Positions 1 through 64,000 of a stretch of 64,000 nt of DNA are shown piece by piece (the first letter of the stretch is position 1; every line of letters starts with the position of its first letter). The stretch spans positions 818,447-882,446 of the forward strand of contig PTEU01000002.1 in assembly GCA_004359425.1 (NCBI GenBank). Reading direction: 5' to 3'. The notes beneath the pieces were generated by a model. The model ran no database searches and was not told where the DNA came from. It saw only the letters and a list, made by a program, of their open reading frames with translations. The DNA is from Ideonella sp. MAG2. Lineage in GTDB: Bacteria > Pseudomonadota > Gammaproteobacteria > Burkholderiales > Burkholderiaceae_C. The position numbers and the translations under genes were made by a program.

Positions 1-788
1 GCCGCTTCAGCGAGTGCGAAACTACTTTCTATTGGAGCGAGATCCCCATCTAGATGCTTTTCTGCTGCTCCGATCAGTGCGACACAGCATTGGGCCCAAG
101 CAAGGGCTACCGAACCATGGTTGCTAAGCTCGGCAAATCCAGATACCGCGAGACCTGTAATCCAAGCCGCGCTACTTGCCGTCCGAATCACCTCTGGACG
201 GGTGACAGCTTCCGCATCATCGCCAATGCCAAGTACAGAAGACAGCAAAGAATCAAGGCGCCGCACAGGAATCGCTCCCCGGGGATTGAGCATATAGAGC
301 TCAAGCAGAGAGCGGCTATCCGCAAGCTCCCTGGGCCAGAGTCGCTCACTATGCTTCTTACACATGGCAAGCAAGTCTCCGCGACCCCAAAGCTCCGCTT
401 TCGAGGGGTATGGGGAGAGGTTCATTTCTCGAACGGCGACCTGCACCTCCTCCTCAAACTGCCCGTTGCTCACAAGGTAAGACCTGTGCGCTCCGGCAGG
501 AAAACCCGGGTACGAGGGTGTCTGCCCCATCAGCTGCACCAACTGTGGTTGGATGTCTCGCCGAAACGCCCCTACAGTCATGCGCCCACCAGGATCGCCC
601 TTGAGCTGGAACGCACAGCCAACTCCGTCAGGCCCTACAGCCAAAACATCCTTACCGAACTCCAGTAAGCAGTGGCGCGTGCTGTGTAGCACCCTGTAGC
701 CTTCGGCAGCAAGCATCTGGACAAATACAGACTGGTAACTCCGCTCGCTGGCCCTATCCAACCAGTTTTCTAGCAGCTTCTCGATCAC
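1..788 (-). CDS. Partial gene, nuclease-like N-terminal region
   Basis: An open minus-strand frame runs from a GTG at 788 to the window edge without a stop, so the 3' end is missing (at least 262 codons). It overlaps the 3' end of the gene upstream by 35 bases, which suggests co-translation. About residues 30-60 contain an E-x-G-x-D strand followed by a Q-L-K-G strand, the spacing of a PD-(D/E)XK restriction-endonuclease fold. The rest is not recognised. The start is a choice: no ATG lies near it in this frame. A nuclease role is inferred from this one motif. Confidence 0.55.
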   Translation of the reverse strand, partial: MIEKLLENWLDRASERSYQSVFVQMLAAEGYRVLHSTRHCLLEFGKDVLAVGPDGVGCAFQLKGDPGGRMTVGAFRRDIQPQLVQLMGQTPSYPGFPAGAHRSYLVSNGQFEEEVQVAVREMNLSPYPSKAELWGRGDLLAMCKKHSERLWPRELADSRSLLELYMLNPRGAIPVRRLDSLLSSVLGIGDDAEAVTRPEVIRTASSAAWITGLAVSGFAELSNHGSVALAWAQCCVALIGAAEKHLDGDLAPIESSFALAEA

Positions 789-1374
789 GCCAGTTCGCCT
801 TTTTTTCTGCCAACAACTGATCCAACTTCGCCAAGGCAGTCGGATCGTTCTGAAGCTGGTTGAAAACTCTTTCCCAAGCTCCAGCCATAGCTGCCCCAAC
901 TTGAATTACTGGAAATCTCGGCCTTCCATTGGAATCAAAGTCTAGTTCGATCAGATCCAGCATTTGAAGTAAGGTCTGGACATCCAATGGGCGCCCCCGG
1001 TTGTGAACCGTTTGTCCTGCCCGATCAAGAGTTTCGTGCAGAGAAGTGAAGAGCTTGTCTGTCATCTGGGCGGCCATTCCGTCCGCCAGTTCGTTCAATA
1101 CTCTCAGGCGCTCTTGCAAAGGCATTGCTTCAGCCTGCTCTAGCCCCAAGGAAAGTTCAACCGACGCCTTATGCATGCCAATGTCCTCGGTCTCACCGCT
1201 CGCCCGCTCAATGCGCGTCAGCTGTCCCTCATGAACAACTTGACGGGGAGCCTCGCTCAAGACCCCCAGCTGCGAATGTGCTCGTCTGCTTACATAGCGC
1301 AAGTAGATATCTCGCAACTCGGCTTTAAGCAAAGGAAGGTCTGGGAGCATCATTGATAGCTGATAGAGAAGCAA
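754..1374 (-). CDS. Hypothetical protein, upstream partner of nuclease-like gene
   Basis: A 206-residue protein, soluble and rich in Leu, Ala and Glu, predicted mostly helical; no known domain recognised. Two start groups exist: ATG at 1374 and an ATG-ATG pair at 1350-1353, neither with a strong ribosome binding site. Its 3' end overlaps the next minus-strand gene, so the two probably form an operon. Location beside a transposon and an OLD-like ATPase suggests an accessory or defence function, but nothing in the protein itself shows this. Confidence 0.6.
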   Translation of the reverse strand: MLLYQLSMMLPDLPLLKAELRDIYLRYVSRRAHSQLGVLSEAPRQVVHEGQLTRIERASGETEDIGMHKASVELSLGLEQAEAMPLQERLRVLNELADGMAAQMTDKLFTSLHETLDRAGQTVHNRGRPLDVQTLLQMLDLIELDFDSNGRPRFPVIQVGAAMAGAWERVFNQLQNDPTALAKLDQLLAEKKANWRDREAARKLVG

Positions 1375-1498
1375 ATGCTACAGCACAAAGTGCTGACCAA
1401 GCGCGGTCGATGCGCAGTCCAACGCTTGGTGGACATCAAAGTATCCGAACCGCAGCGAAACAGAACATGCCATATACAACTTGCGTTAATGAATTCCT

Positions 1499-1742
1499 TT
1501 ACGCTGGCGCTGCACCACCCACGCCCCACCATGCCATACACGCCCGCAGCTTGGGCAGGCGCTGCCGCTCGGGCCGCATCACGGCATAGACGTGCGCGTG
1601 CTGGGGGTCGATCTGCTCGGGCAGCAAGAACACCAGGGCGCCGCTGGCCAGGTGGGGGCGGCCACGGGCTCGGCCAGGCGGGCCAGGCCCACGCCGTGCA
1701 GCACCAGAGCCAGGGTGGCGGCGCTCCCGAGTTCGACACCAA
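1499..1742 (-). pseudogene. LysR-type regulator remnant (C-terminal part)
   Basis: The minus strand encodes the end of a LysR substrate-binding domain: a segment reading GVGLARLAEPV, then after a frameshift LASGALVFLLPE, then VYAVMRPERQRLPKLRAC. The N-terminal HTH and most of the effector domain are absent. The last ~80 bases are closely similar to 6522-6607. This is a decayed gene end rather than a functional regulator. Confidence 0.6.
1721..1742. repeat. Left copy of 22-bp inverted repeat flanking the IS
   Basis: Reverse complement of 3645-3666 with one mismatch (core GGTGTCGAACTCGGG). Both copies can be read as the VSNSGA segment of a LysR effector domain, so the repeat may be a relic of a rearranged lysR rather than the transposon terminus. 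Confidence 0.6.
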
Positions 1743-1829
1743 TTTCCAGTTTTGAAGAGTGCGTCGCGAGCCAGGCCTATATCAATCAAGCACTTAGCGC
1801 CGGGGTGATGCTCGTTTCTTGATTTCTCC

Positions 1830-3610
1830 GTAGTGCCAATAGTGCAATTAAATGTAGTTTTTCTGTTAGCTCACATACGCTACACTTGAGGCATGTTCCT
1901 CAAGGTCTCGTCCTCCGGCGGTCACCGCTATGTACGGCTGGTTGAATCCTTCCGCAACGAGCAGGGCCAACCCCGCCAGCGTACGGTGGCCACGCTTGGT
2001 CGGCTGGACGAAGAGGGTGGCCCGCTGGATGCGTTGCTCAACGGTTTGCTGCGAGCCAAGGGGCGTCCGTTGGATGGTGTCGATGCGCCTCAAGTGCGCT
2101 TTGAGTCGGCCTTAGCCCTGGGTGATGTTTGGGCCCTGGACGCGCTTTGGCATGAGCTAGGCTTTGATCGGCTCGCTGCGGTGTTTCGGCGGGCTCGCTT
2201 TACCACCGCTGTGGAGCAAGCGATCCGCGTGATGGTCTTCAACCGGCTGTGCGATGCGGATTCCAAACTGGGCGCGCTGCGCTGGCTGCAAACCGTCAGC
2301 ATGCCCGGCATTGATGCGGATGGCTTGAGCCACCAGCACTTGCTGCGCAGCATGGATGCGCTGATGGATCACCACGAGGCCGTCGATGACTGTGTCGCCC
2401 AGTTGTTGCACCCGCTCATTGATGAAGACCTCTCGGTGGTCTTTTATGACTTGACCACGATCCGCGCCGAAGGCCTGAGCCAGCAAGTCGGTGATGTGCG
2501 CCACTTTGGCATGTCCAAGGAGGGCGTCATTGCGCGCCAGTTCATGCTGGGCGTGGTGCAAACGGCCGACGGCATGCCCATCTTCCACGAGGTCTTTGAC
2601 GGCAACTCAGCCGAGGCCCCAACGCTGGAGCCCACGCTCAAGAAGGTGCTGGATCGCTTCCCCCACATCCGCCGCTTGGTGGTGGTGGCCGACCGGGGCT
2701 TGCTCTCGCTGGACAACATGGAGGCGCTCAGCAAGCTGCGTGTTGCGGGTGATCGACCTCTGGAGTTCATTCTGGCCGTGCCGGGGCGGCGCTATGGTGA
2801 GTTTGTCGATCTGCTCGCACCCATGGCTGAGCAGATGACTAAAGCGGATGACGAAGTGGTGCAGGAGCTGGCTTGGCAGGGCCAGCGCTTGGTGGTGGCG
2901 CACAACCCTGTCCAGGCCCGCGAGCAAACGCAAGACCGCCTGGCCCGCATCAAAGCGCTGGAGCAGCGCGCACAGGCGCTGACGGGCAAGCTCGATGCTC
3001 AGGACGAGGGCCAGGTTCACAAGGGGCGCAAACTCTCCGACTCCGGGGCCAAGGCGCGCTTCTTCCACGAGGTCAGTGAGGCACATCTGGCGCGCATCAT
3101 CCAGGTGGACTTGAAGGCGGAGCTGTTCAGCTACACACTCAATGAGGAGGCACTAGCGCGGGCACAGCTCATGGACGGCAAGCTGATGCTGGTCACTAAT
3201 GTCAAAGACATGACCGCGGCTGAGGTGTTGCAGCGATACAAGTCGCTGGCCGACATTGAGCGTGGCTTCAAGGTGCTCAAGTCCGAGATCGAGATTGCGC
3301 CGGTCTTCCATCGCCTGCCCCAGCGCATCAAGGCCCATGCCAGCATTTGCTTCATGGCGCTGATCCTGCATCGCGTCATGCGCCAGCGGCTCAAGCTCGC
3401 GGGCAGCCCTCTCTCCCCAGAGGCCGCACTGGCCGAGCTGCGCCGTATCCAGCGCCACACGGTGCGCGTTGCAGACGCCGCGCCCGTCCAAGGTGTCTCC
3501 ACCCTTCAACCTCGCCAAGCGCATGTCTTGGCTGCACTCCAGGTCAACCAGCCCACCCTCAACACCCAACTGCCACTGCTCTAAACCGACCCTGTAGTGC
3601 CAGTCTTGCA
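1830..3610 (+). mobile_element. IS1634-family insertion sequence (ends approximate)
   Basis: A single long transposase gene with short non-coding flanks, lying between inverted LysR-like fragments. Terminal inverted repeats could not be fixed. A GTAGTGCCA word occurs at 1831-1839 and about 3593-3601, but in direct orientation, so the stated limits are only a guess around the transposase. Confidence 0.6.
1893..3584 (+). CDS. IS1634-type DDE transposase
   Basis: A 563-residue transposase. The N-terminus (MFLKVSSSGGHRYVRLVES) and overall length match IS1634/IS1549-family enzymes. Candidate catalytic residues are the Asp in VVFYDLTTI, the Asp in VVVADRGLLS and the Glu in the C-terminal segment ADIERGFKVLKSEIE. 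The frame is intact with no internal stop, so the enzyme may be active. It catalyses cut-and-paste or copy-out movement of its own element. It sits between broken LysR fragments and close to the OLD-like ATPase, consistent with an accessory insertion site. Confidence 0.93.
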   Translation: MFLKVSSSGGHRYVRLVESFRNEQGQPRQRTVATLGRLDEEGGPLDALLNGLLRAKGRPLDGVDAPQVRFESALALGDVWALDALWHELGFDRLAAVFRRARFTTAVEQAIRVMVFNRLCDADSKLGALRWLQTVSMPGIDADGLSHQHLLRSMDALMDHHEAVDDCVAQLLHPLIDEDLSVVFYDLTTIRAEGLSQQVGDVRHFGMSKEGVIARQFMLGVVQTADGMPIFHEVFDGNSAEAPTLEPTLKKVLDRFPHIRRLVVVADRGLLSLDNMEALSKLRVAGDRPLEFILAVPGRRYGEFVDLLAPMAEQMTKADDEVVQELAWQGQRLVVAHNPVQAREQTQDRLARIKALEQRAQALTGKLDAQDEGQVHKGRKLSDSGAKARFFHEVSEAHLARIIQVDLKAELFSYTLNEEALARAQLMDGKLMLVTNVKDMTAAEVLQRYKSLADIERGFKVLKSEIEIAPVFHRLPQRIKAHASICFMALILHRVMRQRLKLAGSPLSPEAALAELRRIQRHTVRVADAAPVQGVSTLQPRQAHVLAALQVNQPTLNTQLPLL

Positions 3611-3644
3611 AAGGCTGCCTATACAGATCAATAACTTACGGCGT

Positions 3645-3666
3645 TTGGTGTCGAACTCGGGGGCGC
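3645..3666. repeat. Right copy of 22-bp inverted repeat
   Basis: Matches the reverse complement of 1721-1742 at 21 of 22 bases. The following ~60 bases on the plus strand can be read as a degraded LysR segment (VSNSGALLSLQ, then GLGQTLLA-like), weakly supported. No intact gene lies between the transposase and 3797. Confidence 0.55.
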
Positions 3667-3796
3667 TGTTGTCGCTGCAGGGCGGCCCTGCACAGGCCAC
3701 TCGCCGTCGCCTACGGCTTGGGCAGACGCTGCTGGCCGCGATGATGCTGCTGCGATTAGACTGCGCTGGCCTGACGACGCGGCCGAGCCGGTGCCT

Positions 3797-6160
3797 TCAT
3801 TGTGTTGAGGAGTCGCTCGCAACAGCCGCTTCGATCAACGCTTTGAGTTCCGAAGCTACGGTGTAGCCGCTCGGAATAAAGAGCGAATTCAGAAGCGTAT
3901 CGTCATGCTTGTCTTCCTTGATTACCGTTTTCAACAAACCAAGCAATTTCTTGCCCTTTACTGTAGTTGGCGAAGGACCGCCTGCCGATTGCCACATTTG
4001 TTCTGCATCCGGTGATCCGCCATGCGGCCAGACAACCCGCACAACATTCTTCCTTTTGTCGAGATACGTGTCCCGTGCCTTGCTCACCCTTTTCGCAGCC
4101 TCAGTTCGCCATTTCTCGGCCACCTCAACTGAAACTCCATAGAGTGCGGAAAGGTATTCGGCGTGACAGAAATAGGCCTCAATGTCAGAACCAACTGTGA
4201 CCCATGGGAAGACCTTTGGTGTCTTGAAGGTTGCTGCCCACCGTGCGGCCTCCTCAGCGGTCATGAAATCGCCGTCTCGATGCAGTAGCACCCGATTATT
4301 TAGCTTTCCGTCTAGTAGAAGTCCCGTCAGAAACTTGTCCCGCGGCAGATTGTCAAGTCCGAAGCATCTACAAACCGCAACTTGCCGCGCGAGCTCCGGC
4401 CACTGTCTTAGGATCGCTCGAAGAGGCTTGTCGTCCTCATCCTCAACGAAGAACAGTGCCGCTTTGTCAAGCCCACCCCACCCGAGCAGTCTTCGAATAA
4501 CCTCGTCATCTTCCGTCTCAACGACCCCACTCTTCATCCATACAAGCTTGGCGGCCGGACTCGCCGCTCGAACGATATGAGGGCTATGTGTCGTTAGGAC
4601 CACCTGGGTGTTGTACTCGGGCGCGGCTCGCTCGAGAGTTTCAATGAGGCGCTCTTGCTTATTTGGATGAAGATGTGCATCGGGCTCATCGATGAGCATC
4701 ACCTTGGGTTCAAACAAAATGAGATAGGCAAAGATCTGAACGACTTGAAGCACGCCAGTGGCTGCAGTTTCCAGCGGCCGAATGTAATCGGCCAGATCAT
4801 CTGTCATCAGCGTTGCCGAGATGTGATAGTCCTCACGTTCATCGAAGGCAACGTTGACGCGCACGCCCGGATGGACCTGACTTACTAGTTTGTTGAGCTT
4901 GGCAAGTCTCTCCAGCCCTTGGCTATCATCTGCCTCCCCTTGTCTACGGCTGCGGAGATTTAGGAGAATATTGCGCAAAACTCCACCGGCATCACCGCTA
5001 GCAGCCTGTCTTCGCAGCGTGGGCTGGGCAAGGATGGTCTCCTTTTCGGAGAGCCCTGCAAGACCAGGAATATAGGTCGTAATGAACTGAAATCGTTGTT
5101 TATATGGCGTAACTGCATTGCCTCCATCCATATATGCCGTTATCCCACCCCTATTTCGCGCCGCACGAATTCGAACGTTTACTTGGGCGACCTCCTCACC
5201 AACAGTGCGATGAGTAAATACCACCTCTACCGGTGTCGAGACCGCATCTGATTTGAGCTCCCCCTTATGGAGCGTAGTCAGCGGCTCACTAGACGGAACG
5301 TAGTCGAGTCGCTCAAATGAAATCATCTCCTTAGTATTTTTTGGCAATACATAGCTAGCCGCGCGAGCAGCCCAATGTATTGCTTGAAGCACCGAGGACT
5401 TTCCACATCCATTGGGACCGACAAGAATTGTGACGGTATCAAGCGGAATAGTAACTTCCTGGACTGCTTTGAACCCGATGACAGTAATCGACTCAACAGG
5501 ACTCCATTTGCGTGCGCGAACAGATCTGGTGTCGGCAATCTCTACTATTGAATTGGTGGAGGGGTTGATCTCTACCGATGTTTGGCCACCTTCTGCGTGC
5601 TCAAGGGCAGCAGGCGCCGTTCGGCGACGCTCCAAGTCCGCATCACCCCTTTCCGCGTTTCTATCCTCATTGATATCCGGCATTGGTCTGAGGGACTCGG
5701 TTGTATGAGTCTGGGCTTGAAAGGATCTAAGCACCGGAGCAGGCGTCGTTGCATCAGGGATAGGCAGTTTGGCAGCAGCGGCTTTCGGCAACTCAACGCC
5801 CGCTCTATCCGTCGGAACCGCGACAGACTCTTGCCCAACGTTGGAACTGGCCGCCACATGCTCATTCCTGACCGACACCCTCCTCCTCCCGACCTCCACT
5901 TGAATGGTGCGTGCCTTGCCGCTGGCGACTGCCTGCTTGATATCGCTGGTCCACTTGCGAGTCAAGACGATTTTTTTGCGCTCGCCAGTGGGGACGCCAT
6001 AGGAGGCGCGGAGGTAATCCAGAAGGCGCTCTTTGTCTGACTCAGTCAGGGAGTCGTGCGGCGAACTCTTGGCGACGCCGGCCGACTGCAACTGTGCTAG
6101 CAGCGTTGCAATAGGACGATTTAGCTCCATTGCCAATTGAGCGACCGTAGTCACTGCCAT
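3797..6160 (-). CDS. OLD-type AAA ATPase/TOPRIM protein with IF-2-like N-terminal domain
   Basis: A 787-residue protein. Residues 1-55 resemble the IF2_N domain of translation initiation factor IF-2 ([13 protein letters not shown]), and residues 56-95 resemble the following conserved IF-2 segment ([10 protein letters not shown]). A linker to about 215 leads to an ABC-like AAA ATPase with Walker [10 protein letters not shown] (248-256), Walker [14 protein letters not shown] (487-499) and switch TTHSPH (523-528). A TOPRIM-like part follows with FVEDEDD (571-577) and HRDGDF (627-632). OLD-family and PARIS-type proteins with this ATPase/TOPRIM order are phage-defence nucleases or effectors. The C-terminal region ([13 protein letters not shown]) also recalls DUF4435, so a fused PARIS-like protein is an alternative. 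A good ribosome binding site (AAGGAAGG) precedes the ATG. The IF-2-like part is unusual. Defence is inferred. Confidence 0.85.
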
Positions 6161-6521
6161 GTCTTACCTTCCTTGATCTCGATGCCGTTTGCGGAAAGCG
6201 CGTAGGCAGTGTTCAGCCAAATATTTGCTGTAGCTTACTCGTACAACGTCGACCGTATGCATGTTATTCGCATCCATCGACGGTGCATTTGCAAAAAAGT
6301 CCTCCAAGAATAACTACATCTTTGAGCGATAGCGCATTGCAACACTAGCAAGGTCTCATTGCCTCTTGACATCTAACCGCAGCAAGGCACGGTTCACCAA
6401 GTCGGGGCTAGGGCAGGCTTTGGCCTTCCTCCGGATGGAGACCGTTGCGCTATTCACATTGCCCAAGAGACCCCTACTTCGCAAAGATCATAAGGCCTAC
6501 TCTGTTGGTGTTCTATCGACT
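6161..6521. other. Intergenic region upstream of the OLD-like gene
   Basis: No credible gene. It should hold the promoter of the minus-strand OLD-like gene, but no clear -35/-10 pair or repeat was recognised. Confidence 0.4.
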
Positions 6522-6607
6522 CAACCACGCCCCCCACCACTCAATACACGCCCGCAGCTTAGGCAACCGCTGCCGCTCGGGCCGCATCACCGCGTAGACG
6601 GGCACGC
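6522..6607 (-). pseudogene. LysR-type regulator 3' end, second copy
   Basis: The minus strand reads VYAVMRPERQRLPKLRAC followed by a short tail, the C-terminus of a LysR regulator. It aligns with about 1516-1599 over ~84 bases with roughly a dozen mismatches, in the same orientation. Similarity stops abruptly at the upstream side, where sequence switches to a tautomerase gene end on the other strand. Confidence 0.65.
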
Positions 6608-6725
6608 GCTGACGCACACGCCCTTGGCCGAGGCCAGCTATGTGACGGTGCTGGAGGTGCCTGCACAAAATTGGGGCTATGGCGGGCAGACCCAGGCGCA
6701 GCGGCAAGCCAAGGCCCCGCGCTGA
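6608..6725 (+). pseudogene. 4-oxalocrotonate tautomerase-family 3' fragment
   Basis: The plus strand encodes about 37 residues ending in a stop, containing YVTVLEVPAQNWGYGG, the typical C-terminal signature of 4-OT-like tautomerases (V-P-x-x-N-W-G-x-G-G). The catalytic N-terminal proline and most of the fold are missing. The fragment abuts the LysR 3' end, so this is a recombination junction between two convergent gene ends. Confidence 0.6.
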
Positions 6726-6825
6726 TGGGGCTGATGCAGCCAAGCCTGCTGACACCACGGTGTCAGCAGGGGGTGGGCACCATGTGAAGACGTTCATTCA
6801 CAGCACATTTTGAGGAGCTGACCCC

Positions 6826-7209
6826 ATGACCCACCCCACCCATGCCATTGCTTGGTTCGAAATCCCCGTGCAAGACCTGGTCCGTGCCCAGACCTTTTAT
6901 GAGGCCGTGACCGGCCACGCCATGCGGCGCGAGGCCATGGGCCCATCGCAAGGCGCGGTGTTTGCCTATGACTACCCTCACGGCGTAGGCGGCGCGCTGA
7001 TGTGTGGGCCCACGGCCCCGGCGCCGGCCAGCGGCGGCACGCTGGTGTACCTGGACGCCAGCCCCTCGCTGGACGCGGCCTTGGCCCGGGCCGTGGCCGC
7101 TGGGGGCCAGGTGGCGCTGCCGCGCCAAGCCTTGCCGCCGGGCATGGGCTTCTTTGCGCACATCACCGATCTGGACGGCAACCGCGTGGGCTTGCACGCA
7201 CTAGACTGA
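6826..7209 (+). CDS. VOC-family (glyoxalase-like) protein
   Basis: A 127-residue single-module vicinal oxygen chelate protein. The N-terminus IAWFEIPVQDLVRAQTFYE and C-terminus FFAHITDLDGNRVGLHA are the usual beta-alpha-beta ends of the family. Such proteins bind a metal and act as lyases, isomerases or dioxygenases, or as resistance proteins; the substrate cannot be told. GAGGAG precedes the ATG at good spacing. A YafY-type regulator relic lies just downstream, a common pairing in which the regulator controls the VOC gene. Confidence 0.85.
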   Translation: MTHPTHAIAWFEIPVQDLVRAQTFYEAVTGHAMRREAMGPSQGAVFAYDYPHGVGGALMCGPTAPAPASGGTLVYLDASPSLDAALARAVAAGGQVALPRQALPPGMGFFAHITDLDGNRVGLHALD

Positions 7210-7260
7210 GCATCTGGCCGTGAATAGTCGATCGGCTATCCACGACCCTCTTCTTTGCCC

Positions 7261-7751
7261 ATGCGCCGCGCCGACCGCCTGTTTCAACTCGTCCAAATCA
7301 TCCGGGGCCGGCGCCTGACAACGGCAGCTTTTTTGGCGCAGCGGCTGGAGGTGTCCGAGCGCACCATTTACCGCGACGTGGCCGACCTGCAAGCCCAAGG
7401 TGTGCCGCTGGAAGGCGAGGCGGGTGTGGGCTATCGGCTGGGTGCGGGGTTTGACTTGCCACCACTGCTGTTCAGTGCTGAAGAGGCGATGGCCCTGGTG
7501 GCCTCGGTACGGCTGGCCCAGCCCTGGCTGGACCCCGCCTTGGCGCAAGCGGCCGAGCTGGCTTTGGGATGGCGGCTTGGTGCGAGCTGCGCCAGGACTT
7601 TCGCAGCTTCAGGCTTGACAGGCTGGTGGCCGTGGACGTGCAAGCCCTGCCGCAGGGCCGCTTTGCGGACGAGCCCGGCCGCACCCTGGCCGACTACCTG
7701 CGCAGCCGCGCACCGGCCGAGGTGGTGGCGCAATGGCAGCAAGCAAGCTAA
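7261..7751 (+). pseudogene. YafY-like HTH/WYL transcriptional regulator with internal deletion
   Basis: Residues 1-60 form an intact HTH_11 domain (RRLTTAAFLAQRLEVSERTI) and the beginning of the WYL region follows. Near 7565-7575 the frame jumps: the C-terminal WYL end (AWCELRQDFRSFRLDRL, then EPGRTLADYLR) continues in the +1 frame to a stop at 7749-7751. Intact family members are about 230 residues; roughly 70-100 residues are missing. The first frame runs out-of-frame to 7758. The ATG at 7261 is preferred over an in-frame TTG at 7255. Probably non-functional. Confidence 0.75.
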
Positions 7752-7892
7752 GGCCTAGGCTCTCAATCCACTCGTTACACATCTTGCCGAAACAGAACAG
7801 TAATCGTTCCATACCCTCAGGGACATCTACCCTACGAAGGTCTAGAGTCAGCGCCTTCATCAACAAAGCCCGTCCGGCTCTTGGGAGTTCTC

Positions 7893-8930
7893 ATGAAAAT
7901 CAGGCCCTCTGTGATCGCAAGTGTGTTGTCCGTCCTGAGTGGAGGCTCTGCCTTTGCCGCCAACAACTGTTTAGACGTGCAGTTGAGCGCACCGCAAACC
8001 GTGCTGCGCGGCAACGTGGATGTGAGCATTGATGTCGCGGTCAGCAACCGCTGCGGCCATGCAGTGAAGGTGCTGCGTTGGCAGTTGCCCAGCGACGAGG
8101 TCGAGGGCCGCTTGTTCCAGATCGAGCGTGACGGCCAGGCCGTGACCTATCTGGGCCCGGTCTTCAAGCGTGCCAAGCCCACGGCGGCCGACCACGTCAT
8201 CCTGGCTGCAGGTTCCACCACACACTACACGGTGGAGCTGACCGGCAGCTACGACCTGAGCCAGAACGGCCAGTACAGCATCAGCTACCTGGGCCGTGGG
8301 GAGCGCGGTGTCAACACCGAATCATTGAACTCCGCCGCCCTGACGCTGTGGCTGCAAGAGCGCACTGAAGCCGCCAGCACCAGCTTTGCGCCAGCGGCCA
8401 TCGGCACCCAGGCCACGCTGAGCTTTACGGGCAAGTGCACCACCACTCAAAAGAGCACGCTGACCTCTGCCGTGACGGCCGCCACCAATTACTCGGTGGC
8501 ATCCACCACTTACCTCAGTGGTGCGGCTTCAGGCACGCCACGCTACACCACCTGGTTTGGGGCGTTCAGCAGCGGCAACTGGAACATTGCCAAGGCCCAC
8601 TTCACGGCCGCGCGTGACGCCTTCCAAACCAAGCCCATCACCTTGGATTGCTCGTGCAAGCAGAGCGGCACTTACGCTTATGTCTACCCGACCCAGCCCT
8701 ACAAGATCTATGTCTGCGGCGCCTTCTGGAACGCCCCGATGACGGGCACCGACTCCAAGGGCGGCACATTGGTGCACGAGATGATGCACTTCAATGTGGT
8801 GGCCGCGACGGACGATTGGGCCTACGGCCAAGCCAATGCCAAAGCCCTGGCTATCTCTAACCCTACCAAGGCCTTGGACAACTCGGACAGCCACGAGTAC
8901 TTTGCTGAGAACACACCGTTCCAGAACTGA
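7893..8930 (+). CDS. Secreted M35 (aspzincin) metalloendopeptidase
   Basis: A 345-residue protein with a Sec signal peptide (cleavage near residue 22, after SAFA) and a ~120-residue beta-rich pro-region. The C-terminal zinc protease domain has HEMMH at 295-299 and ATDDWAYG at 305-312, the HExxH plus downstream Asp pattern of aspzincins, here of the peptidyl-Lys type. Several Cys residues suggest disulphides. It probably acts outside the cytoplasm on proteins. The ATG at 7893 has a GGGAG site; an in-frame TTG at 7881 is less likely. Confidence 0.85.
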   Translation: MKIRPSVIASVLSVLSGGSAFAANNCLDVQLSAPQTVLRGNVDVSIDVAVSNRCGHAVKVLRWQLPSDEVEGRLFQIERDGQAVTYLGPVFKRAKPTAADHVILAAGSTTHYTVELTGSYDLSQNGQYSISYLGRGERGVNTESLNSAALTLWLQERTEAASTSFAPAAIGTQATLSFTGKCTTTQKSTLTSAVTAATNYSVASTTYLSGAASGTPRYTTWFGAFSSGNWNIAKAHFTAARDAFQTKPITLDCSCKQSGTYAYVYPTQPYKIYVCGAFWNAPMTGTDSKGGTLVHEMMHFNVVAATDDWAYGQANAKALAISNPTKALDNSDSHEYFAENTPFQN

Positions 8931-8984
8931 AGCTGCTGCGGGGTGGCTCTAGGGCCGGTGTTGCTGGTCTGCCCCGTGGGCCCG

Positions 8985-9746
8985 TCATCGCAAGAAGGCG
9001 TCGTAGCCGGTTTTGCAGATCAAGGCCCCCACCACCACGATGAACACCCCGCGCACAAAGCCCGCGCCATGCCTGAGCGCTAAGCGCGTGCCCAACAGAC
9101 TGCCCGCCACATTGGCCACAGCCAGCACGGCGGCCATATGCCACCAGATATGGCCCTTCCAGGCAAACAGGCCAATGGCGGCGGCATTGGTGGCCATGTT
9201 TAGCAGCTTGGCGCTGGCCGAGGCGTTGAGAAAGTCGTAACCCAGCAAGCGCACAAACAAGAAGACAAAAAAGCTGCCGGTGCCTGGGCCAAAGAAGCCG
9301 TCGTAAAACCCGATGCTGAGCCCGACCGCTGAGGCCAGCCAAGCCTCTTGGCGGCCCTCGTAGCGGGGTGCGTGTTCACGCCCCAGCTCTTTTTTGGCCA
9401 GGGTGTAGAGCAGGATGGCCATCAAGATGATGGGCAAGGCTTTGCGCAAGCCCTCGGCGCTGACCAAGGTGAGCACCCAAGCCCCCGCAAAGCTGCCCAC
9501 CAGAGCGGCAGCCACCGCTGGTGCCAAAGCCCCCCAGCGCAGGCTGACGCGGCGGGCGTATTGGCTGGCGGCCCAGGCTGTGCCCCAAATGGCAGCGCCC
9601 TTGTTGGTGCCCGCCAATGTGGCCGGTGCAGCCGCCGGAAAGGTAGCAAACAGCGCGGGCAACAGCACCAAACCGCCGCCACCGACGATGGCGTCCACAA
9701 AACCGGCCAGGGCCGAGGCCGCCGTGACGATGATCCATTCCAACAT
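8985..9746 (-). CDS. TauE/SafE-family (TSUP) membrane permease
   Basis: A 253-residue inner-membrane protein with about eight hydrophobic segments and two TSUP-type repeats. The first holds GFVDAIVGGGGLVLLPAL and GTNKGAA, the second GFYDGFFGPGTGSFFVF and ASAKLLN. Family members export or import sulfite, sulfoacetate or related organosulfur anions; the substrate is not evident. The frame is open upstream to 9845, but the ATG at 9746 starts at the first membrane helix and matches family length. Confidence 0.88.
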   Translation of the reverse strand: MLEWIIVTAASALAGFVDAIVGGGGLVLLPALFATFPAAAPATLAGTNKGAAIWGTAWAASQYARRVSLRWGALAPAVAAALVGSFAGAWVLTLVSAEGLRKALPIILMAILLYTLAKKELGREHAPRYEGRQEAWLASAVGLSIGFYDGFFGPGTGSFFVFLFVRLLGYDFLNASASAKLLNMATNAAAIGLFAWKGHIWWHMAAVLAVANVAGSLLGTRLALRHGAGFVRGVFIVVVGALICKTGYDAFLR

Positions 9747-9872
9747 TGCTGCGTCCAAGCTGTGCAAAAGCGGTCGAGGGTAGCTCAGCACTCGTGCATC
9801 ACGGCCGATGCGGTTCATGCTTTTTGCGCAAGAGCGCATGCACACGCACGCCGACCGTTGGGCCCAAAGACA

Positions 9873-9900
9873 AAGGGCACCAGCGGTGACTGGTGCCCTT
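9873..9900. terminator. Strong stem-loop terminator
   Basis: Perfect 11-bp arms AAGGGCACCAG (873-883 of the 9 kb block) and CTGGTGCCCTT around a 6-base loop. It lies between the 5' end of the TSUP gene and the 3' end of the GMC gene; the trailing sequence is only weakly T-rich. 9901-10078 holds no gene. Confidence 0.6.
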
Positions 9901-10078
9901 GCTTTGCGTTGCGTCGTGTCGGCATCACCCGGGTGGGGGCGGCCAACTGGCTCGATGAGTTCTGGTTATCGGCCCGACAGTTTGTCTCCTCGGACCCCCA
10001 TCAACGCAGCACCCCGTAAGGGTACGCCGCTGAGAGTGAATGCACTGTAAAGGGGCATGAGCAGGCCTCGCATTGGTG

Positions 10079-11749
10079 CTAACCCCGGGCGACGGGTGTT
10101 TGCAACATCCACTCGGCGGCCTTCTCGGCCAACATCAAGACGGGTGAGTTGGTGTTCCCACTGGTGATCAGCGGCATGACGCTGGCATCCGCAATGCGCA
10201 GGCCGGCCACCCCTTTGACGCGCAATTGTGCGTCAACTACCGCTGTCGCGTCGTCATCTCGCCCCATCTTGCAGGTGCCCACTGGGTGGAAGATGGTCGT
10301 GCCGATGTCACCCGCCAAGCGGGCCAAGTCTTCGTCGCTTTGAAACTGCACGCCCGGCTTGATCTCCTGCGGCTGATAGCGGGCCAGCGCGCTTTGGCTG
10401 ACGATGCGGCGGGTCAGGCGCAGCGAGTCCGCTGCCACTTGCCGATCTTCAGGCGTGGAGAGGTAGTTGGGGCGGATGGCGGGAGCGGCTTTCGGGTCGG
10501 CCGAAGCGATATCCACTCGGCCGCGAGACGTGGGGTTGAGGTTGCAGACGCTGGCCGTGAAAGCATTGAAGCGGTGCAGCGGCTCGCCAAAGGCCTCTAA
10601 TGAAAGAGGTTGGACGTGGTACTGCACATTAGGGTGCGGCTGCTCGGGCGACGAACGGGTAAAGGCCCCCAACTGCGAGGGAGCCATGCTCAAGGGGCCG
10701 CTGCGCTTGAGCGCGTACTCCAAGCCCATCATGGCCTTGCCCCACAGCGAATGCGCCATGGTGTTGAGCGTCTTGACGCCACTGACCTGATAGACCGAGC
10801 GGATCTGCAGATGATCTTGCAAGTTGGCACCCACTGACGGCAAATCTCTTTGCACGGCAATGCCCAGGCTCTGCAAGGCCGCAGCCGGGCCCAAGCCTGA
10901 ACGCTGCAAGATGGCGGGGGTGCCTATGGCCCCGGCAGTCAGCACCATCTCGGTGGTGCAGCGGGCCTCCACGGGCTCACCGCCCTGCTCGGGGATGATC
11001 TCCACGCCCACGGCCCGCAGCGCGCCTTGCGCGTCCGGCTCCAAGAGCAGGCGGTTCACCGTCGCACCCGTCCACACCTGCAAGTTTTGGCGCGGAAAGG
11101 CTGGCCGCAAAAAGGCCTTGGCGCTGTTCCACCGAAAGCCGCTGCGCTGGTTGACCTCGAAATAGCCCACGCCTTCATTGCTGCCCCGGTTGAAGTCTTC
11201 GGTGGCGGGCAAACCTGCCTGCTGGGCGGCCTGGGCAAAAGCGTCCAAGATCTCCCAAGACAGGCGTTGTTTCTCGACCCGCCATTCGCCCCCGGCGCGT
11301 TGGCCCTTGGGGTCAAACCCGGGCGCGGCGTGAAAATCGTTCGCGCCCTTCCAGTGGTCTTCATGCCGCTTGAAGTAGGGCAGGCACTGGTCCCAGCGCC
11401 AATGCTCAGCCCCGGTCAGCGCGGCCCATTGGTCGTAATCCCGCGCTTGGCCGCGCATATAGATCATGCCGTTGATGCTGGAGCAGCCGCCCAGCACCCG
11501 CCCGCGCGGGTAGCGCAGCGAGCGGCCATTGAGCCCCGCATCGGGCTCGGTTTTGTAGAGCCAGTCGGTGCGCGGGTTGCCTATGCAATAGAGATAGCCC
11601 ACGGGGATGTTGATCCACAGATAGTCATCGCGCCCACCGGCTTCGATGAGCAGAACACGGCGCTCAGGGTCGGCCGAGAGGCGATTGGCCAAGAGACAAC
11701 CGGCGGTACCGCCGCCGATGACGATGTGGTCGTAGGTACTGGAGCTCAT
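10079..11749 (-). CDS. GMC-family FAD oxidoreductase (choline dehydrogenase-like)
   Basis: A 556-residue flavoprotein. The N-terminal dinucleotide-binding motif is DHIVIGGGTAGCLLANRLS, followed by the GMC signature around GRVLGGCSSINGMIYMRGQ. The C-terminal active-site region has FHPVGTCKMG and SGNTNSPVLMLAEK. It oxidises an alcohol, often primary or choline-like, using FAD. Start chosen at MSSSTYDH; the frame is open to 12043 but that extension is the antisense of the next gene. Substrate unknown. Confidence 0.92.
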   Translation of the reverse strand: MSSSTYDHIVIGGGTAGCLLANRLSADPERRVLLIEAGGRDDYLWINIPVGYLYCIGNPRTDWLYKTEPDAGLNGRSLRYPRGRVLGGCSSINGMIYMRGQARDYDQWAALTGAEHWRWDQCLPYFKRHEDHWKGANDFHAAPGFDPKGQRAGGEWRVEKQRLSWEILDAFAQAAQQAGLPATEDFNRGSNEGVGYFEVNQRSGFRWNSAKAFLRPAFPRQNLQVWTGATVNRLLLEPDAQGALRAVGVEIIPEQGGEPVEARCTTEMVLTAGAIGTPAILQRSGLGPAAALQSLGIAVQRDLPSVGANLQDHLQIRSVYQVSGVKTLNTMAHSLWGKAMMGLEYALKRSGPLSMAPSQLGAFTRSSPEQPHPNVQYHVQPLSLEAFGEPLHRFNAFTASVCNLNPTSRGRVDIASADPKAAPAIRPNYLSTPEDRQVAADSLRLTRRIVSQSALARYQPQEIKPGVQFQSDEDLARLAGDIGTTIFHPVGTCKMGRDDDATAVVDAQLRVKGVAGLRIADASVMPLITSGNTNSPVLMLAEKAAEWMLQTPVARG

Positions 11750-11792
11750 GGGTGCAAAACTGCTGGGGGGAAGGGGGAGTGTGCCGCATTTG

Positions 11793-12323
11793 TCAGCGCT
11801 GCCAGCGGCGCAACCCCAACGCACAAACCATGAGCACCAGCGCCGGTGCCCATACCCACAGGGCCTCGCTGCGCAGCACGCGCCAGCCACGCTCACCCCA
11901 AAACTGTTGAAGCCTAAGGGGCGAAACGGCGATAGGGCGCCAGTCTGCAAAGTGACGCTCGGCGCTGAAGGGCCACCAGAGGGCCACGCCCTCCCCTCCC
12001 GTTGTGAGCATGTCCAGCAAAGGATGCGACAAAGTCGCCGCAAAGATGAAGAGGGCGGCCACCGCTAAACTGCGCGCTTGAAGGGGCCGCCATAGCGCCG
12101 CAGCCAGCCCAGCCAACAGCACGGCAAACATCACGGAGTGGGTGGCCCCGCGATGGCCAAAAGCACTGGCATAGGCAATGCCAAATTTGAAGGCCAGAAC
12201 ATCGGCATCGGGCAGCATGGCAGCCGCCGCTCCGGCGGCCAGCAAGCGAGGAGACACCCAGCGTGTGCCCAGTGCTACGCCCAAGGCCACCGGAACCACC
12301 GGATGGGTTAGCAAGGTGGGCAT
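11793..12323 (-). CDS. YdjM-like membrane-bound metal-dependent hydrolase
   Basis: A 176-residue protein with several hydrophobic segments, conserved N-terminus MPTLLTHPVVP, an acidic LPDADVL motif, the HRGATHS motif and ATLSHPLLDMLTTGG. This is the pattern of the YdjM/DUF457 family of predicted inner-membrane metal-dependent hydrolases, whose E. coli member is LexA-regulated. The reaction is unknown. It lies 5 bases downstream of creD and may be read from the cre operon. Confidence 0.85.
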   Translation of the reverse strand: MPTLLTHPVVPVALGVALGTRWVSPRLLAAGAAAAMLPDADVLAFKFGIAYASAFGHRGATHSVMFAVLLAGLAAALWRPLQARSLAVAALFIFAATLSHPLLDMLTTGGEGVALWWPFSAERHFADWRPIAVSPLRLQQFWGERGWRVLRSEALWVWAPALVLMVCALGLRRWQR

Positions 12324-12328
12324 AGCGC

Positions 12329-13801
12329 TTACGGTGCGGTCGGCTCTTGAGGGACAGGGGCGGGGCGTCCCTCCGGCACCCCCCGCGCATCCTCAAACAA
12401 GCGATACCAGTCCACCCGCCGGGTCAGCCACATTACGGCGGCGACGGCGGTGAAGAGGCCCACCGAGCCGATGACCAGCGCGGTTTGTTCGCGTTGCAGC
12501 AGCACGTACATCAGGCCGTAAAGCAGAGCCATGGCGCTGGCGAAGAGCAGTCCGGCTTTGCGCTGGCCCAGCATGTGGGCGGTGTAAGTGCCCAGCAGGG
12601 TGACGCAGGCGGTGCTGGCAGCAGCGTAGGCGATCCAGAAAGCGAAGTGTTCGGAGAGGCTGAGCAAGAGCAGGAAGAACAGCGTTAAGGCCAAGCCCAC
12701 CAAGGCGTATTGCACCGGGTGGACGCGGCGGACGCGGCCTTGGCCCAGCACCTCGACCAGGGCCACGGCCACAAAGGTCAGTGCAATGAAGAGCAGGCCG
12801 TATTTGGTGGCACGGTCGCTCAGCATATAGGGGTTGACCGGGTCGATGAAGGCGACGGCCAAGGTGTCGACACAGCCTTTGGCGGCACCGGCCGTGGCTG
12901 CCACGGCACTGCCGTAACGCTGATCTTCACTGTCTGTGGCGCTTGATGCGGTAGATGGCTCGCAGAGCGGTGAATCGTCCAACACTTGCTTGGGCGCGGC
13001 CGAGGCGAGTGAAGAGACCTTCCACTGGGCCTCAAAACCGGCGTCGCTGATGTGGTGGTCTGTGGGCAAGAAGCGGCCCCCAAAGGAGGGGTGCGGCCAG
13101 TCGGCGCTGAGCTTCCAGGTGGTGGCGTTGGCTGCGGGCACCACGGCCAGACGGGCGGTGCCCACCAGCTCTAGCTCGATGCGGGCGGTGACGGCGGCTT
13201 TGTCTTCGGCCAGAGGCCAGGGCGCGGGCAGTGTCACGTGAAAGCCTTGGGTGTACTCGGCATGCTGGGTGCCGGGCTCCACTGCAAGCTCGGTGCCCTG
13301 CACCACGGCTTTGGCTTGGCGCACACCGCGCACATCGCCCAGCGCCAGCAACAGCACGGCAGGCTGGCACTTCAGTCGGCCATCGGCGCGCTCGGCCACG
13401 GGGCGCATGGCATGGGCGCTGGCCCAGTCAGCCTCCAGGGCAAAGTGGCCCACATAACCATTGACCTTGAACAGGCCGCGGTAGCGGGGCTCGTTATTGA
13501 GCACGGTGCTGATGCGCAGATTGTCCGGCGTCGCTTGCACCAAAAATTCGCGCTTCTCGACCACCTTCTTTTTGTCTTTACCCTCGCCCACCGTGCTGTC
13601 CCATTCCTCGGCGCATTGGCGTTGCAGCAAGGGGCCCAGCACGGTTTGCGCCCCGGCTTGAGACTGCTGCACGCTGCGCACGGCCTCTTGCTGGCGCTCA
13701 GCGCGCTCGTCCACCAAAAAGCCAATGCGCGCGAGCACGATGGTCAGGCCCAGGGCAAAGACGCTGACAGCGAAGACTTTGCCGAGTAGGGGAAATTTCA
13801 T
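12329..13801 (-). CDS. creD: CreD inner-membrane protein
   Basis: A 490-residue protein with an N-terminal membrane helix, a long periplasmic domain and six C-terminal hydrophobic segments (for example YALVGLALTLFFLLLLSLSE), as in the CreD/CET family. E. coli CreD is induced by CreBC and linked to envelope integrity and beta-lactam or colicin response. Its place directly after creB and creC on the same strand supports the name. Confidence 0.9.
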   Translation of the reverse strand: MKFPLLGKVFAVSVFALGLTIVLARIGFLVDERAERQQEAVRSVQQSQAGAQTVLGPLLQRQCAEEWDSTVGEGKDKKKVVEKREFLVQATPDNLRISTVLNNEPRYRGLFKVNGYVGHFALEADWASAHAMRPVAERADGRLKCQPAVLLLALGDVRGVRQAKAVVQGTELAVEPGTQHAEYTQGFHVTLPAPWPLAEDKAAVTARIELELVGTARLAVVPAANATTWKLSADWPHPSFGGRFLPTDHHISDAGFEAQWKVSSLASAAPKQVLDDSPLCEPSTASSATDSEDQRYGSAVAATAGAAKGCVDTLAVAFIDPVNPYMLSDRATKYGLLFIALTFVAVALVEVLGQGRVRRVHPVQYALVGLALTLFFLLLLSLSEHFAFWIAYAAASTACVTLLGTYTAHMLGQRKAGLLFASAMALLYGLMYVLLQREQTALVIGSVGLFTAVAAVMWLTRRVDWYRLFEDARGVPEGRPAPVPQEPTAP

Positions 13802-13900
13802 GGATGGCCTCCGGCCTTTGTTGCAATGCTGCGCAGCATCGCTGGCTCCGGTGAGGGCAGTAAGGGCTGTGTGAAGCCAGGGTGAAGTGGCCAGCGTCGG

Positions 13901-15355
13901 TCAAGTGGGCAAGCGGATGCTGAGCCGCAAGCCGGGCTGCGCGTTCTGGGCCGACCAGCGGCCTCCATGCAGTGCCACCACTTGGCCGACGATGGCCAGG
14001 CCCAGGCCGCTGCCCTTGCGGCCATCCAGCGGGTTGGCGGTGGCAAAAAAGCGCTGGCCCAGTTGGGGCAGCGCGTAGTCGGGCACGCCGGGGCCGTGGT
14101 CACGCACGCTCCAGCACACCTCGCGGCCTTCGCGCAGCACGGCCAGGTCGAGCTGGCGCGGTTGCCCCTGGGCCCCATGCTGGCTGGCATTGACCAAGGC
14201 GTTGGAGAGCGCCAGCGTGAGGGCCTCGGCATCCCCCCGCAGGGGCGCATGGTCGCGTGCCAGCCAGCGCACCGTCAGGCCCGTTTGGCTGAGCATGGCG
14301 GCATGCTGCTCCAGCAAGTGGTCGGTCAGGGCGACAAGATCTAAGGGGTTGCGCTGGGCCAGGCCGCGCTGGGTTTCTAGCTTGGAGAGGGCCAGCAGCT
14401 TGTCGACCAGCTCGCGCAGGCGCTGCACCTGGCCCTCAATCTGTGCGGTAAAGCGCTGCCGGTCGGCGGCTGGCAGGTCGTCTTGCAGCAGCTCGGCCGC
14501 GCCTTGGATGGCGGTGAGCGGGCTCTTGAGCTCATGGGTCAGGGCTCGCACATCGTGCTCCAGCCGGTCACGGCCTTCTAGGCGTTGGCGCATGCGGTCC
14601 ATGGCCTGGGCCAGCTCGCCCAGTTCACCGGGTAGCTCGGGGGGCCGGGGCGCGGCGGCCAAGCCCTGTTCTGGCTCGCCCACCGCCAGCGCATAACTGC
14701 GCAGGCGGCGCACCGAGGCCACGGTCCAAAACGTCACGCCCAAGCCCACCAACAGCGACAGGCCCATCAGCCACACCCCGGCCCAGAAAATTTTGCGCTC
14801 GGCTCTGTCAATAAAAGGGGCCACGGTGGCCAAGGGTTTGCCCACCGTCACCACGCCCAGCAGGCGGCCGTTTTGTTGCACCGGGGCGGCCACAAACATC
14901 ACCGAGCTGCGGTCGTCCGTCTGCACCTCGCGGGTGGCGCGGGCACCGTACTCGCCGCGCAAGGTGCGGGCCACGTCGCGCCAGCGGGAGTAGTCTTCGC
15001 CCACGGCGGGCTTGGGGCCTGAGTCAAACACCACCCGGCCCGCAGCGTCCGTCACATAGACCCGAAAGTCCAGCGTGCGTTTGTTGAGGCCCCAAATCTT
15101 GGCGTCGATGGGGCGGTTGGCATAGCTTTGCACTTGCTGGGCAAAGGCCGTGCCTTCCAGTGTGCCGCCGGGTGTCAGGGCGGCGAGGTCGGGCGTGGCG
15201 GTTTCGGCCAGCAGGTTGGCGGTGTCGATGAGGATGTCTTCCATCACCTCGCGCACACTGGGTTTGACCTCGGCCAAGAAGACGCGCAGCACAAAAAAGG
15301 CCGCCAGGCCCGTGATCAACAAGAAGCCGCCCAAGAGGCGAAGACCAATGCGCAT
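13901..15355 (-). CDS. creC: CreC sensor histidine kinase
   Basis: A 484-residue membrane kinase with two transmembrane helices (residues about 5-25 and 185-205) flanking a periplasmic sensor. A HAMP-like segment leads to HisKA with the phosphoacceptor His in LTHELKSPLTAIQG, then the HATPase with DHGPGVP and GSGLGLAIV. It phosphorylates CreB in response to envelope or carbon-source signals. Start set at MRIGLRLLGG, 11 bases after creB; the longer open frame is antisense noise. Confidence 0.92.
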   Translation of the reverse strand: MRIGLRLLGGFLLITGLAAFFVLRVFLAEVKPSVREVMEDILIDTANLLAETATPDLAALTPGGTLEGTAFAQQVQSYANRPIDAKIWGLNKRTLDFRVYVTDAAGRVVFDSGPKPAVGEDYSRWRDVARTLRGEYGARATREVQTDDRSSVMFVAAPVQQNGRLLGVVTVGKPLATVAPFIDRAERKIFWAGVWLMGLSLLVGLGVTFWTVASVRRLRSYALAVGEPEQGLAAAPRPPELPGELGELAQAMDRMRQRLEGRDRLEHDVRALTHELKSPLTAIQGAAELLQDDLPAADRQRFTAQIEGQVQRLRELVDKLLALSKLETQRGLAQRNPLDLVALTDHLLEQHAAMLSQTGLTVRWLARDHAPLRGDAEALTLALSNALVNASQHGAQGQPRQLDLAVLREGREVCWSVRDHGPGVPDYALPQLGQRFFATANPLDGRKGSGLGLAIVGQVVALHGGRWSAQNAQPGLRLSIRLPT

Positions 15356-15366
15356 GCTGTAGGGCC

Positions 15367-16074
15367 TCAGCCGCTGTGGGCTGGCGGCAGCTCCAGCGCA
15401 TAGCCCAGGCCGCGGTGGGTGGCGATGGGCTCCAGATCGGGCCGACACTCGCGCAGCTTGGCGCGCAAGGTCTTGACGTGGGTGTCCACGGTGCGGTCGG
15501 TGGCCTCGCTGTGCAGGCCCCAGACTTGGTCGAGCAGCCACTCGCGGCTGCGGATGCGGCCGGGCGCGGCCAGCAGTGTGGCCAGCAAGCGGTACTCCAT
15601 GCGCGTCAGGGCCAAGGTGTGGCCGCCAAAGCGAATGCGCTGGCCGTCTTCGTCCAGCTCGAACAAGGGTTTGGCTGGCTGTGCAGGCGCAAGCGACATG
15701 GCCGAACGCCGCAGCAAGGCTCGCAGGCGCGCCACCAGTTCGCGCGGGCTAAAGGGCTTGGTGAGGTAGTCGTCGGCACCGGTTTCCAGTGCGATCACGC
15801 GGTCCATCTCTTCTGCGCGGGCCGTCAGCATCAGCACGGGCAAGGCGCGCAGGTGGGCATCGGCGGCGGTGCGCCATTGGCGGCAAAGGTCCATGCCGTT
15901 GCCGTCGGGCAGGCCGACGTCCAGCACGGCCACGTCGGGGCGTTGGTGTTGGGCGTGTTGGTGGGCGTCGCGCAGCAGCAGGCTGTGGTGGACTTCAAAG
16001 CCTTCGCGCCTCAGGGCAAAAACCACGGTGTCGGCGATGGCCGGGTCGTCTTCGAGCAGCAGGACCAGAGGCAT
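15367..16074 (-). CDS. creB: CreB response regulator
   Basis: A 235-residue OmpR-type regulator. The receiver has the phosphoacceptor Asp in VAVLDVGLPDGNG, acidic pocket LEDDPAIAD and a conserved Lys in LTKPFSPREL. The C-terminal winged helix ends in VWGLHSEATDRTVDTHV. It activates creD and related genes when phosphorylated by CreC. Its ATG follows the marC stop directly (TAAATG), indicating one transcript marC-creB-creC-creD. Confidence 0.93.
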   Translation of the reverse strand: MPLVLLLEDDPAIADTVVFALRREGFEVHHSLLLRDAHQHAQHQRPDVAVLDVGLPDGNGMDLCRQWRTAADAHLRALPVLMLTARAEEMDRVIALETGADDYLTKPFSPRELVARLRALLRRSAMSLAPAQPAKPLFELDEDGQRIRFGGHTLALTRMEYRLLATLLAAPGRIRSREWLLDQVWGLHSEATDRTVDTHVKTLRAKLRECRPDLEPIATHRGLGYALELPPAHSG

Positions 16075-16716
16075 TTAGCGCGCCAAGTGAGAGCCCAAGA
16101 CGGGGAAGAGCTTGAGCAAGCCGTCTTGCAGCAGTTCTACGGCCATGGCCGCCAAGATCAGCCCCATCAGCCGGGTCATCACATTGATGCCGGTTTGGCC
16201 CAGCACCTTGGCAATGCGGCCCGAGGCCGAGAAGGCCACATAGGTGGCCACGCCAATCACGACGCCGTAACCCACCAGAGCGGCGTGCTCCCAAACATTG
16301 CGCGTCTTTTCAGCATAAATCACCATGGTGGAAATGGTGGCCGGGCCGGTGAGCAAGGGGATGGTGAGCGGCACCACGGCAATGGACGAACCCGCATCGG
16401 CCTTGGCCTGGCCTTCGTCTACGTCTCTGGCGCGGCTCTCCGCGGGCTGGGCGTTGAGCATGTTCAGCGCTGAAATCAGCAGCAGCATGCCGCCGCCGAC
16501 CTGAAAGCTTGCAATCGTGATGCCGAAAAACTCGATGATCTTCAAGCCCGCCAGGCTGCTGATGGCGATCACCAAAAAGGCGGCGAAGGCGCTGATGCGG
16601 ATGGTGCGCTGGCGCTCTTCGCGGCTGAGGTGCTGGGTAAAGTGGATGAAGAAGGGCACCACACCAATCGGATTGACGATGGCCAGCAGCGCGATCAAGG
16701 GCTTGATGAATTCCAT
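16075..16716 (-). CDS. MarC-family integral membrane protein
   Basis: A 213-residue membrane protein with six hydrophobic helices. The N-terminus IALLAIVNPIGVVPFFI and the later VPLTIPLLTGPATIST are the paired NP(I/L)G and GP signatures of the MarC/YhgN (UPF0056) family. Function is unknown in spite of the historical multiple-antibiotic-resistance name. It is the first gene of the cre operon here. Confidence 0.9.
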   Translation of the reverse strand: MEFIKPLIALLAIVNPIGVVPFFIHFTQHLSREERQRTIRISAFAAFLVIAISSLAGLKIIEFFGITIASFQVGGGMLLLISALNMLNAQPAESRARDVDEGQAKADAGSSIAVVPLTIPLLTGPATISTMVIYAEKTRNVWEHAALVGYGVVIGVATYVAFSASGRIAKVLGQTGINVMTRLMGLILAAMAVELLQDGLLKLFPVLGSHLAR

Positions 16717-16785
16717 GGCCGCGCATTCTGGCTGCTATGGGGGCATCTGGCGAGGGGCGTGTCGCGCCGTCGGGCCTCCGGGGGC

Positions 16786-17178
16786 TCAGGCGGGCGTCGC
16801 CAGCAAGTGGGCGGCATAGCGCAGGCCGGCTGCTGACCGGGGCCCCCACCAGCTCAGCAGTTCGCCGTCGACCAGGCGCACACGGGCCTGGGGGCACAGC
16901 GCCTGGGCCTCGGCCAGGTGCTGGGCAGAAAAGGCATAAGGCTCACTGGACAGCCAGAGCTCGTCGATCTGGGCCAACCAGGCTTCATCCCCCTGCAAGA
17001 CTGGGTAGCGCGCCGCGCCTTGGGGGCCACCCTCCACCACGGGCCAGGTGCGCGCACCGGCATGGGCCAGCAGGCGGCTGATATAGGTGTCGCGCGCCAC
17101 CGTCATCCACGGCTCTCGCCAAATGAGGTACAGCAGCTTGGGCGGGCTTGCGGGCGCACTGGCCTGCACCTCGGCCAA
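16786..17178 (-). pseudogene. Cobalamin-binding (BtuF-like) protein, 5'-truncated
   Basis: The minus strand encodes the C-terminal half of a helical-backbone metal-receptor protein: LLYLIWREPWMTVARDTYI, LLAHAGARTWP, and VDGELLSWWGPR are typical of BtuF-like periplasmic B12-binding proteins. The signal peptide and N-terminal lobe are absent. The frame is open to 17289, but that part is not family-like and covers the 5' region of the RNA-binding-protein gene. Likely a relic. Confidence 0.7.
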
Positions 17179-17278
17179 GGCGACCCAAGTTGCTGTGTAT
17201 GGACGCGGCGCCTTCGCTTGATGGTTCACGCTGGGTTGAAGCTCCACATGGTCTTTTTGTTCTAAAGGAGCTTCCCCG

Positions 17279-17731
17279 ATGGGAAACAAACTCTATGTCG
17301 GCAACCTCGCTTACAGCGTGCGCGACGACTCTCTGCATCAAGCTTTCTCTGAATTCGGCACCGTCACGTCCGCTAAGGTCATGATGGACCGCGATACCGG
17401 CCGCTCTAAGGGCTTCGGTTTCGTCGAAATGGGTTCGGACGCTGAAGCACAAACCGCGATCAACGGCATGAACGGCCAGGCCCTCGAAGGCCGCGCTATT
17501 GTCGTGAACGAAGCCCGTCCTCGCGAAGAGCGTCCGGGTGGCTTCGGTGGCGGCGGTGGCCGCAGCGGTGGCGGCGGCTACGGTGGTGGCGCTGGCGGCG
17601 GTGGCCGTAGCCCCTACGGTGGCGGCGGTGCTGGTGGTGGCGGCGGCGGCCGCAGCCCCTACGGCGGCGGTGGCCGCAGTGGCGGCGGTGGTGGTGGTGG
17701 CGGCTACGGCGGTGGCCGCGGCGGTTACTGA
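17279..17731 (+). CDS. Glycine-rich RRM RNA-binding protein
   Basis: A 150-residue protein. Residues 1-80 form one RNA recognition motif with RNP2 LYVGNL and RNP1 KGFGFVEM. Residues 85-150 are a low-complexity tail of glycines with RSPYGGGG repeats and a final GGY. Such proteins in beta- and gamma-proteobacteria and cyanobacteria bind single-stranded RNA and are often cold-inducible. AAAGGAG lies 8 bases upstream of the ATG. A terminator follows at 17772. Confidence 0.93.
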   Translation: MGNKLYVGNLAYSVRDDSLHQAFSEFGTVTSAKVMMDRDTGRSKGFGFVEMGSDAEAQTAINGMNGQALEGRAIVVNEARPREERPGGFGGGGGRSGGGGYGGGAGGGGRSPYGGGGAGGGGGGRSPYGGGGRSGGGGGGGGYGGGRGGY

Positions 17732-17740
17732 TCAGCCGCT

Positions 17741-17761
17741 CTGTAGCCTCTAAGGCTACAG
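17741..17761 (+). other. Stem-loop after the RRM gene
   Basis: Arms CTGTAGCC (17741-17748) and GGCTACAG (17754-17761) with a short loop, just after the stop codon; may protect the mRNA 3' end. Confidence 0.45.
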
Positions 17762-17771
17762 GCCCAGATCA

Positions 17772-17800
17772 AAAGCGCAGTCGGGCAACCGCTGCGCTTT
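17772..17800 (+). terminator. Rho-independent terminator of the RRM gene
   Basis: Perfect 9-bp arms AAAGCGCAG and CTGCGCTTT, loop of 11 bases, followed by TTGCGTTTC; an A-run on the other side could make it bidirectional. Confidence 0.75.
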
Positions 17801-17833
17801 TTGCGTTTCTGGGCTGCGTCTCAACGGACCATC

Positions 17834-17934
17834 ATTCCATTTCCAAATCATTCGTGTCTAGGCGCGACGCCGAAGACAGTGCTGGTGCACGGCGAGGCGG
17901 AGCTACAACGACACGGATGATTTAGAAATGGAAT
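17834..17934. repeat. 101-bp inverted-terminus element, copy 1
   Basis: The outer 25 bases at each end are inverted copies of one another (23 of 25 match; left end ATTCCATTTCCAAATCATTC). Copy 2 lies at 62639-62739 with the same length. The last base of the element is the third base of the stop codon of the minus-strand SDR gene. There is no coding capacity. It looks like a MITE or REP-type element. Confidence 0.8.
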
Positions 17935-18737
17935 CAGGTTTCGCCGCGCCGCTTTTTGCGGCCTCGCCCGGCAAATAGCGCATCAAACACCGGGTTGGGC
18001 AGCAGGCGCATCAGCTTGGCCACCACGCCCATCTGCCAGGGGATGACGCGGTAGCTGCTGCCCGCAGTGATGGCCTCAAAGGCCTTTTGGGCAAAGTCCT
18101 CGGGCTGCATCAAAAACGGCATGGGGTAGGTGTTGGCCGCCGTCAGCGGCGTGGCAATGTAGCCCGGCACCAAAGTCACCACCTTCACGCCAAACGGGCG
18201 GCATTCGCCGCGCAGGCTCTCGCAATAAGCCACCACGGCCGACTTGCTAGCGCAATAGGCCCCGTGGCCAGGCAGGCCCCGGATGGAGGCCACACTGGCC
18301 ACGCCCACCAGGCAGCCGCTGCGGCGCTCGCGCATGGGTGCCACAAAGGGGTGGAAGGTGGCGGCCAAGCCTAAGTTGTTGGTGGCGAAGGTGTCGCGCA
18401 TCACGTCCAGGTCGGCACGGATGGCCGTGTCCATGCCCACACTGATGCCGGCGTTGGCAATCACCACATCGGGCAGGCCGCATTCGGCCAGACAACGCTG
18501 ACCGGCGGCGACGATGCTGTCCACGTCTTGCACGTCCGCTGCGGTGGCCCAGCATTGTTCGGCGCTCAAACCTTGAGCAAGTGCCCATTCACTTAACACT
18601 TCCACGCGCCGTGCCACCAGGGCTAAGCGCCAGCCTGCCCGGGCAAATTGCAGGGCCAAGGCTTGGCCGATGCCGCTGGAGGCCCCGGTAATGAACACCA
18701 GCGGGCGGGAAGACACAGCAGAGGGAGAGGCGTTCAT
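17934..18737 (-). CDS. SDR-family oxidoreductase
   Basis: A 267-residue classical short-chain dehydrogenase: cofactor motif TGASSGIGQAL near residue 20, NAG in VIANAGIS, catalytic Ser region VGVASVASI and YxxxK in YCASKSAV. Substrate unknown. Its start codon overlaps the lptC stop (ATGA), so it is translated with the LPS genes. The stop codon is completed by the first base of the 101-bp element. Confidence 0.9.
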   Translation of the reverse strand: MNASPSAVSSRPLVFITGASSGIGQALALQFARAGWRLALVARRVEVLSEWALAQGLSAEQCWATAADVQDVDSIVAAGQRCLAECGLPDVVIANAGISVGMDTAIRADLDVMRDTFATNNLGLAATFHPFVAPMRERRSGCLVGVASVASIRGLPGHGAYCASKSAVVAYCESLRGECRPFGVKVVTLVPGYIATPLTAANTYPMPFLMQPEDFAQKAFEAITAGSSYRVIPWQMGVVAKLMRLLPNPVFDALFAGRGRKKRRGET

Positions 18738-19204
18738 CCGGGCTTTCGGGGGGCTGGGGCCAGCCGAGGTTGCAAGCGGGCCTGGACCCGCCCATGCAAC
18801 AGCAACTGGCCCTGGGTTTGGTCAAAGTCCAGTGCATCGGCCTGGAACTCGCTGCCGCCTTGGCGGACACGCACCGGCTGGTCGGCCACCATGCGTCGCT
18901 CTTTGAGATAGGCGATCAGGCGCTCGCCTTCGATTTGCACCACATCGCCCTCGGCCCCGGTGCTGACCACTTTGGCTCCGCCCTCTAAGCGCACCTGGGT
19001 GCCATCGCCCAAGGCCACTGCGCGCCGAGCGGTGGCATGGGTGATGCGGCCGTCTTCTCCGGTGGCGATGAGGCGTACCGTGTCGATTTCAGTTTCGTCT
19101 GTGTCTGGATAGTGGCGCAATTTCTCACCCATCAGGCGCGCCGTCGGCCGACCTTGGGCGTCGAAGCGTTCGATGCTGAAGGTGGCCATGGTGTAGTCCG
19201 GCTC
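18734..19204 (-). pseudogene. lptC: LptC-like LPS export protein, lacking its N-terminus
   Basis: The frame encodes the periplasmic domain of LptC from the canonical PDYTMATFSIERFDAQGRP onward to residue ~150. The N-terminal membrane anchor (about 40-50 residues), which attaches LptC to LptFG, is missing because the sequence passes straight into the truncated kdsC. An ATG at 19189 could start a soluble fragment. LptC bridges LptFG and LptA in lipopolysaccharide transport. Without an anchor function is doubtful, unless the junction is an assembly error. Confidence 0.75.
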
Positions 19205-19551
19205 ACAATGCCTTGGGCGTCGAGCAGCGGTTGCGCTGCGGCCAGCTTGTCGCTGACGCCAAACAGCGCATGGGTCAGGCCCAAGTCCGCCACACGGCGG
19301 CGCACTGCGGGTGAGTCTCGCCCGGTGATCACCACCGGCAAGATGCCGCCTTGCGCCAGCAGCTTCAAGCCATGGCCGTCCAGCGCATGGAAGGCCTTGA
19401 AGCCCTCGCCGCCCTCGCCAATAAAGAGCCGCCCATCTGTGAGCACGCCATCCACATCAAAAATGGCCAGCTTGACGCCCAGGCCTTGGCCTTGGGCCTT
19501 GAGCAATAACTCGGGTTCAAACCGCAGGGCGGGGGTGGTGATCTCGCGCAT
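19205..19551 (-). pseudogene. kdsC: KdsC (KDO-8-P phosphatase), 3'-truncated
   Basis: The protein begins MREITTPALRFEPELLL and has the HAD motif I IFDVDGVLTDG and motif II VVITGRDS, but homology stops after FGVSDKLAAAQPLLDAQG (about residue 115). The motif III Lys region and motif IV GDDxxD needed for the metal site are lost. Out of frame, the reading continues over lptC to a stop at 19132. The enzyme normally dephosphorylates KDO-8-phosphate. As written it should be inactive. Confidence 0.78.
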
Positions 19552-19559
19552 CGCAGCCT

Positions 19560-20558
19560 TCAAATGACCTTGGCCTGCATCAGGTCGTTGGTGTTGATGG
19601 CTCCGCACAGGCAGTCGGCTTCATCCACCACCAGCAGGCTGGTGATGCGGTGCTGCTCCATCAAGGTGGCGGCTTCGGCGGCCAAGGCATCAGCCCGCAC
19701 GGTTTTGGGCCGGGCGAACATGACCTCGCTGGCCTTGAGTGCGCGCAGGTCAGCACCGGTTTCGATCAGGCGGCGCAAGTCGCCGTCGGTGAAGATGCCC
19801 AGAATGCGGTCGCCGCCCGGCCCCGGCTCCACCACGGCCGTGGCACCCAAGCCCTTTTGCGACATCTCATGCACCACGTCCAAAAACGCGGCATCAGCAC
19901 GCACGCGGGGCACTTGCTCGCCCGCACGCATCAGGTCGCGCACATGCATCAGCAGTTTGCGGCCCAAGGCCCCACCGGGGTGAGAACGGGCAAAGTCTTC
20001 CTCTCTGAAGCCGCGTGCATCCAGCAGCGCTACCGCCAGCGCATCCCCCAGCGCCATTTGCGCGGTGGTGCTGGCCGTGGGTGCCAAGTTGAGGGGGCAA
20101 GCCTCTTGTGCGACGGTACACAGCAGCACATGGTCGGCATGGGTTGCCAGGGTGGACTGCGGCCGCCCCGTCAGCGCCACCAACACCACGTCCATGCGGC
20201 GCAGGCCCGAGAGGATGGCATTGATCTCCCCACTCTCACCAGAGTTGGAGATGGCCAGCACCACATCGCCCGCTGCCACCATGCCCAAATCGCCGTGGCT
20301 GGCCTCAGCAGGGTGGACAAAAAAGGCCGGTGTCCCGGTGGACGCCAAGGTGGCGGCGATCTTGCGGCCCACATGGCCGCTTTTGCCCATGCCCATCACC
20401 ACCACGCGGCCACGCGTGTTCAGAATGGCCTGCACCACCCCCACAAAACCCTGGCCCAACAGGTCGCGCACACCCAGCAAGGCTTGCGCCTCAATGTCTA
20501 TGGTGTTGCGTGCCAGTTGCAAGGCGCGGTCGGCTTCTTGGGCGGTGAGTGGTTTCAC
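19560..20558 (-). CDS. kdsD: Arabinose-5-phosphate isomerase (KpsF/KdsD)
   Basis: A 332-residue enzyme with an N-terminal SIS domain (VVMGMGKSGHVGRKIAATL, then AISNSGESGEI) and two C-terminal CBS domains (VPRVRADAAFLDVV and GIFTDGDLRRLIETG). It converts ribulose-5-P to arabinose-5-P for KDO synthesis. It precedes kdsC by 8 bases. The GTG at 20558 (VKPLTAQEAD) is preferred; another GTG at 20627 would overlap the divergent antiporter gene. Confidence 0.93.
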   Translation of the reverse strand: MKPLTAQEADRALQLARNTIDIEAQALLGVRDLLGQGFVGVVQAILNTRGRVVVMGMGKSGHVGRKIAATLASTGTPAFFVHPAEASHGDLGMVAAGDVVLAISNSGESGEINAILSGLRRMDVVLVALTGRPQSTLATHADHVLLCTVAQEACPLNLAPTASTTAQMALGDALAVALLDARGFREEDFARSHPGGALGRKLLMHVRDLMRAGEQVPRVRADAAFLDVVHEMSQKGLGATAVVEPGPGGDRILGIFTDGDLRRLIETGADLRALKASEVMFARPKTVRADALAAEAATLMEQHRITSLLVVDEADCLCGAINTNDLMQAKVI

Positions 20559-20619
20559 GGGCAGGTGAGTGGTTGAGAATAGGGGGATTCTAGAAGGCGA
20601 CAGAGAAAGGGATGCTGGA

Positions 20620-22617
20620 TTGGCCACGACGCTTGAATTGGTGCTGCTCTACCTGATGGCCGCCGTGGCCGGCGTGGTCGCCTGCCGCCTGATGCGTCTG
20701 CCACCCATGCTGGGTTATCTGGTGGTGGGCGTGCTGATCGGACCCAATGCGTTGGCACTGGCCAAAGATTCAGGTGGGGTCAGGTACTTGGCCGAATTTG
20801 GCGTGGTCTTTTTGATGTTCGTCATCGGGCTGGAGTTCAACCTGCCCAAGCTGCGCAGCATGCGCACACTGGTGTTTGGCCTGGGGCTGAGCCAAGTGGT
20901 GTTGACCATGGCGGGGGCGCTGCTGGGTAACACCGCCCTGATCTGGTTGTTCAGTTTTGCTACGCGCCCCTGGGAGCTGGGCTGGCAAGGCGCGGTGGTG
21001 CTGGGCAGTGCCATGGCTATGTCGTCCACAGCCATTGTGGTGAAGATGATGGCCGAGCGGCTGGAGATGGAAAGCGAGCATGGCAAGCGGGTGATCGGCG
21101 TCTTGCTCTTCCAAGACCTGGCGGTGGTGCCGCTGTTGGTGCTTATTCCTGCGTTGAATTCCTCGCCCGAGGACATGGCCCGCTCCATGGCGTTGGCTGT
21201 GCTCAAGGCGGCCGTGCTGTTAACCGTGCTTTTGGTGGGTGGCCAGCGGGTCATGCGGCATTGGCTCACTCTGGTGGCTCGCCGCAAGAGCGAAGAGTTG
21301 TTTGTGTTGAATGTGTTGCTGGTGACGTTGGGCCTGGCCTATCTCACCGAGCACGCCGGTTTGTCGCTGGCGTTAGGGGCTTTTGTGGCGGGCATGTTGA
21401 TTGCGGAGACCGAGTTCAAACATCAGGTTGAAACCGACATCCGCCCTTTTCACGACGTGCTGTTGGGCCTGTTCTTCATCACCATCGGCATGAAGCTGGA
21501 CTGGCGTCCGGTGCTGGACCAATGGTTTCTGGTACTGCTGCTCACCTCTATGCCCGTGGTGGCCAAAGCCGTGCTGGTCACGGGCCTGGCCTGGGCCTTC
21601 CGCGCGCCGACTGGCGTGGCGCTGCGCACGGGCTTGTATCTGGCCCAAGCAGGTGAGTTCGGTTTTGTGCTGCTGACCCTGGGGGCCGAGCAACAGTTGA
21701 TCGCACCGCAATGGATGAGCCCGGTGCTGGCGTCCATGGTGCTGTCCATGCTGGCCACGCCCTTCATCATCATGCACAGCGACCGTATCGTGGTGCGCCT
21801 GGCGGCAAGCGACTGGATGATGCAGTCCGTAGCGCTCACCAGCATTGCCAAGAAAGCCATGCGCACCGAGGCCCACGTCATCATCTGTGGCTATGGGCGC
21901 AGTGGCCAGAACCTGGCCCGCTTGCTGGAGGCAGAGGCCATTCCCTATATGGCCTTGGACCTGGACCCGGATCGTGTGCGCCAAGCCGCCGCCGCCGGGC
22001 AGAGCGTGGTGTTTGGCGACGCTGCCCGCTTGCAAAGCCTGATGGCGGCAGGCCTGGCGCGCGCCAGTGCGGTGGTGATCAGCTACCACGACACACCGTC
22101 CGCGCTGAAGATCTTGCAGCAAGTGCGAGAACACGCTCCGCACGTACCGGTGGTGGTACGCACGCTGGACGACACCGACCTGGAAGCCTTGCGCGCCGCT
22201 GGAGCCACCGAGGTGGTGCCCGAGGCCGTGGAAGGCTCGCTGATGCTGGCCAGCCACGCCTTGGCCTTGGTGGGCGTGCCCATGCGCCGCGTGATCCGCC
22301 TCACCCGCGACGCCCGCGACGCCCGCTACAGCCTGCTGCGCGGTTACTTCCACGGGGCCGACGACGACACCGCTGAAGAACTGGAACAAGCCCGGCTGCA
22401 TACGGTGCCCTTGCCACTGGCCGCTGCCTGCGTGGGCCAGACCTTGGCGCATCAAGCCCTGCATGCGCTGGGCGTGAATGTGGTGTCACTGCGGCGTACC
22501 GATGGCAGGGTGATCAAACCCCACGATGAGCTGACCCTGGCCGGGGGAGATACCTTGGTGCTGGCTGGCAAGCCCGAACCCTTGGCCCTGGCCGAGAAAA
22601 AGCTGCTGACCGGCTGA
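20620..22617 (+). CDS. CPA2-family cation:proton antiporter with RCK domain (KefB/RosB-like)
   Basis: A ~665-residue protein with about 12 membrane helices (GYLVVGVLIGPNALAL, FLMFVIGLEFNL), then a Rossmann TrkA_N/RCK domain (VIICGYGRSGQNLARLLE near residue 420) and a C-terminal TrkA_C domain. It should exchange K+ or another monovalent cation for H+. The TTG at 20620 follows AAAGGGA; the frame is open from a GTG at 20569. It is divergent from kdsD, and this pairing with LPS genes recurs in related bacteria. Confidence 0.92.
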   Translation: MATTLELVLLYLMAAVAGVVACRLMRLPPMLGYLVVGVLIGPNALALAKDSGGVRYLAEFGVVFLMFVIGLEFNLPKLRSMRTLVFGLGLSQVVLTMAGALLGNTALIWLFSFATRPWELGWQGAVVLGSAMAMSSTAIVVKMMAERLEMESEHGKRVIGVLLFQDLAVVPLLVLIPALNSSPEDMARSMALAVLKAAVLLTVLLVGGQRVMRHWLTLVARRKSEELFVLNVLLVTLGLAYLTEHAGLSLALGAFVAGMLIAETEFKHQVETDIRPFHDVLLGLFFITIGMKLDWRPVLDQWFLVLLLTSMPVVAKAVLVTGLAWAFRAPTGVALRTGLYLAQAGEFGFVLLTLGAEQQLIAPQWMSPVLASMVLSMLATPFIIMHSDRIVVRLAASDWMMQSVALTSIAKKAMRTEAHVIICGYGRSGQNLARLLEAEAIPYMALDLDPDRVRQAAAAGQSVVFGDAARLQSLMAAGLARASAVVISYHDTPSALKILQQVREHAPHVPVVVRTLDDTDLEALRAAGATEVVPEAVEGSLMLASHALALVGVPMRRVIRLTRDARDARYSLLRGYFHGADDDTAEELEQARLHTVPLPLAAACVGQTLAHQALHALGVNVVSLRRTDGRVIKPHDELTLAGGDTLVLAGKPEPLALAEKKLLTG

Positions 22618-22624
22618 CGCCGCT

Positions 22625-23095
22625 TTAGGCCAAGGGCAAGCCGCGCTCTAAGTTGGCCTGCATGCGGGCCACCATCACGGCCCCTAAGCTGCGCAACACC
22701 TCCAAGGCCATAGAGGGCTGGCGCAAAGCCATTTCGTCCAGGCGATGCCTGGGCAAGGCCCAGACGGTGCAGGGCGACATGGCCTCGACCTGGGCCATGC
22801 GCGGCGAGTCGCCAAACATGGCGGGCTCACCCACGATGGAGCCAGGCCGCAAAATAGCCACCGGCCGACGGCCCGCTTGCGGTGGCAATGGCACATAGAC
22901 TTGCAGCGTGCCCTGCTCCAGCAGGTAGACGGTGCGCTCCATGTCGCGGTACTTCACCAGCACCTCGCCCGAGCGCAGGGTGACCTCATTGAAATAGTCG
23001 CCAAACAACTGCCACTGTCGCGCGTCCAAGCGCGGGCGAAAGCTGTCTTCCGCGTTAAGCGACTGCACCGCTTGAATCACCTGGTCGAATGCCAT
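22625..23095 (-). CDS. Cyclic-nucleotide-binding-domain protein
   Basis: A 156-residue protein consisting of one cNMP-binding beta-barrel: RSGEVLVKYRDMERTVYLL, then GSIVGEPAMFGDSPRMAQV, with the phosphate-binding cassette region FGDSPRMA. There is no HTH, so it is not a Crp/Fnr transcription factor but a stand-alone sensor. AGGGAG precedes the ATG at 23095; the longer open frame upstream is not protein-like. It is convergent with the antiporter 7 bases away and may regulate it, which is speculation. Confidence 0.85.
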   Translation of the reverse strand: MAFDQVIQAVQSLNAEDSFRPRLDARQWQLFGDYFNEVTLRSGEVLVKYRDMERTVYLLEQGTLQVYVPLPPQAGRRPVAILRPGSIVGEPAMFGDSPRMAQVEAMSPCTVWALPRHRLDEMALRQPSMALEVLRSLGAVMVARMQANLERGLPLA

Positions 23096-23260
23096 CCTGG
23101 CTCCCTGCCTGACCCAGACCGCCCGCCCGCAAACATGCGCGCGCTGAGGCCAACGTTGGGCGCAATTATGAGCAGCGCCACCGCCCAACTGCAAGCTGCC
23201 CCGAGGGGATGTGGGGAACCGCAGGGCCCCACTCCTGATGTGAGGATGGTGAGAGCTTGG

Positions 23261-24670
23261 CTATTTGCCGATACAAAAGCGGGTGAAGATTTCACCCAAG
23301 AGATCGTCGGCGCTGAAGCGCCCGGTGATCTCCTGCAAGGCTTGGTGGGCCAGCCGAAGCTCTTCCGCAAACAGGTCCAGCGCCGCATCGGCCACGGCCG
23401 CATGCTCAGCCGCCCACCCTAGGTGCTCACGCGCCCTCGCCAGGGCTTGAACGTGACGGCTGCGCGCGATGAACACCCCCTCGGGGGCCGCCTGCCAGCC
23501 TGCTCGCTCCAGCAGCATCTGGCGCAAGGCCTCCAGGCCCTGGCCGGTGTGGGCCGACAAGGTCAACACAGTGCCCACACCACCGCTGTGCGCCTGGGCG
23601 GCAGCGGCAGCCTCTGGCGAGGCATCGGCCTTGTTATAGACCTGGATCAAGCGGCTGCGGTCCACTTGCGAGAGTCTCTGCGCAATGCGAGTTTCGGCGG
23701 TTTGATAGTCGGGGTGCTGTAGGCGCGTCAAATCGTGCAAAAACAACACCGCATCAGCGCTGGCAATGGACTCCCAACTGCGCGCCACACCAATACGCTC
23801 CACCTCGTCGCTGGCATCTGCAGCGTCGCGCAGGCCGGCGGTGTCGGTGACGTGCACGGGCACACCTTGGATCTGGATGGTCTCGCTGACCCGGTCTCGG
23901 GTGGTTCCTGCGATGGGGGTCACAATGGCCAACTCCGCGCCAGCCAAGGCATTGAGCAGCGAGCTTTTGCCCACATTGGGCTGCCCGGCCAAAACGACTC
24001 TCAGCCCCTCTCTTAACAAGGCACCCTGGCGGGCCTGCGATTGCACTGCCTCCAGTTGCGACACCACTTGGCGCAACTTGCCGCGCGCATCAGCCTTTTC
24101 CAGAAAGTCGATTTCCTCTTCTGGGAAATCAAGCGTGGCTTCGACCAGCATGCGCAGGTTGACGATGCGCTCGGCCAGCGCCTCAATCTCCTTGGAGAAC
24201 GCGCCGCCCAAAGAGCGGCTGGCCGAGCGGGCAGCCGCTTCGGTGCTGGCGTCGATCAGGTCAGCCACGGCCTCGGCCTGGGCCAAATCCAGCTTGTCAT
24301 TCAAGTAGGCCCGCAGGGTGAACTCACCCGGCTCGGCCAGGCGCAGGCCCATGGCAGAGCCCGCCTCTAAGCAGCGCGCCAGCAGCAGTTGCAGCACCAC
24401 CGGCCCGCCATGGGCTTGCAGCTCCAGCACGGCCTCACCGGTGTAGCTGTGGGGTGCAGGAAAGTAGAGCGCCAGGCCGTGGTCAATGGCCTCGCCGTCG
24501 GCTGTCTTAAAAGCACCGTAGCGGGCTTGGCGGGGTGCCAGAGGTGCACCGATCAAGGCGTCCACCAGCGGCTGCAAGTCGCGGCCAGAGGCCCTCACAA
24601 TGCCGACCGCGCCTCGTCCGGGCGCGGTGGCAATGGCAACAATGGGGTCTTGATGGCGGCTGAGTGACAC
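23261..24670 (-). CDS. mnmE: tRNA modification GTPase MnmE
   Basis: A 469-residue enzyme with all expected parts: N-terminal tetrahydrofolate-binding domain ([18 protein letters not shown]), helical domain, G domain with [13 protein letters not shown] and NKAD, and the C-terminal FCIGK holding the essential Cys. With MnmG it makes the 5-carboxymethylaminomethyl group on wobble U34 of certain tRNAs. A GTG start at 24670 is likely. Its position at the end of the rpmH-rnpA-yidD-yidC block is conserved. Confidence 0.97.
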
Positions 24671-24918
24671 AGCGGGGATTGTCCGCTATCGAGCAGCGCA
24701 GGCCGTGAACCGCATGGCCGCGAAAGTGGCGCGGAGGGAGGGGGCGGTGCCGGGCGTCAATACCCTGCGTCCGCGCACCCTCCTGGCGGGCAGCGTGCCT
24801 CACTGGGAGGTGCCGTACCGGCCAATTCCCCGCATAGAAGGGATGGGGCTTTCAAGCCCCTTGGCTCAGTCATCGGCCAGCGCTTGGCCAACTTAAGTCA
24901 ACAACGCATGGGCTGCGT
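24671..24918 (-). other. Intergenic region between yidC and mnmE
   Basis: No gene. A perfect 7-bp hairpin GGGGCTT/AAGCCCC (24845-24860) lies 60 bases after the yidC stop and may end or attenuate its transcript, though no T-run follows. Confidence 0.4.
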
Positions 24919-26474
24919 TCAGGCAACGCCCATTTGCTTGTTGATCATCCACTGCTGGCCAATCGACAGCAGGTTGTTGACCAGCCAATACAGCACCAAG
25001 CCAGCGGGGAAGAAGAAGAACATGAAGCTGAACATCAAGGGCATCAGCCACATCATCTTGGCCTGCATCGGGTCTGCAGGCGCGGGCTGTAGCCACACCT
25101 GCAACAAGCTCGACAGCGTCATCAAGACCGGCAGGATGAAGAACGGGTCCTTGGCCGATAGGTCGGTGATCCAGCCAATCCAAGGCGCGCCGCGCATCTC
25201 CACGGTAGAGAGCAGCACCCAGTACAGCGCAATGAAGAAGGGCATCTGCACAAAGATGGGCAGGCAGCCGCCAATCGGGTTGACCTTTTCTTCGCGATAG
25301 ATGCGCATCATCTCTTGCTGCATCTCTTGCGGTTTGTCCTTCAGGCGCTCACGCAGCTCCATGATGCGCGGGTTGACCGCCTTCATCTTGGCCATGGACT
25401 TGTAAGCGTTGGCATTGAGCCAATAGAAGGCAATCTTCAGCAGCACCACCAGCGCTACGATGGACCAACCCCAGTTGCCCAACACGCTGTGCAGCCAATG
25501 CAGCACGGCAAACATGGGCTTGGCCAGAATGGTGAACCAGCCGTAGTCCTTCACCAACTCCAGGCCTGGGGCCAGGGCAGCGAGCTTCTTCTCTTCTTGG
25601 GGCCCCACATAAAGGGTGGACTCATGCACCTGAGTCGCCTCTGCGGCCAAGGTGCCCAGGTCTTGCAGCATGGCCACTTCATACAAGTTGGGCACGCTGG
25701 GGTGCTTGCGGCTGGCAAACTCGCGCGGCGTGCCCGGTGCCACCAACCATGCCGAGGTGAAGTAGTGCTGCACCATGGCCACCCAACCCTCATTGCTGCG
25801 GGTGTTGTGGCTGGGCTTGTCATTGGGACCGCGCTTCTCGATGTCCTTGAACTCCACCTTTTCGAACTTCTTCTCTTCCGAATACACCGCCGGGCCGGTG
25901 AAGGTGAAGTAGAACGACGACTCACCCGCCGGGGCATTGCCATCGCGCTGCAATTGCAGATAGAGGCGTGGCTGCACCGGGGCTGCGCCCACGTTCACCA
26001 CCTCGTGCTTAACGCCCACGGTGTATTGGCCGCGCTTAAACGTATAGGTCTTGGCCAGCTTCACACCACCGACCTCGGGTGATTCAAAGCGCACCACCAC
26101 TTCGTTGGCACCGTCTTTGAGCGTGCGCTCGCCAGGCTTGGCCGTCATCACCGTGAAGTGGTTGGGCAAGGCTGGGCCACCGGCTACAGCGGAGATCAGG
26201 CCCGACTGCGCCAGATAGGTGCGCTCGGCGCTGGTATCCATCAACACGGTATTGCGCTTGGGGTCCACGCTGTCGGGGTAGGCCAGCAATTCGGCACGGC
26301 GCATGTCGCCACCCTTGCCGTCCAGCGTCACCTTCAGCACATCAGTGCTGACGACAATTTGCTCGGCCGGTTGGCCCGTAGCGGGCGCCGCAGCTTGGGC
26401 GGCCGCTGTGGCAACGCCTGCGGCGGCCACCTGGGCCGCAGAACCAGCCACCGCCGCGCTACTGGCAGCGGTAA
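24919..26474 (-). CDS. yidC: Membrane protein insertase YidC, lacking its native N-terminus
   Basis: About 515 residues match YidC: periplasmic beta-sandwich (QIVVSTDVLKVTLDGKGGD), then the conserved insertase core (WGWSIVALVVLLKIAFYWL, GGCLPIFVQMPFFIALYWVL) and a C-terminal MWLMPLMFSFMFFFFPAGL. The usual first transmembrane helix of Gram-negative YidC is missing: upstream the reading frame runs out of frame over yidD and rnpA to an ATG at 26547. The insertase core is complete. The N-terminal loss coincides with a yidD truncation. Confidence 0.88.
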
Positions 26475-26560
26475 AAGCGATAAGCCCGCACCGGCAGCGC
26501 AAGCAGCCGACGCGGCAACTCACGCCACTCAAAAGCGCGTGGTTCAAGAGGCTGAGACAT
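26459..26560 (-). pseudogene. yidD: YidD, N-terminal fragment only
   Basis: A short frame starting at 26560 (MSQPLEPRAFEW) contains RRLLALPVRAYRF, the N-terminus of the YidD family, and then stops after YRCQ. The conserved CRFYPSCSxYA core is absent. Its ATG overlaps the rnpA 3' end as usual for this operon. The fragment runs straight into yidC sequence, so the 3' two-thirds of yidD and the 5' end of yidC are both missing. Confidence 0.7.
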
Positions 26561-27095
26561 CGCTGGACGGCGCTGCCGCCTTGGCTTTGCCCTGCCCGCC
26601 TCTGGGCTTGCGGCCCGCGCTGGGGGGCAGCGGCGAATGCACAGCACGGTGGAACAATGTGCTCAGTTCCTCACGCGCCAGCGCACGCAGCGCGGCCGAA
26701 GCAGCGCTGGGGAACTGTTGCCGATCAAACGGCGCCCGCACCCTCACCACCCACAAACCTGCAGGCAATTCAGAGGCATGCAAGGCCATGGCGGCTTTCA
26801 CCTGACGTTTGATGAGCGTGCGTGTCACCGCCCGCTTGGCATGCCGCTTAGGCACCACCAAGCCCAACCATTGACCGCCCTCATCCACAGCCGGGACCGC
26901 CAAGAGTGGCTCGCCTGTGGATAACTCGGTGGACAAGGGCGGGAAAACCGGTGAATCAACCGCCTTCACGCTCACTGGGCCAGCACGCGAAGGCACGCCA
27001 GCCAAATAGTGAACAGCGAAGTGAGTGCTCTTTGACCGCTGATGTGCGGACAACACCCGTTCGAAATCGGCCGGACGCACGATGCGGCCGATCAT
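26544..27095 (-). CDS. rnpA: Ribonuclease P protein component
   Basis: A 183-residue protein with the RNase P signature GLVVPKRHAKRAVTRTLIKRQ and N-terminal RIVRPADFERVL. Compared with the 115-120-residue E. coli type it has an insert before the signature (about residues 40-70) and a basic C-terminal tail. It cofactors the RNase P RNA in tRNA 5' maturation. The ATG at 27095 is chosen on homology and lies 10 bases from rpmH. The insert encodes DnaA-box sequences. Confidence 0.93.
   Translation of the reverse strand: MIGRIVRPADFERVLSAHQRSKSTHFAVHYLAGVPSRAGPVSVKAVDSPVFPPLSTELSTGEPLLAVPAVDEGGQWLGLVVPKRHAKRAVTRTLIKRQVKAAMALHASELPAGLWVVRVRAPFDRQQFPSAASAALRALAREELSTLFHRAVHSPLPPSAGRKPRGGQGKAKAAAPSSDVSAS
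26881..26924. promoter_or_regulatory. Two DnaA boxes inside rnpA
   Basis: TCATCCACA at 26881-26889 (one mismatch) and TGTGGATAA at 26916-26924 (perfect TTATCCACA on the minus strand), 27 bases apart, within the rnpA insert. Confidence 0.55.
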
Positions 27096-27105
27096 GACGC
27101 GAAGG

Positions 27106-27243
27106 TCAGACCTGCGACAGCTTCTTGCGGCCCTTGGCGCGGCGCGCGGCAATCACGGCACGGCCACCACGGGTCTTCATGCGGACGAGGAAGCCGTGCG
27201 TACGGGCGCGACGGACCTTGGAAGGCTGATAGGTGCGCTTCAT
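27106..27243 (-). CDS. rpmH: Ribosomal protein L34
   Basis: A 45-residue basic protein, [20 protein letters not shown] followed by the usual [16 protein letters not shown] end. It is the start of the rpmH-rnpA-yidD-yidC-mnmE operon. The ATG at 27243 matches the invariant N-terminus; the open frame upstream is not coding. Confidence 0.98.
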
Positions 27244-27556
27244 GGTTCTAGTACCTTGAAAGAAAAATAAAACCGGGCCGACCCTCGCAAAGGCCCCACC
27301 CGACCGAAGCACTGCCAGCAGCCATGCGGGCTGCACAGCGTCTCAGGGCCCCAACGTCAAAGCTTGGCCCACCCGTGCTCCGGGAAACCCACTATTAGAG
27401 CAAATTCTGACCAAGCGGTCAAACCTGTACCCAGAACGCGACTTTGACAAGCATTGTTAAACCCTCTTGACCTCCGACAAAAAACTGTGGATAACCTCGT
27501 CCCGGGAGGCGCAAACCGCGCATAGAATTCGCCCGCTCTAAAAGAACTTGTCCACA
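27244..27556. other. Putative oriC / dnaA promoter region
   Basis: Gap of about 310 bases between divergent rpmH and dnaA. It has a perfect DnaA box at 27486-27494 (TGTGGATAA) and TTGTCCACA at 27548-27556 directly before the dnaA ATG, plus an AT-rich stretch around 27390-27480. It should hold the rpmH and dnaA promoters and is the natural place for the chromosomal origin. The number of boxes is low, so the origin may extend into rnpA or beyond dnaA. Confidence 0.6.
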
Positions 27557-29038
27557 ATGAGCTTAGACCTCTGGCAGCGTGCTTGCGATCGACTCGCCGC
27601 CGAACTGCCTGAACAACAATTCCTGACCTGGATCCGCCCATTGCCCCCCGCCGACATCAGCGATGCCGGTGACGGCAGCTTGGTGGCGTGCGTGCGCGTG
27701 CCCAACCGCTTCAAGCTCGATTGGATTCGCTCGCAGTACGGCCACCGCATTGAGGCCCTGCTGGGTGAGATGGCGGCCAAGCCCGTGCGGCTGGAGTTGG
27801 CCCTGGCCCCGCGTGAGGCTTTGGCCAGTGCTGGCGTGCGCCCACTGCCCAGCCGCCCGCACAGCGCCGCCCGTGTGCTGGCCAATGCCATGGCCGTGGC
27901 CAGCCAACAGGCCGTGCCTGTGCCCAGCGCGGTGGGTGGTGTTAGCGACGAGCCCCCGGCCCATGACGCCACAGAGCCCGCCCGCACCGGCACCCTGCCG
28001 CAGGCCCCGGTGACCAACCGCCACCGGCTCAACCCGGTGCTGACCTTTGACACCCTGGTGGCCGGCCGCGCCAACCAAATGGCCCGCACGGCAGCCCTGC
28101 ATGTGGCCGGGGCGCCCGGTGCCATGTACAACCCGCTGTTCATCTACGGCGGCGTGGGCCTGGGCAAAACCCACTTGGTGCATGCCGTGGGCAACCAACT
28201 ACTCAAAGACAACCCCAACGCCCGTGTGCTGTACCTGCACGCCGAGCAGTTCATCTCCGACGTCGTCAAAAACTACCAGCGCAAGACCTTTGACGAGCTG
28301 AAGGCCAAGTACCACCAGCTCGACTTGCTGCTGATCGACGACGTGCAGTTCTTTGCCGGTAAAGAGCGCACCCAAGAAGAGTTCTTCAACGCCTTTGAAG
28401 CCCTGCTGGCCAAAAAGGCGCACATCATCATGACCAGCGACACCTACCCCAAGGGGCTGGTGGACATTGATGAGCGCCTGACCAGCCGGTTTGACAGCGG
28501 ACTGACCGTGGCCATCGAGCCGCCCGAGCTGGAAATGCGGGTGGCGATCTTGCTGAGCAAGGCCAAGGCCGAAGGCACGCCCCTGCCCGAAGACGTGGCG
28601 TTTTTTGTGGCCAAGAACGTGCGCGCCAATGTGCGCGAACTCGAAGGCGCCCTGCGCAAAGTGCTGGCCTACGCCAAGTTCAGCCACAAAGAGATCACCA
28701 TCCACTTGGCCCGCGAGGCGCTCAAAGACCTGCTGTCCATCCAGAACCGGCAGATCTCGGTGGAAAACATCCAAAAAACGGTGGCCGACTTCTACAAGAT
28801 CAAAGTCGCCGACATGTACAGCAAAAAGCGCCCGGCCAGCATTGCCCGGCCGCGCCAGATTGCCATGTACTTAGCCAAGGAGCTGACCCAAAAAAGCCTG
28901 CCCGAGATTGGCGAGCTCTTTGGCGGCCGCGACCACACCACCGTGCTGCACGCCGTGCGCAAGATCGGTGGCGAGCGCCAGAAAAACACCGAGCTGAACC
29001 AGCAGTTGCATGTGCTGGAACAAACTTTGAAGGGCTAG
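27557..29038 (+). CDS. dnaA: Chromosomal replication initiator DnaA
   Basis: A 493-residue initiator. Domain I spans ~1-85, a variable Ala/Pro-rich domain II ~86-150, then AAA+ domain III with Walker [10 protein letters not shown] and Walker [10 protein letters not shown], and DNA-binding domain IV with the signature [15 protein letters not shown]. It binds 9-mer boxes and opens oriC. The ATG at 27557 is preferred over the TTG nine bases earlier. A DnaA box touching the start codon implies autoregulation. Confidence 0.98.
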
Positions 29039-29066
29039 TGCTGGCCTGGCCCGACCGGCCCAGCAC
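29039..29066 (+). other. Stem-loop between dnaA and dnaN
   Basis: An imperfect GC-rich hairpin with outer arms GTGCTGG and CCAGCAC right after the dnaA stop; no T-run, so probably an attenuator or RNA-processing site. The rest of the gap up to 29146 shows nothing further. Confidence 0.4.
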
Positions 29067-29146
29067 GCGCTGGCGTCAGGTCGGCGTAAATCCTTGAAAA
29101 AACAAGCGAAAATGTCTTTTCGCAACAACCCGCGATTGAGGACGAC

Positions 29147-30265
29147 ATGATTGTTCTGAAAGCCCCGCAACAAGACCTGCTCGGTGCCCTGCAAGCGGTG
29201 GCCGGCATTGTGGAGCGGCGCCATACCCTGCCCATCCTCGCCAATGTGCTGATGCGCAAGACCGGCGAGAACATCGAGCTCACGACCTCCGACCTGGAGA
29301 TCCAGGTGCGCACCAACGCCACATTGGGCGGCGACAGCGGCACCTTCAGCACCACGGTGGGTGCGCGCAAGCTCATCGACATCCTCAAAACCCTGCCCGC
29401 CGACCAGGTGGTGAGCCTGACGGCCAATGCCTCCAAGCTCACTTTGCAAGGCGGCAAGAGCCGCTTCACGCTGCAAACCCTGCCGCCCGAGGACTACCCC
29501 CTGGTGAACGAGGCGGTTGATTTCGGCCCCGCCTTCAGCGTGCCGCAAAAAACGCTCAAGAGCCTGATCGACCAAGTCCACATCGCCATGGCGGTGCACG
29601 ACATCCGTTACTACCTCAACGGCATCTTGTTTGTGGCCGAGGGCAAGACCCTGACCCTGGTCGCCACCGACGGCAGCCGCCTGGCCCTGGCGCAAGCCGA
29701 GCTGGAAGCCGACATCCCCAAGCAAGAGGTGATCCTGCCCCGCAAGACGGTGCTGGAGCTGATGCGCTTGCTCAAAGACGGCAAGAGCGGTGCGGACGAC
29801 CAGATCGAGATGCGCTTTGCCGGCAACCAGGCCAAGTTCATCTTCAGTGGCATGGAGTTTGTGACCAAGCTGGTTGAGGGCAAGTACCCCGACTACAACC
29901 GCGTCATCCCCAAGAACCACCAGAACATCATCACCCTGGGCCGCCAGACCTTGCTGTCCAGCCTGCAGCGCGCCGCCATCTTGACGAGCGAAAAGTTCAA
30001 GGGCGTGCGCGTCAATGTGGACCCAGGCGTCTTGCGCATTGCCTCCAGCAATGCTGAGCAAGAAGAAGCCAAAGAAGAAATCGAGATCGATTACGACGGC
30101 CCGGCCATCGAGATCGGCTTCAACGTCACCTACCTGATGGACGCCCTGGCCAACATCAGCCAAGAGATGGTGCGGCTGGAGCTGCACGACGGCGCCTCCG
30201 CCGCCCTCATCACCGTGCCCGAGCAATCGGGCTTCAAGTATGTGGTGATGCCGATGCGCATTTAA
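29147..30265 (+). CDS. dnaN: DNA polymerase III beta sliding clamp
   Basis: A 372-residue clamp subunit of normal length, three repeated clamp folds, typical start MIVLKAPQQDLLGALQAVAG and end YVVMPMRI. The dimer encircles DNA and tethers the polymerase. A long open frame on the opposite strand is an artefact of GC-rich codon use. Confidence 0.98.
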   Translation: MIVLKAPQQDLLGALQAVAGIVERRHTLPILANVLMRKTGENIELTTSDLEIQVRTNATLGGDSGTFSTTVGARKLIDILKTLPADQVVSLTANASKLTLQGGKSRFTLQTLPPEDYPLVNEAVDFGPAFSVPQKTLKSLIDQVHIAMAVHDIRYYLNGILFVAEGKTLTLVATDGSRLALAQAELEADIPKQEVILPRKTVLELMRLLKDGKSGADDQIEMRFAGNQAKFIFSGMEFVTKLVEGKYPDYNRVIPKNHQNIITLGRQTLLSSLQRAAILTSEKFKGVRVNVDPGVLRIASSNAEQEEAKEEIEIDYDGPAIEIGFNVTYLMDALANISQEMVRLELHDGASAALITVPEQSGFKYVVMPMRI

Positions 30266-30288
30266 CGCGCTTCACCAAGTTGACCAAC

Positions 30289-30308
30289 AGCGGGCCCAGT
30301 TGCCCGCT
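30289..30308 (+). terminator. Stem-loop between dnaN and gyrB
   Basis: Perfect 7-bp arms AGCGGGC and GCCCGCT with a 6-base loop, followed by TCGCTGTTTC; a modest terminator or attenuator. Confidence 0.5.
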
Positions 30309-30365
30309 TCGCTGTTTCAAAAGGGCCGCTTTTGCACCCGCCCAAGCGCCCTAACGCCGAGATAG

Positions 30366-32972
<2,607 letters not shown>

Positions 32973-32990
32973 AAAAAGAAAACTAAACAA

Positions 32991-33773
32991 ATGAAAAGAA
33001 CCCTCCTTTCGGAGGCTGTAGTCGTCATTGCAGTAACATTGTCACCCACTATATGCTTGGGTGACACGGCCGCATGCCCACCAAATAAGATTGGTGACAA
33101 TACCAAGAAAGTCACTTCGCTATTGGACTACCTGTCCGAAAAGGGATCCACAGCAGCCGCATCGGTTGCTGAGTGCGCTCTTACGGTTTATCGATCGATA
33201 AACGTTGTCAACTTAGCAAGAGCAACGCCCCACAGATATGAGCAACTGGCGCAAGAGGTGGGTAATATCCAAAGATCTGCAGCCCAATCTCTGCTCGAAG
33301 CTGGTGATATTGAAGGATCTAAGCGATTTGACAAGCAAGAAGTTCTTGCAAGAAAGGCCATTCTGATTGACATGCAACAGCTGGATGATGAGGCCAAGCG
33401 CATCCTTAGAAGCGAACGAATCCGGCAGATAACCTACCTATCGCAGGCTCTAATCCGTCAAGATGATGGACTGCAACTTCACGAAGTGCTGTCAGGAGTA
33501 GATGTAGACCTCCTGCAGAGTCAAGTGATTTCAGCCTGGATGATGGCTGTTGCGAGTTGCCCCTCTTGGAAGATGTCGCTGGCTGGTGGCGTGTCCAACA
33601 TTCGTCTTAAGAATGATGTGTGCAGCAATTCTTGCCGCGGACAGGTGAGGGCAGCACTAGATGCGGTTTCTATTTGGAAAGACACTCGAAAACAGGACTG
33701 GTCAAAAATAGGTCAGGGCAGTGAATTATTTGCTCGAATGAAGCATTCCATTAGAATTTGTCCGCAAAATTAA
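32991..33773 (+). CDS. Exported hypothetical protein, first of a pair
   Basis: A 260-residue protein with a likely Sec signal peptide (about 1-24, ending LSPTICLG) and no other membrane segment. The mature part is helical and charged, with several Cys (CPPNK, CALTVY, SCPSWK, CSNSCRG, RICPQN) that could form disulphides in the periplasm. No family recognised. Codon use and base composition are more AT-rich than the flanking core genes. It starts 18 bases after gyrB and its stop directly touches the next start (TAAATG). Confidence 0.75.
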   Translation: MKRTLLSEAVVVIAVTLSPTICLGDTAACPPNKIGDNTKKVTSLLDYLSEKGSTAAASVAECALTVYRSINVVNLARATPHRYEQLAQEVGNIQRSAAQSLLEAGDIEGSKRFDKQEVLARKAILIDMQQLDDEAKRILRSERIRQITYLSQALIRQDDGLQLHEVLSGVDVDLLQSQVISAWMMAVASCPSWKMSLAGGVSNIRLKNDVCSNSCRGQVRAALDAVSIWKDTRKQDWSKIGQGSELFARMKHSIRICPQN

Positions 33774-34637
33774 ATGCATAAGATTCTAATTTCATTGACC
33801 TTAACCTTTGGTCTTTTGGTGAGCGAGGCTCATGCTTCGGAGCCCGTAGCCGTAGCTGAAGGCGCTACCTCCAACTCGGTCAAAGGGCAAAATAGCTCGC
33901 TTGACATCAATGTGGTAGCCGATGGGCGCTCCGTAATTGGCGAGCAGGTGTCAATACTTGTAGGGATCACCAATAATTCCAATTCCTCAATTACTATCCA
34001 AAAGCTATCCATTGCGCCACTAGGCGTACTTACAGATGCATTTAAAGCCCAATGCCCTGATGAAACTTATCGAACAATACACAGCGGTGAAACCTATAAT
34101 CTTAATTGCAGCCTGGACCCAATTCCCTCTTCAGCCTGGACAAATCCTAAGTTCCTAATCATAAAGGAGAGTGAATTCACTCTTCAGGCCATTTTAAAAA
34201 TTGCCTCTCATCCAAACGAAGCACTTAGGTCATTCAAAATCAATATTGGACGCTCTGAAGTCGATATATTAATTGGCTCAGTAATTGGCTCACTTCTAGC
34301 GTCAATTTTTATCTCAATCCCAATATCTGCCCAATTTACGCGAAAAAAATGGTCCAGTGACTTTGATTTTAAGAAATTTTTGGATATTTTCTGGATTGGG
34401 ATTCAATATATTAATTTCCTCCTCTTAAGGATGTTAGGTGGAACCATCGTCTGCACCTTACTCCTAATATTCGCCAATACAAACAAGAATAACTCGCTTC
34501 CGATATCTTTGTCTATCGAGAATTTTTGGGGCGGGCTATTAATCGGCCTTTTCAGCATTCCAGTTGCAAAATGGTTGTCGATCAGAATGTCGGAAGAAAT
34601 TATCAAGACCTCAAGCAAACAGGATCCAACCGATTAG
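33774..34637 (+). CDS. Membrane-anchored hypothetical protein, second of a pair
   Basis: A 287-residue protein: signal peptide (~1-21, ending AHA), an exported beta-rich domain (~25-155) with NNSNSSITIQKL-type Ig-like strands and two Cys, then membrane helices near residues 162-185, 210-232 and 245-265 and a charged tail. No family recognised. Markedly AT-rich compared with gyrB, suggesting recent acquisition. With the gene before it, it may form an envelope complex; no function can be assigned. Confidence 0.72.
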   Translation: MHKILISLTLTFGLLVSEAHASEPVAVAEGATSNSVKGQNSSLDINVVADGRSVIGEQVSILVGITNNSNSSITIQKLSIAPLGVLTDAFKAQCPDETYRTIHSGETYNLNCSLDPIPSSAWTNPKFLIIKESEFTLQAILKIASHPNEALRSFKINIGRSEVDILIGSVIGSLLASIFISIPISAQFTRKKWSSDFDFKKFLDIFWIGIQYINFLLLRMLGGTIVCTLLLIFANTNKNNSLPISLSIENFWGGLLIGLFSIPVAKWLSIRMSEEIIKTSSKQDPTD

Positions 34638-34894
34638 ATCGTCCATTAATTGATGCGGCAACTTCGATTCATACTCTGCGACAGACGTGGCAGTCTTGTG
34701 TATGGCAGCCACATTAGCTAGGGCTGGTCGCCCGCAAAAATTTATATCGGCCTCCTAGCCGGCCGAGACAGGTAAATCTCTATTCTCGATACAGCGCCTA
34801 TGCTGTTGATCTGTCGACCCGCTATTGGCATTTGGTGTATGAACCTCCAGAGGTGTTGTCGAGAATCACGGCAATCTGCTGATACAACACGTGC
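34638..34894. other. Non-coding region between the AT-rich pair and hsdR
   Basis: No credible gene on either strand and no repeat recognised. Confidence 0.5.
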
Positions 34895-34919
34895 AAACGC
34901 CCGGCTGATCCGGGCGTTT
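34895..34919. terminator. Bidirectional Rho-independent terminator
   Basis: Perfect 10-bp arms AAACGCCCGG and CCGGGCGTTT around a 5-base loop, T-run on each strand. It ends the hsd transcript from the right and probably the plus-strand pair from the left. Confidence 0.8.
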
Positions 34920-34978
34920 CTCTTTGGGGAGCTCAGTACGCCTCGGTTTGAGCACCCCGCCTTAGCAGAGTGACCGCG

Positions 34979-37900
34979 CTAGCCCACCCACTCCTCCCCA
35001 ATCGTCTGGGCCTGCTCCAACACCAGCTCCACCGCTGCCGCCTCCGCATCCGGCGGGTACTTGTACTTGCGCAAGATGCGCTTGACCATCAGCCGCAGCT
35101 TGGCGCGCACGCTCTCGCGCTGTGACCAGTCCACGCTGATGTTCTGGCGCAGGCTCTCGGTCAGTTCGTGCGCAATCTTCTTCAGCGTTTCGTCGCTCAG
35201 CTCCCGCACGGCGGACTCATTAGTGGCTAGGGCGTCGTAGAACTTCACTTCATCGTCGCTCAGGCCCAGTGTCTCGCCGCGTGCCGCAGCCTCGCGGAAC
35301 TTCTTGGCCATCTCCACCAGCTCTTCCATCACCTGGGCGGTCTCAATAGAGCGGTTCTGGTAACGCTTGATCACGTTGCTCAGCAGCTCTGAGAACTTGC
35401 GCTCTTGCACCACATTGCTGGCAAAGCGGCTCTTGATCTCGCCTTCCAGCAAGCGCTCCAGCAGCTCTACCGCCAGGTTGCGCTCGGGCAGGTTCTTCAC
35501 CTGGGCCAAGAACTCATCATCCAGTAGGCCGATGTTGGGTTTGTCCAAGCCCACGGCGTCGAAGATGTCCACCACGCTGTCTGACACCACGGCCGAGCTG
35601 ATGATCTGGCGAATGGCCAGCTCACGTTGTTCGTTGGTCTTCTTCTGCTGGGTGATGTCCTTCTTGGTCAGGATCACCTTCACGGCCTGCATAAAGGCCA
35701 CTTCTTCGCGCACGGCCTTGGCTTCGTCCAGCGTGCAGCACAGGCTGAAGGCACGGCTCAAGGCCAAGGCGGCATCAGCAAAGCGCTTCTTGCCGTCGCG
35801 CTGGCCCTCGGTCTTGAGGCCCAGCACATGGTTGGCGGCACCGGCCAGCACCTTGTGGCCGCCCTTCAGAAAGCCGCTGTAGTCAAAGCCATGCAGCATG
35901 GTTCGCAGCACGTCCAACTTCTCGGCCAGCAGGGCATAGGCTTCATGGGCGTCTACGGTGGGGCGGCCCCGGCCTTTGCTGGCGGTGTACTCCTTCATCG
36001 CCGCCTTCAGCTCATTGCCAATGCCGATGTAGTCCACCACCAAGCCGCCCTGCTTGTCCTTGAACACGCGGTTCACGCGCGCAATGGCCTGCATCAGGTT
36101 ATGGCCCTTCATGGGCTTGTCCACGTACAGCGTGTGCACGCAGGGCGCATCAAAACCGGTCAGCCACATGTCCCGCACGATCACCAAGCGCAGCGGGTCG
36201 GCGGGGTTCTTGAAACGCTTCTCCAGCCGCTTTTTGATTTGGCTGCTGTAGATGTGCGGCCGCAGCAGTTCTTTGTCGCTGGCCGAGCCTGTCATGATGA
36301 TCTTGACCGCCCCTTTCTCGGGGTCGGCGTCATGCCAGTCGGGCCGCAGCTTGATGATTTCGTCGTACAGGTGCACGCAAATGTCGCGGCTCATGGCCAC
36401 CACCATGGCCTTGCCGCTTTGGGCTTGGTTGCGGGCTTCAAAGTGCTGCACCAAGTCGGCCGCCACGCTGGCTACACGCGGTGTGGCGCCCACCACTTTT
36501 TCCAGCGCGGCCCAGCGGCTCTTCAGCTTGGCTTGTGTGCTTTCTTCTTCGTCTTCGGCCAGCTCATCCACCTCGTCATCGATGTGTGGCAGCTCGTCTT
36601 CTTTCAGGCTCAGCTTGGCCAAACGGCTTTCGTAATAGATGGCCACCGTGGCGCCATCTTCCTTGGCCTGCTGCATGTCATAGATATGGATGTAATCGCC
36701 AAACACCGCCCGGGTGTCTCGGTCTTCGCCCGACACAGGCGTGCCGGTGAACGCCACAAAGGTGGCGTTGGGCAGCGCGTCGCGCAGGTGCTGTGCATAG
36801 CCCGCTTGGTACTTGTGTACCTCGGCGGCCACGGCTTGCTCCACCGCATACTCCGCCGGGGCAAAGTTGGCAGGCTGGGCCTTGCTCGGCTCACCGTCGG
36901 TGGTCAGCACCGAGGGCGGCACCTCCGCACCCGCCTGCTTGCGCTTGAGCGTCTTGAGCTTGGCCTCAAAGCCATATTGCGTGCGGTGCGCCTCGTCGGC
37001 GATCACCACGATATTGCTGCGGTCGGAGAGCACCGGAAAGGTGTCTTCATCCTCACCCGGCATGAACTTTTGGATGGTGGCAAACACAATGCCGCCCGAG
37101 GGCCGGTTGGCCAGCCGGGCGCGCAGGTCTTGGCGCGTGGCCACCTGCACGGGCTGCTCGCGCAGCAGGTCTTGGGCCAGGCTGAACACGCCAAACAACT
37201 GGCCGTCCAGGTCATTGCGGTCGGTGATCACCACGATGGTGGGGTTGGCCATGGCGGGCTCTTGCATCACCCGCGCCGCAAAGCAGGTCATGGTGATGCT
37301 CTTGCCGCTGCCTTGGGTGTGCCACACCACACCGCCTTTGTGCGTTCCCCCTGGGCGCGAGGCCTGCACCACCTGCTCAATGGCGGCGCGCACCGCATGA
37401 AACTGGTGGTAGCCCGCAATCTTCTTCACCAAACCGCCGTCGTCCTCAAACAGCACAAAAAAGCGCAGGTAGTCCAGCAACACCGCAGGGGCCAGCGCGC
37501 CGCGCACCAGCGTTTCTAACTCGTTGAACTCCCCCAGTGGGTCTAGCGTGACGCCGTCAATCGTGCGCCAGCCCATGAAGCGCTCGGCATCTGCCGAGAG
37601 CGAGCCCATCAGCGCCTCCGAGCCATCCGACACCACCAGCACCTGGTTGTACTGAAAGACATCCGGAATCTGCGCCTTGTAGGTCTGGAGCTGGTCATAG
37701 GCCTTCCAGACATTGGCGCTTTCATCCGCCGGGTTCTTCAACTCCAGCAACACCACCGGCAAGCCGTTCAAAAACAAGACGATGTCCGGCCGCCGCGTGT
37801 GGTGCGGCCCCTTGAGCGTGAACTGGTTAACCGCCAGCCACTCATTGGCCCCCGCATCCGCCCAATCCACCAGGCGCACAAAGTCGCCTCGCGTCTCACC

Positions 37901-38203
37901 TTGGCTTTGGTATTGCACCGGCACGCCCGCCACCAACAGGCGGTGAAAGTGCCGGTTGGCCGACAGCAGCACCGGCTCGCCCAAGTCTTGCATTTGTTTG
38001 AAGGCGTCTTCACGGGCGGCCAGCGGGATGTGCGGGTTCAGCCGGGCGATGGCCTCACGCAGGCGCTGGGGCAGCAGCACCTGGCGGTAACTGTCGCGCT
38101 CTGCGGCCGGGCCTTCTGGGGCAATGTCATAGCCGCTCAGGTGGGTGTAACCCTCCTCCACCAGCCAGCCCAGCGCTTCTTGTTCGAGTTGGTCTTCGGT
38201 CAT
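34979..38203 (-). CDS. hsdR: Type I restriction enzyme, HsdR subunit
   Basis: A 1074-residue motor/nuclease subunit. An N-terminal PD-(D/E)XK site is formed by RPD (138-140) and ELK (154-156). The SF2 helicase has Walker A TQGSGKS (296-302), DEAH (403-406), a VAFTGTP motif and a C-terminal RecA domain with MWLTGFDAPC and AIARVNR. It translocates DNA and cleaves unmodified invaders with HsdM and HsdS. The start overlaps the fic stop (ATGA), so fic and hsdR are translationally coupled. Confidence 0.96.
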   Translation of the reverse strand: MTEDQLEQEALGWLVEEGYTHLSGYDIAPEGPAAERDSYRQVLLPQRLREAIARLNPHIPLAAREDAFKQMQDLGEPVLLSANRHFHRLLVAGVPVQYQSQGETRGDFVRLVDWADAGANEWLAVNQFTLKGPHHTRRPDIVLFLNGLPVVLLELKNPADESANVWKAYDQLQTYKAQIPDVFQYNQVLVVSDGSEALMGSLSADAERFMGWRTIDGVTLDPLGEFNELETLVRGALAPAVLLDYLRFFVLFEDDGGLVKKIAGYHQFHAVRAAIEQVVQASRPGGTHKGGVVWHTQGSGKSITMTCFAARVMQEPAMANPTIVVITDRNDLDGQLFGVFSLAQDLLREQPVQVATRQDLRARLANRPSGGIVFATIQKFMPGEDEDTFPVLSDRSNIVVIADEAHRTQYGFEAKLKTLKRKQAGAEVPPSVLTTDGEPSKAQPANFAPAEYAVEQAVAAEVHKYQAGYAQHLRDALPNATFVAFTGTPVSGEDRDTRAVFGDYIHIYDMQQAKEDGATVAIYYESRLAKLSLKEDELPHIDDEVDELAEDEEESTQAKLKSRWAALEKVVGATPRVASVAADLVQHFEARNQAQSGKAMVVAMSRDICVHLYDEIIKLRPDWHDADPEKGAVKIIMTGSASDKELLRPHIYSSQIKKRLEKRFKNPADPLRLVIVRDMWLTGFDAPCVHTLYVDKPMKGHNLMQAIARVNRVFKDKQGGLVVDYIGIGNELKAAMKEYTASKGRGRPTVDAHEAYALLAEKLDVLRTMLHGFDYSGFLKGGHKVLAGAANHVLGLKTEGQRDGKKRFADAALALSRAFSLCCTLDEAKAVREEVAFMQAVKVILTKKDITQQKKTNEQRELAIRQIISSAVVSDSVVDIFDAVGLDKPNIGLLDDEFLAQVKNLPERNLAVELLERLLEGEIKSRFASNVVQERKFSELLSNVIKRYQNRSIETAQVMEELVEMAKKFREAAARGETLGLSDDEVKFYDALATNESAVRELSDETLKKIAHELTESLRQNISVDWSQRESVRAKLRLMVKRILRKYKYPPDAEAAAVELVLEQAQTIGEEWVG

Positions 38204-39282
38204 GGGCGACCTTTGTCTGGGCCTAGAAAAATCTGCTGCAAGGTCTGGTTGATGTAGTAGTTGCTGCGCCCAATTTTTTGCTTTTGCACAAAGCCCGTGT
38301 CGGCCAACAGATCAAGGTATTTGGTCGCTGTCAGCCTCGACACCCCCAGATCGCGCTGTAAAAAGTCGATCTTGGTGTAGGGGTGGGTGAACAGGTTATT
38401 GATCAAGTCTTGGCTGTAGAACTTGTGCTGCGCCCGAATGCGGTGCTTGTAGTCCATCAGCGCAGCCTTGATGGCCTGCACCGTGCGGATGGTCTGCTGT
38501 GCAGTGGTTTCCACAGCTTCCAGCATGTACAGCACCCAGTCCTCCCAACGGTCTTCATCACGCACGGTTTGCAGCAGGCGGTAATAGTCAGCCTTGGTGC
38601 GCACGATGTGCTGGCTCAAGTAGAGCACCGGGATGTCCAACAGCCCCTCCTTGACCAAATACAGCACATTCACGATGCGCCCTGTTCGGCCGTTGCCGTC
38701 GTAAAAGGGGTGGATGCTCTCGAACTGGTGGTGGATGAGCGCCATCTTGATGAGCGGGTCGGCGTCAAACACGCTCGGCTCATTCATGAAGCGCTCCAGT
38801 TGGCGCATCTTTTCGACAATATCGGTCGGGTCTTGCGGCGGGGTATAGACCGTGCGCCCAGCACCATCCTTGAGCGCCGTGCCGGGCAGCTTCCGAAAGC
38901 CCGCGTTGTTGCGTTCCAGCTCGGACTGAATGGCAATGATCTGGTTGCAGGTCAGCAAACCGGTGCCACGCACCTGCTCAAAACCCACGCGCAGGGCCTG
39001 GCGGTAGCGCAGCACTTCTTTGGCTGCGGGGTTGGCAAAGGCCTCAGGGTCGGCGTCGTCCTTGAACAGCTCGTCATGGGTGGTGACGATGTTCTCGATC
39101 TCAGAGCTGTCCTTCGCTTCCTGCAGCCCCAGGGTGTTGATCAAAATGCCCTGGTTGGGAATGGCTGCTGCCACCCCTTTCAGCTCGGCCAGAGCACGGC
39201 CAGCGCGGGCGAGCTTTTTCAGGATGAGCGGCGTCTCAAACCGCGCGGCATCCAACTGCTCCAGGGGTGTGATGTCCGTCAT
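38200..39282 (-). CDS. Fic-family protein with C-terminal winged helix
   Basis: A 360-residue protein. The Fic core has HPFYDGNGRTGR at 191-202, complete for AMP- or other NMP-transfer to target hydroxyls. An N-terminal SSEIEN (59-64) matches the (S/T)xxxE(G/N) autoinhibitory motif of class II Fic proteins. A C-terminal winged helix (LGVSRLTATKYLDLLADTG) suggests DNA binding and autoregulation. It sits inside the type I restriction locus directly before hsdR; such genes often guard or regulate these loci. Confidence 0.93.
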   Translation of the reverse strand: MTDITPLEQLDAARFETPLILKKLARAGRALAELKGVAAAIPNQGILINTLGLQEAKDSSEIENIVTTHDELFKDDADPEAFANPAAKEVLRYRQALRVGFEQVRGTGLLTCNQIIAIQSELERNNAGFRKLPGTALKDGAGRTVYTPPQDPTDIVEKMRQLERFMNEPSVFDADPLIKMALIHHQFESIHPFYDGNGRTGRIVNVLYLVKEGLLDIPVLYLSQHIVRTKADYYRLLQTVRDEDRWEDWVLYMLEAVETTAQQTIRTVQAIKAALMDYKHRIRAQHKFYSQDLINNLFTHPYTKIDFLQRDLGVSRLTATKYLDLLADTGFVQKQKIGRSNYYINQTLQQIFLGPDKGRP

Positions 39283-39345
39283 TTGCCCGCCTCCCGAGCT
39301 TTGATATGTATAGAAATCTCAACAATCTATGCATGTTATCCGCGA

Positions 39346-39376
39346 CGTGTCTAAAAATCTCCCCTTTCTAGACACG
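39346..39376. promoter_or_regulatory. Inverted repeat upstream of fic
   Basis: Perfect 8-bp arms CGTGTCTA (39346-39353) and TAGACACG (39369-39376), about 64 bases before the fic start. A candidate operator for the Fic winged helix. The rest of 39283-39535 shows no gene. Confidence 0.5.
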
Positions 39377-39535
39377 CACAACCCGATTAAACGATGTCTC
39401 TCGGGATTAAAGCCATCTTGAATGGAGTGAGCAAAGGTGCAAGCAGGCTTTCATGGCCATGGCTGTTCGCACCCAATGGATAGTGCCTCCAAGACACGGC
39501 TGTTTTCGGTAGAAGCCAAGCGCAGCGTTCGCCTC

Positions 39536-39907
39536 TCACCCGACAGCCGACTCCGCAATCAACACATCAGCCGGGATGCCCAGGCTCTTGTGCAGTCTGC
39601 GGATCATGGCCAGTGTCAGCGGGCGCTTGCGACTCAACACTTCATAGACGCGGTTGCTCTTGCCAATGATGGGCTCAAGATCCTTGACGGACAGACCGCT
39701 CTGCTCCATCCGGAACTTGATGGCTTCCACCGGATCTGGCGCGGTGATAGGCACGTGCTTGGCCTCGTAGGCTTGCACCAGCGTGGTCAGGATGTCCAGG
39801 CGATCCCCCTCAGGCGTGCCCAGCTCGGGGTCGGTGTCCATCAGGGCCGAAATCTCTTTGAGCGTGGCCTTGTAGTCTGCTTCGGTCCGGATAGGGCGGA
39901 TGTCCAT
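39536..39907 (-). CDS. HigA-type antitoxin with HTH domain
   Basis: A 123-residue protein. The C-terminal HTH_XRE-type domain (KFRMEQSGLSVKDLEPIIG, then LSRKRPLTLAMIRRLHKSLG) and N-terminal PIRTEADYKATLKEISALM are typical of HigA antitoxins of type II toxin-antitoxin pairs. It should neutralise HigB and repress the operon. It follows a damaged toxin gene, so it may now be a solitary antitoxin or regulator. Confidence 0.88.
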   Translation of the reverse strand: MDIRPIRTEADYKATLKEISALMDTDPELGTPEGDRLDILTTLVQAYEAKHVPITAPDPVEAIKFRMEQSGLSVKDLEPIIGKSNRVYEVLSRKRPLTLAMIRRLHKSLGIPADVLIAESAVG

Positions 39908-39925
39908 GTTTTACTCCGTGGCCGG

Positions 39926-40090
39926 TCAGGCCATTTCAACGGTTTCTGCGTCCACTGCGTCGTACTCTCTGTGGGTGCCAACGAACTTCACATAGACGAT
40001 CCGCAAGTTGTACGCGACAGCCACGATCAGCCAGTCAAGCCCGCGTAGTGGGATGCGTTCGAGTTTGCCGAGTGGGGATTTCATCTGCAT
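39926..40090 (-). pseudogene. HigB-type toxin, 5' part missing or replaced
   Basis: The 3' part encodes LIVAVAYNLRIVYVKFVGTH and REYDAVDAETV, the end of a HigB mRNA interferase of the RelE fold. The first ~60 residues of the family are absent; the remaining N-terminus (MKSPLGKLERIPLRG) is not HigB-like. It is followed 18 bases later by the higA-like gene in the usual toxin-first order. Probably inactive. Confidence 0.68.
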
Positions 40091-40267
40091 GCACCTTGTT
40101 CGAAGGAAAGAGTAGTCATGCAAAAGTTGACATCAATCATGGGGATACCTGGCTTCTTTTTGCATCAGCGCCGTCGTTTGCCTTTAGACTCCTACTCAGC
40201 TCATCTGCCATGCGTAGAAGGAGTATCCGAAGCCCTTGCACATTCGTGTGCCGGGGCTTCAGTCTTT

Positions 40268-40765
40268 TCAGGCCGCCCAAAAGGCGTCACGCTCCTTCGC
40301 GAACCTCCGCACATTGTGGCTACGCAGGCAGTAGGCGGTCTTCAGCAGGTAGTAGCGCACACCTTGATCAGTGTTTCGCTTGCCAAGCATGACGGCGTAA
40401 TCATGCTCCTCCGCCCAAACAACCACATGAGTTTGGCCTTTCCGCTCGTTTTCCCACCACGAAAAGCCCGGTTCGCCTGCATTCTGGATGCACCAAGCCA
40501 CCCATCTCACCCGTTCACAACGACGTAAGTCGGGCACGCGGTCGTCTTCATTGCGGTTGTCTTGGCTGGGAGCTTCAGAAATCAAATGCCAAAAGCCATA
40601 GCCTTTGTGTTTCGTCTCTGGAATCCGCCTCACCTTCACGGGCGCCCCCAGGAATACCAGTCCCGCGTGGGCGACGGTTTCCAGATAGACGCTGTATATC
40701 GCGTCTTCGTAATCAGACCAATCAATATCACCCGTAAAGGGCATTAAGGGTGGAGGCGCACTCAA
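40268..40765 (-). CDS. Hypothetical protein in the hsd operon
   Basis: A 165-residue soluble protein, start overlapping the DUF3800 stop (ATGA). The C-terminal half has alternating strands and basic residues (THVVVWAEEHDYAVMLGKR, YYLLKTAYCLRS, RRFAKERDAFWAA), resembling the end of small RelE/barnase-like nuclease folds in phage proteins. That likeness is weak and no catalytic set is assured. Function unknown. Tight coupling to DUF3800 suggests a two-protein unit. Confidence 0.68.
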   Translation of the reverse strand: MSAPPPLMPFTGDIDWSDYEDAIYSVYLETVAHAGLVFLGAPVKVRRIPETKHKGYGFWHLISEAPSQDNRNEDDRVPDLRRCERVRWVAWCIQNAGEPGFSWWENERKGQTHVVVWAEEHDYAVMLGKRNTDQGVRYYLLKTAYCLRSHNVRRFAKERDAFWAA

Positions 40766-41463
40766 GCCTGCGGCCTCCAGATGAACAGGTTGAACTTGTC
40801 GGCGCGCATCAGTGAGCTTTGCTCCAGGCTCAAGCCAGAGCGATGCCGCACATGAGCCACCAACGCCAGTTTGGCCGGGCTGTCGTGCAGGCCCCGGTGG
40901 AAGTAGGACAGTGCGCCAATCAGCAGATCTGCCAGTTGGAGCAGCAGCACATCGTGCGAATGAACCAACTCGACAGACTCGATCACATCGCGGTCAAAGT
41001 CGTAGTTGGCATTGCAGAGCACCTCATGCAACTTGCCGACCTTTGCCTGGCCGCGGGTATCTTTGATGTCCAGAAAGATGCGGTAGCGCTTGCTCGGGTC
41101 GATCAAGCGATTGAGCACGGTGTACCACTGCTTGTAATAAAACCCGTCGTGGTCTTGAGAAAACTGAGCGTGGTTCAGGGCCTGTTTGTCAGGCACCACC
41201 AGGGCCCTAAAGTTCAGCAAAGGCTCGTCAAAGAACAAATCCAGCAAAGCCTGATAGAACGACAGCAAGCCCGGCGACACCTTGACCCACTTGATCTCGA
41301 AATGAGGCGGCAGACCAAAGGATGCCTTCAAGTCTTTGATCTGCCGGGCCAGCATCTGCCGGTGTGAGGCTGGGCACCACACGGCGCCCAGCACCATCGC
41401 ACGCAGATGGTCGTTTTCGAGATGACAAGACTCATCGCAATAGATGTGGATGCGCTCGGTCAT
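40762..41463 (-). CDS. DUF3800 protein
   Basis: A 233-residue protein with the DUF3800 pattern: IHIYCDESCHLENDHLRAMV at the start, central FEIKWVKVS and C-terminal LLLQLADLLIGALSY. These acidic positions (D9, E10, D-near-170s) fit an RNase-H-like fold and a possible metal-dependent nuclease or hydrolase. DUF3800 genes are common in defence islands and prophages. It overlaps hsdS and the hypothetical after it. Confidence 0.85.
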   Translation of the reverse strand: MTERIHIYCDESCHLENDHLRAMVLGAVWCPASHRQMLARQIKDLKASFGLPPHFEIKWVKVSPGLLSFYQALLDLFFDEPLLNFRALVVPDKQALNHAQFSQDHDGFYYKQWYTVLNRLIDPSKRYRIFLDIKDTRGQAKVGKLHEVLCNANYDFDRDVIESVELVHSHDVLLLQLADLLIGALSYFHRGLHDSPAKLALVAHVRHRSGLSLEQSSLMRADKFNLFIWRPQA

Positions 41464-42722
41464 GCCATGGCCTCCAGTTGAGCTTTGGCTTCGGGCAGGC
41501 GGAGTTGGCCGGAGATCAGGCGGGGGAGGAGGGTGTCGCGCAGATCAGAAATAGCTTCCGCGTGGTTCGCATTGCGGTCAATGCCATTACGCAACGCTTG
41601 CGCTATCTCGTCAAACGCCTGCAACACATCGCTCGGAACACACGGGACGAGAAGTCGATAGACATTCTCCCGGTTCAAGCCAGGCACTGCAGCATCGGTG
41701 TTCATGTCACTCAGGCCCAATGTGCGCAGCAGTTGATGACAGTAATTCAACGGCCGCCCTGGCTTGACATAGAACACCGTGTCGATGGGATAAAAGGGTC
41801 GACTCTCCCAGTAGATGCTGCCAACTGTCCCTTTGCGCCCAACAATGATGGAAGGACCAGAGACCAACGCCTCATCGTGCCAACCGGTGATGCCACCCGA
41901 TCCGTAGACTGGCACTCTGCCGGGCCTGCGCTTCTCGGCCTTCAAGGCTTTCCCGTACGCAAGCTCCATTAACGAGTCGATGCGTGTAGGCATCCACCCC
42001 TTCGGCACCAACCCCAACTCCGTCTCTTCCAACGCATCCGGAAACAGCGCGGCCGTGGCCTCGTCCATGCCTTCGGGGGCGCGGCCTGCCGTCTTGGCGC
42101 GCACGGGGTCGAAATCAACGAACCACGACTTGAACAGCGCCTGAGCAATGGCTTCGAGAGTGGCGTTGGTTTCGCGCAGGAGGGCGATGCGGTCGTCCAA
42201 GCTACCCAATATCGCAGCAATTTCACGCTGAACAGACATAGGTGGCAAATTGATCGGAACCGCTGCAAGAATTCCCGTATTCAGATTGGGCATAGTTGCA
42301 CCCACAGCGTGCCGCACCAACCATTGCTTTGTATCAGGCAAGCGCAAGCAGTGCGAAATGAATTTCGGGTCTGAAATGCGCTCAACTCCCAAGCGAACCT
42401 TCAAGCAACCAGTGCCACAAAACCACCCGACCTCATGCTCACGGATCAACGCATTTTTCGTAACATCGCCACGGCGGCTAAACACAATGTCATTCAACAT
42501 CAGCTTATGCTGGGACAGGCGATCAACGTCTGATTGATCGATTCGTGCAATGCCATCGACAACGATTCCGCCATCGCCAATGTTTGTTGGCATGACAACT
42601 GGGATGCCCACCTCTTTGTAGTCGGATGTATGCAACTGGCTGCCGAAGGGACCCGTTTGAATAGTGCCCCCCTGCGCGGCACAAATCTCACCTAGGGTTG
42701 TGAGTCGCCATTCAGCACTCAT
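41460..42722 (-). CDS. hsdS: Type I restriction enzyme specificity subunit HsdS
   Basis: A 420-residue subunit with two target-recognition domains, each followed by a conserved helix (REIAAILGSLDDRIALLRETN and the equivalent near the C-terminus). The first begins with WRLTTLGEICAAQGG and the second with GWMPTRIDSLMELAYG. It sets the DNA sequence modified and cut. Start chosen at MSAEWRL, overlapping the DUF1016 gene by 11 bases. Confidence 0.95.
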   Translation of the reverse strand: MSAEWRLTTLGEICAAQGGTIQTGPFGSQLHTSDYKEVGIPVVMPTNIGDGGIVVDGIARIDQSDVDRLSQHKLMLNDIVFSRRGDVTKNALIREHEVGWFCGTGCLKVRLGVERISDPKFISHCLRLPDTKQWLVRHAVGATMPNLNTGILAAVPINLPPMSVQREIAAILGSLDDRIALLRETNATLEAIAQALFKSWFVDFDPVRAKTAGRAPEGMDEATAALFPDALEETELGLVPKGWMPTRIDSLMELAYGKALKAEKRRPGRVPVYGSGGITGWHDEALVSGPSIIVGRKGTVGSIYWESRPFYPIDTVFYVKPGRPLNYCHQLLRTLGLSDMNTDAAVPGLNRENVYRLLVPCVPSDVLQAFDEIAQALRNGIDRNANHAEAISDLRDTLLPRLISGQLRLPEAKAQLEAMA

Positions 42723-43848
42723 CCCCACCCCCTCCCACATCAGCCGATTCCCCACCATCCCCCCGCCCCAACTCCCGCTCCAACTGCTCAATGCTCGGCA
42801 GCTTGCCACGCAAGGCTTCGGGTAGGGTGTGCGAGAGGGTATAGGTGGACAGGCCCATGGGCTTTTGGATGTCGCTCAGCGCGTATTCGGCCACCAGCCG
42901 GTCTTTGCTTTTGCACAGCAGCAGGCCGATGGTGGGGGCGTCGCCATCTTGGCGCATTTGCGCGTCCACGGCCTTGAGGTAGAAGTTGAGCTTGCCGGCA
43001 AACTCGGGCTCAAAGTCCACGGTCTTAAGCTCCACCACCACATAGCAGTGCAGGCGCACATGGTAGAAAAGCAGGTCGAGAAGGAAGTCTCTCTCGCCCA
43101 CTTGCAGCGGCACTTGCCGCCCAAGGTAGGCAAAGCCAGCGCCCAGTTCTAGCAAGAATTGGGTCACGTGCTCGATCAGGGCAGTTTCCAACTCGCGCTC
43201 GGTGTGCTCGGGCGTCAGGCTTAAAAAGTCGAACACATACGGGTCTTTGAGCAGTTGCCGCGCCAGGTCTGATTGCGGTGTGGGCAGGGTGTTCGCAAAG
43301 TTGGTGATGGCCCGACCTTCGCGCTGCCACAGGCCGCTTTCGATCTGGTGCGTCAGCACGCTGCGGCTCCAGCCGTGCGCCTGGGTTTGCTGGACGTAGT
43401 ACAGCGCTTCGTCGGGCTCGCGGCATTTGGTCAGGATCACCACATGGTGCCACCAGGGGATGCTCATCAATTGCGAAGCAGGCTGCTTCGCAATTTGGGG
43501 AGCCCGGCTCCAAAACGTCACCCAGCGGCGCATTTGCTCCAGGTTGCGCTTGGAGAAACCCGCCACGCCAGGGAACTCCGCCATCAAGTCCGCACTGAGC
43601 TGAGCCAAAAAGCCCTGGCCCCAGGCCATGGTGCTCTGGCGGGCGACGATGTCTACGCCCAGGTCCCAATAGAACTCCAGCACGGTGGAGTTGACCGCTA
43701 CGGCCGCCTTGAGTTGCACCTGCCGGTAGCGGCCCTTGAGGTCGGCCAGCCACTGGCGGTACTCGGGGGAGGCCCCCATTTCTGCAACCCCTGGTTGCAG
43801 ACTTGACGCAGCCGTTTGCACCGATTTGGCCTTGCGCTCAGAACTCAT
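42712..43848 (-). CDS. DUF1016/YhcG-type PD-(D/E)XK nuclease-fold protein
   Basis: A 378-residue protein. The N-terminal half is the DUF1016_N helical domain ([33 protein letters not shown]). The C-terminal half is a PD-(D/E)XK domain with D258 in RDFLLDLLF and E273-x-K275 in [10 protein letters not shown]. Such proteins are found inside type I restriction operons and in defence islands; their activity there is not settled. It overlaps hsdM and hsdS by 11 bases each, so it is translated as part of the system. Confidence 0.92.
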
Positions 43849-45400
43849 ACCCCAGCCCCCCCAGCTTCTGCCGGATCAGCGCATCCAGCTCCGCGCCTTT
43901 GGCCATTTGCTCGCCTAGGCGTTCGGTGAGCTTTTGCATCTTGTCGGCAAAGGCCTCGTCGTCGTCTTCCACTTCTTCGGCGCCCACATAGCGGCCGGGG
44001 GTCAGCACATGGCCGTGCTGGGCGATCTCGGCCAGGGGCACGCTGCGGCAGAAGCCGGGCACATCTGCATAAGTGGTGATGCTGGCGCCCGCCTCAACCT
44101 CGCCGCGCCAGGCGGCCACGGTCTCGGCAATGCGGGCAATGGCTGCATCATCCAGCTCGGCCTGCACGCGGCTGATCATGTGGCCCTGCTTGCGGGCGTC
44201 GATGAACAGCACTTCACCTTTGCGCGCTTTGTGCTTGGCCAAGAACCACAGGCAGGCGGGGATTTGGGTGTTGAAGAACAACTGGCCCGGCAGGGCCACC
44301 ATGACCTCTACCACGTCGGCATCCACCATGGCGGCGCGGATCACGCCTTCGTTGTTTTGGCTGCTGCTCATGCTGCCGTTGGCCAGCACAATGCCGGCGC
44401 GGCCGGTGTCTTTCAGGTGGTGCAGCATGTGCTGCAGCCAAGCATAGTTGGCGTTGCCTTGCGGTGGGTCGCCATAGTGCCAGCGGGGGTCGCCCTCCAG
44501 GCTGCCATGCCACCAGTCGCTGATGTTGAAGGGCGGGTTGGCCAAGATGAAATCCGCCCGCAGGTCGGGGTGCTGGTTGCGGATGAAGGTGTCGCCGGGC
44601 TCACGGCCTAAGTTGAAGTCAATGCCGCGAATGGCCAGGTTCATGGCGGCCAGGCGCCAGGTGGTGGGGTTGGCTTCTTGGCCGTAGATGGCCACGTCGC
44701 CTTTTCTGCCGCCGTGGGCCTCAATGAACTTCTCGCTTTGCACAAACATGCCGCCCGAGCCGCAGCAGGGGTCGTAGACCTTGCCGTGGTGGGGGCTAAG
44801 CACGGCCACCAGGGTTTTGACGATGCTGGCCGGGGTGTAGAACTGCCCGCCCCGCTTGCCCTCAGCGCTGGCGAACATGCCCAAGAAGTATTCGTAGACC
44901 TGACCCAGCACGTCGCGGGCCTCGGCGGCATTGCCGCCAAAGCCGATGGTGGAGATCAAATCCACCAGCTCGCCCAGCTTGCCGTCGGGCAATTGTGCGC
45001 GGGCATAGCGCTTGTCCAAAATGCCTTTGAGCTTGGGGTTCTCGGCCTCAATCAGGCTCAGCGCGTCGTCAATGTGCTTGCCAATGGTGGGCTGCTTGGC
45101 AGCGGCGCGAATGGCCTCCCAGCGCGCAGCCTCGGGCACCCAAAACGCGTTCACCTCTTTGTAGTAGTCGCGGTCTTCCAGCTCGGCGGCAATGTCCTCT
45201 GCGCTGGCCTCGCCGTAGTAGTACTCGTCATCCGGGTTGGTCAGCCGGGCGTGCAGCTCGGCATGCCGCGCGGCAAAGGTGTCAGAGATGTACTTGACGA
45301 AGATGAGGCCCAGCACCAAGTGCTTGTATTCGGCCGCGTCCATATTGGCGCGCAGCTTGTCGGCCGTGGCCCAGAGGGTTTTCTTGATGTCGTCGAGCAT
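43838..45400 (-). CDS. hsdM: Type I restriction enzyme methylase subunit HsdM
   Basis: A 520-residue N6-adenine methyltransferase. N-terminal helical domain from [23 protein letters not shown]-binding motif [11 protein letters not shown] (210-219) and catalytic motif IV NPPF (288-291). With HsdS it methylates the recognition site; with HsdR it forms the restriction complex. Start chosen at MLDDIKK; the open frame upstream to 45454 is not conserved. First gene of the operon. Confidence 0.96.
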
Positions 45401-45525
45401 GGGTTCCAGAGACCGGGGAGAAGGTGAACGTGGGGCAGTGAGGCCGCCCGCCAAACGCCGACGATCTTAATGGGCCAACCGAGCACAGACGCCACCTTGC
45501 GGCATGAATTTCAGGCGCCGCTTGG

Positions 45526-45679
45526 CTAGGCCACGGCACTTGGCCCTTGCTGGTGCACCCGGCAATACTGAAACTCACCAAACCGCGCCTCGTTGCCCCA
45601 GCAGAACTTGCCCTCGGCAACGCTGATCTTGGCCTTCCATGCCACACAGGCAGGTGAGCTGGCGCAAGCACCCTCTCAA
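45526..45679 (-). CDS. Small Cys/Trp-containing ORF, uncertain
   Basis: A frame of ~50 codons (TTG at 45679, TAG at 45526) reading GKFCWGNEARFGEFQYCRVHQ near its end. The CW...YCRxHQ spacing looks like a small zinc-binding or conserved C-terminus, and the frame lies in an otherwise gene-free stretch before hsdM. There is no good ribosome site. It may be a relic of a larger gene. Confidence 0.3.
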
Positions 45680-45713
45680 TCAGGCCGTTGATTCCAAGAG
45701 CCTGTAGCGGTGG

Positions 45714-46313
45714 TCAATCTACCCGCGCCTTCCGCAGCACCCTCTCGTACTCCTCCGCATAGGCCTTGATCACCGCTGCGCTGTCGGTGCCGTTGATGAT
45801 GCGCCGCGCATTGAGATAGTCCGTCTTCTCGGCGTTGATGTAGTCCGCCAGCTTCTTGCCGGTGTAAAGCCCCTTGCGCATGCCCACTGACATGATGCGA
45901 TAGGCGTTGGTGGGTTCGAGGGTCAACTCCGGTTGATCCACAAACAGCTTGCCAACGCCGAGGGCTTGGCCCATCTTCAAGTAGTTGGCTCTGCCGGTCA
46001 GTTGCACATAGCCACGGCCCTTGTAGCGCACGCCGTCACCCGCTTGCGTGTTGCCGAGTCTGGCCCCGATCTTGGTCCCTGGCTCGTACTTGTTGAAGTA
46101 AGCGGGTGCGCCCCGCTCGATGATGGGCTGGAAGGTGTGAGCACATTCGTGCTCAACGGTGGCCAGCATATAGGCCACCCATCGGTCATCGTCGATGTCT
46201 GGGTCAATTTCAATGAAACCCAAGAGTTGGTCCAGGCCTTGATACTGCGCCGCATTGATTTTCCCGGTGGCCTTTTCGTAAGCGGCAGCGACGACTTGGT
46301 GGTTGTAGAACAC
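45714..46313 (-). CDS. GH19 chitinase/lysozyme-like protein
   Basis: A 199-residue protein matching the phage-endolysin type of glycoside hydrolase family 19: the catalytic Glu region [19 protein letters not shown] and the family signature [13 protein letters not shown]. It would hydrolyse peptidoglycan or chitin-like glycan. No signal peptide is seen, as in phage endolysins that need a holin. It may be the remnant of a prophage or a moron gene. Confidence 0.85.
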
Positions 46314-46525
46314 GTTGGTCTCCTAAGGTTTGCTGGGCTGTTTGAACGTGCCTGCGGCGCAGGCTTTGGGGCATAGACTGTCATGCGACCCACGCCAACG
46401 GACATCCTCAGTTCGAGGGATCGCGTGCGGGAATGAGTCCATCGTCTTGGGGATGTCAGACGAGATGAACCGCGTGACAGTTGCCCAGAAACCCCGTTCA
46501 CCACCCCGATCTGAGAGAAGACACC

Positions 46526-47179
46526 ATGCCCACTGCCGAACACGCCATCCGCTGGGACCCGAGCCAAGGTGGCCCTCAACACTTGAGCCAGGTGGCCAGC
46601 ATGCTGGGGCTGCGTGAAGGGAAATGGAAGCACATGACGGTGCGCTACTTCAGCGTAGAAGGGCCGGTAGCGTTGCCGCCGGGCTATCGCCTGATAGGCC
46701 GCGAGCGCACAGGGCCGGATGGCACCGAATGCATGGTGAAGCTGCGTGGCCCAGCGCCGCTGCCCGAGCCCCTGCTGCCATGGGCCATCCCCCTGAAAGG
46801 CGAGCTCAAGCGCAAGCAGGAGTTTGATGTGTCGTGGGGGGCCGAGGGGCCTCTGACCAGTGCGCTGTCGGTCAGTGGCACGGTGGTGGCAGCATCGCTT
46901 CAGGAGGTGCTGACAGACGGCTACCACGCCACCCCTTCTGAGCGCATGCACCAGATGGTGCGCCTCAAAGACAAAGCCTTGGACATCACCATAGAAGCTT
47001 GGCACTTGCACAGTGGCCGCCACATTTTTGAGGTCTCAGGTGAGGGCGAAGTGGGTGCAGATGGCCTGCCCATGGATGTCGCAAGCGATGCCTTCCAGTT
47101 GCGAGTGGTCCGCCCCTTAACAGCAGGGAGCCTCAAGGCCCTGGCGCAGGGCTTGACGACCTTGGCCGAGCAAACTTGA
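46526..47179 (+). CDS. Hypothetical protein
   Basis: A 217-residue cytoplasmic protein with no recognised family. The N-terminal MPTAEHAIRWDPSQGGPQHL resembles a small nucleotide-transferase-associated or CYTH-like start only vaguely; alternating hydrophobic strands suggest a beta-rich fold. GAGAG lies a few bases before the ATG at 46526; an earlier ATG at 46481 lacks a site. No operon partner. Confidence 0.65.
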   Translation: MPTAEHAIRWDPSQGGPQHLSQVASMLGLREGKWKHMTVRYFSVEGPVALPPGYRLIGRERTGPDGTECMVKLRGPAPLPEPLLPWAIPLKGELKRKQEFDVSWGAEGPLTSALSVSGTVVAASLQEVLTDGYHATPSERMHQMVRLKDKALDITIEAWHLHSGRHIFEVSGEGEVGADGLPMDVASDAFQLRVVRPLTAGSLKALAQGLTTLAEQT

Positions 47180-47337
47180 GACGCGGGCAAGCGCCTGGTG
47201 AGGCTGGCCGCCGAGAGGCCTGACGACTGCGTCTACACTGCGCGCCAGCTCAGTCTTTGCCTTTGTCATGTCGTCAGTTCTTCAGGCGCTCGTAGCGCCA
47301 TTGGCCCCCTGTTTGTTTGCGGCTGGCAGCGCCCCCC

Positions 47338-47523
47338 ATGGCTAAAAGGACCAAGCCGCGCAGCAAGCTCAAAGCTCAGCCGCAGCAACTGCTGGCTAAG
47401 CGCCTAGAAGCCCCCACTGAACAGTGCTTTAGGTTGGCCGACCAAGACGGCTGGGGCGTGGCGGTGGTGGCCGGCTTTGGCTGGCTGCTGATGTGGTGGG
47501 CAGCGCTGGCCGATGGGCGGTGA
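47338..47523 (+). CDS. Small basic membrane protein
   Basis: A 61-residue protein: basic N-terminus MAKRTKPRSKLKAQPQQ, one membrane helix (VAVVAGFGWLLMWWAALA) and a very short tail. Family unknown. The stop overlaps the GTG start of the next gene (GTGA), implying a coupled pair. Confidence 0.55.
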   Translation: MAKRTKPRSKLKAQPQQLLAKRLEAPTEQCFRLADQDGWGVAVVAGFGWLLMWWAALADGR

Positions 47524-48047
47524 ACTGGCACCACGCGGTGGCCTCTGTGCAGCCCGTCTCGGCGATCCGATCTCCAGCCCTCGCTGAGCTGCTACGCCAG
47601 CCCCCGGAGGTGGGCGAGATGGTGCATATACAGGCACAGGTGCGCTGCGCTGAGAAGCCGGACCCCAACACCAATAGCGAGGTGGCGTGGCGTCTACTGG
47701 ATTGCAAACAACGCATTTGGAGCGATGCGGGGCAAGCGCTGACGCTGCACTTGAGCGAGCCCGTGGAGCCCCAACTGCAGGCCGACGTGATGGAGCCCTT
47801 GGGTCATCGATGGCCAGGCGTGGAGGTGCCCCCGCAGCCCGCCCACTCAGTGGGCTTTATTGGGCAAGTCACCCGGATTGAACGAGCGGCGGGCCAGACG
47901 GTGGCTTTGCACATTGACACCCGCGCCTTGCCATCCAATTCGGGTGGCCGCCGCATTGCGGTTTTGTCCACCGTGCTAGCGGCCGCCTTGGCCCTGTTGC
48001 ATGGCGGGCTGGGCTTGTTCGCATCTCTGGCCAGACGCCGCCGCTAA
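47520..48047 (+). CDS. Hypothetical membrane-tethered protein
   Basis: A 175-residue protein starting at a GTG that overlaps the previous stop. A beta-rich central domain (VHIQAQVRCAEKPDPNTNSE, VTRIERAAGQTVALHIDTR) is followed by one C-terminal helix (VLSTVLAAALALLHGGLGLF) and an RRRR end. Probably a tail-anchored membrane protein working with the small membrane protein before it. It is convergent with rtcA, ends overlapping by 4 bases. Confidence 0.58.
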   Translation: MNWHHAVASVQPVSAIRSPALAELLRQPPEVGEMVHIQAQVRCAEKPDPNTNSEVAWRLLDCKQRIWSDAGQALTLHLSEPVEPQLQADVMEPLGHRWPGVEVPPQPAHSVGFIGQVTRIERAAGQTVALHIDTRALPSNSGGRRIAVLSTVLAAALALLHGGLGLFASLARRRR

Positions 48048-49102
48048 GCCCCTGGCAGGCAGCGCACCAGCCATCCGCCCTCGGCAGCTTGAGTGTCAAA
48101 CCTCAGGGGCAGAAACTGCTGGATCACGCCCATATTGCTATGGGCATGCGGCGTGAGTTCGGTGCAGGTGTAGGCGGCCGCCTGCCCGCTGTGCCGCACG
48201 GCCAAGGCCAACGGTAGTGCCCATTGGTCTGCCAGATACGGCCCCAGCGCGGCCGTGCTGGCCAGATAGTGACGCGCTTGCTGCACCACCCGCGTGGCCA
48301 CCTCTTCGGCGCTGATGCCCTTGCTGCCAAACTCAGTGAACACTTCGGTCACATGCTCGTGGGCCAGCGTCAGCATCAGCGCATTGCCGGGGCCTTCGTT
48401 GGCGCGCACCACGGGCTGGCGCAGCTGCTCCTGGGCCCAGCCCATGGCCTGGCCCACGGCCTCTAGCTCTCGGTGAGCCACATTGCGCGGCAGCGCCGGC
48501 GCCAGACACTCGGCATAGGCCTCTTGGCGCTCGCCGCGCGCCAGCAAATCAAAAGGCTGCAAGGCGCCTGCGGGCGCAATGGTCACCTCCACCTCGCCAC
48601 CACCCGCCGGGTAAAAACCCATGCGGCGCAGCGTGAGCGTGCAATGCGCCCCCAAACGAGCCAGCAGCGGCATATAGCTGCGCTGCAGAAAATGCGCTGG
48701 CGGCGCCATGGGGTTGTGTGTGCCCCCACTGAGCAACACCGTGCTGGGCGCTGCCGCCTGCATCAGCGCCGGCCACACGGTTTGCAGCACCAAGGTGCAA
48801 CTGCCCGCACTGCCCACACTGAAGCGGTAGTCACCCGCCTGCACCGCCCCCGGCTCAAAGTGCAGCGTGCTCGCGTTCAACTCGGCACCTTGCACCTGCG
48901 CGTCGCAGACCTCCTGCGCAGCCAACACACAGGTCAAGTGCTGGCGCATCAAGCCCGGCTTGGCCCGACGCGCACGGATGTTGCGCAACACAAAGGGCTG
49001 GCCCGTACACATGGACAGCGCCAGCGCGGTGCGCAGAATCTGGCCGCCACCTTCACCGGTGGAGCCGTCGAGTTCAATCCATTGTTGTTCTTGGTTTTTC
49101 AT
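48044..49102 (-). CDS. rtcA: RNA 3'-terminal phosphate cyclase RtcA
   Basis: A 352-residue cyclase: N-terminal IELDGSTGEGGGQILRTALA, the RPGL-like segment RRAKPGLMRQHLT, family signature HNPMAPPAHFLQ-type region and a C-terminal His-rich ELTPHAHSNMG where the nucleotidylated His lies. It converts RNA 3'-phosphates to 2',3'-cyclic phosphates with ATP, providing RtcB substrates or protecting ends. Start chosen at MKNQEQQW. Last gene of the RNA-repair operon. Confidence 0.95.
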   Translation of the reverse strand: MKNQEQQWIELDGSTGEGGGQILRTALALSMCTGQPFVLRNIRARRAKPGLMRQHLTCVLAAQEVCDAQVQGAELNASTLHFEPGAVQAGDYRFSVGSAGSCTLVLQTVWPALMQAAAPSTVLLSGGTHNPMAPPAHFLQRSYMPLLARLGAHCTLTLRRMGFYPAGGGEVEVTIAPAGALQPFDLLARGERQEAYAECLAPALPRNVAHRELEAVGQAMGWAQEQLRQPVVRANEGPGNALMLTLAHEHVTEVFTEFGSKGISAEEVATRVVQQARHYLASTAALGPYLADQWALPLALAVRHSGQAAAYTCTELTPHAHSNMGVIQQFLPLRFDTQAAEGGWLVRCLPGA

Positions 49103-49934
49103 GTTTTTGACATGCTTCAAAGTCGAGGACCGCCGCCATCAAAAAGGCGTCAAGCTCCTCTACGCTGGAGGTCTCTGGGTCACGCTCAGGGGCCTGAACG
49201 GCTGCCCCAAGCTCTTGGTCGATGAAGGCGTTCAGTCCCCGCCAAGGCGGACTGCTTGCAGCCTCCGATGAGCGCATCTTGACTTCCAGCAGTGCATTGA
49301 TGTCCTTGATCAAGTCGGCATCTGTGACAGGGCTCAAGACCTGCTGCGCAAGTGTCGCGAAGCGCATGGGTGGAATACCAGCGTTGCTTGCAATCCAGCG
49401 TGCAGCCATCAGGGGCCTGAGCACATACAGATATTTTTTGAACCGTACCTCATCGCCTTTGAGATAGCCCCGGTAGTTCTTTCGCGCCATCGACAAATAG
49501 TGATGCCAACCCTTGGTGGCCGAGAAGTGCCCTGCCGCCAGTGCCTCCAAACGGGCGCAAGTGTCTTCATGCGCCAGGTACTGAATAGGCGACCTCAGCC
49601 ATTCGACCAAGGTGGGGTTGGACTGCTGAATCAAACCCAGTGCTTTACGCAGGTCCCAACCGTTGATGTCCAAGTCACCGCTGATGGGTAACTCGATGAC
49701 ATCTCTGCCGGGATGAACGCTCAAGTACCAGGAGAGTCGATGGACATACACAAAGCGGACGTCGTAGTCGCTGTCAGGCGACGCGAAGCCCCAGCCACGG
49801 CTGCCCGACTCGCACGCAAACAGGACTCTGACGTCATGCGTTCGTTCGATTGAACGGAGGTGCTCAAGGATCTGATCACGCATATGCGGATCTACAGGAT
49901 GCTCAGCGCGCAGAAGTTCGTTGTTGGTTCGCAT
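49074..49934 (-). CDS. Predicted nucleotidyltransferase of the rtc operon
   Basis: A 286-residue protein of the DNA-polymerase-beta superfamily (YcgL-like): catalytic core SGSRGWGFASPDSDYDVRF with the G-S and D-x-D residues, then a long helical C-terminal domain. Such enzymes add nucleotides to RNA or protein ends; here a role in RNA end repair or tRNA 3'-end completion fits the context but is inferred. It overlaps rtcA by about 29 bases. An in-frame ATG at 49967 would add 11 residues. Confidence 0.88.
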   Translation of the reverse strand: MRTNNELLRAEHPVDPHMRDQILEHLRSIERTHDVRVLFACESGSRGWGFASPDSDYDVRFVYVHRLSWYLSVHPGRDVIELPISGDLDINGWDLRKALGLIQQSNPTLVEWLRSPIQYLAHEDTCARLEALAAGHFSATKGWHHYLSMARKNYRGYLKGDEVRFKKYLYVLRPLMAARWIASNAGIPPMRFATLAQQVLSPVTDADLIKDINALLEVKMRSSEAASSPPWRGLNAFIDQELGAAVQAPERDPETSSVEELDAFLMAAVLDFEACQKHEKPRTTMD

Positions 49935-49991
49935 TTTTAGACCGCTTGATTTCGAATTGACAGTCACAGATGAGCCGAAGTACTCCCGCCT

Positions 49992-50534
49992 TCAGGTCAG
50001 AGTTTGGCTGCTTCCTTGATGGCGGAGGATCCAGGCCAGCATGCGCACGGCTCGCCCTCTGGTCCAGGGATCTTCACTCTCTGCCAGTCGTCGCATTTCA
50101 ACAGCAAATGACTCATCGGCGATCTTGATGGCCAGCCTGCAGTCGTACACAAAGCATCCAGTAGGCGGCCTTCTCACGATGGATGCGAGCAAGCTCCGCT
50201 GCACACGGCGGCACTCGTCAGATTGCAGAGACGCCTGCTTGAGCCGGTGGCACACCATGTCTCGCAAATACCCCGAGCGGAAAAATCTCGGGCTCAGGTC
50301 CAGGTACAGGAGCGCGGCCTTTCTCCAATAGCCAGACCCAGCCACGATGTCCCTCTGGACCTCAGGCGTCCGAAGCTCCCAGAGAGGGCTGCTGTAGCTG
50401 TGGATGCGGTGACAAGCCCTTAACCAGTGCTCCTGTTTCAACGGGCTTGACTTGCGCTCCGAGGCCGCTTGCCTGCAAGCAGCGTGCAAGCGGTTCACCT
50501 CAGCCTCGGTGGTTCGGATCAGTCGCTCATTCAT
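49992..50534 (-). CDS. Hypothetical helical protein of the rtc operon
   Basis: A 180-residue protein, predicted all-helical with repeated Arg/Leu-rich helices (LRTPEVQRDIVAGSGYW, ESEDPWTRGRAVRMLAWIL) like HEAT-type repeats. It is basic and has no known domain. It lies 6 bases after rtcB and before the nucleotidyltransferase on the same strand, so it belongs to the RNA-repair operon. A substrate- or tRNA-binding scaffold is one guess. Confidence 0.7.
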   Translation of the reverse strand: MNERLIRTTEAEVNRLHAACRQAASERKSSPLKQEHWLRACHRIHSYSSPLWELRTPEVQRDIVAGSGYWRKAALLYLDLSPRFFRSGYLRDMVCHRLKQASLQSDECRRVQRSLLASIVRRPPTGCFVYDCRLAIKIADESFAVEMRRLAESEDPWTRGRAVRMLAWILRHQGSSQTLT

Positions 50535-50540
50535 CGTGTC

Positions 50541-51764
50541 CTACCCCTTCACGCACACCACCTGCTTGAGTGTATGCACCACCTCCACCAAGTCCTGCTG
50601 CGCCGCCATCACCGCGTCGATGTCTTTGTAGGCCATGGGGATTTCGTCGATCACGGCTTCGTCTTTGCGGCATTCCACACCGGCCGTGGCTTGGATGTGG
50701 TCGTCCACGGTGAACATCTTCTTGGCCTTGGTGCGGCTCATCACGCGGCCCGCGCCGTGGCTGCAGCTCTCAAAGCTTTCCGGGTTGCCCAGGCCGCGCA
50801 CGATGTAGCTGCGCGCGCCCATGCTGCCCGGGATGATGCCCAGCTCGCCCTTCTTAGCGCTCACCGCGCCCTTGCGGGTCACGAACACGTCTTCACCAAA
50901 GTGGCGCTCTTGCTGCACATAGTTGTGGTGGCAGTTCACCGCCTCGATGTGCGACTCAAACGGTTTGGTGATGACCTGTCGCACGGTGGCAATGAGGTTG
51001 GCCATCATCACTTCGCGGTTACGCTGCGCAAACTTCTGCGCCCAACCCACCGCGCGCACATAGTCGCCAAAGTACTGCGCCCCCTCTTCGAAGTAGGCCA
51101 AGTCTTCATCGGGCAGGTTGCGTTGGTTGCGCTCGGCGTCCTTCTTGGCCAGCTCGATGAAATGGGTGCCGATGGCATTGCCCACCCCACGCGAACCGGA
51201 GTGCAGCATGAACCACACCGCCCCTTGCTCGTCCAGGCAGACTTCGATGAAGTGGTTACCCGTCCCCAAAGTGCCCAGGTGTTTGCGGTTGTTGGTGTTC
51301 TTCAGGCGCGGGTGCAGCTCGCACAGCGCGTCGAACTCATCAGCCAGCGTGGCCCAGATCTGGTCCACCGTGTCGGGTGGGTTCTCCCAGCTGCCGGGGT
51401 CACGGCCCCCACGGCGCGGCGAGAAGCCGTGCGGCACGGCCTTCTCAATGGCCGCACGCAGTGGGCCTAAGTTGTCGGGCAGGTCTTCAGCGCGCAAGGT
51501 GGTCTTGGCCGCCATCATTCCGCAGCCAATGTCTACTCCCACCGCCGCCGGGATGATGGCCTTGAAGGTCGGCACCACCGAGCCCACCGTGGCACCAATA
51601 CCCAAGTGCACGTCGGGCATGGCCGCGATGTGTTTGAAGATGATGGGCAGCTTGGCCGTGTTGGCCAACTGCTGTTGGGCCTCTGCTTCAACGGGCACGC
51701 CGTTGGTCCACATCTTGATGGGCACGCCGCCTTCGGGTTGGATTTGTTGGTAGTTGGAGCTCAT
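50541..51764 (-). CDS. rtcB: RNA-splicing ligase RtcB
   Basis: A 407-residue GTP- and Mn-dependent 3'-phosphate RNA ligase. Key motifs are present: GVDIGCGM (metal Cys), GTGNHFIE, MLHSGSRGVGN and the guanylylated His in CSHGAGRVMSR. It joins 2',3'-cyclic-phosphate or 3'-phosphate ends to 5'-OH ends, repairing cleaved tRNA or rRNA. The ATG at 51764 is followed by MSSNYQQIQPEG. The gene is preceded by a tRNA-like module. Confidence 0.97.
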   Translation of the reverse strand: MSSNYQQIQPEGGVPIKMWTNGVPVEAEAQQQLANTAKLPIIFKHIAAMPDVHLGIGATVGSVVPTFKAIIPAAVGVDIGCGMMAAKTTLRAEDLPDNLGPLRAAIEKAVPHGFSPRRGGRDPGSWENPPDTVDQIWATLADEFDALCELHPRLKNTNNRKHLGTLGTGNHFIEVCLDEQGAVWFMLHSGSRGVGNAIGTHFIELAKKDAERNQRNLPDEDLAYFEEGAQYFGDYVRAVGWAQKFAQRNREVMMANLIATVRQVITKPFESHIEAVNCHHNYVQQERHFGEDVFVTRKGAVSAKKGELGIIPGSMGARSYIVRGLGNPESFESCSHGAGRVMSRTKAKKMFTVDDHIQATAGVECRKDEAVIDEIPMAYKDIDAVMAAQQDLVEVVHTLKQVVCVKG

Positions 51765-51804
51765 GTCTCTTCTCTTTGCTTTGCTTGTCAGTGGTCAGTT
51801 TGTT

Positions 51805-51861
51805 TGGTGGACGCGACGGGATTCGAACCCGCATCAATGGGGCAACCACGGTTTTGAGTCC
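51805..51861 (-). ncRNA. tRNA-like module A, between slipin and rtcB
   Basis: The minus strand has a canonical T-arm (CGGG TTCGAAT CCCG, 51817-51831) followed by an acceptor 3' strand CGCGTCC, discriminator A and encoded CCA (51805-51807). Only four of the seven acceptor bases (GGAC, 51858-51861) have a partner upstream, and no normal D-arm or anticodon arm is present. So it is not a decoding tRNA but a tRNA mimic, comparable in concept to the tRNA-like part of YrlA RNA linked to rtcBA in Salmonella. Confidence 0.65.
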
Positions 51862-52056
51862 AGTGGCCCAGTCGGTGATTGGAAACGCGCGCCAGTGACA
51901 GACCCGTCATCGGAGCCAGCACCTGCATCCTCAACCTTGCTCACCAACCGACTTGCCTGCCCCACCTGGTGTTACCCAGCCTGCCGGCATGTTCAATCAT
52001 TTTTGGCAGTGGCGCTCCCTTCTGTGCCAGCGCGCCCATGTTCTTCACTCAAAGCC
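51862..52056 (-). other. Spacer between slipin and tRNA-like module A
   Basis: About 195 transcribed bases without a gene. Some GC-rich pairing is possible but no defined structure was recognised; it may form the upstream part of a Y-RNA-like transcript. Confidence 0.35.
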
Positions 52057-53196
52057 TCAACGTAGCTTCACCAGCCCGTTGAGCACTTGGTCCAAGCCGC
52101 CGAACACCGAGATTTTGTCGATGCGCTCAGCCACACGTTCCAGGGTCTCCAGCTCTTTCATGCGCAGGGCCACCGGGTTGTCTTCCATGACCTTGGCGGT
52201 GTTGAGCAGCGAACGCGTTGCGGCGGTCTCTTCGCGGCGACGGATCACATTGGCCTGGGCCAATTTTTCTGCCTGCACCACCTGGGCCAGGATGGCCTTC
52301 ATCTCGCCCGGCAGGACGATGTCCTTCACGCCCACACTGTCCAGACTGATGCCGTAGGGCTGCAGCTTGGGCAGGATGGTGGCGCGCACTACATCGTCGA
52401 TCACCGACTTGTTCTCCAGCAGCTCATCGAGCGTGCGGGTCCCCACGGCAGCTCGCAGCGCAAACTGCAGTTCACGGTACAGGTGTTCTGCAGGCTTGGG
52501 CAGTTGAGTAAAGGCGCTCAGCACATCCACCAGACGATAGGTGGCGCTCAGGTTCAGGCGCAGCCCAACCTTGTCGCGGGTCATGATGTCTTGGCCCGAG
52601 ACCTCCAAGGCCTGCACACGCAAGTCCACCAGATCTACAGCCAAGTTGCGGCCATAGCGCCAGAAGCCGTAGGCCCCCGCGCTCAACACGCGCTCCACCT
52701 TGCCATCCAGACTCAGCAGAGCGCACTGACCCTCGGGCACCTGCACTTGCAGCACGCCTTCTAGGCCAGCGACAGCGCGACCACGCCACTGTGTCTGCGT
52801 CAGGCGAGCCAGAACCTCAGGGGATAGCTCAGCGCCCGCGCGCAAGTCGACGACCTGCACAGCCACCTCGACCAAGCCCTTCCAAAACAAACGGCGAGTG
52901 CCTGGAGGCAGGATCTCCACCAGCACACCGTTCTCGGTGCGCAGGCCAACCTGCTGCTCGTCCAGGCTCACCGCCACAAACTCGGCGGCCAGCACCTGGG
53001 GCTCTTTGGCCAACAGGTAGTCGGACAAGGCGTGGCGGAATGCCGGCTGCTCCAGCGAGAAAACCTCCACGCGCAGGCGGTCCAGCCCACTGAACAGCCA
53101 GTGGGTTCCGCTGCGCAGCACGCGCTCAAAGTCGCCGTTGCGCAGCAGCAGAGCGCGTTCGTTCTTCTTCACGGTCACTCGTTCAATCTTCATCAT
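52057..53196 (-). CDS. Slipin (SPFH/band-7 family) protein of the rtc operon
   Basis: A 379-residue protein. The N-terminal ~130 residues are an unusual beta-rich part (RALLLRNGDFERVLRSGTHW). The SPFH domain follows (VDLRVQALEVSGQDIMTRDK, ATYRLVDVLSAFTQLPKPA, LDSVGVKDIVLPGEMKAIL), then a coiled-coil with AEKLAQANVIRRREETAATR. No clear N-terminal membrane helix. Slipins beside rtcB are known from other bacteria; a membrane-scaffold role is assumed. GAGGAG precedes the ATG pair at 53193-53196. Confidence 0.88.
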   Translation of the reverse strand: MMKIERVTVKKNERALLLRNGDFERVLRSGTHWLFSGLDRLRVEVFSLEQPAFRHALSDYLLAKEPQVLAAEFVAVSLDEQQVGLRTENGVLVEILPPGTRRLFWKGLVEVAVQVVDLRAGAELSPEVLARLTQTQWRGRAVAGLEGVLQVQVPEGQCALLSLDGKVERVLSAGAYGFWRYGRNLAVDLVDLRVQALEVSGQDIMTRDKVGLRLNLSATYRLVDVLSAFTQLPKPAEHLYRELQFALRAAVGTRTLDELLENKSVIDDVVRATILPKLQPYGISLDSVGVKDIVLPGEMKAILAQVVQAEKLAQANVIRRREETAATRSLLNTAKVMEDNPVALRMKELETLERVAERIDKISVFGGLDQVLNGLVKLR

Positions 53197-53501
53197 GTCG
53201 TTCTCCTCACTTGATGGGGTCTCGCTGAAGGGGCGCGACCCGCTTGTTGGGGTGCCGTTACAGCCGTGACGGGGTGCCAGGGGGCACAAGCTCGGGCCTT
53301 GCAGTGCGCCTTGCTGATGCCCCCAAAAGGGGCCACAGCGGGCTGGCTGCGGGCGCGGCTTGTGCCCGGGGCTGGCACGTGCCGCCACCGTCTGACGGGA
53401 GGAGGACTTGGGCTTGACGAGCAAGCTGTCGGCCCTCACCCCGCGTTCGGCGGGTGGTCTTTCGACCGGTTCTTCACTTCAAATGCTCCAACCTTGCGGC
53501 C
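53197..53501 (-). other. Leader between tRNA-like modules and slipin
   Basis: About 305 bases, transcribed leftward, no gene. A hairpin with arms at 53485-53489 and 53502-53506 (GCTCC/GGAGC) sits at the 3' side of module B. Nothing else recognised. Confidence 0.4.
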
Positions 53502-53570
53502 GGAGCGACGGGCAGGAGTCGAACCTGCGACAGCTCCTTTCAGGAGGGCTCTACCAGACTGAGCTACCAG
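53502..53570 (-). ncRNA. tRNA-like module B
   Basis: The minus strand shows a canonical D-arm (TAGCTCAGTCTGGTAGAGC), a shortened anticodon-type stem (CTCC TGAAA GGAG) and a normal T-arm (GCAGG TTCGACT CCTGC), but the acceptor ends pair only at the inner three positions and no CCA is encoded. A decoding tRNA is excluded by the 5-base anticodon loop. It lies head-to-tail after module C in the sigma-54 transcript. Confidence 0.62.
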
Positions 53571-53631
53571 TGGTGGCCTGCCGGGAGTCGAACCCGACCC
53601 TTCCTTGCGGAGAGGTCACCACGACCAGACC
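53571..53631 (-). ncRNA. tRNA-like module C with encoded CCA
   Basis: On the minus strand GGTCTG at the 5' end pairs fully (one G-U) with CAGGCC at the 3' end, followed by A and CCA. A T-arm TCGGG TTCGACT CCCGG precedes the 3' strand and a small hairpin TCC-GCAA-GGA lies in the middle. D-arm and a 7-base anticodon loop are lacking. Length 61 bases, too short for a tRNA. Confidence 0.62.
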
Positions 53632-53771
53632 GATTTCAGCCGTTCGCGCCGTGCGGCATACAGAGCATCACGCCGCCCATGGGGCTTTGGATGTCCTGCA
53701 CCGGCAGGGCGAACCTTTGTCCAAACCCTGACCTGTGAGCATTCGACGCTTGCGTCTGATGCCTGATCTAT

Positions 53772-53787
53772 TGCAATGGGTGTGCCA
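53772..53787 (-). promoter_or_regulatory. Sigma-54 promoter of the RNA-repair operon
   Basis: Minus-strand TGGCACACCCATTGCA matches the -24/-12 consensus TGGCAC-N5-TTGCW exactly. It points to the tRNA-like modules, slipin, rtcB and rtcA; start of transcription expected near 53760. RtcR is a sigma-54 activator, which fits its divergent gene. 53788-53930 probably holds its upstream binding sites; none was identified with certainty. Confidence 0.85.
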
Positions 53788-53930
53788 GGCTGGCCAACGC
53801 TCGGCATAAATCACGCTAAGTCTTTGATTTATTAGTGATTTGTGAATGGGTGCGGAGTTTCATGAGTCTTGAGCTGTTCAATGAGATCTGTTTGAAATAG
53901 CATTTGAGCTAGTCATTTATTTATCTGGAT

Positions 53931-54500
53931 ATGATCAAACGCAACGTCGTGATCGGCTTCCTGGGCACCCAGCTCGATGGCGGCATGGGCCCGGGGCGGT
54001 GGGAGAAGTGGCGGCCCACGGTGTCGTTGGTGCAGCATGAGGACACGCTGATCCATCGCTTGGAGCTGCTCTACCCCACGCGTTACGAGGCGCTGGCTAA
54101 GCTGTTGGCGCAGGACATGGCCAGCGTGTCGCCCGAGACCGAGGTGCGGCTGGTGCGCATGGACCTGGAAGACCCCTGGGACTTTGGCGAGGTGTATGCG
54201 GCGCTCTATGACTGGGCGCGCCGTTACCGCTTTGAGCCCGAGCAGGAGAACTACTGGACGCACATCACCACCGGCACGCATGTGGCGCAGATCTGCATGT
54301 TCTTGATGGTGGAGTCGCGCTTCATTCCGGGGGTGCTGCTGCAAAGCTCGCCGCCGAAGCGGCAGCGAGACGGGGGCGCGGGCAGCTATGCCTTGATTGA
54401 TCTGGACTTGTCGCGCTATGACGTGCTGGCCCAGCGCTTTGAGCAGGCGCAGGATGGGCTGAGCTGGGAGGACCTGGCGCGGCGCGACATACCTCTATGA
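53931..54500 (+). CDS. rtcR: RtcR, truncated to its CARF-like sensor domain
   Basis: A 189-residue protein matching the N-terminal regulatory domain of RtcR: VVIGFLGTQLDGG, RWEKWRPTVSLVQHEDTLIH, and the ligand-pocket motif HITTGTHVAQI (111-121). Full-length RtcR has ~530 residues with an AAA+ sigma-54-activating domain and a C-terminal HTH; these are absent, and the end (LSWEDLARRDIPL) departs from the family. RtcR normally senses RNA ends, possibly cyclic-phosphate tRNA fragments, and activates rtcBA. As written it could not activate the sigma-54 promoter. Confidence 0.85.
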   Translation: MIKRNVVIGFLGTQLDGGMGPGRWEKWRPTVSLVQHEDTLIHRLELLYPTRYEALAKLLAQDMASVSPETEVRLVRMDLEDPWDFGEVYAALYDWARRYRFEPEQENYWTHITTGTHVAQICMFLMVESRFIPGVLLQSSPPKRQRDGGAGSYALIDLDLSRYDVLAQRFEQAQDGLSWEDLARRDIPL

Positions 54501-54544
54501 TGCGTGGGCCTTTTCAAATTAACGATCTCAAAGGGAGACTTCCG

Positions 54545-56206
54545 ATGCGCATTTTCCGCCCCGTCATTCGCACCGACATCGTTGATCGTGCTGAAAATTC
54601 TTGGCTGCCATATCGGGCGGTCTATGGCACCGACAACGATGATCGACTGATCGCTGATGACGCTGCCAGCAACATGCCGACGCATGGCGATGATTTTGTC
54701 GATGCCCGTTCTGGCGATGATTACGTTTACGCCGGTGGTGGCAACGACACTGTGCTGGGTGGCTGGGGCAATGACACGCTACTTGGCTCGTGGGGCGACG
54801 ATGAACTGAGCGGCGGCGATGGAGACGACTTCATTGCAGGGTATGTTGGGTTGGACACACTGCTGGGTGGGCTCGGTAACGACACACTTAATGGCAGCGA
54901 GTCACCAGATCAGGCCACAGGCATGAGGTTGGACGGCGGTGAAGGCAATGATGTCCTGACCGGCCAGTTAAAGGACTCTCTGTTTGGCGGCTTGGGCTCA
55001 GACAAGCTTGCAATCTCAGGTGGAGGTGGTCACCTGGACGGTGGCGTCGGCGACGACGAGCTCAACCTAGTGGCCTACTACGATGAGTCAGGACTCGGGC
55101 AGTTTGCTACCTTGTTGGGTGGCGACGGGGATGACCAACTCCGGGTCTCGTTGAGCTATGGCCGGGGCATTGGCGGCTACCTTGATGGCGGCGCTGGAGA
55201 TGACCGCATCTACACCAATGGTGATTCGGGATGGCGGGTATTCGGTGGAGCAGGCAACGACTTATTGGATCTGGCCGGAGCTGGGTACACGGCTGATGCA
55301 GGTGACGGCAATGATCGCATCGAGATTACAGGGCACAGTATTTCGATCAACGCGGGAGCCGGCAACGACTCAATCTATTTCTCACATCGATACGAGGCTT
55401 CTGAAAGTGCCTGGGTGACGCTGGGGAGCGGCTCGGACACCTTGAATGTTTCAAAAGGTGCGACTGGAATTCTGACCATCACGGACTTTCAGGTTGGGCT
55501 TGGAGGAGACGTCCTGGACTTTAGAAGCCTGAATGCCGCGAATGGCGTGGGGGGAAAGGCGGACCCGTTCAAGAAAGGCCTTGTGCGCTTGAATCAGGAT
55601 GGTGCAGACACCATGATTGAAGTCTTGATCGATCCCGGATCGCAGGACCGTGTTTTCCAAGTCTATGCGCGTCTGGAAAATGTCGACGCAGCCTCGCTAA
55701 CCCCCGCTAACTTCAAGCAAGTTGTCGTCCCGATCATTGTTGCCAACCCGCTTCCTATCAGCGGGGCCCCGGCCAAAGTCTTCGCTCGAGAAGATGAAAT
55801 CAGCTCACTTGGTTTCTCCTCACCACTTGACCCCAATGGCGGCAGTCTCAAGATTCTGCTTGAGGCTGGCCCGTCACTAGGCTATTTGTTCACCAAAGAC
55901 GGCCGGATAGTTTTTGCGGGAAGTTCCCTAACTACTGATGAATATGTGGGGCTCCAGTATCACCCGTCCTCCACTTCGGATGCCTACGGAAAGTCTGACC
56001 CTCTCAGGTTTTCGTTCACTGACGCCGAAGGGAGTCGGACCATTAGCGTTGTGGAGCTAGAAGTGCTGTCTGTGCCCGACGCGCCTGTCTTTGTGCCTCC
56101 TCAAGCGTTCAGCTATAGCGACACTACGGCCTACGCGCGAGCCGCGAGATATCGCTTCAGCAAGTTGGTGTTTCTCGTACAGGTACATCCGACGCCGACA
56201 GTTTGA
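54545..56206 (+). CDS. RTX calcium-binding repeat protein, N-terminal part
   Basis: A 553-residue protein starting at an ATG with AAGGGAG before it. Many RTX nonapeptides of the GGxGxDxLx type occur between about residues 45 and 230 (YAGGGNDTVLGGWGNDTLL), later ones are degenerate, then a cadherin/Ig-like segment at ~400-520. The end is out of frame with the following RTX gene, so the two were probably one protein. RTX proteins fold with calcium outside the cell and leave by type I secretion. No enzymatic domain seen. Confidence 0.82.
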   Translation: MRIFRPVIRTDIVDRAENSWLPYRAVYGTDNDDRLIADDAASNMPTHGDDFVDARSGDDYVYAGGGNDTVLGGWGNDTLLGSWGDDELSGGDGDDFIAGYVGLDTLLGGLGNDTLNGSESPDQATGMRLDGGEGNDVLTGQLKDSLFGGLGSDKLAISGGGGHLDGGVGDDELNLVAYYDESGLGQFATLLGGDGDDQLRVSLSYGRGIGGYLDGGAGDDRIYTNGDSGWRVFGGAGNDLLDLAGAGYTADAGDGNDRIEITGHSISINAGAGNDSIYFSHRYEASESAWVTLGSGSDTLNVSKGATGILTITDFQVGLGGDVLDFRSLNAANGVGGKADPFKKGLVRLNQDGADTMIEVLIDPGSQDRVFQVYARLENVDAASLTPANFKQVVVPIIVANPLPISGAPAKVFAREDEISSLGFSSPLDPNGGSLKILLEAGPSLGYLFTKDGRIVFAGSSLTTDEYVGLQYHPSSTSDAYGKSDPLRFSFTDAEGSRTISVVELEVLSVPDAPVFVPPQAFSYSDTTAYARAARYRFSKLVFLVQVHPTPTV

Positions 56207-57099
56207 CTGCATCGTCGGCAGGCGACACCCTCTGGGGACTGGCTGGCAATGACACACTGGATGGCGGCATCGGCGCTGACACCTTAAATGGCGGCGATGG
56301 TGACGATTTGTTCATGGTCGACAACATCGGTGAGGTGCTGATTGACAGTCTGGGGTATGACTCCGTTCACAGCACTGTGAGTTGGACTCTTGCAAACGGT
56401 TTCGAGCAGCTGACTCTCACTGGCAGCGCAGACTTGTCCGGAGCCGGGAACGCTGAGCGGAATGAATTGCTGGGTAACTCTGGCGGCAATGTACTTTCGG
56501 GCGCTGACGGACAAGATACTTTGCGTGGTCAAAGTGGCGACGATGTATTGGTTGGAGGCAGTGGTCGGGATAGGTTCTTGTTTGAACGTGACGGAAAAGC
56601 AAACGGATTTGATGAAATCAGCGATATGCAGGTCGGCAATCGTGGTGACATCATTGATCTTCGGCGGCTTCTTTCAAGCAGCAACATTGATGCTTTGGAC
56701 GGGAATCAAGCCGGTGGCGATGACCTAGACAGCGTAGTCAGCCCTCAGTTACTCCGAGGCCAGCAATTGTTCGTGATGGATGCATCGCTTCAAGGCCAGT
56801 CTTTGGATCCAGTTCTCCTGGCTGACCTCTTGGAAGGGTTCACCACAGAAGGTAGCTTGAAGCATGCAATCGTGGTTCAAGATTTGGACTCAGGTCTTGG
56901 ATATCTTTGCACCGCTTCGGATTCAGATGGCAGCCAAACGTTCAGTAGCAATGAGTTGGAGATCATTGCGAGTATTCGGTCTGTCGGCGAGTCTTTGAGT
57001 GGTCTGGTCACGCAGAATTTTGCTGGATTGAGACCCGCCTCGAGCCTGTTCGAGGCTGCGCAATCGGAGATCATCGGCATTCTGCAGCCTCTTGCATGA
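56203..57099 (+). CDS. RTX protein, C-terminal part after frameshift
   Basis: From a TTG at 56203 a second frame continues RTX repeats (GLAGNDTLDGGIGADTLNGG, LSGADGQDTLRGQSGDDVLVG) and ends with the type-I-secretion C-terminal layout of an RTX protein: a FDEISDMQVGNRGDIIDL segment and a non-repetitive tail. Homology in this frame extends upstream to about 56165, inside the previous gene, indicating a frameshift between 56130 and 56170. As an isolated gene it lacks a good start. Confidence 0.75.
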   Translation: MTASSAGDTLWGLAGNDTLDGGIGADTLNGGDGDDLFMVDNIGEVLIDSLGYDSVHSTVSWTLANGFEQLTLTGSADLSGAGNAERNELLGNSGGNVLSGADGQDTLRGQSGDDVLVGGSGRDRFLFERDGKANGFDEISDMQVGNRGDIIDLRRLLSSSNIDALDGNQAGGDDLDSVVSPQLLRGQQLFVMDASLQGQSLDPVLLADLLEGFTTEGSLKHAIVVQDLDSGLGYLCTASDSDGSQTFSSNELEIIASIRSVGESLSGLVTQNFAGLRPASSLFEAAQSEIIGILQPLA

Positions 57100-57587
57100 A
57101 GGCCATGCCCCACACCCTCCGCCCGGCCACGCCACAAGACATTCCCGCCATCGTCGCGCTGATCCGCGAGCTGGCCGAGTTTGAACAGCTCAGCCACTTG
57201 GTGCAGACCACGCCCGAGAAGCTGCACCCGCATCTCTTTGGCGAGCGGCCTGTGGCCGAAGCCGTGGTGGCCGAAGTCGAAGGCCAAGTGGTGGCCTTCG
57301 CGCTGTTCTTCACCAACTTCTCGACCTTCTTGGCGCAGCCGGGGCTGTACCTGGAAGACCTCTATGTGCAGCCTGCCCACCGCCAGCACGGCCTGGGCCG
57401 CGCACTGCTGACGCACTTGGCGCAGTTGGCCGTAGCCCGCGGCTATGGCCGCTTTGAGTGGAGCGTGCTGGACTGGAATGCCAACGCCATCCGCTTCTAT
57501 GAAGGCATGGGGGCGACGGTGATGCCGGATTGGCGCATTTGCAGGGTGACGGGGGAGCGTTTGCAGGCGCTGGGTGAGTACACCTGA
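57096..57587 (+). CDS. GNAT-family N-acetyltransferase
   Basis: A 163-residue acetyltransferase, close to the diamine (spermidine/spermine) N-acetyltransferase type: LRPATPQDIPAIVALIRELA at the N-terminus, LEDLYVQPAHRQHGLGRALL as the acetyl-CoA motif A (Q/R-x-x-G-x-G/A) and WSVLDWNANAIRFYEGMGA. The start overlaps the RTX stop (ATGA); an ATG at 57105 is an alternative. The substrate is unknown. Confidence 0.9.
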   Translation: MKAMPHTLRPATPQDIPAIVALIRELAEFEQLSHLVQTTPEKLHPHLFGERPVAEAVVAEVEGQVVAFALFFTNFSTFLAQPGLYLEDLYVQPAHRQHGLGRALLTHLAQLAVARGYGRFEWSVLDWNANAIRFYEGMGATVMPDWRICRVTGERLQALGEYT

Positions 57588-57636
57588 GCGCACGGCCCTG
57601 GGCCGAGTGGTGGCCTGCAAAGATGTTCGCGATTCG

Positions 57637-57666
57637 ATCATTCGCTGTTCGCAAATAGCGAACGAT
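57637..57666. promoter_or_regulatory. Imperfect inverted repeat upstream of the HTH gene
   Basis: Arms ATCATTCGCT and AGCGAACGAT around a 10-base spacer, 47 bases before the HTH start. Candidate operator, second of two. Confidence 0.5.
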
Positions 57667-57682
57667 GTTGGGCTTTGGTTGC

Positions 57683-57702
57683 ATGCTATATGCATATAGC
57701 AT
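57683..57702. promoter_or_regulatory. Perfect 20-bp palindrome just before the HTH gene
   Basis: ATGCTATATGCATATAGCAT equals its own reverse complement. It ends 11 bases before the ATG at 57714, where it could cover promoter or ribosome site. A likely autoregulatory operator for the HTH protein. Confidence 0.7.
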
Positions 57703-57713
57703 ATGATTGATTC

Positions 57714-58295
57714 ATGGCATCTTCTGGCATTCGATCCCGCTTGGCCCAGGCGCAATGGGCGCTAAAGCCCCAAGACTTGGCCATGGGGTTCAAGTTGGCC
57801 GTGCTGGGCCTGCAGCGCTTGTCCTTTGCGGCGCTGGCAGACCAAATGTGCCTGTCCGTCTTCGAGGCGCACGCCTGCGTCTCGCGCTTGCTGGCCTCAA
57901 AGCTGCTGACGGAGATTGACGGCCAACTGCGTCTGCAAATGGCCGCCTTTGAGCCGCTGGTCCTGCTGGCCGCCGCCCATGTCTTCCCCCCCGTACGCGG
58001 CGAGGTGACGATGGGCTTTGTGACCGCGCATGGGGCAGCCCCGCTGCGCTCCAAGCTCGTGCTGGCGGACGATCTTCCGCCCGTCTGGCCACACCCAGAC
58101 GGCGACACCCGAGGTGTGAGCCTGTTGGCGCTCTATCCCAAGCTGCCAGCCGCCGCCCTGAAAGACGCGCGCCTGTATGAATGCTTGGCCCTGTTCGACA
58201 GCTTGCGCATTGGCCAAGCTCGCGAGCGCGAACTGGCCAAGACTTTGCTGCAAGAACGACTGCGCGCGCCCCACCCCAAACCAGAGCCCGCATGA
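57714..58295 (+). CDS. HTH protein, probable antitoxin/repressor of an AbiE-like pair
   Basis: A 193-residue protein. Residues ~20-75 form a winged-helix-like DNA-binding region (LSFAALADQMCLSVFEAHACVSRLL), the remainder is helical with a basic end. It is translated with the nucleotidyltransferase gene after it (ATGA overlap). This order, and palindromes in the promoter, recall AbiEi-type antitoxins of type IV systems. The family assignment rests on context. Confidence 0.72.
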   Translation: MASSGIRSRLAQAQWALKPQDLAMGFKLAVLGLQRLSFAALADQMCLSVFEAHACVSRLLASKLLTEIDGQLRLQMAAFEPLVLLAAAHVFPPVRGEVTMGFVTAHGAAPLRSKLVLADDLPPVWPHPDGDTRGVSLLALYPKLPAAALKDARLYECLALFDSLRIGQARERELAKTLLQERLRAPHPKPEPA

Positions 58296-59011
58296 AGCCC
58301 ACACACCCCAATGTGGCCATGCTGGAAGTGGTGGCCAAGGCGCTCGGGCCGCTGTGCGATGAGGTGGTGTTTGTGGGCGGTTGTGCGGCGGGCCTGCTGC
58401 TGACTCAGACGCGCGCAGACTCGATACGCGTGACCGAGGATGTAGACCTCGTCGCCAGCGCAGTGACCACGGCCGAGTTTCATGCCACCGAAGCGCAGAT
58501 GCGCCATCAAGGCTTCAGCAATGACTTACGTCCCGACGCACCCATTTGCCGATGGGTCTATGCCGATGTCACGGTCGATCTGATGCCCTGTGTGCCCGCA
58601 GCCATAGGCTTTGCGAATCGCTGGTATCCCTTGGCCGTGGCCTCTGCCAGCAAGGTGACATTGCCTTCTGGGCAAGCCATCCGTTTGATTGCAGGCCCGG
58701 TGTTCATCGCCACCAAGCTCGAAGCCTTCAAGGACAGAGGCCGCACCAGCGCCGGCGCACTGGACATGCTGGGCAGCCATGATCTCGAAGACATCGTGAG
58801 TGTCATTGACCGCAGACCTGAGTTGCTTGCAGAGTGCCAGAGCAGCCCAGACGACTTGAAGGTCTACCTCGCCAGTGAGCTTCAGCACCTGCTGGACGCA
58901 CCGGGGTTCATCGAGGCCCTACCCGGACACTTGCCCGCCGACGCAGCCAGCCAGATGCGACTGAGCCGCCTCTTGACCAGCATCCGAACCCTGGCTCATT
59001 TGGCGGGCTGA
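58292..59011 (+). CDS. Nucleotidyltransferase, possible AbiEii/MenT-like toxin
   Basis: A 239-residue protein with the minimal nucleotidyltransferase core: GG at 29-30 (VVFVGGCAAGLLL), TEDVDLV with D50 and D52, and a third acidic strand VYADVTVDLM. A helical C-terminal half follows, including ATKLEAFKDRGRTSAG, a conserved segment of AbiEii-type toxins. These toxins transfer nucleotides to tRNA or similar targets and arrest growth. Start at the ATG overlapping the HTH stop. Confidence 0.82.
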   Translation: MKPTHPNVAMLEVVAKALGPLCDEVVFVGGCAAGLLLTQTRADSIRVTEDVDLVASAVTTAEFHATEAQMRHQGFSNDLRPDAPICRWVYADVTVDLMPCVPAAIGFANRWYPLAVASASKVTLPSGQAIRLIAGPVFIATKLEAFKDRGRTSAGALDMLGSHDLEDIVSVIDRRPELLAECQSSPDDLKVYLASELQHLLDAPGFIEALPGHLPADAASQMRLSRLLTSIRTLAHLAG

Positions 59012-59053
59012 GATACTTCGCCCTGGCGCACGCTTTCAGGCGCCCACACCGTC

Positions 59054-60172
59054 ATGCACAGCCTCACCCCCACCCACCTCCTCCACTCGGCCTCAGCCGG
59101 TTTTGAAGCCGCGCTGCAGGTCGGCCTGCTGCCTGAAGGCCACCGCTCGCGGCGCCTGCATGGCCACAGTTTTTTTGCCACCGTGCGGGCGGCCCTGCCT
59201 GCGGGCTGGGCGCCGTTTTCCGGGGGCGAGGTGGCCGAGTTGCAGCGCCGCATGGAGGCCTGCACCGCACCGCTGGACTATGCGCTGCTCAACGACACCC
59301 TGCCCCAGCCCACCGATGAAAACCTGGCGCGCTGGATCCGGGCGCGCTTGGAGACGGAGTTTGACGTGCCGGGCATCCACCAGGTGGGCGTGCAAAGCAC
59401 ACCGCATTGCGGGGTGGACCTGGACGCCGCCGGCCAGGCCCATGTCTGGCGGCGCTACCGCTTTCAGGCGGCGCACCGCCTGCCGAATGTGCCGGCGGGC
59501 CACAAGTGCGGGCGCATGCATGGCCACGGCTTTGAGGTCATCTTGCATGCCAACCAAGACGTGGGCGGGCGTGACATCGGCATCGACTACGACCACTTGG
59601 ACGCGCTGTGGGCACCGTTGCACTTTGCGCTGAACTACCACTGCCTCAACGAGATCCCCGGGCTGGAGAACCCCACCAGCGAGGTCATCTCGGCCTGGTT
59701 GTGGCAGCGGCTCAAACCGGTGTTGCCGGAGCTGAGCTGGGTCACGGTCTACGAGACAGGCTCCTGCGGCGCCAACTTTGACGGCACGCATTACCGCATC
59801 TGGAAGGAGCTGACCCTGGACAGCGCCATTCGCCTGCGCCATGCGCCTGAAGGCAGCCCGCTGTCGGCCATCCACGGCCACACCTACACCCTGCGCCTGC
59901 ATCTTTCGGCCCCGCTGGATGCGGTGATGGGCTGGACGGTGGACTTTGGCGATGTGAAGACCTTGTTCGACCCGATCTTCAAGGCCATCGACCACCGCCC
60001 GCTCTACGAGATTGCCGACCTGCCCGATGGCGACGCCATGAGCCTGGCCCACTGGGTGCTGGCCAAGGGCCGCGCTGCCCTGCCAGAGCTGGACCGGGTG
60101 GACCTGTATGAAACCCGCGGCTGCGGCGCCATCGTCAGCGCCCAGGACGAGACCGAGCTGCTGCCGGTTTAA
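59054..60172 (+). CDS. queD: 6-carboxytetrahydropterin synthase (QueD) with three T-fold domains
   Basis: A 372-residue protein made of three QueD-like domains. Only the middle one (about 130-245) has a full active site: zinc His 141, 156 and 158 and Cys152 in HKCGRMHGHGFEV. The first (1-125) keeps HGH at 36-38 but has Leu21 and Ser32 in place of the zinc His and Cys. The third (250-372) keeps HGH at 274-276 but has Ile259 and Leu270. QueD converts dihydroneopterin triphosphate to carboxytetrahydropterin for queuosine synthesis. It precedes queE by 22 bases. Confidence 0.92.
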   Translation: MHSLTPTHLLHSASAGFEAALQVGLLPEGHRSRRLHGHSFFATVRAALPAGWAPFSGGEVAELQRRMEACTAPLDYALLNDTLPQPTDENLARWIRARLETEFDVPGIHQVGVQSTPHCGVDLDAAGQAHVWRRYRFQAAHRLPNVPAGHKCGRMHGHGFEVILHANQDVGGRDIGIDYDHLDALWAPLHFALNYHCLNEIPGLENPTSEVISAWLWQRLKPVLPELSWVTVYETGSCGANFDGTHYRIWKELTLDSAIRLRHAPEGSPLSAIHGHTYTLRLHLSAPLDAVMGWTVDFGDVKTLFDPIFKAIDHRPLYEIADLPDGDAMSLAHWVLAKGRAALPELDRVDLYETRGCGAIVSAQDETELLPV

Positions 60173-60193
60173 CGGAATCAATGAGGACCTGAG

Positions 60194-60829
60194 ATGACCT
60201 ACTCGGTCAAAGAGATGTTCTACACCCTGCAAGGCGAGGGCGCCCAAGCCGGGCGCGCTGCCGTGTTCTGCCGCTTTGCGGGCTGCAACCTCTGGAGCGG
60301 CCGCGAGGAAGACCGGGCCACGGCCACCTGCAGCTTTTGCGACACCGACTTTGTGGGCACCAATGGCCAGGGCGGCGGCAAGTTCAGCAGCGCTGAAGCC
60401 TTGGCCAGCGCCGTGGCCGCGCTGTGGCCTGAGGCCACCGGAGGCCAGCGCTATGTGGTGTGCACCGGCGGCGAGCCGCTGCTGCAACTGGACGACGCCG
60501 CGATTGCCGCCCTGCACGCGCAGGGCTTTGAGGTGGCCGTCGAGACCAACGGCACCCAGCCGGCGCCGACCGGGCTGGACTGGATCTGCGTCAGCCCCAA
60601 GGCCGACGCCGAGTTGGTGCTGACCCAGGGCGATGAGCTCAAGCTCGTCTACCCCCAGCCCCTGGCACCTCCCGAGCGCTTTGCCCACCTCGACTTCAAA
60701 CACTTTTTCTTGCAGCCCATGGACTCGGTGCTCAAGCGCCAGCACACGCAAGACACCGTGGCCTACTGCATGGCCCACCCGCAATGGCGGCTGGGGGTGC
60801 AGATGCACAAGGTGGTGGGGATTGAGTAG
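60194..60829 (+). CDS. queE: 7-carboxy-7-deazaguanine synthase (QueE)
   Basis: A 211-residue radical-SAM enzyme with the QueE-type cluster motif C-x14-C-x2-C at Cys31, Cys46 and Cys49 (instead of CxxxCxxC), GGEP at VCTGGEPLLQL and an early GEG substrate motif (YTLQGEGAQAG). It makes the 7-deazaguanine core from the QueD product in queuosine synthesis. AGGACCTGAG lies just before the ATG. Confidence 0.96.
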   Translation: MTYSVKEMFYTLQGEGAQAGRAAVFCRFAGCNLWSGREEDRATATCSFCDTDFVGTNGQGGGKFSSAEALASAVAALWPEATGGQRYVVCTGGEPLLQLDDAAIAALHAQGFEVAVETNGTQPAPTGLDWICVSPKADAELVLTQGDELKLVYPQPLAPPERFAHLDFKHFFLQPMDSVLKRQHTQDTVAYCMAHPQWRLGVQMHKVVGIE

Positions 60830-60896
60830 GGCCTGACACGCGGCTGATCGATCCGACAGTCTCCGGTATCTTGGTCAGCCCGACCACGGCTGCACG

Positions 60897-61062
60897 CTAG
60901 ACACGGGCGTGATCTCTGCGCTGAGAAGGCCGCCGCCTGATCGGCGGCGTGCTCGCATTCGTTGCGGCGCAGCCCTTGGAGACAGTCCACATCAGCACCG
61001 TGACGCTGGCGGAAATCCAATTTGTCATTGAGCAGATGGCCGACGCCAGCCGCCGGGCGCAA
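60897..61062 (+). pseudogene. VapC-type PIN-domain toxin fragment
   Basis: The plus strand reads LDTGVISALRRP, then after a +1 shift near 60935-60949 VLAFVAAQPLETVHISTVTL and AEIQFVIEQMADASRR, the N-terminal half of a VapC PIN domain. The first conserved Asp and the TLAE Glu are kept, the C-terminal acidic residues are lost. The antitoxin gene is absent. A relic. Confidence 0.65.
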
Positions 61063-61128
61063 CCAACCGCCGGATGCAAGGATGAAGGGTCCGCTTGCAG
61101 AGGCAACACGGCCGCACCTGGAACCCAC

Positions 61129-61851
61129 TCAAGCAGCGGGAAACCCCGACTCCAGCGCCAGGTCCGCGCAATTGGTGTTGTGCACCCACAGGCCCAGTTC
61201 GTGCACGAAGTAGGTGTGCCAGTCTTCGACCTCGATGTTGTAGACCGTGGCCTCATACAGCTCCCGGGTCTCGTCCTCAGCCCAGCCCCATGTTTCGTCG
61301 TCGTAAGGGAAATCATCTCCAACAACGTATTTGCCTCCGGAAAAATCATAGAGGGTCGCAAAGCCATAGGCATCCGGCTGGCCAATGGCGATGTTGGGGG
61401 CATGCGTCTTGTACACAAACTCCACATCATCGCGCTCACCCAGCGATCCATCAAAGTGCACAAGATCGCGGCCAAACCAGGGCTCCGATTCTGGACCTCG
61501 GGGAATGGTGCCCGGGATTCTCTTGTTGACATCGAACATGCGCCCCATAGGCACCCAGCCGTGCGGATAACTCCAGACCGGGTGGTTGGGCGTGGCGTAA
61601 ACGATGCCCGTAGTAGCCCTGCGGTCGTTAGCGTCTTTTTTTGTCCGCCCCCAAATAAACCTCACTACCTGTTTCTTCTCAAACCTAAAGGTCTTGGTCA
61701 CGCGCTTGTAGCCGTTCTCGGTGCCCTGGCTGGGGTCTTCGGGGCGGGAGAGCACCCAGTCGCCGACCTGGATTTGCTCGATGGGCTTGAGGCCGTCTTT
61801 GGTGTGCACCAGGGTGCCGGCCACAAAGCAGCCGATGGCGGGTTTCTTCAT
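61129..61851 (-). CDS. Orphan pretoxin Hint (PT-HINT) domain protein
   Basis: A 240-residue protein: N-terminal nucleophile CFVAGTLVHTKDGLKPIEQI at residues 8-27, VGDWVLSRPE, an internal TPNHPVW block and a C-terminal VYNIEVEDWHTYFVHELGLW ending in VHNTNC, the Hint splice or cleavage site. Such domains sit before the toxin end of RHS and other polymorphic toxins. Here the delivery part is missing (start 7 residues before the Cys) and only 13 residues follow the cleavage site, so the toxin is lost too. Autoproteolysis may still be possible. Confidence 0.8.
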   Translation of the reverse strand: MKKPAIGCFVAGTLVHTKDGLKPIEQIQVGDWVLSRPEDPSQGTENGYKRVTKTFRFEKKQVVRFIWGRTKKDANDRRATTGIVYATPNHPVWSYPHGWVPMGRMFDVNKRIPGTIPRGPESEPWFGRDLVHFDGSLGERDDVEFVYKTHAPNIAIGQPDAYGFATLYDFSGGKYVVGDDFPYDDETWGWAEDETRELYEATVYNIEVEDWHTYFVHELGLWVHNTNCADLALESGFPAA

Positions 61852-61999
61852 CTTGGGAGGGGTCTTGCGCTGAAACCATAGCCCAGTAGGCCAAATCCAG
61901 ATTGTTGCCTAACACGACGGCGCTCGGCGATGGCTTGGCCTGCTTTGCAACGCCCGAGCCCGCGCTAGCCCGGACCGGCCCAATCTGTGCAGTGCTTCC

Positions 62000-62626
62000 C
62001 TATGATGGCTGGCGACCCGCTGAACGCCCAAAGACGAGCAAGAAGTTGTTGGCGGGCATGGCGTGGCGGGCTTGCAGGTGCAGGCCTGCGGCCTGGGCCT
62101 CGGCGCAAACTGTGCCCAGCTCGCGCAGGCCCCAGAGTGGATTGCGGGCGCGCAAATCGGCATCAAAGGCGAGATTGCTCGGCGCGGTAGGTTCGCCTTC
62201 GACGATATAGGGGCCATAGAGCAGTAGCCAGCCATCGGGGCGCAAGTGAATGGCTGCACCGTTCATCAAACCCTTGCAGGCCTCTCGGGGTGCGATGTGC
62301 AGCATATTGGCCGCATAGATCGCGTCGAATTGGCCAGTCTCAAAAGGCCAGGGGTGTTGGGTGACATCCAGGCGCACGGGTGGCCGCACCTGCGGCCAGG
62401 GGGCACAGCGCGCGGCGATGGTGGGCAGGGCCTCGGCCGCATAGTCCGTGGGTTGCCACTGCCAGCCGGGCTGGGCGGCGGCAAAGTGGGCGGCATGCTG
62501 GCCCGTGCCGCTGGCCACCTCCAGCACCTGGGCTCGGGGCGGCAGCAAGGCTTGCAGGCGCTCCAAAATGGGCTGTTTGTTGCGGTCGGCGGCGGGGCTG
62601 AAGGGCAGGTCGGTTGAAGGGTTCAT
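62000..62626 (-). CDS. DUF938 SAM-dependent methyltransferase
   Basis: A 208-residue class I methyltransferase: SAM motif VLEVASGTGQHAAHFAA, acidic QPTDYAAEAL, and the DUF938 features FDAIYAANMLHIAP and LLLYGPYI. Substrate unknown. Start at MNPSTDLPF; the 10 extra codons to 62656 lie partly in the 101-bp element and are not conserved. 61852-61999 shows no gene. Confidence 0.9.
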   Translation of the reverse strand: MNPSTDLPFSPAADRNKQPILERLQALLPPRAQVLEVASGTGQHAAHFAAAQPGWQWQPTDYAAEALPTIAARCAPWPQVRPPVRLDVTQHPWPFETGQFDAIYAANMLHIAPREACKGLMNGAAIHLRPDGWLLLYGPYIVEGEPTAPSNLAFDADLRARNPLWGLRELGTVCAEAQAAGLHLQARHAMPANNFLLVFGRSAGRQPS

Positions 62627-62638
62627 GGCGGGGGGCTC

Positions 62639-62739
62639 ATTCCATTTCCAAATCATTAGGGTCTAGACGCGAAGCCAAAGACAGTGCTGTCGCACGGCAA
62701 GGCGAAGCAACAAGGACCCGGATGATTTTGAAACGGCAT
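62639..62739. repeat. 101-bp inverted-terminus element, copy 2
   Basis: Same length and arrangement as 17834-17934, with a left end identical for the first 19 bases; core shares AAAGACAGTGCTG-like sequence. The last base again completes the stop codon of a minus-strand gene, the RIO kinase. Confidence 0.8.
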
Positions 62740-63590
62740 CACAGGCCCATGCGCAGGCGGCGGTCTTGCTCCTCGAGCCGGGTGTCTTCAATCTCGCGCA
62801 GCACGGCTTGCAGGTCCACGCTGTGGGCGTCGGGCACGAAGCGGCCGGTCAGGGGCGTGTCTTGGCTGAGCATGCCTTTGGTGTAGAGGTGCCAGATCTC
62901 CGGCCCATAGGCGGTGGGCAGCAGCGCGGGGCAGAAGCGGCCAAAGAAGCTGCGCAGGTTGTCGACATCGCGCAGCAGCATGCGGGCGGCGTGGTTGTTG
63001 CCTGCGGCGTCCACGGCCTGGGGCAGGTCGATGATGACGGGGCCATCGGCGGCAAGCAGGATGTTGAACTCGCTCAGGTCGCCATGCACCACCCCGGCAC
63101 ACAGCATGCGCACCACCTCGGCCAGCAAGGTGGCGTGGTGTTGGCGGGCCTCGTCGGCGGTAAAGACCACGTCGTTCAAGCGCGGGGCGGCATCGCCCGC
63201 CTCGTCGGCCACCAGCTCCATCAGCAGCACGCCCTCGTAAAAGTTCAGGGGCTTGGGCACGCGCACACCGGCGGCGGCCAGGCGGTAGAGCGCATCCACC
63301 TCGGCGCTTTGCCAGGCTTCTTCTTGGGCTTGGCGGCCAAAGCGTGTGCCCTTGGCCATGGCGCGTGCCTGGCGGCTGTTCTTGACCTTGCGGTTCTCGG
63401 TGTAGTCCACCGCTTGCCTAAAGCTGCGGTGGGTGGCTTCTTTGTAGATCTTGGCGCAAAAGGTGTCGTCGCCTTGGCGCACCACAAAGACCTGGGCTTC
63501 TTTGCCACTCATGAGTTGGCGGACCACGCTGTCGATGAGGCCTTCTTCGATCAGCGCTTGCAGTCGTTGGGGTGCTTTCATCGGCGGCAT
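62739..63590 (-). CDS. RIO-type serine/threonine protein kinase
   Basis: A 283-residue kinase of the bacterial RIO1-like group (PA4780 type). Lys in FCAKIYKEATHRSFRQAV, catalytic loop VVHGDLSEFNILL and metal Asp in VIIDLPQAVD. The N-terminal QRLQALIEEGLIDSVVRQLM is typical. Targets in bacteria are poorly known. ATG at 63590 or 63581. Stop completed by the 101-bp element. Confidence 0.9.
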   Translation of the reverse strand: MPPMKAPQRLQALIEEGLIDSVVRQLMSGKEAQVFVVRQGDDTFCAKIYKEATHRSFRQAVDYTENRKVKNSRQARAMAKGTRFGRQAQEEAWQSAEVDALYRLAAAGVRVPKPLNFYEGVLLMELVADEAGDAAPRLNDVVFTADEARQHHATLLAEVVRMLCAGVVHGDLSEFNILLAADGPVIIDLPQAVDAAGNNHAARMLLRDVDNLRSFFGRFCPALLPTAYGPEIWHLYTKGMLSQDTPLTGRFVPDAHSVDLQAVLREIEDTRLEEQDRRLRMGL

Positions 63591-63641
63591 GGTACGCCGC
63601 CTCGGGCCTGTTGCAGAGGCCTCAGCAACAAGTCCTCGCCT

Positions 63642-64000
63642 TCACAAGATTTTGGCGACCTCAAAATGCATGCCATCACGCCGGGTGAAGTGGCCGCCCC
63701 AGTACAGGCCAAACTCATGTGCCACCGGCACCAGGGCATAGACACAGCCCTTTTGGCCACCCGTGGCCGGCTGGGCGCCCAGCGGGTTCCACGGCACATT
63801 GATGTCAAAGGCAGTGGCAAAGGCGTGGTTGGAGAGGATCTGCCGGTCGGCCCCGCCCCGGATGAAGCGCGCGTTCCAAGCCCCCGCATAGCTGAGCACA
63901 TGGTGCAGCAGGCCGCGGTCCTCCCAGGCCTGCCACAGCCCTTGCACCTGAGCCGCCGCCTTGCGGTGCAGCCGCACTTTGCCGCTGCTGGGCCCGCCGG
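63642..64000 (-). CDS. M15-family peptidoglycan peptidase, 5' part outside window
   Basis: The visible ~118 residues are the catalytic end of an M15 (D-Ala-D-Ala carboxypeptidase/VanY-like) zinc peptidase: SNHAFATAFDINVPWN carries the first zinc His and Asp, and the end FGLYWGGHFTRRDGMHFEV the second His. The reading frame is open to the window edge. It likely trims cell-wall peptides; export signals would be in the missing part. Confidence 0.85.
   Translation of the reverse strand, partial: GGPSSGKVRLHRKAAAQVQGLWQAWEDRGLLHHVLSYAGAWNARFIRGGADRQILSNHAFATAFDINVPWNPLGAQPATGGQKGCVYALVPVAHEFGLYWGGHFTRRDGMHFEVAKIL

Follow-up and report, generated by a model that had tools for sequence, protein, structure and literature searches.

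A predicted RNA-repair operon of Ideonella sp. MAG2 encodes two separate tRNA-mimicking RNAs, one with alanine identity elements

The rtcBA operons of E. coli and Salmonella (rsr–yrlBA–rtcBA in Salmonella) combine a divergent rtcR, a sigma-54 promoter, rtcB and rtcA, and RNA genes within the operon. In the sections of Hughes et al. (2020) cited here, RtcR is activated by its ligands, 5′ tRNA halves with a cyclic phosphate, and a competitive-inhibitor role is suggested for YrlA (PMC7790460). When E. coli RNA was screened for ligation in vitro, tmRNA was the most frequent RtcB ligation target (PMC9650030). In Anabaena, the main text of a further study describes a trn tRNA operon and rtcB, slipin and HNH genes that are derepressed without TrcR (PMC10272220). 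The broader question is what bacterial RtcB mends and why RtcB operons carry tRNA mimics.

The window, meaning the whole 64,000-nt stretch of Ideonella sp. MAG2 DNA that was analyzed, contains what the evidence supports as a predicted RtcR/sigma-54-type RNA-repair operon (Table 1). The sequence-only reading of this DNA had proposed a sigma-54-driven RNA-repair operon, and both the sigma-54 promoter between rtcR and the operon and the Pfam-identified repair genes agree with it. The gene order was also recovered: leftward from the promoter lie modules C and B, slipin, module A, rtcB, a 180-aa protein, an RlaP nucleotidyltransferase and rtcA, with Pfam assigning Band_7, RtcB, RlaP (PF10127) and RTC. 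The rtcB and rtcA genes run in the same direction with short spacing, as judged from gene coordinates and Pfam. The 180-aa protein has no match in Pfam, NCBIfam or PADLOC. A suggested role of the nucleotidyltransferase in CCA addition is not needed, since modules C and A both have CCA in their DNA sequence; the enzyme itself falls into a separate family, RlaP.

Table 1. Positions of the operon features within the window
Feature	Position	Strand	Evidence
Sigma-54 −24/−12 promoter CTGGCACACCCATTGCA	53772..53788	−	≤1 mismatch to YTGGCACN5TTGCW
rtcR, truncated to the CARF sensor domain (189 aa)	53931..54500	+	PF06956 positions 1–174; NF038308 2–172 of 530
RNA1, leader RNA upstream of slipin	53250..53740, ends approximate	−	13-locus alignment, motif counts in 80 loci
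Module C	53571..53631	−	Permutation test, CCA count, locus comparison
Module B	53510..53570	−	Rfam tRNA 30.5 bits, locus comparison
Slipin (SPFH/Band-7), 379 aa	52057..53196	−	PF01145 (Band_7), 8.4e-33 (Pfam)
RNA2, 233-nt structured RNA between slipin and rtcB	51805..52037	−	Covariation, boundary matches, acceptor identity
rtcB, RNA ligase, 407 aa	50541..51764	−	PF01139, 1e-128 (Pfam)
180-aa protein, no family assigned	49992..50534	−	tblastn relatives near rtcB in loci L039 and L092
RlaP-family nucleotidyltransferase (RNA repair pathway DNA polymerase beta family)	49074..49967	−	PF10127, 1.1e-92
rtcA, RNA 3′-phosphate cyclase	48044..49120	−	PF01137 (RTC), 7.8e-75

The sigma-54 promoter, which had been read from the letters alone, is the only match to YTGGCACN5TTGCW with at most one mismatch on either strand of the whole window. 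A site with at most two mismatches lies between rtcR and slipin in all 50 rtcR loci (the window and 49 of 80 related loci), compared to about 1 in 50 for shuffled sequence. No such site was found in the 31 loci whose available stretch lacks rtcR; some of these have little upstream DNA. The window's divergent RtcR is not full length: it ends after the CARF sensor domain, and the AAA+ and DNA-binding parts are absent. In each of the 49 rtcR loci outside the window, tblastn covers 534–544 of the 544 aa of RtcR; this set contains the locus from which the query was taken. No second RtcR was found in the assembly, which is 91% complete. With its RtcR truncated, the operon may therefore be silent here.

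A 2016 survey by Burroughs and Aravind reportedly linked SPFH/Band-7 proteins to "a novel tRNA-like molecule", and for this reason RNA1, the leader RNA before slipin, is probably already known. In the window, too, a Band-7 gene that lies next to an RNA ligase gene is linked with a tRNA-like RNA. In the part of the literature covered, no paper combining slipin with tRNA-like, or SPFH with RtcB and tRNA-like, was found. RNA1 consists of a 5′ part (GCTCACAGG...GCCGGTG...ATGCCGC), modules C and B, the hairpin GGTCGAAAGACC, CCGCCGAACGCGG and GCTGTAACGGCA. Among 80 related loci collected via slipin, 72 of which also have rtcB, CTCRCAG occurs in 58, GGTCGNNAGACC in 57 and CTGTAACGGCA in 50. Of these loci, 78 have T-arm motifs in the DNA preceding slipin, more than chance would give, and 62 have at least two. 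The three tRNA-like modules of the sequence-only reading are real and conserved; they are not three of one kind, as C and B form one leader RNA, and A belongs to a different RNA, 233 nt long, of which it is the end. RNA1 was not found in plasmids. A model of the RNA1 doublet, R2, is unspecific (the genome's own ordinary tandem tRNAs reach 72 bits and the window doublet 74.5 bits) and was thus used for position only.

The earlier positions of C (53631–53571) and B (53570–53510) hold. Module C is an acceptor/T-arm minihelix without a D arm or anticodon arm, composed of a 6-bp acceptor (GGTCTG/CAGGCC), a GCAA-loop hairpin, a T arm and an encoded ACCA. CCA is at the expected place in 51 of 64 loci; a simple search gave no strict T-arm tandem in 17 of the 80 loci and no exact acceptor helix in 15 more. 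Because MAFFT misplaced the C acceptor, this helix was tested by permutation. Among the 35 loci whose 3′ strands are distinct, 23 form the full 6-bp helix with their own strand, against a mean of 4.2 and a maximum of 10 in 1000 permutations. The acceptors themselves differ widely among loci. The mascRNA-menRNA family is an animal family that likewise comprises a small acceptor/T-arm RNA, and its Rfam model (RF01684) aligns to C end to end, scoring 31.6 bits, under the cut-off of 42.5.

Module B has D and T arms and a stub acceptor of about 3 bp, without CCA. In the window, a short stem with a loop of 3–5 nt replaces the anticodon arm, so B has neither the 7-bp acceptor nor the 7-nt anticodon loop of a tRNA gene; one relative, L030, has a full stem. 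The covariance comparison with tRNA, proposed earlier, places B barely over the cut-off (30.5 versus 29 bits); the match spans model positions 6–65 of 71, and B hence lacks the outer acceptor stem. ARAGORN called no tRNA in the window. Across loci, B mostly lacks CCA, and its anticodon loop varies while the elbow is kept. Among 38 rtcR loci, the window included, 23 have a shortened anticodon arm and 14 a full-length one; for the 26 loci without rtcR, the counts are 1 and 25. Some relatives yield a tRNA call for B, and "tRNA genes" called upstream of slipin, such as the Arg call in P. aeruginosa PA7, may be mimics.

Module A, read earlier as an element at 51800–51900, is a real tRNA-like element that makes up only the 3′ part of RNA2 (52037–51805). 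RNA2 has tRNA-like ends, with a 7-bp acceptor (GGGCGCG/CGCGTCC, containing G3:U70), A73, CCA, a T arm and an anticodon-like arm, and a long-range helix closes a nearly invariant inner domain. In an alignment of 20 copies, 98.4% of cells are paired and 20 of 48 pairs are changed on both sides. With 23 copies, five of them divergent, the values are 97.9% and 36 of 48, in an alignment that was fitted to the model and thereby favors it; for this set no shuffle of 500 did as well, and slid controls gave 33–53%. Energy folding of the window copy alone yields the same main helices, with a folding energy not below that of shuffled sequence (z −0.55). Boundaries are supported by the eight non-self DNA matches in 299 family genomes, seven of which start exactly at the acceptor and five of which end within 3 nt of CCA. 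The anticodon-like loop is fixed in neither length nor sequence. RNA2 reaches no Rfam cut-off, and no D arm follows the acceptor, as an interrupted tRNA would require.

RNA2 was found in 13 of 80 slipin loci by pattern search, in 9 of 299 family genomes (counting its own genome and two broken copies) and, by a score gap, in 5 of 369 class genomes. The raw class tally of 305 of 369 consists mostly of tRNAs and tmRNAs, and only the 5 matches of at least 65 bits were accepted. Below the gap, the matches that score next are ordinary tRNAs and tmRNAs: among 25 such loci that were examined (at most 38.4 bits), ARAGORN identified 15 as tRNAs and 10 as tmRNAs. The third match of one search was a tRNA-Met. 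This patchy distribution marks RNA2 as dispensable. Its settings vary: after slipin, after rsr and a Y RNA and before rtcB, directly before rtcB on a plasmid (the one plasmid record), between rtcB and rtcA, or within a tRNA array. The available stretch includes rtcB for 23 of 25 copies, the exceptions being L101 and L193. RNA2 lies near rsr in one of three class genomes, with 1500 nt covered on each side of rsr. It was not found in phages, in viral contigs searched with two patterns, or in E. coli. The Variovorax locus L092 carries RNA2, and none was found in the Acidovorax locus L041. Locus L019 has an insertion in the RNA2 T loop, and in L033 only the first part is left.

Judged by its sequence, RNA2 has the alanine identity of tmRNA, G3:U70 together with A73. 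G3:U70 is found in 22 of 23 copies, A73 in 23 of 23 and CCA in 21 of 23. In L191, G3:U70 is kept although the neighboring pair 4:69 flips from C-G to G-C, and a further copy, L212, has it as well. The L193 copy has neither the G of position 3 nor CCA, and its 5′ hairpins are missing. As 18 of the 23 copies are closely related, inheritance rather than selection may account for G3:U70. The tmRNA covariance model gives 18 bits against a cut-off of 47, and the permuted tmRNA model also remains below its cut-off; the genome has a separate tmRNA of its own (192 bits). Comparison by eye of the frames of 23 copies showed no shared frame or tag-like ending, and stop triplets occur in the anticodon-like loop of some copies only. 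The lack of a conserved reading frame counts against a literal tmRNA role.

We favor the reading, which we consider somewhat probable overall, that one transcript encodes the repair proteins together with two distinct RNAs that mimic tRNA, with RNA2 processed and probably alanylated for responses to RNA damage. RNA1 goes with slipin and is probably its partner RNA. RNase P and a 3′ nuclease would cut RNA2 out of the operon RNA, and alanyl-tRNA synthetase would charge it. Once RNA damage switches the operon on, RNA2, charged or uncharged, could engage EF-Tu, the ribosome or the repair proteins. Two uses seem about equally likely: a tmRNA-like one, in which ribosomes stalled by broken tRNAs are rescued without a tag, and one in which RNA2 serves RtcB and tRNA-processing enzymes as a bait or scaffold. 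More tentatively, RNA2 might join tRNA-Ala and tmRNA as a third natural alanine-accepting RNA of bacteria. It would then be an analogue of tmRNA that has no tag, is mobile and is induced by damage, and it would either bring alanine to ribosomes that broken tRNAs have stalled or dock on them. A discrete alanine-addressed RNA in RNA-repair operons would link RNA repair to ribosome rescue, a link already hinted at by tmRNA being the main RtcB ligation target in the data cited here (PMC9650030).

Possible, though we lean against it, is that both RNAs are uncharged baits or scaffolds whose tRNA-like ends only protect them and dock tRNA-binding proteins (RtcB, slipin, nucleases), the alanine identity being a by-product of tRNA-Ala or tmRNA ancestry. 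The diverse C acceptors and the mostly CCA-less B leave the RNA1 modules without a common identity, which suggests that this operon also employs uncharged mimics; the rtcB linkage of the slipin loci and of the RNA2 copies points the same way, as does the inhibitor role suggested for YrlA in the cited sections of Hughes et al. (PMC7790460). However, G3:U70 is kept in nearly all copies although G3:C70 is more stable and neighbors 4–6 vary. It is unlikely that B or RNA2 serves as an anticodon-nuclease sensor, in which cleavage would yield a cyclic-phosphate fragment that activates RtcR and is resealed by RtcB. The RtcR ligands described in those sections (PMC7790460), the full-length B arm at most loci without rtcR and some with it, and the anticodon-like arm of RNA2 are consistent with a sensor, but the window B lacks a 7-nt anticodon loop, the arm is shortened at most rtcR loci and fullest where no rtcR exists to activate, and the RNA2 loop is not fixed.

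Kinship of RNA2 with the Rsr (Ro60)-binding Y RNAs YrlA and YrlB is less likely still. RNA2 adjoins YrlA in rsr operons and, like YrlA, contains tRNA parts, yet its acceptor and T arm are at the RNA ends and not in permuted order, and the two RNAs coexist in L154, L156 and L190. In the window, the YrlA model found nothing on the RNA2 stretch at E values up to 10, and the RNA2 stretches of L154–L157, L190 and L212 gave no match either. No rsr/Ro60 was found among the window operon proteins scanned, and it is present in two other RNA2 loci scanned; by annotation or open reading frames, the stretches examined in the window, L159, L192 and L212 hold no rsr. The Y-RNA comparison proposed by the sequence-only reading gave 27.6 bits for the YrlA model (RF02553) on C and B, against a cut-off of 69, and 24.7–32.7 bits around these modules in 8 of 16 scanned loci, a resemblance only. 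Because C and B score under the cut-off and true YrlA adjoins RNA2 elsewhere, neither RNA1 nor RNA2 passes as YrlA. Least likely of all, and very improbable, is that the modules are remnants of attachment sites or ordinary tRNA genes in decay. The tRNA calls for B in some relatives fit such decay, but C and RNA2 show compensatory changes, the B elbow is kept while its loop varies and its arm is shortened chiefly where rtcR is present, and the position of the modules is conserved. Decay of ordinary tRNA genes, which had been named as what would overturn the earlier interpretation, is contradicted by this conservation and these compensatory changes.

The preferred reading, with two tRNA-mimicking RNAs in one repair operon, can be set against several systems. 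The SPFH/Band-7 modules of Burroughs and Aravind are said to share a slipin adjoining rtcB and a tRNA-like RNA, and reportedly include a novel nucleotidyltransferase, possibly RlaP judging by the Pfam name. YrlA (RF02553) is similar in tRNA mimicry and in its placement in RNA-repair operons, whereas RNA2 does not fit its model and YrlA is a separate gene beside RNA2. tmRNA (RF00023) resembles RNA2 in the 7-bp acceptor with G3:U70, A73, CCA and T arm, in the absence of a D stem and in the long-range helix closing a large insert; it is about 370 nt versus 233 nt, and RNA2 has no shared tag frame. The Anabaena trn system parallels the array-type loci in having a stress-induced tRNA array co-regulated with rtcB and slipin; its genes are scattered, and the main text of that report does not use "tRNA-like" or mention a tRNA-like leader (PMC10272220). 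The rtcBA operons of E. coli and Salmonella share the divergent rtcR, sigma-54 promoter, repair genes and internal RNA genes with the window, which differs from them in having slipin in place of rsr, the additional RlaP and 180-aa proteins, a truncated RtcR and two tRNA-mimic RNAs.

The operon runs leftward from a sigma-54 promoter through a leader with two tRNA-like modules (RNA1), slipin, RNA2, rtcB, a gene for a 180-aa protein, an RlaP nucleotidyltransferase and rtcA, an order of genes and modules that the sequence-only reading had described correctly. The promoter, CTGGCACACCCATTGCA, which that reading noted as an exact −24/−12 promoter, is indeed exact and unique in the window at one mismatch or fewer. 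All 50 loci with rtcR (the window plus 49 from the best 80 of at least 559 slipin loci) carry a sigma-54 site, with no mismatch in 3, one in 39 and two in 8; shuffled controls gave about 1 in 50. No such site was found in the 31 loci without rtcR on the examined stretch, among the same best 80.

Features of the operon and its flank, in window positions
Feature	Position	Strand	Remarks
Whole operon	53788 down to 48044	(-)	
Truncated rtcR	53931-54500	(+)	CARF sensor domain alone, 189 aa; divergent from operon
Element CTGTAACGGCA	53264-53253	(-)	
RNA2	52037-51805	(-)	233 nt; module A is its 3′ part
180-aa protein, no known family	49992-50534	(-)	Adjoins rtcB; relatives in L039 and L092 (loci of relatives)

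The truncated rtcR runs into the gene after it, which encodes RTX-type calcium-binding repeats. This remnant is the sole RtcR detected in the assembly (91% complete), and tblastn covered 534-544 of 544 aa of RtcR in 49/49 other rtcR loci (among the best 80 of at least 559). Loss of the operon's activator is one possibility; another is that the CARF domain works by itself.

Module A recurs downstream of slipin in 13 of the best 80 of at least 559 loci by pattern; in the 12 measured, the RNA2 T arm starts 221-277 nt past the slipin stop. A DNA search recovered RNA2 in 9 of 299 family genomes, the host's own included (two copies are broken), and on one plasmid. Of the eight non-self family matches, seven start on the very first acceptor-stem base, and five stop no more than 3 nt from CCA. 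We drew the fold ourselves and then scored it on 20 copies against shuffles and slid controls. In these copies 98.4% of cells are paired, vs 33-54% for slid controls, and 20 of 48 pairs carry changes in both partners; none of 500 shuffles was as good on four of five measures, while the fifth, further pair types, was reached by 388. With five divergent copies added, the number of pairs altered in both partners rises to 36/48, and none of the five measures is matched by a shuffle. Minimum-energy folding of the window RNA2 recovered the main helices, at an unexceptional energy (z −0.55). Searching 369 class genomes with a model from the 20-copy fold yielded five copies, own included, taken by a score gap from 65.6 to 38.4 bits; ARAGORN assigns the 25 loci directly under that gap to tRNA (15) and tmRNA (10). 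The phylum sample of 398 genomes held one copy beyond the host's own.

RNA2 joins a 7-bp acceptor and T arm with an anticodon-like arm. Its nearly invariant domain, TTGAGGATGCAGGTG...CACTGGCGCGCGTTT, is enclosed by two helices, one long-range (TGGGGCA/TGCCCCA in the window) and one inner (GTTGGTGA/TCACCGAC). Variants include a natural broken copy with a GC-rich insertion of ~70 nt in the T loop (L019, 5155-5455) and a tandem duplication near the inner helix (CAATCGCC repeats; L157, 5001-5255).

Positions 1-3 and 70-73 plus CCA read GGG...UCC-A-CCA. G3:U70 and A73 are the alanine identity of tRNA-Ala and tmRNA. In RNA2, A73 is present in 23/23 copies, G3:U70 in 22/23 and CCA in 21/23. The exception for G3:U70 is L193, a shortened copy near a contig start with the 3′ end CGA; the pair is also present in L212, and is retained in L191, where pair 4:69 is flipped to G-C. 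No reading frame is common to the RNA2 copies, and the host genome carries its own tmRNA.

RNA2 lies downstream of slipin in the window, the 13 pattern loci and L158. It precedes rtcB in five rsr-type operons, with Ro60 vWA and TROVE domains in the proteins of L154 and L190 and proteins that look similar by eye in L155, L156 and L157. RNA2 is also found immediately ahead of rtcB in L192 and in L159, where it has a sigma-54 site of its own. In L212 it separates rtcB from rtcA, and in L191 it is flanked by tRNA-Leu genes, alongside slipin and rtcB. Since rtcB is on the examined stretch for 23 of 25 distinct copies (none on those of L101 and L193), it is the steadiest RNA2 neighbour. Rfam YrlA scores above cut-off in L154, L156 and L190, and L155 and L157 are YrlA-like by eye only. 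The possibility that RNA2 is YrlA was rejected, because the two stand adjacent to each other.

Slipin relatives occur in 17/200 family genomes, own included, by whole-genome search; the slipin loci named here come from the best 80 of at least 559, and the counts over 80 refer to these. Within the 1000 nt ahead of slipin, 78/80 carry T-arm motifs and 62/80 carry two or more; those lacking one are L106 (319 nt upstream available) and L109 (Pseudomonas brassicae). A strict tandem of two paired T arms is found in 63/80 and in the window; by that pattern 15 of the remaining 17 have a single T arm, among them all eight Variovorax loci, and 2 have none. Module C consists of a 6-7-bp acceptor, a small hairpin and a T arm, with CCA at the expected place in 51/64 loci (window included). 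Its helix was tested by permutation because the complementary 5′ strand had been sought deliberately. Among 35 loci with distinct 3′ strands, 23 form the full 6-bp helix with their own strand, and permuted controls averaged 4.2 with a maximum of 10 in 1000; within set limits the other 12 gave no full helix, and a simpler search found none in 15/63 loci. More conserved blocks flank the modules on both sides. The element CTGTAACGGCA lies ~30-100 nt before slipin in 50/80 relatives.

Module B retains D and T arms. Between D arm and T stem, 25/26 loci without rtcR have the 22-23 nt of a tRNA; in 23/38 rtcR loci, window included, this interval is cut to 17-21 nt, with a GNRA-like loop in 14 cases, while 14 others are of full length and 1 is undecided. 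The triplet at the anticodon place differs between loci, so the conserved property is the tRNA elbow rather than decoding. ARAGORN calls module B of L113 (from ~4654; Pseudomonas aeruginosa PA7) tRNA-Arg(ACG), and those of other relatives Thr, Ile, Met, Val, Cys, Leu, Phe or even 'Stop'; some tRNA genes in public annotations may therefore be mimics.

Slipin loci are of two kinds, 49 with and 31 without rtcR on the examined stretch (best 80 of at least 559). Canonical tRNA genes lie more than 450 nt upstream of slipin in 23/31 loci without rtcR vs 3/49 with it; the former carry up to 19, and several of the eight misses are short contigs. In L053, L062, L065, L084, L103 and L104, arrays of 5-19 such genes precede the RNA1 leader and slipin, with no rtcR. 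In L067, also rtcR-less, an HNH endonuclease gene directly precedes RNA1. In an Anabaena trcR mutant, derepression affects a tRNA array together with the rtcB, slipin and HNH genes (PMC10272220), which fits a common role in translation stress.

The fold, boundaries, identity elements and linkage of RNA2 are evident from sequence, and known enzymes suggest a course of action. RNase P and 3′ processing would release RNA2, AlaRS would charge it and EF-Tu would bind it. Hughes et al. 2020 (PMC7790460) identify 5′ tRNA halves that bear a cyclic phosphate as activators of RtcR, and tmRNA was the RNA that RtcB ligated most often when screened in vitro (Kotta-Loizou et al. 2022, PMC9650030). An alanine-charged, tag-less tRNA mimic made under RNA damage would fit a stalled-ribosome helper and a bait or scaffold alike.

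RNA2 gave no Rfam match above cut-off in the window, L019-L030, L154-L157, L190 or L212, and searches spanning part of the literature found no publication on it. RtcR operons, RlaP and YrlA are already known. Chen et al. 2014 reportedly treats tRNA-like Y RNAs, and the abstract of Burroughs and Aravind 2016 reportedly names SPFH/Band-7 modules with a novel tRNA-like molecule, so RNA1 is probably known in outline.
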